IMG/VR virus record: IMGVR_UViG_3300005563_000105
Location: 1-22,606 of that record
DNA length: 22,606 bases
DNA from: a virus
Reading direction: 5' to 3' (one strand)
The translations under genes were made by a program, and so were the position numbers. The notes beneath the pieces were generated by a model. It was not told the origin of the DNA, searched no databases, and worked only from the letters and a program-made list of their open reading frames with translations. Positions 1 through 22,606 of the stretch are shown here, piece after piece (within the stretch, counting starts at the first letter, position 1; each line of letters starts with the position of its first letter).

Positions 1-1227
1 GCTCTAATCAGTCTATCCAATCTATCCGATGACAGAATGAGGGCCGCAAAGAATGGAAAATGGTGGGAAACAGAAGTTCAACGTGCGCTAGCAAATAATT
101 CAGCCGTCTATGCAGACAAACCAGAAATGGAAATCTTCCTAAAAGAATGGTTGAGTCTGATCGAATCAAAATCTGGTGAAAGAGGAATCTTTAACAGAGT
201 CGCAGCAAATAAGAAAGCAAAAGAAAATGGAAGAAGAAAATTTGAGGACTTTGAATTTGGTACAAATCCATGCGGAGAAATCATTCTTCGTTCATGCGGT
301 CTGTGCAATCTAACCGAAGTTGTCGTTCGCCCGGAAGATACTCTGGAAGACCTAAAGAGAAAAGTAGAACTAGCAACAATCCTAGGCACATTCCAATCTA
401 CATTGACAAACTTCAGATATGTTCGTTCTATTTGGAAGAAGAATGCAGAGGAAGAAAGATTGCTTGGAGTTTCAATGACTGGCATCATGGATCATCCTAT
501 CCTGTCAGGAAAAGAAGCCATGGAGGGATTTTCGGCTGACCAAACACTAGAATATTGGTTAAAATCATTGAAAGAACGTGCAGTAGAAACAAACAAGAAA
601 TGGGCTGAAAAACTAGGAATCAATCAATCCGTAGCAATCACTACAGTTAAGCCATCTGGAACAGTAAGTCAACTAGTAGATTCCGCATCCGGGATTCATC
701 CTCGCTATGCAAAATATTACACAAGAACTGTTCGTGCAGATAAGAAAGACCCATTGTCACTATTGATGAGAGATGCCGGAATTCCTTGTGAAGATGATGT
801 AACTAAGCCGGAATCAGTCTGGGTTTTCTCATTCCCACAAAAAGGTCCGGAAGGATCAACATATAGAACTGAAATGTCAGCAATTCAACAATTGGAGCAT
901 TATAGTGTATTCCAAAGATTCTGGTGTGAACACAACCCATCAATCACAGTCTACGTCAAGGACCATGAATGGCTTGATGTTGGTGCTTGGGTTTATCGTA
1001 ATTTTGACCTTATTGGTGGTGTATCTTTCCTACCATACTCTGACCACATTTATAAGCAAGCCCCTTATCAAGAGATTACGGAAGATGAATATAATGAAGC
1101 GGTAAAGAGTTTTCCAACAGTTGATTGGTCTGAAATCTCAACATATGAAAAAGAAGATGCAACAACAAGTAGTCATGATTTGAGTTGTAGTGCAGGCGTC
1201 TGTGAATTGGTGGACCTAACAAAATGA
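1..1227 (+). CDS. nrdJ: Adenosylcobalamin-dependent (class II) ribonucleoside-triphosphate reductase, C-terminal part; 5' end outside window
   Basis: It reduces ribonucleotides to deoxyribonucleotides for phage DNA synthesis, using B12 to create a thiyl radical. The reading frame is open from base 1 (in frame with an internal ATG at 37), so the gene starts upstream of the window. Numbering from that ATG, FGTNPCGEI carries C79 and E81, which match the radical cysteine and glutamate of the Lactobacillus leichmannii-type enzyme. C90 lies 11 residues after C79, the spacing of the redox-active partner cysteine in that family. The SGERGIFNR and KPSGTVSQL segments are also typical. The C-terminus ends in CSAGVC (C384, C389), the shuttle cysteine pair that re-reduces the active site. 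The first redox cysteine would lie upstream. No intein or intron interrupts the visible part. The family assignment is firm; the monomeric RTPR subtype is inferred from spacing. Confidence 0.93.
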   Translation, partial: ALISLSNLSDDRMRAAKNGKWWETEVQRALANNSAVYADKPEMEIFLKEWLSLIESKSGERGIFNRVAANKKAKENGRRKFEDFEFGTNPCGEIILRSCGLCNLTEVVVRPEDTLEDLKRKVELATILGTFQSTLTNFRYVRSIWKKNAEEERLLGVSMTGIMDHPILSGKEAMEGFSADQTLEYWLKSLKERAVETNKKWAEKLGINQSVAITTVKPSGTVSQLVDSASGIHPRYAKYYTRTVRADKKDPLSLLMRDAGIPCEDDVTKPESVWVFSFPQKGPEGSTYRTEMSAIQQLEHYSVFQRFWCEHNPSITVYVKDHEWLDVGAWVYRNFDLIGGVSFLPYSDHIYKQAPYQEITEDEYNEAVKSFPTVDWSEISTYEKEDATTSSHDLSCSAGVCELVDLTK

Positions 1228-1244
1228 TGTAGATAAATACCAAC

Positions 1245-1868
1245 ATGGAAGAAGAAAATCAAATCTATGTTGGTATTGATTACTCGATGAACAGTCCGGG
1301 TCTCTGTGTCTTGCACGGCAAGCACATTGACTTATACGGCTTCTTCAACAAGTACAAGGGGATTAATGGCAAATCATATGAGCTAGATGATGGTAGAATT
1401 CTGACATTGAACATCTATAGTAACGTAGAAACATTCAGCAGCCCCATAGATAGATTTGATACATTGGCTCGCAAAGTCCTATATGCACTAAATAAGATTG
1501 AGTTAGTCAATCCCGTTGTTTACATCGAAGGATATTCAATGGGATCGAGAGGACAAGTGTTTCATATCGCAGAAAATACTGCGGTTCTAAAGCACTATCT
1601 GTATAGATGTAACATGGAACCGACTGAGATTTCTCCAATGTCAATAAAGAAGTTTGCAGCCGGGTCTGGAAAAGCGTTGAAAGAAGATATGCATGATGCC
1701 TTTGTGAAGGAAACAGGTCTTGATCTAAAAGACTTGTTAACACCACACCGTAAACTTGGTAGCCCTGTGACTGATTTGGTAGATTCGTTTTGGATTGCCA
1801 AATATGCGGAGAAAGATTCGCAGGAAAGAAATGAACGTTCAAAAGAGCATCAAACTGAAGTCGTTTGA
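1245..1868 (+). CDS. RuvC-like Holliday-junction resolvase / RNase H-fold nuclease
   Basis: This is a predicted crossover-junction endonuclease of the RuvC superfamily, which would cut branched DNA during phage recombination, replication or packaging. Four acidic positions fit the fold: D12 in VGIDYSMNSPG at the end of strand 1, E95 in VYIEGYSMGSRGQ, and D177/D180 in VTDLVDSFWIAKY near the C-terminus. The ISPMSIKKFAAGSGKA segment (129-144) matches the loop and helix between the second and third catalytic elements, where RuvC proteins have a K-x-x-x-G-x-G-x-A-x-K-like motif. The length (207 aa) is close to that of bacterial RuvC. The start at 1245 follows the reductase stop by 17 nt and has no clear Shine-Dalgarno sequence. 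A TAAATAC motif sits 5 bases upstream. Its end overlaps the next gene. Confidence 0.8.
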   Translation: MEEENQIYVGIDYSMNSPGLCVLHGKHIDLYGFFNKYKGINGKSYELDDGRILTLNIYSNVETFSSPIDRFDTLARKVLYALNKIELVNPVVYIEGYSMGSRGQVFHIAENTAVLKHYLYRCNMEPTEISPMSIKKFAAGSGKALKEDMHDAFVKETGLDLKDLLTPHRKLGSPVTDLVDSFWIAKYAEKDSQERNERSKEHQTEVV

Positions 1869-2052
1869 TGAGTTAGAAAAAAATGGATGGACAATCCAAA
1901 TGTCCACCATGAATGACCATTATATTCTTTTCGTTATTAGATCAAAACAGTCCGGTCAGACAATAATTCGCTACTTTGATGACGAAGAAATAGCAAGGCA
2001 ATTCGTGGATGAAATCACCGAACTAGAAGCACAGGATGAGCATGACATATAA
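1831..2052 (+). CDS. Small hypothetical protein (73 aa)
   Basis: The function is unknown. The start at 1831 is chosen because AGGA lies five bases upstream (1822-1825); an in-frame ATG at 1795 deep inside the preceding gene has no such site. The product is short and ends in an acidic tail rich in D and E (EIARQFVDEITELEAQDEHDI). The middle reads as alternating beta strands (GWTIQM, HYILFVIRS, QTIIRYF), so a small alpha/beta domain is plausible. It overlaps the RuvC-like gene by 38 nt and is probably translated from the same message. No catalytic motif, signal peptide or membrane segment is visible. Confidence 0.6.
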   Translation: MNVQKSIKLKSFDELEKNGWTIQMSTMNDHYILFVIRSKQSGQTIIRYFDDEEIARQFVDEITELEAQDEHDI

Positions 2053-2055
2053 ATA
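2048..2055 (+). promoter_or_regulatory. T4 late promoter-like box TATAAATA
   Basis: The eight bases match the T4 late promoter consensus TATAAATA exactly and are followed by C, as in T4. The box overlaps the end of the preceding gene. It stands about 30 bases before the ATG at 2085, leaving room for a short leader holding the AGGAGA ribosome-binding site at 2072-2077. In T4 this box is read by the phage sigma factor gp55 with the sliding clamp; no such factor is in this window. The region is AT-rich, so a chance match is possible. Confidence 0.35.
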
Positions 2056-2084
2056 CATGTTCATATAAAATAGGAGAAATTAAC

Positions 2085-2219
2085 ATGGTAGGCACACTTT
2101 TAATCGTTGGTGCAGTCGTGGTAGTTGGTCTAGCTGTTTGGAAGAAAGATGTTTCTTTGCCACTTTTGATCCGCGCAAAGAATTGGGTTGTATCTAAAGT
2201 TTCTAAACCAAAGCAGTAA
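2085..2219 (+). CDS. Small one-pass membrane protein (44 aa)
   Basis: A 44-residue peptide whose first half is a hydrophobic helix (LLIVGAVVVVGLAVW, residues 5-19), followed by a basic amphipathic tail with seven lysines or arginines (WKKDVSLPLLIRAKNWVV...). This arrangement suggests an inner-membrane anchor with the basic end in the cytoplasm. The start is well supported: AGGAGA at 2072-2077 lies seven bases before the ATG. A TATAAATA box lies just upstream. The function is unknown; small phage membrane peptides of this type include lysis regulators and membrane-remodelling factors, but nothing specific supports either. Confidence 0.65.
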   Translation: MVGTLLIVGAVVVVGLAVWKKDVSLPLLIRAKNWVVSKVSKPKQ

Positions 2220-2245
2220 TAAAACACAATAAGGAATAATATACT

Positions 2246-2620
2246 ATGTGGGAAATCGCTCTAGGACTTGGTGTTGTAATTGGACTCATTCTATTTGCTT
2301 GGTGGGCATCTGGCGAAGAAGATAAAAGGTTAGCACAAGAAAATACAGATGAATTCAAAGCAATGATGAAGAAACAGCCCGAGGATGATCTATACGATAA
2401 TAGGGGTGTTTGGGAACCAGTTGTCGATCTTGACCCAACAGTACAAGATCATGTCTATGCACCATCCGTAATGACATATGAAAAGGTGGGTGAGCCCGTT
2501 CCAGTGCAAGCCATAATATTGACAACAACCTCTGATTCTGTTACAGGAGCAGACGTTCCACTGAAAAAACCTAGAAAACCTCGTAAATCCTCAAAAAAGT
2601 CCAAAAAATCAAGTAGTTAA
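2246..2620 (+). CDS. N-terminally membrane-anchored protein with lysine/serine-rich tail (124 aa)
   Basis: Residues 3-21 (EIALGLGVVIGLILFAWWA) form one membrane segment. An acidic stretch follows (GEEDKRLAQENTDEFKAMM), then a proline- and acid-containing middle, and a strongly basic, low-complexity end made of KKPRKPRK and repeated KKS/KSS units (about 105-124). The basic tail could bind nucleic acid or acidic lipid, which would tether DNA or RNA to the membrane; that is inference. The start has AGGA at 2232-2235. It follows the 44-aa membrane gene by 26 nt and is followed by a hairpin at 2640-2659. No homolog is recognised. Confidence 0.65.
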   Translation: MWEIALGLGVVIGLILFAWWASGEEDKRLAQENTDEFKAMMKKQPEDDLYDNRGVWEPVVDLDPTVQDHVYAPSVMTYEKVGEPVPVQAIILTTTSDSVTGADVPLKKPRKPRKSSKKSKKSSS

Positions 2621-2639
2621 GTATAAAGTGGCAATATTG

Positions 2640-2659
2640 GGAGCATCTTCGGATGCTCC
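2640..2659 (+). terminator. UUCG-tetraloop hairpin, probable terminator
   Basis: A perfect 8-bp stem (GGAGCATC / GATGCTCC) is closed by the extra-stable TTCG tetraloop, 20 bases after the stop at 2620. The tail (TGTTGCTTTG) is T-rich but not a clean T run, so termination may be partial. The -35 box of the next promoter starts two bases after the stem. Confidence 0.6.
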
Positions 2660-2661
2660 TG

Positions 2662-2690
2662 TTGCTTTGTGGGATTGTTTCGTGTATAAT
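2662..2690 (+). promoter_or_regulatory. Sigma70-type promoter, TTGCTT-17-TATAAT
   Basis: The -35 box TTGCTT (2662-2667) and a perfect -10 box TATAAT (2685-2690) are separated by 17 bases. Transcription should begin near 2697, only about six bases before the ATG at 2703. The promoter abuts the hairpin at 2640-2659, so upstream transcription would end or pause just where this unit begins. Confidence 0.75.
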
Positions 2691-2702
2691 GCTCGCACCA
2701 AC

Positions 2703-2831
2703 ATGAAAGAATGTGACATGCCCAAATATTCCGCCGATGGCGCCCTGATTACCTACAACCCTCTTGATCTGAAACTAATCAGCAAAGGGGTTGTTCTGCA
2801 ACCTCTTAGCACTGAAGCTGAAAAAAATTGA
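2703..2831 (+). CDS. Short hypothetical ORF (42 aa), likely the 5' part of a gene frameshifted at A7
   Basis: The 42-aa product starts MKECDMPKYSADGALITYNP and ends at TGA 2829-2831, directly after seven A residues (2821-2827). An in-frame GTG at 2628 is rejected because it would place the coding region across the terminator hairpin and promoter. The ATG at 2718 is an alternative start; neither has a good Shine-Dalgarno sequence. If one A of the run were absent, or the ribosome shifted there, this frame would continue as ...STEAEKIEKLREET... into the ORF ending at 3213. The two ORFs are therefore probably one gene. Function is unknown. Confidence 0.5.
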   Translation: MKECDMPKYSADGALITYNPLDLKLISKGVVLQPLSTEAEKN

Positions 2832-3213
2832 AAAGCTTCGGGAGGAAACGAAAGAGAAATATTCCGGAATTCTAGGAAAGAAGTATGCAATCATCTTCTA
2901 CGAAATCACAGAGAAAGAGTTAGTAGTAACTGAATTTTTCAGGGCTGTCCTGATCGATCCTGAATTCTACATTCACAATCTGTATTTTAAGCATGGAATT
3001 ATGGCTGCTGCTGTAGACGAATTCACGTTGAATGAAAACTGGAAGTCGAAAGCAGAACGAGAAACAGACGAAGGACTTTTTTGCAGGTTGGTAGAATTTA
3101 CCCATATGTTTTGGGGAAAGATTACGAACCTGTTGCCGCAGGCAACACCGGAGTATTTTCGTATCATGAAAGAAACAATCGAACGATTCAATGACATGAA
3201 GAAAGGGAACTAA
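2791..3213 (+). CDS. Hypothetical protein, probable 3' part of a frameshifted gene
   Basis: This open frame reads as a well-formed soluble protein (for example KKYAIIFYEITEKELVVTEF and GLFCRLVEFTHMFWGKI), but it has no credible start. Its first in-frame ATG lies about 69 codons in. The only upstream candidates are a TTG at 2791 and CTG codons without ribosome-binding sites. It runs in the +1 frame relative to the 42-aa ORF, and the two join smoothly at the A7 run at 2821-2827. Real translation probably begins at 2703 or 2718 and crosses that run, or the run is a sequencing or assembly error. The next gene follows three bases after its stop. Function is unknown. Confidence 0.55.
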   Translation: MFCNLLALKLKKIEKLREETKEKYSGILGKKYAIIFYEITEKELVVTEFFRAVLIDPEFYIHNLYFKHGIMAAAVDEFTLNENWKSKAERETDEGLFCRLVEFTHMFWGKITNLLPQATPEYFRIMKETIERFNDMKKGN

Positions 3214-3216
3214 ATA

Positions 3217-3834
3217 ATGCTAGATCAATTGAAACACCTTATGAAGGGCTGGACTGCGAAAGAAGGTGCTGTCTATACCAAGGACGAACTGAAACAAATT
3301 CTGTCGAATGGAGTTTCGTATGTTCTGTTCAATAAAGTAGATGGTTCGCTGCGCCCTATGTATTGCACACTAGACCCGCAATTTCTTCCGCAGCGTGAAC
3401 CAACCGAAAGAACTGTTGCGGACAATCCGGACGTTCTTCGCGTCTATGACATGGATGTTGAGGATTGGCGTTCTTTTAGGGTCGCTAGCGTAGTCAGAAT
3501 CGTTCATCGTGAAGTTAATGCTGTTAGCGAAGAAACGAATCGCCCGCTTGTAAGTAATGAGGATGTTTCTGGTGTTGTTAGTGATCTTGCATTAGGAGCG
3601 TTGTTGGCTAGCGGTTCTGACCCTGTCATGACTACTGATAGCGGTCCCGTTTTTGTCGGAGGTGGTGGAACTTTTGACGGAGGTGGCGCAAGTGGGGATT
3701 GGCAAGCGGGAGAAGAAAAATCGAACAGTGACAGTGGAAATCAAGAATCCAGTGATTCTTGTTCTTCCTCTGACTCTAGTTCGGATAGTTCTAGCTCTGA
3801 TTCATCGTCGTCATCGTCGTCGGACAGCGAATAA
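3217..3834 (+). CDS. SH3 beta-barrel (DUF2693-like) protein with glycine motif and Ser/Asp-rich acidic tail
   Basis: Residues about 12-97 match the pattern of the DUF2693 / SH3-barrel family of phage and bacterial small proteins: VSYVLFNKVDGSLRPMYCTL, then NPDVLRVYDMDVEDWRSFRVASVVRI. These domains are thought to bind partners, but the function is not established. After a linker, residues 148-162 form a GGGGTFDGGGASGDW motif like the C-termini of TPM-domain membrane-associated proteins. Residues about 169-205 are almost only S and D, with some N and E: a disordered, strongly acidic tail. Such a tail could mimic DNA or bind basic proteins, which is inference. The start at 3217 has AAAGGGA upstream. 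The serine codons are mixed (tct, agt, tcg, tca, tcc), so the repeat is selected at the protein level rather than being a DNA microsatellite. Confidence 0.72.
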   Translation: MLDQLKHLMKGWTAKEGAVYTKDELKQILSNGVSYVLFNKVDGSLRPMYCTLDPQFLPQREPTERTVADNPDVLRVYDMDVEDWRSFRVASVVRIVHREVNAVSEETNRPLVSNEDVSGVVSDLALGALLASGSDPVMTTDSGPVFVGGGGTFDGGGASGDWQAGEEKSNSDSGNQESSDSCSSSDSSSDSSSSDSSSSSSSDSE

Positions 3835-3849
3835 CGACAACAAACAAAA

Positions 3850-3924
3850 GCCCGGTTAGTTCAATGGTAGAACGCTGTCCTTACACGGCAGGCGTAGAGG
3901 GTTCGATTCCTTCACCGGGTACCA
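3850..3924 (+). tRNA. tRNA-Val (anticodon UAC)
   Basis: The full cloverleaf is readable. The acceptor stem GCCCGGT pairs with ACCGGGT (one G-U). The D-stem is GTTC/GAAC, and the anticodon stem CTGTC/GGCAG encloses the loop CTTACAC. The T-arm is GAGGG-TTCGATT-CCTTC. Discriminator A and an encoded CCA follow (3922-3924). The anticodon TAC reads GUA valine codons. Its encoded CCA and its place in a cluster are typical of phage tRNAs. Confidence 0.93.
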
Positions 3925-3935
3925 CATACACACAC

Positions 3936-3964
3936 TTGACATTTGCCAAATACTGTGCTAGAAT
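3936..3964 (+). promoter_or_regulatory. Sigma70-type promoter, TTGACA-17-TAGAAT
   Basis: A perfect -35 box (3936-3941) and near-consensus -10 box (3959-3964) lie 17 bases apart, directly after the tRNA-Val gene. They give a leader of about 30 bases to the GTG start at 4000. A 7-bp inverted repeat, TGACATT (3937-3943) and AATGTCA (3962-3968), has one arm on each box, so a dimeric regulator could cover the promoter. The spacer also holds ATTTGCCAAAT, a short palindrome. Confidence 0.85.
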
Positions 3965-3999
3965 GTCAGTTCTTTACACACTAAAAATGGAGTATTATC

Positions 4000-4287
4000 G
4001 TGGCTGATATGCCTAAGCAAGAACTTCAGAATCCTTCCGTCGGTTCCAAGAAACTGCAACCTTGGGAAGTGATTTCGAATGATGTGAACGTTTCCAAGAT
4101 GGAAGGTGGCGCTTGGAAGAAAAACGTGATCAAGAAAAAGGGCAAGGGTTCGCAAACGACTGGTCGCCAGAAGGGTATTCGTCCGTCTGCGCTCCAGAAG
4201 TCGATGTGCCGCAGAAATCGTTCCTATAAAGACCCGCTGTATGTGCCCGTGATGAATTCGCTGGGTCAACGCAAAGGGAAGCAATAA
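4000..4287 (+). CDS. Small very basic hypothetical protein (95 aa)
   Basis: The protein is rich in lysine and arginine, especially in residues 40-73 (WKKNVIKKKGKGSQTTGRQK onward) and near CRRNRSYK, so it probably binds nucleic acid or an acidic partner. No named domain is recognised. The GTG start at 4000 is preferred over the ATG at 4009 because GGAG at 3989-3992 lies seven bases before it. It is the first gene behind the strong promoter at 3936-3964 and is therefore likely made early and abundantly. A small membrane gene follows immediately. Its position between tRNA genes and its charge are compatible with a role on RNA, but nothing proves it. Confidence 0.7.
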   Translation: MADMPKQELQNPSVGSKKLQPWEVISNDVNVSKMEGGAWKKNVIKKKGKGSQTTGRQKGIRPSALQKSMCRRNRSYKDPLYVPVMNSLGQRKGKQ

Positions 4288-4288
4288 T

Positions 4289-4468
4289 ATGGACAATATT
4301 GTTTGTTTTTTTATTGGTGTTATCTTTTCCCTTATCCTTATGATCCCTGTTGTTGACTCTAAATTCGAAAGCGGACAAATCTCTGTCTCTAGTGGGCAGT
4401 CAGTCTGCAAGCTTGTGGAGAATCAAGACAAGACAACTCATTGGGCTTGTGCCTTCGTAAATAAATAA
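4289..4468 (+). CDS. Small membrane or exported protein (59 aa)
   Basis: Residues 4-21 (IVCFFIGVIFSLILMIPV) form a hydrophobic segment that could be a membrane anchor or uncleaved signal. The remainder (SKFESGQISVSSGQ onward) is polar with two cysteines (QSVCKLVENQDKTTHWACAF) that could pair in the periplasm. The start at 4289 follows the previous stop by one base and has AAAGGGA about nine bases upstream. The stop lies seven bases before the next tRNA gene. Function is unknown. Confidence 0.62.
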   Translation: MDNIVCFFIGVIFSLILMIPVVDSKFESGQISVSSGQSVCKLVENQDKTTHWACAFVNK

Positions 4469-4475
4469 GGAATAT

Positions 4476-4573
4476 ACTCCCGTAGTTTAGCGGCAAAACA
4501 CCCGGCTTATAACCGGCACATAGTGGCTCTAGATTGGGGCACGTCGGTGGTTCGAATCCACCCGGGAGTACCA
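4476..4573 (+). tRNA. tRNA-Ile-like gene (anticodon UAU) with abnormally long variable region
   Basis: The acceptor stem ACTCCCG/CGGGAGT is perfect. The D-stem GTTT/AAAC is perfect with a GG-containing loop. The anticodon arm CCCGG-CTTATAA-CCGGC has one C-C mismatch at its base and shows TAT at 4508-4510. The T-arm GGTGG-TTCGAAT-CCACC is perfect, followed by A and an encoded CCA. Positions 8-9 (TA) and the 4-bp D-stem are class I features. However, 28 bases separate the anticodon stem from the T-stem (4518-4545) instead of about five. They can fold as a 7-bp arm with one mismatch (4523-4529 with 4536-4542). Alternatively they are an insertion: GGCAC occurs at 4515-4519 and again at 4538-4542, and removing one 23-base unit leaves a normal class I tRNA. 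Confidence 0.75.
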
Positions 4574-4583
4574 TTTTCAATAT

Positions 4584-4666
4584 CCTACTCTGGCCGAAAG
4601 GTGAGGCGCCGTCTTGATAAGGCGGGTCGAAAGACAATGGAGGTTCGAGTCCTCCGGGTAGGACCA
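4584..4666 (+). tRNA. Class II tRNA with apparent anticodon GAU
   Basis: The acceptor stem CCTACTC/GGGTAGG has one G-U pair. Positions 8-9 are TG. The 3-bp D-stem GCC/GGC has the loop GAAAGGTGA, typical of Ser, Leu and Tyr tRNAs. The anticodon arm is CCGTC-TTGATAA-GGCGG, the variable region contains a GTC-GAAA-GAC hairpin, and the T-arm is GGAGG-TTCGAGT-CCTCC, followed by A and CCA. The central loop triplet is GAT (4616-4618), which would read AUC isoleucine codons, yet isoleucine tRNAs are normally class I. A one-base shift of the loop would give TGA (serine), but the stem then pairs poorly, and serine tRNAs normally have G before CCA. The amino-acid identity is therefore uncertain. Confidence 0.7.
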
Positions 4667-4678
4667 CTTTTATCTAAT

Positions 4679-4753
4679 GCCGCTATCGTTCAATGGATAG
4701 GACCCGGTTCTCCTAAAGCCGAGACACAAGTTCGAATCTTGTTAGCGGTACCA
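4679..4753 (+). tRNA. tRNA-Arg (anticodon CCU)
   Basis: The cloverleaf is complete. The acceptor stem is GCCGCTA/TAGCGGT (one G-U), and the D-stem GTTC/GGAC has a GG loop. The anticodon arm is CGGTT-CTCCTAA-AGCCG with CCT at 4712-4714, and the T-arm is ACAAG-TTCGAAT-CTTGT. A and an encoded CCA follow. It reads the AGG arginine codon, which is rare in many proteobacteria; supplying tRNAs for host-rare codons is a usual reason for phages to carry them. Confidence 0.92.
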
Positions 4754-4802
4754 GAAAATCGAATCTGTATAAGTAATAGTACATGAAAATGGAGGTTCGA
4801 TT

Positions 4803-5294
4803 ATGAATATTCAATGTCCAAACTGCAAGAAAGATTTTGTCTCTGCTAAAAAACATAATTATACACCCAAATTTTGCTCTAGGAGTTGTGCAAATAAAAG
4901 AATATTTTCCGAACAAACAAAAAACAAAATGTCTGAAGGATTTAAACAATGGTGGAAAAATACTTCAGATGAAGATCGAGAATTGTGGAGAAAGTCTAGT
5001 AAAAGTCAGGAAGTTATAAACAAAATTAAAGAAACAAAGAATAGAAATGCAAATGAAGTTCCTTGGGATGATATATGTTTGGCTAGCAAAAAGCGTAGAG
5101 TAAGAAAAGAACAAAATTATGAGTGTTTATTGTGCAAAACATCTATGTGGTGTGGAAAAAAATTGATATTGGAGGTTGACCACATCGATGGAAATGTAGA
5201 AAATAATTCTAGACAAAATCTAAGAGGTTTGTGCCCTAATTGCCACAGCCAAACACCAACATGGCGTAAAGCACACAGAAACAAAAGGAAGTGA
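4803..5294 (+). CDS. HNH homing endonuclease with N-terminal zinc finger
   Basis: This is a free-standing HNH nuclease, a mobile gene type common in phages. An N-terminal C-x2-C...C-x3-C cluster (C5, C8, C25, C29) looks like a zinc-binding DNA-recognition finger. A lysine-rich linker follows. The HNH core at about 105-153 has C108/C111, the catalytic D126-H127 in EVDHIDGN, N139 in RQNLRGLC, and C144-x2-C147-H148. GGAGG seven bases before the ATG supports the start. The gene is visibly more AT-rich, with many AAA and AAT codons, than the genes around it. It sits immediately behind the tRNA genes, as expected for a recent insertion. A role in intron homing cannot be shown, since no intron is visible here. 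Confidence 0.9.
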   Translation: MNIQCPNCKKDFVSAKKHNYTPKFCSRSCANKRIFSEQTKNKMSEGFKQWWKNTSDEDRELWRKSSKSQEVINKIKETKNRNANEVPWDDICLASKKRRVRKEQNYECLLCKTSMWCGKKLILEVDHIDGNVENNSRQNLRGLCPNCHSQTPTWRKAHRNKRK

Positions 5295-5299
5295 TTATC

Positions 5300-5695
5300 A
5301 TGTGGAAAATGTTTTTAGATGACATTCGTATTGCAACAAAGGTCAGTCCGTACTATCATGACTGTGTGACAGTCCGATCCTACGATGAAGCTGTCATATT
5401 GATGGAGAAGGACGGATGCCCTTCGTTTATTGCATTTGATCATGACCTTGCAGAAGATCACTATGCACCTACTAATCCTAAGTACAAACCTCCGTCGCAA
5501 TCTGGTACTGGATACGATCTAGCTCATTGGATCGTGTCGAAGGACCTGCAAGAGCGAGGAAATTTCATTCCAGACGATTTCAAGTATGCATGTCATTCTA
5601 TGAATCCGGCTGGAAAGGAAAATATCATGAAGCTGTTGGATTCTTATCTCGCATTTAAACGTGAAGAAAACTGTAGAAAGGCTTGTTCATTATGA
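5300..5695 (+). CDS. Cyclic-phosphate-processing receiver-domain (cREC) protein
   Basis: The single domain (131 aa) matches the phage and bacterial family of receiver-like proteins predicted to process 2',3'-cyclic phosphate ends of cleaved RNA. FLDDIR (5-10) carries the paired aspartates. FIAFDHDL (43-50) gives the FDHDL motif, GYDLAHWIV (71-79) the central helix, and CHSMNPAGKENI (98-109) the HSxNP motif. These acidic and histidine residues would hold metal and phosphate. The activity is predicted for the family rather than proved. The ATG at 5300 is preferred over the GTG at 5291 because of the spacing to AGGA (5286-5289). It lies near the tRNA genes, and a T4-type RNA ligase is encoded at the end of the window, consistent with RNA repair. 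The next gene overlaps its stop as ATGA. Confidence 0.8.
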   Translation: MWKMFLDDIRIATKVSPYYHDCVTVRSYDEAVILMEKDGCPSFIAFDHDLAEDHYAPTNPKYKPPSQSGTGYDLAHWIVSKDLQERGNFIPDDFKYACHSMNPAGKENIMKLLDSYLAFKREENCRKACSL

Positions 5696-5874
5696 TCTGG
5701 TTAATTATTATTTTTGCTAGTCTCATTTTGTCATTCGTCGTGGCTCTTGTTTGGATTGTGGCTGAATACAAGGGCTGGCAAAGAGGATTTGCTAAAGCAA
5801 CCGAAATCGATGATGTTCATATTGAACAATTGAATAAACTCATTGACAGACTGAATAAACGACAAGGATCGTAA
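5692..5874 (+). CDS. Small one-pass membrane protein (60 aa)
   Basis: Residues 2-24 (IWLIIIFASLILSFVVALVW onward) form one long membrane helix. A short amphipathic tail follows with heptad-like leucine and isoleucine spacing (IDDVHIEQLNKLIDRLNKRQ), suggesting dimerisation through a coiled coil in the cytoplasm. The ATG overlaps the previous stop (ATGA), which implies translational coupling; AAAGG at 5677-5681 is the likely ribosome site. The layout resembles small spanin- or holin-sized proteins, but no lysis gene lies next to it and no function is assigned. Confidence 0.68.
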   Translation: MIWLIIIFASLILSFVVALVWIVAEYKGWQRGFAKATEIDDVHIEQLNKLIDRLNKRQGS

Positions 5875-5879
5875 ACATA

Positions 5880-6083
5880 ATGGCTAAAGTATCGAAGAAG
5901 TTTGTTGACCTATACGAAAATGAATTTCGCAAGGAAGTTCTAGATCGTGTGAAACAAATCGATGAATCCGAGGAACAAGACTGGTATTCATTGACTCTTG
6001 GTTGGGCGATTGCAAAGGGGTTGACGCCCGGAAAAGCACACGATTGGTCCCGCTATGCTCGCTATGAGAGGCACTACGAGTAA
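5880..6083 (+). CDS. Small hypothetical protein (67 aa)
   Basis: This is a soluble protein of predicted helical content (KKFVDLYENEFRKEVLDRVK, then WYSLTLGWAIAKGLTPGKAH) ending in an aromatic, charged stretch (HDWSRYARYERHYE). No domain is recognised. AAGGA about 11 bases upstream supports the start at 5880. It is the last gene before the promoter and inverted repeat at 6114-6158 and probably closes the operon that begins with the receiver-domain gene. Confidence 0.62.
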   Translation: MAKVSKKFVDLYENEFRKEVLDRVKQIDESEEQDWYSLTLGWAIAKGLTPGKAHDWSRYARYERHYE

Positions 6084-6113
6084 AGTCATTGTTTTATAAG
6101 GGTTTTATGACTA

Positions 6114-6142
6114 TTGACTCAGGACTGGTATTCATGTATAAT
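6114..6142 (+). promoter_or_regulatory. Sigma70-type promoter, TTGACT-17-TATAAT
   Basis: The -35 box is TTGACT (6114-6119) and the -10 box TATAAT (6137-6142), with the ideal 17-base spacing. Transcription should begin near 6149, giving a leader of about 28 bases to the ATG at 6177. The whole promoter lies inside the inverted repeat at 6114-6158. Confidence 0.85.
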
Positions 6143-6158
6143 GCTAGTTCTGAGTCAA
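6114..6158 (+). repeat. 16-bp inverted repeat enclosing a promoter
   Basis: The left arm TTGACTCAGGACTGGT (6114-6129) pairs with the right arm GCTAGTTCTGAGTCAA (6143-6158) along all 16 positions when three G-U pairs are allowed; 13 are Watson-Crick pairs. The 13-base loop contains the -10 box. In transcripts reading through from the upstream operon this would form a strong hairpin. Transcripts from the internal promoter would lack the left arm. As DNA it could be an operator. No T run follows, so it is not a classical intrinsic terminator. Confidence 0.75.
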
Positions 6159-6176
6159 ACTTTAGATGAGTAAATA

Positions 6177-7283
6177 ATGGCTAAAGCGAAAGAAGGAAAA
6201 GGCAAGCCGGTTTATGTCTCCTACATTTTGGGAGCAGAACCCGAATTCAAGCAAGACGAAGAAGTAACAAAACTCCAATTGATCGAATCTCTGAATTGGT
6301 ACAACATGGCCAAGGACGAGAAAGATGCCAAAAAATATCTGCTGGATTCTCTGAAGAATTCCGGTGTCGATAAGAAAATCATTTCCGCATTCTCCAACAT
6401 CAATGATTCCGATTGTGTGACTGTCGGCTTCCTGAGCCGCATGATTACGCGCGGCGCGGTCCTTTCTGAAAAGGATCGTGAAACGTTCGACTGTGGTCTG
6501 ACGGGTCTGATTGCGGCTGCTGAATCCATCGTGGAAGAAAAGAAGCCCGAAGCCGAAAACAAGCCTGTTGTGTCCGTGCAGGACTACATCAAAGCGCAAG
6601 CTGCGCGAGTGATTGGTGAATTTGAATCGATTCTGGATTCGAAGGACTATAAGACCAACGTCAAGGAACTTCTGCTGAATCATAAAGTGAAGGGACCGCA
6701 AGCGAAGCATGTCCTCGTTTGGGTCGATGCGAAGCTGAAGGAATTCCAAGACGTTCAGAAGTCGAAGGACGATCAAATCAAGGAAGGATATTCGAACTAC
6801 AGCAAAGCGCAGTTGAAAGCTGTCGTGAAGTGGTTGGAATCTCTTAAGGATTCGATCAACGAAATCGTGCAAGTCACGAAGGCTGGTCGCAAGCCCCGCG
6901 CGAAGAAACAGAAGTCCGCGGCTCAAGTCGTTGGTGCTGTCAAGTATCTGAAGTCCGAGCCGTCACTGAAAGTTGTCTCGCTCGATCCGACTCAGATCGT
7001 TGGCGCTTTGCAACTCTGGGTCTTCAATGTGAAGACGCGGAAGCTTGGAGTCTTCAATGCAATGGACGGACAGGGTTTGACTGTGAAGGGAACGACTGTC
7101 AAAAGCTACGATGAAACGAAGTCGTTTGCGAAGACGATTCGGAAACCCGAAGTCAAGCTTCCTGAGTTGCTGAAAGCGGGGAAAGTCGCGCTCCGTCATT
7201 TCATGGATGAAATCAAAGCGAAACAATCGACCCTGAAGGGTCGTCTGAATGGTGATGTTCTTCTTGTGAGGGTTGTCAAATGA
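6177..7283 (+). CDS. Conserved phage hypothetical protein (368 aa)
   Basis: This is a soluble, highly charged protein of unknown function, resembling a hypothetical protein widespread in T4-like phages, including those of cyanobacteria. The recognisable part is the C-terminal third. A basic KAGRKPRAKK segment (235-244) is followed by VKYLKSEPSLKVVSLDPTQ, then IVGALQLWVFNVKTRKLGVF (274-293), VKGTTVKSYDE and KTIRKPEVKLPELL. The N-terminal half is helical and acidic. The lack of membrane segments and the basic hinge suggest a nucleic-acid-associated or scaffold-like role, but this is inference. It lies directly behind the strong promoter at 6114-6142 and uses more G/C-ending codons than the endonuclease genes, consistent with high expression. 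The next gene overlaps its stop as ATGA. Confidence 0.8.
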   Translation: MAKAKEGKGKPVYVSYILGAEPEFKQDEEVTKLQLIESLNWYNMAKDEKDAKKYLLDSLKNSGVDKKIISAFSNINDSDCVTVGFLSRMITRGAVLSEKDRETFDCGLTGLIAAAESIVEEKKPEAENKPVVSVQDYIKAQAARVIGEFESILDSKDYKTNVKELLLNHKVKGPQAKHVLVWVDAKLKEFQDVQKSKDDQIKEGYSNYSKAQLKAVVKWLESLKDSINEIVQVTKAGRKPRAKKQKSAAQVVGAVKYLKSEPSLKVVSLDPTQIVGALQLWVFNVKTRKLGVFNAMDGQGLTVKGTTVKSYDETKSFAKTIRKPEVKLPELLKAGKVALRHFMDEIKAKQSTLKGRLNGDVLLVRVVK

Positions 7284-7435
7284 TTTTTAAACTGCTACTT
7301 AATATCTACAAACCGATTCTGTTGGCTGGTGCATGGATGACGTTCTCACCTCTTGGTGGATTCTGGCTCACGCTCCTAAACACGGTCATAGTTTACGGTA
7401 CGCTCGCTAGTGCGATCCTGTATTGGGTGAAGTGA
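7280..7435 (+). CDS. Small two-pass membrane protein (51 aa)
   Basis: Two hydrophobic segments are separated by a short turn: about residues 4-21 (KLLLNIYKPILLAGAWMT) and 28-48 (FWLTLLNTVIVYGTLASAIL). The start ATG overlaps the stop of the 368-aa gene (ATGA), so translation is probably coupled. The stop lies one base before the phosphoesterase start. The size and two-helix hairpin are holin-like, but no endolysin is nearby, so a lysis role is not claimed. Confidence 0.68.
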   Translation: MIFKLLLNIYKPILLAGAWMTFSPLGGFWLTLLNTVIVYGTLASAILYWVK

Positions 7436-7436
7436 T

Positions 7437-8006
7437 ATGATTTTCTTCACTAGTGATACACATTTTGGTCACGCTAATGTGATCAGGTATTCGAATCGTC
7501 CATTCAAAGATGCAAGAGAAATGGATGATGAGATGATTAAACGATGGAATGCGACAGTCGGTAATAATGATGTTGTTTACCACTTGGGTGACTTTGCATT
7601 CGCCCAGCCCGATAGGATCGATGTGATCCTACGTCAGTTGAACGGACACAAGCATTTTCTTAACGGTAATCATGACAAGACGATGAGGAAGCTTGATCTG
7701 AAGCAATATTTCGAAACTGTGGGTGACTATAGAGAAATCAATGTGCCGGATAAGGATGGTCCATATCATGAGAAACAGATGATCGTGATGTGTCACTATC
7801 CGATGATTAGCTGGAACAAGGCGCATCATGGCTCTTGGATGCTTCACGGGCATTGCCACCACAATCTGAAGTACCCATTCCGTGGTCGTATTGTTGACGT
7901 TGGCGTAGATGGCTGGGACTATAAACCTGTCTCCTACGACCAGATCAAAGAACATATGAAGAAGGTTACCGATCCCGAATTTTTGGATCATCATAAAGGC
8001 GAATGA
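7437..8006 (+). CDS. Calcineurin-like metallophosphoesterase
   Basis: This is a metal-dependent phosphoesterase with the full set of family motifs in order: SDTHFGH (6-12), HLGDFAF (49-55), GNHD (77-80), CHYP (119-122) and HGHCHH (137-142). These supply the aspartates, histidines and asparagine that hold two metal ions. The length (189 aa) fits the compact phage and bacterial branch that hydrolyses phosphomonoesters or diesters. The substrate cannot be read from the sequence; removal of phosphate or cyclic phosphate from nucleotides or RNA ends would fit the nearby receiver-domain protein and distant RNA ligase, as inference. It begins one base after the stop of the small membrane gene. Confidence 0.93.
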   Translation: MIFFTSDTHFGHANVIRYSNRPFKDAREMDDEMIKRWNATVGNNDVVYHLGDFAFAQPDRIDVILRQLNGHKHFLNGNHDKTMRKLDLKQYFETVGDYREINVPDKDGPYHEKQMIVMCHYPMISWNKAHHGSWMLHGHCHHNLKYPFRGRIVDVGVDGWDYKPVSYDQIKEHMKKVTDPEFLDHHKGE

Positions 8007-8009
8007 ATA

Positions 8010-8390
8010 ATGAATTTCTACATGATCAGAATTGTAAAACATCCTGAATTGTATGTTGGTAAGAGTCATGTATCATATGCTATTCGGTGCGATCAAGACC
8101 TACAAGATGAAATGAATCGGACGGACAACTATGGCCCGAAACGATACGGCTGGAAGACTAAGACGGAATGCCTGATCAATCCGCACGGTGACGGACCAAT
8201 ATGGTTCACGAAAGAGAAAATGGCTAAAGTCTGGACCACCGCCGTTTCTGTGAAAAAAATATTGTCGTACTGTCATTATGATAAAGTTGTGCCTGGCACC
8301 TTCGATGAATTCGAAATCGTGAAAGTTGAAGATGGCGTTACTACTTTCATCCCCGCAACCGAGTTTTATAACAACTGGAAAAATTACTAA
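8010..8390 (+). CDS. Hypothetical protein (126 aa)
   Basis: This is a soluble protein without a recognised domain. It begins MNFYMIRIVKHPELYVGKSH and has an aromatic and charged middle (NYGPKRYGWKTKTECLI, then GPIWFTKEKMAKVWTTAVSV), with a beta-rich, acidic end (FDEFEIVKVEDGVTTFIPAT). The order of elements, in which a value with an N-terminal strand is followed by an IWFTKEKMAKVW helix, resembles small phage proteins that annotate displayed values, but this gives no function. The start at 8010 has AAAGGCGA upstream and lies three bases after the phosphoesterase stop, so the genes probably share a message. Confidence 0.7.
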   Translation: MNFYMIRIVKHPELYVGKSHVSYAIRCDQDLQDEMNRTDNYGPKRYGWKTKTECLINPHGDGPIWFTKEKMAKVWTTAVSVKKILSYCHYDKVVPGTFDEFEIVKVEDGVTTFIPATEFYNNWKNY

Positions 8391-8391
8391 T

Positions 8392-8592
8392 ATGCGACCG
8401 TACTATAGCAGTTTTATTTTTTCTGGCATCATGTTTGTGATGCTGTTTCTCAGCATGGCCAACACGCATCCTGTGAATGAAGTCCTAGCAATTCTTCAAT
8501 GTGCCTGTTTGTGGGTCACTTTGGGATTTGAAGAATGGTCTCATGAAGTCACGAAGCAACGGCTAGCCCTCAGAAAGGAAGATGAAGTATGA
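8392..8592 (+). CDS. Small two-pass membrane protein (66 aa)
   Basis: Two hydrophobic segments are visible: about residues 7-24 (SFIFSGIMFVMLFLSMAN) and 29-47 (VNEVLAILQCACLWVTLGF). A charged cytoplasmic tail follows (EEWSHEVTKQRLALRKEDEV). The ATG at 8392, one base after the preceding stop, is preferred to an in-frame ATG at 8326 lying inside the previous gene. The stop overlaps the next start (ATGA). Function is unknown. Confidence 0.66.
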   Translation: MRPYYSSFIFSGIMFVMLFLSMANTHPVNEVLAILQCACLWVTLGFEEWSHEVTKQRLALRKEDEV

Positions 8593-8810
8593 AAGTGAAA
8601 GACGCAATCGAAATGCTTCAGAAATGTGATTCCGAGGCTGAAGTTGTTCTATCCAGCGATGCGGAGGGAAATGGATTTTTACCACTTGCATCATATTGGG
8701 AATGTTTTTACATAGAAACAGGTGATGGTTACGAAGTCGATGCCCGCTGCAAATCTGATTTCGAAGAAGATGACCATGCAAAACCTGCTGTCGTTCTTTG
8801 GCCAATCTGA
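8589..8810 (+). CDS. Conserved small phage protein (73 aa)
   Basis: The N-terminus VKDAIEMLQKCDSEAEVVLS and the DAEGNGFLPLAS segment follow a pattern seen in many small phage and bacterial proteins: a helix, then VVLSSDAEGNGF, then an aromatic middle and a C-terminal VVLWP strand (residues 68-72). The biochemical role of this family is not known to me. The start is coupled to the preceding stop (ATGA), with AGGAAG shortly upstream. The residues are mostly acidic and soluble, with no membrane segment. Confidence 0.72.
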   Translation: MKVKDAIEMLQKCDSEAEVVLSSDAEGNGFLPLASYWECFYIETGDGYEVDARCKSDFEEDDHAKPAVVLWPI

Positions 8811-8825
8811 AAAGGATAAATGAGA

Positions 8826-9032
8826 ATGCTTAGGAAATTCGTCATTGGATTCATTGCTTTTGTTTTCGTTTTGATTATCTGCTGGTTTGGACTAATTGGT
8901 TATGTAGGATACAAAGCCGCAACCTCAGTCCAAGATAAAGGCATTAGTGGTGTTGTGCAGGATTTGTGGTGTGGCAAAACTTCGAATTGCCAACTTCCAA
9001 CTTTGCCAGCAAACGATAGCAATAAGAAGTAA
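8826..9032 (+). CDS. Small membrane-anchored protein with periplasmic tail (68 aa)
   Basis: One long hydrophobic helix, IGFIAFVFVLIICWFGLIGY, lies near the N-terminus. A short polar tail follows with two cysteines (LWCGKTSNCQLP) six residues apart, able to form a disulfide in the periplasm. The ATG at 8826 has the better spacing to AGGA (8813-8816); the ATG at 8820 would add two residues. It ends 35 bases before the AAA+ gene and is the last of this run of membrane genes. Function is unknown. Confidence 0.66.
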   Translation: MLRKFVIGFIAFVFVLIICWFGLIGYVGYKAATSVQDKGISGVVQDLWCGKTSNCQLPTLPANDSNKK

Positions 9033-9067
9033 ACTACTGAAATATTAAAAGGAAAGGATTCAAACAA

Positions 9068-10219
9068 GTGACTTATTTTATTCGTAATGGCTCTCAGTTT
9101 TCGGTAACTGATGAAGCGAATATTGATCTTCACAACAAGCTTCCGGCTGGAAACTATGTTGTGAAATTTCACCCGCAGTCTGGTTTCTATCTTGAGAAGG
9201 TTGACAACTTCGTTCTGCCGACCAAGATTTATGGTGATATCAATGGCTATATGGATCGCATCATTTCCACGTTCTTTAGCCGAGAAAATTCAACTGGCGT
9301 TCTTCTAGAAGGTGAGAAGGGTTCTGGTAAGACTCTGCTGGCTAAGGCTCTCGCAATGAAGCTTGCAAAAGAACACAAGATGCCGACTCTAATCCTGAAT
9401 GCTGCATTCGCTGGTGATGCATTTAACAAGTTTGTTCAAAACATCGATCAACCCGCAATGATGCTTTTCGATGAATTCGAGAAGGTCTATCGCGGCGATT
9501 ACGATGATCCCGATAACAACGACCTCATGTCCCTGGCTCAACAAGCCGCAAATGGCGAGACTGGTGGCGCCCAAGGAAATCTTTTGACCCTGTTCGATGG
9601 TGTCTTCCCGACTCGTAAGCTGTTTGTTCTGACAGTGAACAACAGATATGCTGTCAACAGCCACCTGAAAAACCGTCCGGGCCGCATCTATTACATGATT
9701 ACGTTTGAGGGACTGGATGAGAATTTTCTTCGTCAGTATTGCGACGAAAATCTTCGCGATGATCTTAAGCAATACATCAACAAAATCGTGGCTATCTCCA
9801 AATCCGTTGATCGCTTCAACTTCGACATGCTGAAAGCACTGGTTGAAGAAATGAATCGCTATGGTGAGAATCCTAGAGATGCTGTCAAAATGTTGAACAT
9901 CAATCCGGACCTCAACTATAGAACTCGCTACAACTGCACCTATTTCGATGAAAATGGGCAGGAAGTACCGCAGAAGGAACACGACACGCCTGTTTGGGGT
10001 GGCGATCCGCGTCAAGGCGTCTACATTGAAATGACTCACATGAAAACCAAGAAGGAATCCGGTTGGATTGTGTATGACTTCAAGCAAGATGACTTCGTTA
10101 AGTTTGATATGGAGTCTCAGAAACTCTATTACAAGAATGCGAAAGGACAGCAACTTGTCTTGAGCAGACAGGAAATTCGAGATTATTCTAGCAATTTTGG
10201 TTACGATAATCTCGTTTAA
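9068..10219 (+). CDS. AAA+ ATPase
   Basis: This is an ATP-driven remodelling protein. The Walker A motif GEKGSGKT is at 82-89 and Walker B MMLFDEFEK at 131-139 (D135, E136). A sensor-1-like TVNN is at 189-192, and an arginine-finger candidate segment KNRPGR is at 201-206. These features place it in the classical AAA clade (FtsH, CDC48 or BCS1 type) rather than among helicases. Residues 1-60 form a separate N-terminal domain. Residues about 285-383 form a C-terminal beta-rich domain (PVWGGDPRQGVYIEM, SGWIVYDFKQDDFVKF) with no zinc-protease HExxH motif, so it is not an FtsH protease itself. The GTG start has AAGGA nine bases upstream. It is followed by a one-pass coiled-coil protein and an SPFH protein, suggesting that it works on a membrane scaffold. 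Confidence 0.88.
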   Translation: MTYFIRNGSQFSVTDEANIDLHNKLPAGNYVVKFHPQSGFYLEKVDNFVLPTKIYGDINGYMDRIISTFFSRENSTGVLLEGEKGSGKTLLAKALAMKLAKEHKMPTLILNAAFAGDAFNKFVQNIDQPAMMLFDEFEKVYRGDYDDPDNNDLMSLAQQAANGETGGAQGNLLTLFDGVFPTRKLFVLTVNNRYAVNSHLKNRPGRIYYMITFEGLDENFLRQYCDENLRDDLKQYINKIVAISKSVDRFNFDMLKALVEEMNRYGENPRDAVKMLNINPDLNYRTRYNCTYFDENGQEVPQKEHDTPVWGGDPRQGVYIEMTHMKTKKESGWIVYDFKQDDFVKFDMESQKLYYKNAKGQQLVLSRQEIRDYSSNFGYDNLV

Positions 10220-10238
10220 TAAACAGGAGGCAGTTCAT

Positions 10239-10493
10239 ATGGCATTACTTAGATTGATTGAGTTTATCTTGGTTGTTGGTGGTGCTTACATCATCACCAC
10301 CCAAGTTATTTTCCCGCTGTTCGAAGGACGAGTTTTGTTTCCGTTCTTCAGGGAAAAGAAGTTTGTAGCAGAGTATCGTGAAGTAAAGCAAGAAGCAGCC
10401 GAACTTGAAATGAAAGCTGGAATTGAAGAAATTCGTAAATCTAATTCTGAAAAAGTGAAAGGTGAAAAAGATGGCTCAGATGCAACAAAGTAA
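10239..10493 (+). CDS. Membrane-anchored coiled-coil protein (84 aa)
   Basis: The hydrophobic segment at about residues 5-27 (RLIEFILVVGGAYIITTQVI) is followed by an aromatic and basic stretch (FEGRVLFPFFREKKF) and then a charged helix, EYREVKQEAAELEMKAGIEE, with coiled-coil character. A strong AGGAGG eight bases upstream fixes the start at 10239. Its 3' end overlaps the SPFH gene by 23 nt, so the two are translated together. Its place between the AAA+ and SPFH genes makes it a likely third subunit or adaptor; this is inference. Confidence 0.75.
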   Translation: MALLRLIEFILVVGGAYIITTQVIFPLFEGRVLFPFFREKKFVAEYREVKQEAAELEMKAGIEEIRKSNSEKVKGEKDGSDATK

Positions 10494-11730
10494 TTTCGAA
10501 AATCTCTTTAAGGTCCGCAACATCGTTCTGGCCTCGATTTTCGTTCTAGCACTTGTCGTTTCCCCGTTTGTCATTACGAATCTGTGGGAAAACGTCGATG
10601 CTCACGAAATCATGGTCGTTCAATCTCCGATTGATGGAACGCTGTCTGTCTATACCGATCCGGGCGTCAAGTGGCAGGGATTCGGTAAAGTCACGACCTA
10701 TCCAAGGCGAGCAACGTATGACTTCCTAGCCGGAAAAGGTAAGGACGAAGGCAATTCCAAGAAGCTTCGTTTCAATGATGGTGGACACGGAAATCTGTCG
10801 GGTTCTATCTCTTGGGAAATGCCTCTTGATACCAAGTCGATCATTGCAATTCATAAGACGTTTGGCTCTGCTGAAGGTGTCCAGCAACAAGCTGTCGCAA
10901 AGATGATTGATGCTGCTGTCTATCTGGCGGGACCGCTTATGTCTTCGACTGAATCCTCTGGAGAAAGACGTGCGGAATTGGTCCAGTACATCAACGACCA
11001 AGCTGAAAACGGAGTCTATGTGACCCGCGTCGTAGAGAAAGATGTAAAGGACTCTATGACTGGTGCTCTGAAGCGCGTTACTGCTACTGAAATCGTGCGT
11101 GATGAAAAGGGAAATCCGAAGCGCCAACAAGGATCGATTCTTGCTGACTTCAACATCAAATTGCTTCCGCTTTCTATCTCAGAACTGCGCTATGATGAAG
11201 TCGTAGAAAACCAGATCAAGCAACGTCAGGAAGCTACGACCCAAGTTCAAATCGCTCAAGCGAATTCGAAGAAAGCAGAGCAGGATGCATTGACGATTGA
11301 ATCGCAGGGTAAAGCTAAAGCTGCTGATGCAAAATGGAAACAAGAAACCATCAAAGCACAGGCTGTCACTGAAGCCCAGCAAAAGCTTGAAGTTGCTAGA
11401 CTAGCTGCACAGGAAGCCGAGCAATACAAGCGCGAACAAGTTCTTCGTGGTGAAGGTGATGCACAACGCCGTCAACTTGTTATGAACGCTGACGGAGCCT
11501 TGGATAAGAAGCTTGAGGCTTATGTAGAAGTCCAGAAAAATTGGGCAGAAGCATTCTCGAAATTTGGCGGACAGATGGTTCCGGGTGTTGTCATGGGCGG
11601 AAGCGCCTCTGGTAGTTCCGCTGCTGGAAATGCTCAAGGACTCGTTGAACTTCTGACAGCCAAAACTGCAAGGGATTTGGGAATGAATCTCGAAGTTGCA
11701 GGACAGAACGCAACAGCCAAGAAGAAGTAA
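10471..11730 (+). CDS. SPFH/band-7 (prohibitin-stomatin-HflK/C family) membrane protein
   Basis: This is an integral membrane scaffold protein. The N-terminal helix spans about 17-37 (NIVLASIFVLALVVSPFVIT). It is followed by NVDAHEIMVVQSPIDGTLSV and YTDPGVKWQG, the typical opening of an SPFH domain (about 40-250). A long alanine-, glutamine- and glutamate-rich coiled coil comes next (about 255-345, with KAKAADAKWKQETIKAQAVT and KREQVLRGEGDAQRRQ). The glycine/serine-rich tail GGSASGSSAAGNAQG precedes a short C-terminal helix. SPFH proteins such as HflK/HflC form large cages around FtsH in bacteria. The ATG at 10471 is preferred to a GTG at 10462 because AAGGTG lies six bases before it. The length (419 aa) matches HflK. 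A terminator follows. Confidence 0.88.
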   Translation: MAQMQQSNFENLFKVRNIVLASIFVLALVVSPFVITNLWENVDAHEIMVVQSPIDGTLSVYTDPGVKWQGFGKVTTYPRRATYDFLAGKGKDEGNSKKLRFNDGGHGNLSGSISWEMPLDTKSIIAIHKTFGSAEGVQQQAVAKMIDAAVYLAGPLMSSTESSGERRAELVQYINDQAENGVYVTRVVEKDVKDSMTGALKRVTATEIVRDEKGNPKRQQGSILADFNIKLLPLSISELRYDEVVENQIKQRQEATTQVQIAQANSKKAEQDALTIESQGKAKAADAKWKQETIKAQAVTEAQQKLEVARLAAQEAEQYKREQVLRGEGDAQRRQLVMNADGALDKKLEAYVEVQKNWAEAFSKFGGQMVPGVVMGGSASGSSAAGNAQGLVELLTAKTARDLGMNLEVAGQNATAKKK

Positions 11731-11753
11731 TTTGAAGTAACAGCAAATACAAA

Positions 11754-11792
11754 CCGACAAATAATAAAGCCGCCACTCGCGGCTTTTGTCGG
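11754..11792 (+). terminator. Rho-independent terminator after the SPFH gene
   Basis: The inner stem AAAGCCGC/GCGGCTTT (11766-11773 with 11779-11786) closes on the loop CACTC. An outer stem CCGACA/TGTCGG (11754-11759 with 11787-11792) extends it across a bulge. Four T residues at the base of the inner stem give a short U tract. It separates the AAA+/SPFH module from the gene at 11815. Confidence 0.78.
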
Positions 11793-11814
11793 GCTTGCAT
11801 ACTTGGAGAATTTT

Positions 11815-12063
11815 ATGAGTCGAAGGAAATTTAGCTGTCTTGACTGTAAGATCGATACCGGTAAAGCATTCGAACACTACATGTTGATTGACGAAACATG
11901 GAAAAAAATCCACGATTCAAAATTCGGAATGTTGTGTATCGGTTGTGCAGAACGTAGACTCGGCAGAAGATTGAATCATTCCGACTTTAATAGTAGCCAC
12001 GTCAACAATCCGAAGCTATATAATATGAGTGCTAGACTATTAGAGAGGATTAGAGCAAAATGA
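11815..12063 (+). CDS. Small zinc-finger-like conserved phage protein (82 aa)
   Basis: Two C-x2-C pairs, SCLDCKIDTGKAFEHY near the N-terminus and LCIGCAERRLGRRL in the middle, are spaced to bind one zinc ion. The pattern CLDC...Y.L.DE.W......LCIGCAERRLGR..N..DF is shared by a family of small bacterial and phage proteins of unknown function. The ATG at 11815, with GGAG six bases upstream, is preferred over a TTG at 11803. Its stop overlaps the next start by four bases. The fold suggests protein or nucleic-acid binding. Confidence 0.75.
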   Translation: MSRRKFSCLDCKIDTGKAFEHYMLIDETWKKIHDSKFGMLCIGCAERRLGRRLNHSDFNSSHVNNPKLYNMSARLLERIRAK

Positions 12064-12497
12064 AGAAAAATATTTACGAAATCTTGGACGAATTCAAGGC
12101 TGCAAAAAACGAAACAGAGCGCAGGAAAGTTCTTGTTGACAATGCAACACCAGACCTGATTGCATTTCTGCAACTTGCATTTTCACCAAGCGTCAAGTTC
12201 ACGATCAAAGAAGCTGCATACAAGCCATCAAACGCTCCGGCTGGAATGGGGTACACAAACATGGGTAATGCGATCAAGAAGTCCTATCTGTTTATTGAGG
12301 GACACCCAAAACGTGCTGCTGCATTGACAGAGGAAAAGACAAAACTTTTGTTGACTCAGATTCTAGAATCACTAGAAGCAAGAGAAGCAGAGATGTATGT
12401 AGCAATGCTGAAGAAACAAGTTAAAGTACCGAATCTTACATTGAAACTTCTAGAGAAGACATTTCCGGGATTTCTGGAAACTCCAATCAAACTATGA
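12060..12497 (+). CDS. DUF6433-like phage protein (145 aa)
   Basis: The sequence has the layout of a phage family that I recall as DUF6433: an N-terminal helix NIYEILDEFKAAKNETERRK, then DLIAFLQLAFSPSVKFTI, then AAYKPSNAPAGMGYTNMG, a long helix LLLTQILESLEAREAEMYVA and a C-terminal LLEKTFPGFLE. It appears in many T4-like phages without a known role. The assignment is from memory of the motif order and is not certain. The gene overlaps both neighbours (ATGA at each end): the zinc-finger gene upstream and the GIY-YIG endonuclease downstream. Confidence 0.7.
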   Translation: MKKNIYEILDEFKAAKNETERRKVLVDNATPDLIAFLQLAFSPSVKFTIKEAAYKPSNAPAGMGYTNMGNAIKKSYLFIEGHPKRAAALTEEKTKLLLTQILESLEAREAEMYVAMLKKQVKVPNLTLKLLEKTFPGFLETPIKL

Positions 12498-13078
12498 AAT
12501 TGTATTTTCTAAAAAATACAATAAATGGTAAATGTTATGTTGGCTTTACTAAACGTCAGGACATTTCGGCGAGAATTAAAGAACATTTTTCTAGTGCAAA
12601 CTGTGGTTCAAATAATTGTCCAAAATTATATAAAGCTATCAGACATTATGGTGCTGATAAATTTGTATGGCAAGAATTATATGAAGGATATGATGCACAC
12701 ATAAAAGAAGAAGGTTTTATTTTACTCATGGGTCATTATAATGTTGCACCGGGAGGCGAAGGCAACGGAACAACAAAAGGGTATAAACACACGGAACAAG
12801 CTAGGAAAAATATGTCTATGGCTCATATCGGAATAACTCATTCGGAAGAATGCAGAAGTAAAATTAGCAAATCTAACATAGGAAAACATTCACAACCAAA
12901 AAGTAAAGAAGCAAGAGAAAGGATGAGTTTGGCAAAGAAGGGTATTGTTTGGCACCCAAATATTGTGAAAATAAGAACTAAATCTATTGTAGAAGCTTAT
13001 AAAAATAAACCATCAAAAGAAGTGAGTGATAGAAATAGGAGAGCGTGGGAAACTAGGAGAAAGAATAATGCAACTTAA
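12494..13078 (+). CDS. GIY-YIG homing endonuclease with NUMOD3 repeats
   Basis: The N-terminal nuclease domain (1-90) has the GIY-YIG pair in degenerate form: LYFLKNTINGKCYVGFT, where YFL and YVG stand for GIY and YIG. R27 in ISARIKEH and an acidic E72/E73 pair follow. The loop NVAPGGEGN is typical. Residues 94-152 contain three NUMOD3-type DNA-binding units with the G-x(2-3)-H/S-E-x2-R/K pattern (KGYKHTEQARKNMS, IGITHSEECRSKIS, HSQPKSKEARERMS). The gene is strongly AT-rich and uses AAA, AAT and ATA codons more than its neighbours, a sign of recent transfer. It fits exactly between the preceding gene (ATGA overlap) and the glycosyltransferase (11-nt overlap), so its arrival broke neither. Confidence 0.92.
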   Translation: MKLYFLKNTINGKCYVGFTKRQDISARIKEHFSSANCGSNNCPKLYKAIRHYGADKFVWQELYEGYDAHIKEEGFILLMGHYNVAPGGEGNGTTKGYKHTEQARKNMSMAHIGITHSEECRSKISKSNIGKHSQPKSKEARERMSLAKKGIVWHPNIVKIRTKSIVEAYKNKPSKEVSDRNRRAWETRRKNNAT

Positions 13079-13829
13079 TATAATAGATACCAAACCGCTG
13101 ATTCAATCGGTCGCTGTCATTACACCGACTATTGGTAAGGACACCCTGACTCGCTGCGTAGAATCTGTCCATAAGCAAACGTTTAAAAACATAAAACATC
13201 ATATCGTAATTGATGGAACTACTGGCGCAAACGATGTTATTAACAGTATAAATGTAGCTATTGGTGATGATTGGCGCGGCATCTATACGTCAACTTTAGC
13301 TGAAAATGTTGGTGCAAATGGTTGGTACGGTCACAGAATCTATGCTGCATTTTCATTTCTATTCAATGCGGATGCAGTTTGCTTTCTAGATGAAGACAAT
13401 TGGTTCGAACCTGATCATATTCAAGGATTGGTTGATACGATCAACGAGAATAATCTGGATTGGGCGTTTTCATTCAGAAAAATATATGACAAGGACGGAA
13501 CATATCTCTTTGACGATAACTGCGAATCGCTTGGAGTTCATCCTGTCTACATGAATGAAAATGCATTCCATGTAGATACGTCTTCATATATGGTTAGGAA
13601 GGATGTTGCAGTAAAGGTAGGTGCAGCATGGTACGGACAATGGGGTGCAGACAGACAATATTACTCTGTTTTGGTAAATCACTTCCCGGAAGCTGGTCCG
13701 TCTAAGAAATATTCGTTATGTTATAGGTTGGATGGAAATGAGGGCTCTGTATCGAAACAATTTTTCGAACAGGGTAATGCAGCGATGAAAGCTAGATATG
13801 GAGATAATTATCCGTGGATGCAAGACTAA
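13068..13829 (+). CDS. Family 2 (GT-A) glycosyltransferase
   Basis: It transfers a sugar from a nucleotide-sugar donor. The N-terminus SVAVITPTIGKDTLTRCVES (14-33) is the nucleotide-binding start of a GT-A fold. VHKQTFKNIKHHIVIDG is the usual second element, and AVCFLDEDNWFEPDH (103-117) holds the metal-binding DxD motif (D108, D110). An ADRQYYSVLV segment lies near the expected acceptor region. At 253 aa it is the catalytic domain only, without a membrane helix. The start at 13068 has AGGAGA seven bases upstream. It overlaps the sugar-nucleotide epimerase by 16 nt, so donor and transferase are co-expressed. Targets could be phage DNA bases, virion proteins or host surface; the sequence does not decide. 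Confidence 0.88.
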   Translation: MQLNIIDTKPLIQSVAVITPTIGKDTLTRCVESVHKQTFKNIKHHIVIDGTTGANDVINSINVAIGDDWRGIYTSTLAENVGANGWYGHRIYAAFSFLFNADAVCFLDEDNWFEPDHIQGLVDTINENNLDWAFSFRKIYDKDGTYLFDDNCESLGVHPVYMNENAFHVDTSSYMVRKDVAVKVGAAWYGQWGADRQYYSVLVNHFPEAGPSKKYSLCYRLDGNEGSVSKQFFEQGNAAMKARYGDNYPWMQD

Positions 13830-14812
13830 GTGGTAAAAGAGTTCTAGTAACAGGCGGTCTCGGTTATATTGGTAAGCATGTTGTAAAGGCTTTTCTTGAG
13901 GCCGGTGCTGGCTATGTCGAGATTTGGGATATCAAGAAAGGTTTCACCAAAGACGGAAGCAATTTAGGATGGGCCCATGTTCATGGTGTTCTTGGAAGAA
14001 CTGGATATTTGAATATCGATATCACAGAACATGTTAAATTGCTGGACTATTATGCAGAGCATGAGCATTTTGATATTGTCATCAATCTAGCTGCGCTTGC
14101 AGATGTTCCATCATGTGAGGCTAATCCGGACCGTGCAATGAAAGTTAATGTTGATGGAATGAAGAAAGTAATGAGCCTTGCGAATGTTTGGGGAGCATTG
14201 TTTATCCAAGCTGATTCTGCAATGTCCCCATTTGCAAATTCATCCATGTATGCAAAATCAAAATGGATTGCAAAGGAACTAGTTAGTGCAAACAGAACTG
14301 AGGGATTTTCTTCTATTTGTTTGACAATGTACAACGTTGCTGGAGCCCATCCGAATAGAGAAATTGGTGAGGATCATGATCCAGAAACCCATTTAATTCC
14401 GAATGCTATCAATGCAGTCCTAACAAACAAAGTCTTCAAGTTGGACAGCAATGCTGACGTTATCAAACGCGACTTCATTCATGTCTGCGATGTAGCAAGC
14501 GCATTTGTTCGTGCAGCCCTGCGCTATGCGGATGGATGTTTGGCACTGAAAGACTATGAGGTGGGCTTTGGTAGAGCATTGTCCATCAAGAATGTTCTAG
14601 CAATGGTCATTGAACACAATTGGACTAGTAACGAATTGAAATGGGAACTAGTAGAAACCGGACGGTGGGAACCATACAAAAACGGTGTTATATCCTTTGC
14701 CGCTAATCGAGACAATCGTTTGCCAGATTGGGAGCCCAAATACACTGTCTCCGACATGATTTACCACCAATTCAAGTTCGCAGAGGAACGTTTGCCAGTT
14801 ACCACTGACTAA
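13814..14812 (+). CDS. NAD-dependent sugar-nucleotide epimerase/dehydratase (GalE-like SDR)
   Basis: This is an extended short-chain dehydrogenase that would convert one nucleotide sugar into another. TGGLGYIG (13-20) is the NAD-binding glycine motif, NLAALADVPSCEANP (91-105) follows the usual NxAA pattern, and the catalytic Y146-x3-K150 stands in SSMYAKSK with an upstream serine in ADSAM. NVAGAHP and KRDFIHVCDVA are typical substrate-side motifs. The length (332 aa) matches GalE. The GTG start at 13814 has GGAGAT about eight bases upstream and overlaps the glycosyltransferase. The pairing suggests that it supplies that enzyme's donor. The exact sugar is unknown. A hairpin with a late-promoter-like motif begins right at its stop. 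Confidence 0.9.
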   Translation: MDARLSGKRVLVTGGLGYIGKHVVKAFLEAGAGYVEIWDIKKGFTKDGSNLGWAHVHGVLGRTGYLNIDITEHVKLLDYYAEHEHFDIVINLAALADVPSCEANPDRAMKVNVDGMKKVMSLANVWGALFIQADSAMSPFANSSMYAKSKWIAKELVSANRTEGFSSICLTMYNVAGAHPNREIGEDHDPETHLIPNAINAVLTNKVFKLDSNADVIKRDFIHVCDVASAFVRAALRYADGCLALKDYEVGFGRALSIKNVLAMVIEHNWTSNELKWELVETGRWEPYKNGVISFAANRDNRLPDWEPKYTVSDMIYHQFKFAEERLPVTTD

Positions 14813-14841
14813 ATACTTCGTCACCACCAGACGAGGTATTT
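14811..14841 (+). promoter_or_regulatory. Hairpin hiding the ribosome-binding site of the SprT-like gene
   Basis: AAATACTTCGTC (14811-14822) pairs with GACGAGGTATTT (14830-14841) over 12 bp, with one G-U pair, around the loop ACCACCA. The right arm contains GAGG (14833-14836), the likely ribosome-binding site eight bases before the ATG at 14845. Read-through transcripts would therefore be poorly translated. The left arm carries TAAATAC (14810-14816), similar to the T4 late box; transcripts starting just after it would lack the left arm and expose the site. T4 uses this device for gene e and soc. Confidence 0.65.
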
Positions 14842-14844
14842 CAA

Positions 14845-15264
14845 ATGCCAAATTCTTCAATTACTAGAAAACCAAGCAGAGCAAAGCTAAAGAAGCTGAT
14901 TACATCCCAAAAATCAATAACCGGAAGCTTTAGCCCTACGATGAGTGATGTGGTTTATTGGTATGATTACCTGAACGTTCTTTTATTCAAGAACGAACTT
15001 CCAGAACTGAACCAAATCGAAATCAGAGACTTCAGGGATTTCTGGGCTGAGGCTTATTGCGAACAGGACGGCGAAAAAGTAAAAAATAGTCTCAGGATCG
15101 AAAAGGATTTCAATACGTTCAAACAATTCCTAGAAGTCCTAGCACACGAAATGGTGCATATTTGGGAATTCAAGAATTTCGGACGTATGGGACATGCGAA
15201 AAGATTCAAGTCTTGGGAAGCGAAATTCAAACCGGTAGGGCTTGACTTATTCGTGACATTGTAG
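14845..15264 (+). CDS. SprT-like zinc metalloprotein
   Basis: A SprT-domain protein with the HExxH motif HEMVH at 101-105 in FLEVLAHEMVHIWEF, and a third ligand H117 in GRMGHAKRFKSW, the usual GHxxxF form. The N-terminal YDYLNVLLFKNELPEL (41-56) is the typical SprT lead-in (FxxELP). The family includes SPRTN, which digests proteins crosslinked to DNA; phage members are unstudied as far as I know. The first 30 residues are basic and may bind DNA. The C-terminal zinc ribbon found in some SprT proteins is absent. Translation is probably controlled by the hairpin at 14811-14841. A promoter for downstream genes overlaps its 3' end. Confidence 0.82.
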   Translation: MPNSSITRKPSRAKLKKLITSQKSITGSFSPTMSDVVYWYDYLNVLLFKNELPELNQIEIRDFRDFWAEAYCEQDGEKVKNSLRIEKDFNTFKQFLEVLAHEMVHIWEFKNFGRMGHAKRFKSWEAKFKPVGLDLFVTL

Positions 15265-15270
15265 TATAAT
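15242..15270 (+). promoter_or_regulatory. Sigma70-type promoter, TTGACT-17-TATAAT
   Basis: TTGACT (15242-15247) and TATAAT (15265-15270) are 17 bases apart. The -35 box lies inside the end of the SprT-like gene. The predicted start near 15277 gives a leader of about 36 bases to the ATG at 15313. No inverted repeat encloses this promoter. Confidence 0.85.
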
Positions 15271-15312
15271 TATAGATAGTAGAAAACTTGTACCAGATGG
15301 AGAGATAGTATC

Positions 15313-15498
15313 ATGCAATACGGTAAATTCGTTGTAAAAACGAAACCAAGTAAGTATCACAAAAAAGAATTTGAAAAAGATGTAGAAGCAAAGAAGGAAC
15401 ATGATAGATTGAAACATAAAGACAAGGCTCTTTATCGCGCAAAGCGTGAGGAAGAACAAGAAGATTTTGGTGGTTTTCACATTGACGATGGATACTAA
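15313..15498 (+). CDS. Small charged hypothetical protein (61 aa)
   Basis: An unusually charged peptide: residues 8-50 are mostly K, E, D and R (KTKPSKYHKKEFEKDVEAKK, then RLKHKDKALYRAKREEEQE). It is likely to be one long helix or disordered, ending in FGGFHIDDGY. Nothing identifies a function; charge-rich phage proteins of this size often bind host enzymes. GGAGAG about nine bases upstream supports the start, and the promoter at 15242-15270 drives it. Confidence 0.65.
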   Translation: MQYGKFVVKTKPSKYHKKEFEKDVEAKKEHDRLKHKDKALYRAKREEEQEDFGGFHIDDGY

Positions 15499-15631
15499 GA
15501 ATATGAAAGATGAATCGACAAAACCAACACCGCCGTCATTTCGTTTAGTGTGTGATGTTTGTGGAGACTTGGAAAACGGTAAACACAAAAGCTTGATTTG
15601 TCGTTTTTTCGTCTGGTTTAGAAACAAATAG
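15488..15631 (+). CDS. Small CxxC protein (47 aa), start uncertain
   Basis: The peptide carries a CDVCGDLENGKHKSLIC segment resembling half of a zinc ribbon (C-x2-C and a third cysteine) and ends with an aromatic basic stretch RFFVWFRNK. The start at 15488, overlapping the previous gene by 11 nt, is a choice among 15446 (GTG), 15488 and 15503, none with a strong ribosome site. The cysteine motif argues that the frame is coding. Function is unknown. Confidence 0.5.
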   Translation: MDTKNMKDESTKPTPPSFRLVCDVCGDLENGKHKSLICRFFVWFRNK

Positions 15632-15643
15632 GAGCGTTAGTGA

Positions 15644-15844
15644 ATGAAACATTTGATCATGATTTTGTTTGTGGTTCTATGTGGCTGTGGAAAACCACAA
15701 ACGGCAGAAGAAAGAGCATTGCAAGAAAGTCGAGATGCATTCTACTGGTGTTTGAATAGAATGGGTGATAAGACTGGTGTAGAGAAAGTTTGTGGGAAAC
15801 TACCGGGTGGAGATTTCTCACAAACAGAGCAGCCGAAGCAATAA
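15644..15844 (+). CDS. Small predicted lipoprotein (66 aa)
   Basis: A short signal sequence MKHLIMILFVVLCGCGKP ends in a lipobox-like LCGC. The cysteine at residue 15 would be lipidated and the mature part (about 52 aa) would face the periplasm. The mature part contains a cysteine pair (FYWCLNRMG and VEKVCGKLPGG) and a polar, glutamine-rich end. AGGAGC upstream supports the start. Small phage lipoproteins can act as o-spanins or in superinfection exclusion; neither is shown here because no partner inner-membrane spanin is adjacent. Confidence 0.7.
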   Translation: MKHLIMILFVVLCGCGKPQTAEERALQESRDAFYWCLNRMGDKTGVEKVCGKLPGGDFSQTEQPKQ

Positions 15845-15871
15845 CATTTGCCAGAAATGCAAGACCCGTAG

Positions 15872-15880
15872 TGCTATAAT
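15872..15880 (+). promoter_or_regulatory. Extended -10 promoter TGcTATAAT for the NAD+ salvage genes
   Basis: A perfect TATAAT (15875-15880) is preceded by TGc, the extended -10 element that can replace a -35 box. No good -35 hexamer lies 16-18 bases upstream; TTGCCA at 15848-15853 is 21 bases away. The start near 15887 gives a leader of about 59 bases to the ATG at 15946. Confidence 0.6.
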
Positions 15881-15895
15881 GTAGTATAGATACAA

Positions 15896-15918
15896 ATGCG
15901 AAGGATAGACCTCCGCAT
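15896..15918 (+). promoter_or_regulatory. Leader hairpin upstream of the NMN adenylyltransferase gene
   Basis: ATGCGAAGG (15896-15904) pairs with CCTCCGCAT (15910-15918) over nine positions with a single A-C mismatch, around the loop ATAGA. It lies about ten bases into the predicted transcript and about 27 bases before the start codon, so it may stabilise the message or act in control. It does not cover the ribosome site AGGAG near 15935. No known riboswitch class is recognised. Confidence 0.45.
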
Positions 15919-15945
15919 ATCAAATAGAATGTATAGGAGTTATAC

Positions 15946-16983
15946 ATGAAAAAATTCGATACTATCGTCTACATCGGACGATTCCAACCGTTTCACAACG
16001 GACACAAAAATACAATCCTTCATGCAGCTACGCTCGCAAAACAAGTGATTGTTATCATTGGCTCTGCAAACGAGCCGCGCACATTCAAGAATCCCTTCAC
16101 TGTCGATGAACGAGAACTGATGATTAGTAAATCGTGCCTTGACAGTAACAACCTTCTTCCCGACGGCGCAATTCTAACGATTAAATCAATCGAAAATTCT
16201 CAATACAACGATGAAGCATGGGCTGTTTCTGTCCAGACAATCGTTGATCAAAATTCCGTCGGTGATGACATTGCAATCATCGGCCACAACAAAGACGAGT
16301 CATCCTATTATTTGCAGATGTTTCCGCAATGGCCGTTCATTAATGAACAGCTTGTCGAGCCGCTTGATGCAACTCAAATTAGAAACATCTATTTTTCTAA
16401 CGCAAATAACCCAAACTGGTTCAAAGGGGTTCTTCCAGAACCCGTTCTAAAATATTTGGGTCTTTTTGCTATCGGTGATGCATACGAACAAATTTGCAAG
16501 GAACGTAAATTCATCGAAGACTATAAGAAACAATACGAGAATCTTCCGTATCCTCCGATCTTCACGACCGTTGATGCTGTCGTGATTCAAGCGGGACACG
16601 TTCTGATGGTCAAACGCCGTGCAGAACCCGGAAAGGGATTGCTAGCTTTCCCAGGCGGATTTGTCGATGCGAGAAAGGACAAATCGCTGGAAGATGCAAT
16701 GATTCGTGAACTGAAGGAAGAAACAAAGATTGATGTACCGGAAAAGGTCATTCGTGGCAGCATCGAAAAGATGAAAGTCTTTGATGCAATCGAACGATCT
16801 GCAAGAGGTAGAACAATCACCCATGCATATTACATCTACTTCAACAATGGTGAATATGCACTGCCTAAAGTGAAGGGTGGAGATGATGCAGAGAAAGCAT
16901 TTTGGATTCCGATTTCGCAAGTGAAACGATCTGAAACTTTTGAAGATCATTTCGATATTTTGATGCACTTCCTTGGACGATAG
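15946..16983 (+). CDS. nadM: Bifunctional NMN adenylyltransferase / Nudix hydrolase
   Basis: The N-terminal domain (1-180) joins NMN and ATP to give NAD+. It has GRFQPFHNGH (11-20), the nucleotidyltransferase GxxxPxHxGH motif, and LDATQIRN (140-147), the counterpart of the ISSTxxR motif. The C-terminal domain is a Nudix hydrolase with the box GGFVDARKDKSLEDAMIREL-KEET (about 237-260), including the REL-x-EE core. In bacterial NadM-Nudix proteins the second domain hydrolyses ADP-ribose or similar products. The length (345 aa) is that of the bacterial fusion. The nicotinamide phosphoribosyltransferase gene follows 38 nt later, completing a two-step salvage route. Its own promoter and leader hairpin lie upstream. 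Confidence 0.93.
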   Translation: MKKFDTIVYIGRFQPFHNGHKNTILHAATLAKQVIVIIGSANEPRTFKNPFTVDERELMISKSCLDSNNLLPDGAILTIKSIENSQYNDEAWAVSVQTIVDQNSVGDDIAIIGHNKDESSYYLQMFPQWPFINEQLVEPLDATQIRNIYFSNANNPNWFKGVLPEPVLKYLGLFAIGDAYEQICKERKFIEDYKKQYENLPYPPIFTTVDAVVIQAGHVLMVKRRAEPGKGLLAFPGGFVDARKDKSLEDAMIRELKEETKIDVPEKVIRGSIEKMKVFDAIERSARGRTITHAYYIYFNNGEYALPKVKGGDDAEKAFWIPISQVKRSETFEDHFDILMHFLGR

Positions 16984-17021
16984 ACGTTCAAGTTTATACA
17001 CACATTAGAAAGGAAATTTCT

Positions 17022-18350
17022 ATGAACACGTTTAATCACAATTTGATTCTTAAGACAGACTCCTACAAACTCAGTATGCCGGTGCAATATCCAGAAGGCA
17101 CCGAAGTAGTTCACTCATACATCGAAAGTCGTGGTGGAAAATACGACAAACTGATTTTCGCTGGATTGCAACCACTTCTGCGCGAATATCTGTCTCTGCA
17201 AGTTACCAAAGAAATGATCGATGAGGCTGAGGTTATTGTAAAGGCTCACGGAGAACCGTTCTATCGTGAGAATTGGGAATACATCGTGAAGACTCACAAC
17301 GGATATCTGCCACTCAGGATTCGTGCAGTTGCGGAAGGAACTGTTGTCAAACCTCACCAAGTTCTTCTGACAATCGAAAACACCGATCCGAAATGTTTCT
17401 GGCTGACTACGCACGTCGAAACGATGTTGCTCCGTGCGATCTGGTACATGACGACCGTTGCAACGAATTCGTGGACTTCGAAACAATTGATCCGCGAATA
17501 CCTGGAAGAAACTGGTGATCCGTCTGGACTCAGTTTTAAACTGCATGACTTTGGAGCCCGTGGTGTTTCTAGCGGTGAATCCGCAATGCTGGCTGGTGCA
17601 GCCCACCTGATCAATTTCATGGGAACGGACACAATCGAGGGAGTCTTGGGAGCGATGAAATACTACGATGCTCCTGTCTCTGGATTCTCGATTCCTGCAA
17701 TGGAACATAGTACAGTTACCTCTTGGGGTAAGGATCATGAAGCTGATGCATTCAGGAACATGCTGAAGCATTATGCAAAACCCGGAACTCTTGTCGCATG
17801 TGTTTCGGATAGCTATGACATTATGAATGCGGCTAAGAACATTTGGGGAAAGGAACTTAGAGATGAAGTCATTAAGAGTGGTGCTATCATTGTTGTGCGC
17901 CCTGACTCCGGTGACCCTGCTGTTGTTGTTACCGACGTTGTTCGCGCTCTGGACGAGGCATTCGGGTCTGTGATCAATGCAAAAGGCTACAAAGTCCTGA
18001 ATAATGTTCGTGTCATTCAAGGCGATGGAATCACGACAGAGACCATTCGTGCGATTTTGTTTAGCCTGAAGTGTGCTGGATACTCAGCAGACAACGTTGC
18101 ATTCGGACAAGGCGGAGCCTTGTTGCAACAAGTGAATAGAGACACTTGCATGTTTGCAATGAAGTGTTCTGCAATCAAGATCAACGGTGAATGGAAGGAT
18201 GTTTTCAAACAACCCGTTGGCGATGAATCAAAGTGGTCGAAACGTGGTCGCTTTGAACACGATGAACATCTCGAAACGAAGTTCATCAATGGTAAGTTGT
18301 ATAACGAAAGCAAATTTGAGGAAGTGAGGGCTAGAAGCAATGTTCAATAA
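17022..18350 (+). CDS. nadV: Nicotinamide phosphoribosyltransferase
   Basis: It makes NMN from nicotinamide and PRPP, the first step of NAD+ salvage. The family motifs are clear: NLILKTDSYKLSMPVQYP at the N-terminus, KLHDFGARGVSSGESAML (173-190), SIPAMEHSTVTSWGKDHEAD (223-242) with H229 matching the phosphorylated histidine of human NAMPT, VSDSYDIMNA (261-270), VVRPDSGDP (291-299) with the R293/D295 pair that binds substrate, and QGDGIT. The length (442 aa) is normal. AAAGGA precedes the start. With the NadM-Nudix gene it forms a complete nicotinamide-to-NAD+ route. In other phages this pair is known to rebuild NAD+ destroyed by bacterial immune NADases. The next small gene overlaps its end by 11 nt. 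Confidence 0.96.
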   Translation: MNTFNHNLILKTDSYKLSMPVQYPEGTEVVHSYIESRGGKYDKLIFAGLQPLLREYLSLQVTKEMIDEAEVIVKAHGEPFYRENWEYIVKTHNGYLPLRIRAVAEGTVVKPHQVLLTIENTDPKCFWLTTHVETMLLRAIWYMTTVATNSWTSKQLIREYLEETGDPSGLSFKLHDFGARGVSSGESAMLAGAAHLINFMGTDTIEGVLGAMKYYDAPVSGFSIPAMEHSTVTSWGKDHEADAFRNMLKHYAKPGTLVACVSDSYDIMNAAKNIWGKELRDEVIKSGAIIVVRPDSGDPAVVVTDVVRALDEAFGSVINAKGYKVLNNVRVIQGDGITTETIRAILFSLKCAGYSADNVAFGQGGALLQQVNRDTCMFAMKCSAIKINGEWKDVFKQPVGDESKWSKRGRFEHDEHLETKFINGKLYNESKFEEVRARSNVQ

Positions 18351-18513
18351 ATTAATCTTTGCAGCAACCATGTTCAATTTAGGTGCGATTGCATGGCGCT
18401 ATAATGTTCCGGGACCGATGGAATATTTTGGTGTACTTTTCGCACTCGTTGGAATGTTTCTAGTTAGCTTAGCCGCTGTTAATTTTCTAATTGAAGAAGC
18501 AAACGATCTATAG
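18340..18513 (+). CDS. Small two-pass membrane protein (57 aa)
   Basis: Two hydrophobic segments are present, about residues 5-18 (LIFAATMFNLGAIA) and 29-50 (YFGVLFALVGMFLVSLAAVN), separated by WRYNVPGPME. The gene overlaps the end of the nicotinamide phosphoribosyltransferase by 11 nt, with a GAGGG ribosome site inside that gene. The overlap implies co-translation, but a link to NAD+ transport would be speculation; no transporter motif is present. Confidence 0.66.
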   Translation: MFNKLIFAATMFNLGAIAWRYNVPGPMEYFGVLFALVGMFLVSLAAVNFLIEEANDL

Positions 18514-18532
18514 AGAAAATGAGGAAACAAAA

Positions 18533-18715
18533 ATGTCGCGTGAACGTGCAAGTGAATTAGATTATTTAAAATGGTTTCGTATCTATGCTGATTTCGGACC
18601 CGCTTCTAGCGATATAATAGATGCAATGAATGAGGAATTCATGAGAGTGACTGGTAAGAACATTCCCGAAGGATGGAATTACTATTCTGATGGAGTAACC
18701 CTTACGGATCAATAA
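18533..18715 (+). CDS. Small hypothetical protein (60 aa)
   Basis: This is a soluble helical protein starting MSRERASELDYLKWFRIYAD, with an acidic surface and the segment VTGKNIPEGWNYYSDGVTL at the end. The pattern (DYLKWFRIYADFGPASSDII, MNEEFMRVTGKNIPEGWN) occurs in small phage proteins of unknown role. The ATG at 18533, with GAGGAA seven bases upstream, is preferred to an upstream in-frame codon at 18491 lying inside the preceding gene. The promoter and inverted repeat at 18725 follow its stop. Confidence 0.7.
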   Translation: MSRERASELDYLKWFRIYADFGPASSDIIDAMNEEFMRVTGKNIPEGWNYYSDGVTLTDQ

Positions 18716-18724
18716 CTTAGGAAT

Positions 18725-18758
18725 GGAACCGGTGGGGTTGACAAACTCTGCCGGTTCC
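18725..18758 (+). repeat. 15-bp inverted repeat enclosing a -35 box
   Basis: GGAACCGGTGGGGTT (18725-18739) pairs with AACTCTGCCGGTTCC (18744-18758) at all 15 positions if three G-U pairs are allowed, with the loop GACA. The outer eight pairs are perfect. The TTGACA -35 box lies at the tip. RNA from the upstream operon would fold into a very stable hairpin, probably stopping or shielding the message. The first bases of the new transcript lie beyond it. Confidence 0.75.
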
Positions 18759-18766
18759 CGTATAAT
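18738..18766 (+). promoter_or_regulatory. Consensus sigma70 promoter, TTGACA-17-TATAAT
   Basis: Both hexamers match the consensus exactly (18738-18743 and 18761-18766) with 17-base spacing, so this should be one of the strongest promoters in the window. The start near 18773 gives a leader of about 25 bases to the ATG at 18798. The -35 box and spacer sit inside the inverted repeat at 18725-18758. Confidence 0.9.
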
Positions 18767-18797
18767 GGAGTTTCTTGTGAATAGGAATTCATCCAAA

Positions 18798-19115
18798 ATG
18801 CTGACCCAAGCGGAAATCCTGAACCTTCTCCAGACCAGCGATAAAGCTGTCGCTCGCGCTCTCGTCGTCCTCTATGAACGTCAAACGTCCGATGAACAAT
18901 CCTCCGACTCCACGAATTGCAATAATGGTCGTGGATTTTCGCAGGCTCATGGGTTCATCGGAACGCGCATGGCGAAGTTCTATCTCGCTCGCGGATTCCT
19001 GACGCCGAAACAGATCGCCTACTGGCGCAAGCTGACTCCGAAAGGCAAGATGCGGATCGGGATGTACTGGAAACAACTTCAGGAAGCGGCTCAACAGAAA
19101 GCGATGGGGAAGTAA
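18798..19115 (+). CDS. Conserved phage hypothetical protein (105 aa)
   Basis: The pattern LQTSDKAVARALVVLYERQT, then DEQSSD, NNGRGFSQAHGFIGTRMAKF and LTPKQIAYWRKL resembles a family of small phage and plasmid proteins without assigned function. The NNGRGF...H..IGTRMA...L..KQ..YWR core is the most conserved part. In-frame ATGs at 18723 and 18765 are rejected because they lie in or before the promoter. The ATG at 18798 follows AGGA (18783-18786). Being the first gene behind a consensus promoter and using many CGC, CTC and GCG codons, it is probably highly expressed early. Confidence 0.75.
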   Translation: MLTQAEILNLLQTSDKAVARALVVLYERQTSDEQSSDSTNCNNGRGFSQAHGFIGTRMAKFYLARGFLTPKQIAYWRKLTPKGKMRIGMYWKQLQEAAQQKAMGK

Positions 19116-19119
19116 TTCT

Positions 19120-19278
19120 ATGAAACCGCATATCAGGAAAAATGTTCAAGGATTGTGGTATTGTTCGCAACAATCTGAATATGGCAAGTTATATGGATTT
19201 GGCGAGACACCAAAGTTAGCATATAAACATATGATGAATGTCAGACAATCCAGAATCAAACTTCTTAAAGGTGCATAA
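19120..19278 (+). CDS. Small basic hypothetical protein (52 aa)
   Basis: The peptide MKPHIRKNVQGLWYCSQQSE with ETPKLAYKHM has the look of a short three-strand sheet followed by a helix (a pattern of aromatic W-Y-C and G-F-G-E-T-P-x-x-A-Y). Similar short proteins are frequent in phages. GGGGA about nine bases upstream supports the start. It is rich in lysine and arginine. Function is unknown. Confidence 0.62.
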   Translation: MKPHIRKNVQGLWYCSQQSEYGKLYGFGETPKLAYKHMMNVRQSRIKLLKGA

Positions 19279-19280
19279 CC

Positions 19281-19466
19281 ATGAACTATGATCTATATCA
19301 TGAATTGAAACAATTAGCTGATACACCAAATTCACCTGTGGATAAAGAATCCAAACTCTCATACAACTGCGGCGTGCGTGATGGAATGGTGTTGATGGCT
19401 CGCAAAGTCTTGAATGCGTATGCGTATGACAACGGCAAGAAACCCGCTCCCTACAAGGAAGATTAA
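19281..19466 (+). CDS. Small hypothetical protein (61 aa)
   Basis: This is a soluble, mainly helical protein (YDLYHELKQLADTPNSPVDK, then NCGVRDGMVLMARKVLNAYA) with no recognised domain. AAGGTG lies upstream at a usual distance, and the gene starts two bases after the previous stop. It is likely to be part of the operon starting at 18738. No signal or membrane segment is seen. Confidence 0.66.
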   Translation: MNYDLYHELKQLADTPNSPVDKESKLSYNCGVRDGMVLMARKVLNAYAYDNGKKPAPYKED

Positions 19467-19468
19467 TC

Positions 19469-19807
19469 ATGGCTACTCGTAAATTTTCTAGAATCGCTGT
19501 TCAAAATGCCTGCAAAGCTTATCTGAGGGCTCGCAAGGATAGGATTACCGCCGAACGTGAGGAAATGATCAAATATGAAACGTCACGGAAACGGCTCTTT
19601 GGGCTACTCAAGCCGCACACCCGCGAAGAAGCAATCGAATATCTGAAAGGCGATGGAATGTGGAGTGACTGGGCAATGCTGGAACTCCGAGGCGGGTTTA
19701 AGACTAGTCGTGTTTTGGACCTTCAGACTCTCTGTGAGGCAAACAATGGTGTAGATGAAATCATTCTGAATGAAAAGGACACCGATGCACTGGAAGGGTT
19801 TCTGTGA
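19469..19807 (+). CDS. Hypothetical protein (112 aa)
   Basis: A basic N-terminal helix rich in R and K (RKFSRIAVQNACKAYLRARK) is followed by an acidic C-terminal half (REEAIEYLKGDGMWSDWAML, LNEKDTDALEGFL). The charge split suggests binding to nucleic acid or self-association, but no family is recognised. It begins two bases after the previous stop and ends the operon before the promoter at 19859. Confidence 0.68.
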   Translation: MATRKFSRIAVQNACKAYLRARKDRITAEREEMIKYETSRKRLFGLLKPHTREEAIEYLKGDGMWSDWAMLELRGGFKTSRVLDLQTLCEANNGVDEIILNEKDTDALEGFL

Positions 19808-19858
19808 TGAAATCGTCCTAGCTAAAAACCCCAATAAATCAATGAGTTAAAATAGGGC

Positions 19859-19886
19859 TTGACAAATAGCGGCAAACGAGTATAAT
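19859..19886 (+). promoter_or_regulatory. Consensus sigma70 promoter, TTGACA-16-TATAAT
   Basis: Both hexamers are perfect (19859-19864, 19881-19886), with a 16-base spacer. The start near 19893 gives a leader of about 37 bases to the ATG at 19930. The stretch 19808-19929 otherwise holds no gene and no clear terminator. The spacer contains GGCAAA, also found near three other promoters here. Confidence 0.87.
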
Positions 19887-19929
19887 GACTCCTGTAGCTT
19901 GAATTTCACCCAAAAAGGACATATCTCTG

Positions 19930-20124
19930 ATGAAAGCCACGAAACGCGAACTGTTCGAAGCGCAAGTCTCCAAACTCATCTACGTTCAACTCGTTCCGAT
20001 GATGCTGGATCAGATTGAAATCGCGCAGAACGAATTCAAGAAGAACGGCGGAAAAGTGACCGTTCTGAACTATCGCAAATCGCGCAAGTCGGAGCGTCTG
20101 ATCAAAGTCGGAGTGAAGAACTAA
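19930..20124 (+). CDS. Small basic hypothetical protein (64 aa)
   Basis: A lysine- and arginine-rich peptide with an amphipathic N-terminal half (KRELFEAQVSKLIYVQLVPM, then LDQIEIAQNEFKKNGG) and a basic end (LNYRKSRKSERLIKVGVKN). AAGGA about 11 bases upstream supports the ATG. It is the first gene behind a consensus promoter and uses C/G-ending codons (CGC, CTG, AAC), consistent with strong early expression. It may act on a host nucleic-acid enzyme; that is only a guess. Confidence 0.68.
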   Translation: MKATKRELFEAQVSKLIYVQLVPMMLDQIEIAQNEFKKNGGKVTVLNYRKSRKSERLIKVGVKN

Positions 20125-20125
20125 T

Positions 20126-20242
20126 ATGGACAATCACTACTTGTTGATGGTCTACGAACAATTGCTTATGATGGGCCGCGATGTTGCTAGCAATGGAGTC
20201 AACCGATGGCTCGCGTACTACCCTGATGTTATTCCGTTCTAA
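20126..20242 (+). CDS. Very small hypothetical protein (38 aa)
   Basis: An open frame of 38 codons starts one base after the previous stop (ATG 20126, TAA 20240-20242). The product MDNHYLLMVYEQLLMMGRDV is helical and rich in methionine and aromatic residues, ending AYYPDVIPF. The ribosome site is weak (GGAGTGAAG near 20110). The tight packing supports translation, but its reality is less certain than that of the neighbours. Confidence 0.45.
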   Translation: MDNHYLLMVYEQLLMMGRDVASNGVNRWLAYYPDVIPF

Positions 20243-20261
20243 TTTTAAGGACATTTATATC

Positions 20262-20339
20262 ATGAAAAAACTTGCTGTCTCTGCATATCTCTGGGCGATT
20301 TATTCCATTCTCGCTGTCGTCGTTGTTCTGACTCGCTAA
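20262..20339 (+). CDS. Tiny membrane peptide (25 aa)
   Basis: ATG at 20262 with AAGGA about ten bases upstream opens a 25-codon frame. MKK starts it, one membrane helix (LAVSAYLWAIYSILAVVVVL) follows, and it ends in TR. The positive start and hydrophobic body make a plausible one-pass membrane peptide. The ribosome site is the main evidence, because a length of 25 codons is weak support by itself. Confidence 0.45.
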   Translation: MKKLAVSAYLWAIYSILAVVVVLTR

Positions 20340-20357
20340 TACAGGAATCGAAATCAT

Positions 20358-20513
20358 ATGGATAAGCTGCTCGTCGGACTGATGGATACGGAAGAAGTTT
20401 ACGCGCTCGCGGAGGCGTTTGGAATCGAAGTGACGTGGTTCGAGGGCAGCGAACAAATGTACATGCACTATGATGATGTTTGCGCGGAAGTTGCGCGAGC
20501 GTTGAGAGATTAA
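20358..20513 (+). CDS. Small acidic hypothetical protein (51 aa)
   Basis: The product is MDKLLVGLMDTEEVYALAEA followed by FGIEVTWFEGSEQM and a C-terminal DDVCAEVARALRD helix. It is acidic and likely alpha-beta-alpha. AGGA at 20343-20346 supports the start. It ends one base before the RNase H-like gene. No known motif is present. Confidence 0.6.
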   Translation: MDKLLVGLMDTEEVYALAEAFGIEVTWFEGSEQMYMHYDDVCAEVARALRD

Positions 20514-20514
20514 G

Positions 20515-20994
20515 ATGGACAATCAATACAGGGAAGCTCTGGATATCATCGAACCGTTTTCTAACCGTGACGTTGTTTATTGCGATGCTGGATTTTTCTC
20601 TGAATCGAAAGTTGCTATCATCGGAGTCCTTTACAAAAAAGAACTGACGCGAGTCAAAGTCAAAGTTAAAGGATCGATCACCGCCGAAATGATGGCCATT
20701 ATTTTTGCGAAGAAGCTTTATCCTGGCCGCTTAGTTGTAAACGACTGTTTGACTGTTGTAAATGCGTTCAGTAAACGTCAAGCTAACTCACTCCAAAATT
20801 GGACAAATGATCACGATTACAACCGAATGATGTTACTTGCAATCGAGTTTAGCAAGTCTGGTATCATTTGGGAAAAACGCCGTTCTAGCGCAGAAGCGCG
20901 GATTGTCGATACTGCGACTAGAAAAGAACTTTCACGCAACTACAAACGTCTTCTGAAAATTGGCGGATTCGATCTTAGAGAATATGGATTATGA
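20515..20994 (+). CDS. RNase H-like fold protein (159 aa)
   Basis: The order of elements resembles RNase HI. VVYCDAGFFSESKVAIIGVL (20-39) has D24 at the end of strand 1 and paired strands after it. GSITAEMMAIIFAKKLYPGR (53-72) has E58 in the AE-x-x-AI helix. LVVNDCLTVVNA (73-84) gives D77 at the end of strand 4. The C-terminal RRSSAEARIVDTATRKEL has D at a place where the fourth acidic residue may fall. It could cleave RNA in RNA-DNA hybrids, for example phage primers or R-loops. The similarity is by pattern only; an inactive relative is possible. It overlaps the next gene by ATGA. Confidence 0.6.
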   Translation: MDNQYREALDIIEPFSNRDVVYCDAGFFSESKVAIIGVLYKKELTRVKVKVKGSITAEMMAIIFAKKLYPGRLVVNDCLTVVNAFSKRQANSLQNWTNDHDYNRMMLLAIEFSKSGIIWEKRRSSAEARIVDTATRKELSRNYKRLLKIGGFDLREYGL

Positions 20995-21233
20995 GTAATT
21001 TACTTTTCGAAAGAGCCTATATCGTAGTCAATAAAAAACGTCAGCTAGATAGGCTCAGCAGAAAAATCTATAGCTCGAAAGGAAATGCTGAAAACGACAT
21101 GATGCATGGAAAGGATTTTGCGTTTGAACGAAAAAATGGCACCGAAATGTCAGCCATGAGCATTCAGGACTACATTTGGTTGGTGGGTGATATGGCTAGA
21201 TGTGGTGGCGACCGTGACCCTTGGGATGAATAA
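20991..21233 (+). CDS. Small hypothetical protein (80 aa)
   Basis: A basic N-terminal half (ERAYIVVNKKRQLDRLSRKI) is followed by a GNAENDMMHGKDFAFERKNG segment and an acidic end. No family is recognised. The start overlaps the stop of the RNase H-like gene (ATGA), so the two are probably co-translated and could act together. It is soluble by sequence. Confidence 0.64.
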   Translation: MSNLLFERAYIVVNKKRQLDRLSRKIYSSKGNAENDMMHGKDFAFERKNGTEMSAMSIQDYIWLVGDMARCGGDRDPWDE

Positions 21234-21234
21234 A

Positions 21235-21483
21235 ATGAAATCTGAACACATCAAAGAATTGTTGGAAGAAGCTGATCTTGGAGTCGAACAGGCGTACCAG
21301 ATCGGATACGAAATCGGCTATCAAGAATGCAAGACGATCATGGAAGTAGCTGCATATCCGAATCGTTTTGAAGGATATGGTGATGATCTTGAAATTGCGT
21401 TCAATCAAGGAATCTCGGTGGGCTTCATCGACAAAGAGGAAGACATGGCAGAGCTATCTTGTCAGAACGTGACGTTACATTAG
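21235..21483 (+). CDS. Small acidic hypothetical protein (82 aa)
   Basis: The product starts MKSEHIKELLEEADLGVEQA and contains two GYE-like aromatic segments (YQIGYEIGYQ) and an acidic end (DKEEDMAELS). It is mainly helical. In-frame starts at 21187 and 21226 are rejected: the first lies inside the previous gene, and the second gives three extra residues overlapping the stop. No motif is recognised. Confidence 0.6.
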   Translation: MKSEHIKELLEEADLGVEQAYQIGYEIGYQECKTIMEVAAYPNRFEGYGDDLEIAFNQGISVGFIDKEEDMAELSCQNVTLH

Positions 21484-21492
21484 AAGAAGAAT

Positions 21493-21933
21493 ATGAAAGA
21501 TGATGATTGGAATGATGAAGATTTTGGCGGTGGTGGCTGGTCTAAGAAAAAGTTAGAAAGTTGGTTTGATAAAGAGTATAAGAATATTAAATTCGAGGAA
21601 GAAGAAAAACACAAAATGTTAGGTAAATTTTACGTTGATCAAATTACAAAAGTGCCAGGTTCCACCAGAGAAGTTCTTCCGGTGGTTTTGCACAAGGACA
21701 CCCTGAAGTTGACTAAAACACAACTTCGAACTGCTATAAACGATAAGTTGAAACATTACGGATATCGCCTCAGTAAGTTTCACAAGGAACCATTTAAGAT
21801 TTATCCCGACGCTATCTGTTTCAGAAAAAATTACGTCGCTACTGGACAATACGGAATTGATTCATATACAGACTTGATTTGGACAAAAGATATGTCTCAA
21901 ACCATCTATTTCGTCGTGTCAAAATTGACTTGA
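21493..21933 (+). CDS. Hypothetical protein (146 aa)
   Basis: An acidic glycine-rich N-terminus (MKDDDWNDEDFGGGGW) precedes a charged helix (KLESWFDKEYKNIKFEEEEK) and a beta-rich domain (KFYVDQITKVPGSTREVLPV, then KFHKEPFKIYPDAICFRKNY). The C-terminus TIYFVVSKLT ends inside the -35 region of the next promoter. No family is recognised. The protein is soluble and it is the last gene of its operon. Confidence 0.65.
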   Translation: MKDDDWNDEDFGGGGWSKKKLESWFDKEYKNIKFEEEEKHKMLGKFYVDQITKVPGSTREVLPVVLHKDTLKLTKTQLRTAINDKLKHYGYRLSKFHKEPFKIYPDAICFRKNYVATGQYGIDSYTDLIWTKDMSQTIYFVVSKLT

Positions 21934-21958
21934 CAAACTGGCAAAGTTGTAGTATAAT
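21930..21958 (+). promoter_or_regulatory. Consensus sigma70 promoter, TTGACA-17-TATAAT
   Basis: Both hexamers are perfect (21930-21935, 21953-21958) with 17-base spacing. The predicted start is close to 21965, which is the A of the next start codon. A second -35-like TTGACT overlaps at 21925-21930. The spacer contains GGCAAA (21940-21945). Confidence 0.87.
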
Positions 21959-21964
21959 GTCTCT

Positions 21965-22138
21965 ATGAATACGAGAATTTATACCTACGAAACCGAGTCA
22001 GCGGGATATTGGTGCGTCGAAGCATTCGATATTCCGTTTCGTCTTTCTAGCACCGATTATCAATGTCTGATCAAATCAATGAATCGTTTCGGCTACTTGA
22101 TGCCCCAAATTACGCATGTTGATTTTGAAATTCTATAA
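21965..22138 (+). CDS. Small hypothetical protein (57 aa), probably from a leaderless message
   Basis: A 57-codon frame (MNTRIYTYETESAGYWCVEA..., ending THVDFEIL) runs from the ATG at 21965 to TAA at 22136-22138. The beta-rich pattern YTYETESAGYWCVEAFDIPF suggests a small sheet protein. No ribosome site precedes the ATG, and the consensus promoter predicts transcription starting on or next to it. The stop touches the RNA ligase start (TAAATG), so the pair is likely co-expressed. Function is unknown. Confidence 0.62.
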   Translation: MNTRIYTYETESAGYWCVEAFDIPFRLSSTDYQCLIKSMNRFGYLMPQITHVDFEIL

Positions 22139-22606
22139 ATGAACCACTACAGATTCCCGCTGATCCAAAACATTTCCCAAGTCCTTCCGCTCATCAAAGA
22201 TCGGAAGGAATTTGGCGTTTATGAAAAGGATGGCGGTTACACCGTCATCAATTACAACGTCGCATTCGAAGATACATTTCCGCCTGTGGAAACGGATAAC
22301 GATGCGATCCTGCGCGAACTGCGCGGCATGATCTTTCGGACCTCCGATGGGTCTGTCATGTCTCGCCGTTATCACAAGTTCTTCAATGTCGGGGAGCGTG
22401 AAGAAACTTCACCTCAATTCGTTGATCTGTCGTTGCCTCATGTCATTCTCGAAAAGCTTGACGGGTCGATGATCACTCCGTTGGTTGCTGATGGAAAGAT
22501 TCGTTGGGGCACGAAGGCTGGCTTGACTGATGTTGCGCTTCCCGTCGAAGAATTCGTGAAACATCATCCTCAGTACGAAGAATTTGCAGAATATTGTTTG
22601 TCTATG
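22139..22606 (+). CDS. rnlA: T4 Rnl1-type RNA ligase, N-terminal part; 3' end outside window
   Basis: ATP-dependent RNA ligase that seals broken RNA, in T4 mainly tRNA cut by host anticodon nucleases. The frame is open to the last base (156 codons). K106 in VILEKLDGSMI (103-113) is the predicted AMP-accepting lysine of the K-x-DG motif. LRELRGMIFRTSDGSVMSRR followed by YHKFFNVGE (58-86) is the typical segment before it, as in T4 RNA ligase 1. WGTKAG (about 127-132) matches a downstream adenylation-domain motif. The start at 22139 directly follows the stop of the 57-aa gene and is driven by the promoter at 21930. Codons are strongly C/G-ending compared with neighbours. The family call is firm; the role is inferred from T4. 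Confidence 0.88.
   Translation, partial: MNHYRFPLIQNISQVLPLIKDRKEFGVYEKDGGYTVINYNVAFEDTFPPVETDNDAILRELRGMIFRTSDGSVMSRRYHKFFNVGEREETSPQFVDLSLPHVILEKLDGSMITPLVADGKIRWGTKAGLTDVALPVEEFVKHHPQYEEFAEYCLSM

What the first reader, a model, noticed from the sequence alone, without database searches (positions are those of the whole stretch)
9068..11730. Phage-encoded AAA+ ATPase / coiled-coil membrane protein / SPFH operon
A classical AAA+ ATPase, a one-pass coiled-coil protein and an HflK-sized SPFH protein are consecutive. The second and third genes overlap, and a terminator closes the set. In bacteria SPFH proteins (HflK/HflC) enclose the AAA+ protease FtsH in a membrane cage. Here the ATPase lacks the HExxH protease motif and instead has its own N- and C-terminal domains. 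That points to a remodelling machine at a membrane cage rather than a protease. It could modify the host membrane, take over or blunt FtsH-HflKC, or organise a replication or assembly site. I know of no described function for this trio.
Basis: partly seen in the sequence, partly recalled or inferred. Interest (0 to 1): 0.72.

Follow-up and report, generated by a model that had tools for sequence, protein, structure and literature searches.

The report
Phage SPFH cage with small membrane partner
The three genes are real, but only two belong together: phages and many bacteria share a membrane-cage (SPFH) protein with an undescribed small membrane protein encoded right before it, while the neighbouring ATPase is an unrelated phage gene that usually travels without them.

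Summary
The three ORFs exist as described: a classical AAA ATPase without HExxH (9068-10219), an 84-aa one-pass helical protein (10239-10493) and a 419-aa SPFH protein (10471-11730), followed by a stem-loop with a short T-tract. The proposed three-gene machine is not supported. It is phrog_2376, abundant in large phages: 0 of 80 viral loci centred on it carry SPFH within 8 kb, 0 of 9 isolate genomes and 0 of 27 long contigs carry SPFH at all, and only 3 of 50 SPFH-bearing records carry a strong match to it. Its recurrent neighbours are Nampt, NadM, a macro-domain protein and rIIA/rIIB. The conserved unit is the other two genes. A small one-pass ORF lies directly upstream of this SPFH family in 69/73 viral and 59/66 cellular loci, against 7-9% of control genes. 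Viral and cellular SPFH sequences interleave, with at least 13 forced changes on the tree. Charge bias puts the SPFH domain outside the cytoplasm, as in HflK/C, and the small protein's coiled coil inside. The small protein matches no Pfam, NCBIfam or PHROG family. Most likely it is a dedicated subunit or adaptor of an SPFH cage. What the cage does is unknown.

The parts
9068..10219 (+). classical AAA ATPase, phrog_2376, Bcs1/Cdc48-like AAA domain with N-terminal beta domain and C-terminal beta domain, no protease motif; neighbour, probably not part of the module
   Evidence: independence:
10239..10493 (+). 84-aa one-pass membrane protein, motif QVIFPLFEGRVLFPFFR after the TM, then helical tail predicted cytoplasmic; no Pfam/NCBIfam/PHROG family
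10471..11730 (+). 419-aa SPFH (band 7) protein, N-terminal TM about 18-36, SPFH domain 39-241, coiled coil 243-363; phrog_11908
11766..11786 (.). stem-loop closing the set, terminator-like with short T-tract on the + strand

Best explanation
The module is two genes, a small one-pass protein and an SPFH protein, and the AAA upstream is an accidental neighbour that is probably co-transcribed. SHOWN computationally: the pair is conserved in synteny across diverse phages and bacteria; the SPFH protein has the HflK/C-prohibitin fold; the two proteins have opposite charge bias around their TM helices. INFERRED: the SPFH protein inserts N-in and assembles its SPFH and coiled-coil domains into a ring or dome on the outer face of the cytoplasmic membrane, fencing off a membrane patch. 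INFERRED: the small protein inserts N-out with its TM in or against that ring; its juxtamembrane P-x4-8-FPxFR (or PFYY) segment sits at the cytoplasmic face, and its coiled coil couples the external cage to the cytoplasm, as a ring subunit, lock or adaptor for cytoplasmic partners. In phages the module would stabilise or partition the host envelope, or shelter membrane proteins, during infection. Which of these it does is not known.
For: Small one-pass ORF directly upstream in 69/73 viral and 59/66 cellular SPFH loci against 20/214 and 15/218 control genes (Fisher 1e-42 and 1e-38; 46 of 50 and 31 of 33 clusters at 70% identity). SPFH fold in the PDB comparison. Charge bias: N-side positive in 140/144 SPFH; C-side positive in 108/128 small proteins. 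Small-protein type follows the SPFH tree (11 changes against 46-49 in three shuffles), so the pair is co-inherited; virus and cell sequences interleave. AAA independence.
Against: No interface was computed (only single chains could be folded). Topology rests on hydropathy and charge. The small-protein subtypes share little sequence (mean column identity 22%) and may not all be homologous. A Nitrospirota clade (L139-L141, L147) and one phage group (L034) lack it. Four more distant named phages with SPFH (MQM1, CHOED, Astolliot, phiN3; about 25-27% identity) lack a TM ORF directly upstream. In L081 the small gene lies downstream.
Confidence: 0.6

Rival explanations
1. One reading: the AAA docks on the small protein's cytoplasmic coiled coil, below an SPFH cage, and remodels membrane proteins without proteolysis.
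For: Consecutive genes with 19-nt spacing and a common stem-loop; the small protein's coiled coil is predicted on the cytoplasmic side, where a soluble AAA could bind; the AAA fold is closest to Bcs1, YjoB and Cdc48, unfoldases/translocases; other AAA families lie beside the pair in some phage groups (L048, L058, L059, L062).
Against: phrog_2376 and the pair occur mostly apart. None of 68 cellular loci has a related AAA nearby. AAA hits within 5 kb of SPFH: about 5 of 50 records expected by chance, about 10 counted by hand, some below the family cut-off, from about five phage groups and at least three AAA families.
Confidence: 0.1
2. The phage SPFH protein co-assembles with or titrates the host HflK/C-FtsH complex and so shields phage membrane proteins from FtsH or changes its activity; the small protein is the docking part.
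For: Same fold and same predicted topology as HflK/C; the FtsH-HflKC axis matters for lambda (PMC1838920, PMC3053222; abstracts).
Against: The family profile barely matches HflK, HflC, QmcA or YqiK by sequence. The same pair sits on bacterial chromosomes between housekeeping genes, where a decoy role makes little sense.
Confidence: 0.15
3. On the ATPase alone (compatible with the best explanation): it belongs functionally with phage NAD/ADP-ribose metabolism and rII genes, and only by chance lies upstream of the SPFH pair here.
For: Near the AAA in 80 viral loci: Nampt 25, NadM 22, rIIA 16, rIIB 17, macro-domain 12; Nampt 78-81 bp away in 14 loci; NadR and PnuC directly upstream in phage OC; the window has a NadM-like and a Nampt-like gene at 15946-18350.
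Against: These genes are common in large T4-like genomes, so synteny may reflect shared ancestry; no genome-wide control was made.
Confidence: 0.35

Closest known systems
HflK/HflC (SPFH3), periplasmic cage around FtsH
   Same: N-terminal TM, SPFH domain, long coiled coil, predicted extracytoplasmic dome; E. coli HflK is also 419 aa; top Foldseek matches include 7vhq and 7wi3
   Different: no convincing sequence match to either; single SPFH gene rather than a K/C pair; partner is a small protein of opposite charge bias; no FtsH-type AAA nearby; the small gene downstream of hflC (yjeT, DUF2065) does not match the small-protein profile
SPFH-NfeD operons (QmcA-YbbJ and flotillin-type pairs)
   Same: SPFH gene with a dedicated membrane-protein partner in an operon; QmcA-YbbJ solved as a complex (8z5g)
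   Different: partner is about 80 aa, one-pass and usually upstream; YbbJ (NfeD) and YqiJ do not match the small-protein profile; no NfeD family among Pfam matches
Prohibitin, stomatin, erlin
   Same: same fold (46 PDB chains with E <= 0.001)
   Different: sequence identity only 9-16% in the structural alignments
phage phrog_11908 / crAss001 gp91 'SPFH-domain/band7-family protein'
   Same: same protein family (35% identity to gp91), also with a small one-pass protein upstream (gp92)
   Different: described only by annotation; I found no paper on a partner
phrog_2376 'ATPase' and the Bcs1-like phage AAA proteins discussed for jumbo phages in PMC7824862
   Same: AAA domain, N-terminal beta domain, fold closest to Bcs1, YjoB and Cdc48
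   Different: no TM and no protease motif; unlinked to SPFH

Membership tests
SPFH / band 7 superfamily (PF01145) | SPFH domain by profile | tested here: met
   PF01145 28.3 bits, cut-off 23.6
SPFH / band 7 superfamily (PF01145) | SPFH fold followed by long coiled coil | tested here: met
   model and PDB matches to HflK/C, prohibitin, erlin
SPFH / band 7 superfamily (PF01145) | assembles into a ring or cage | not testable with these tools
   only single chains could be predicted
HflK/HflC subfamily | sequence membership | tested here: not met
   A5 profile against E. coli HflK E 0.002 in a 7-sequence database with short partial hits only; hhalign probability 8%
HflK/HflC subfamily | N-in topology with extracytoplasmic SPFH domain | tested here: inconclusive
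   charge bias fits in 140/144; not an experiment
HflK/HflC subfamily | tandem K and C genes | tested here: not met
   single SPFH gene in the window; no second family member seen next to it in the tabulated loci
HflK/HflC subfamily | binds FtsH | not testable with these tools
   no complex prediction available
SPFH-NfeD pair | NfeD partner gene | tested here: not met
   no NfeD match for the window's neighbours or for 20 small proteins in Pfam; the profile does not match YbbJ
Bcs1-like AAA | AAA domain with closest fold to Bcs1 | tested here: met
   best PDB matches 9gs2, 7w42, 6u1y; TM-score about 0.4 on the query
Bcs1-like AAA | TM anchor and Bcs1-type middle domain | tested here: not met
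   no TM; N-terminal part is a small beta domain
FtsH-type AAA protease | HExxH zinc protease motif | tested here: not met

The most novel reading that the evidence does not exclude
A previously unnamed two-subunit SPFH machine, made of an external cage plus a cytoplasm-facing one-pass subunit, is carried by bacteria of several phyla, including reduced Patescibacteria, and has been exchanged repeatedly with phages, which use it to hold or partition the host membrane during infection.
Probability: 0.35. Interest if true: 0.7.

Novelty: new variant of a known kind. Interest (0 to 1): 0.5.

Why it matters
SPFH cages are widespread, but many have no known partner or function. A dedicated small partner that follows one SPFH family through phages, Patescibacteria and Bacteroidota gives a concrete, testable subunit for a cage system and a handle on why phages carry SPFH genes. 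Replacing the trio idea with the pair also redirects work on the phage ATPase towards its real neighbours, NAD salvage and rII genes.

Tried and rejected
Trio as a conserved unit: rejected from both directions. AAA proteins in general enriched near SPFH: no clear excess over about 5 of 50 records expected. Membership of the SPFH in HflK, HflC, QmcA or YqiK families: weak or no sequence match. Sequence search of PDB with the first SPFH alignment: nothing, only fold comparison worked. Small protein in Pfam, NCBIfam, PHROGs: only scattered weak matches. PADLOC: no credible defence match. Literature search for phage SPFH function: annotations only, no functional study found in the held library; the 2009 survey of prokaryotic SPFH families (PMC2636767) lists 12 subfamilies and does not mention phages. 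Two family scans failed on a wrong frame, one alignment on a wrong frame.

Full report
What is there. The window is a 22,606-base IMG/VR virus record with no larger assembly behind it. A stem-loop follows at 11766-11786, with only four T on the + strand and scored as terminator-like on the - strand. The AAA has Walker A, Walker B and the NRPGR segment, no HExxH and no TM.

What the proteins are. The SPFH protein passes the PF01145 cut-off and matches phrog_11908, function unknown. Its AlphaFold model (66 sequences, pLDDT 82) has a TM helix, an SPFH fold and a 120-residue coiled coil. Foldseek gives 46 PDB chains at E <= 0.001: HflK/C, prohibitin, erlin, flotillin, stomatin, QmcA and vault protein. 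By sequence the family is only marginally similar to E. coli HflK, HflC, QmcA or YqiK, and a profile search of PDB sequences found nothing. The AAA is phrog_2376, closest in sequence to the Cdc48 D2 domain and in fold to Bcs1 and YjoB. The small protein has no family in Pfam, NCBIfam or PHROGs.

The trio test. This is what is found. Nine isolate phages with the AAA (Pumpernickel, PD114, OC, Atu_ph07, Tunturi_3, Mel-JY01, LpeD, LAh_9, FKP3) have no member of this SPFH family anywhere; the same search found SPFH in L018, L024 and L033, which serve as positive controls. In 80 viral loci centred on the AAA no SPFH or small gene lies within 8 kb, and 27 long AAA-bearing contigs contain none (fragments, so absence is not absolute). 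Conversely only 3 of 50 SPFH records hold a strong phrog_2376 match, about 15, 4 and 2 kb from SPFH. Other AAA families sit beside the pair in some phage groups (phrog_10440 in L048, L058, L059, L062; a phrog_1297 ATPase in the L073-L080 group). About 5 of 50 records would be expected to have some AAA match within 5 kb by chance. My hand count from the coordinates is about ten, including matches below the cut-off, from about five phage groups, so there is no clear excess.

What the ATPase keeps company with. Among the 80 AAA loci, Nampt is near the AAA in 25 (14 of them 78-81 bp away), NadM in 22, rIIA in 16, rIIB in 17 and a macro-domain protein in 12 (rIIA/rIIB identity checked in PHROGs). 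Phage OC has NadR and PnuC directly upstream. The window itself has a NadM-like gene at 15946-16983 and a Nampt-like gene at 17022-18350. Many of these phages are related, so this is a lead and not a test of function.

The real unit. A scan of viral contigs with the SPFH alignment gave 80 loci, and a scan of bacterial and archaeal genomes gave 68. Directly upstream on the same strand lies a small one-pass ORF in 69 of 73 usable viral loci and 59 of 66 cellular loci, against 20 of 214 and 15 of 218 control genes of at least 250 aa in the same loci. After clustering at 70% identity it is 46 of 50 and 31 of 33. In three of the four remaining viral loci (L023, L061, L081) the profile finds the small gene displaced, overlapping or downstream. 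The scan did not select for the small gene. Most small proteins share a TM, then P-x4-8-FPxFR (P26 in 97%, F34 in 86%, R38 in 64% of aligned sequences); the crAss-like and Bacteroidales branch has IPFYY instead. Small-protein type needs 11 changes on the SPFH tree against 46-49 in three shuffles, so the two genes are inherited together. crAss001 gp92-gp91, Thalassa and pVp-1 show the arrangement in isolates; four more distant phage SPFH genes do not.

Phage or bacterial. Viral and cellular SPFH sequences interleave; starred branches force at least 13 changes of label. Several cellular loci are clearly chromosomal by the look of their neighbours, read from sequence: between a ribosomal operon and hrcA-grpE-dnaK (L120), beside secD-secF (L123), between a transketolase-like gene and leuS in Bacteroidales. 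MAG contamination by phage contigs cannot be excluded for the short ones. So the module is a bacterial and viral one, exchanged more than once; the direction is not resolved.

Topology and mechanism. Positive residues lie on the N side of the SPFH TM in 140 of 144 sequences and on the C side of the small protein's TM in 108 of 128. By the positive-inside rule the SPFH domain is outside the cytoplasm, as in HflK/C (periplasmic cage: PMC12048511), and the small protein's coiled coil is inside. I therefore infer an external SPFH cage with a one-pass partner that reaches the cytoplasm. Association, cage formation and function are inferred, not shown.

Standing. Fold and domain membership in SPFH are met. 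Membership in HflK/C or SPFH-NfeD systems is not. The pairing of this SPFH family with an unnamed small membrane protein across phages and bacteria seems undescribed in the held library, which lacks most subscription papers. I rate it a new variant of a known kind.

Noticed in passing
window 15946-18350: NadM-like nucleotidyltransferase (with Nudix-like C-terminus) followed by a Nampt-like gene: phage NAD salvage pair; in L015 a Nampt-like gene lies directly upstream of the small-SPFH pair.
   Followed up: partly
L187-L266: phrog_2376 AAA is recurrently next to Nampt, NadM, macro-domain, rIIA and rIIB genes; Nampt 78-81 bp away in 14 loci. A possible NAD/ADP-ribose or rII-linked phage ATPase.
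   Followed up: partly
L048, L058, L059, L062: A different AAA family (phrog_10440, 464-477 aa, with its own N-terminal domain) sits close beside the small-SPFH pair, upstream or downstream.
   Followed up: partly
L139, L140, L141, L147: Nitrospirota (including Candidatus Magnetobacterium casense) carry the SPFH protein without the small upstream gene.
   Followed up: no
L169-L177: Salinivirgaceae have a patatin-like phospholipase gene directly downstream of the SPFH gene in five loci.
   Followed up: no
window 8820-9032: 70-aa small one-pass protein (DUF7248 / phrog_2401 'periplasmic protein') just upstream of the AAA; another small membrane protein of unknown role.
   Followed up: no
window 37-1227: Ribonucleotide-reductase-like ORF, read by eye; HNH-like (4803-5294) and GIY-YIG (12494-13078) homing endonuclease genes and four tRNAs are also present.
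   Followed up: no
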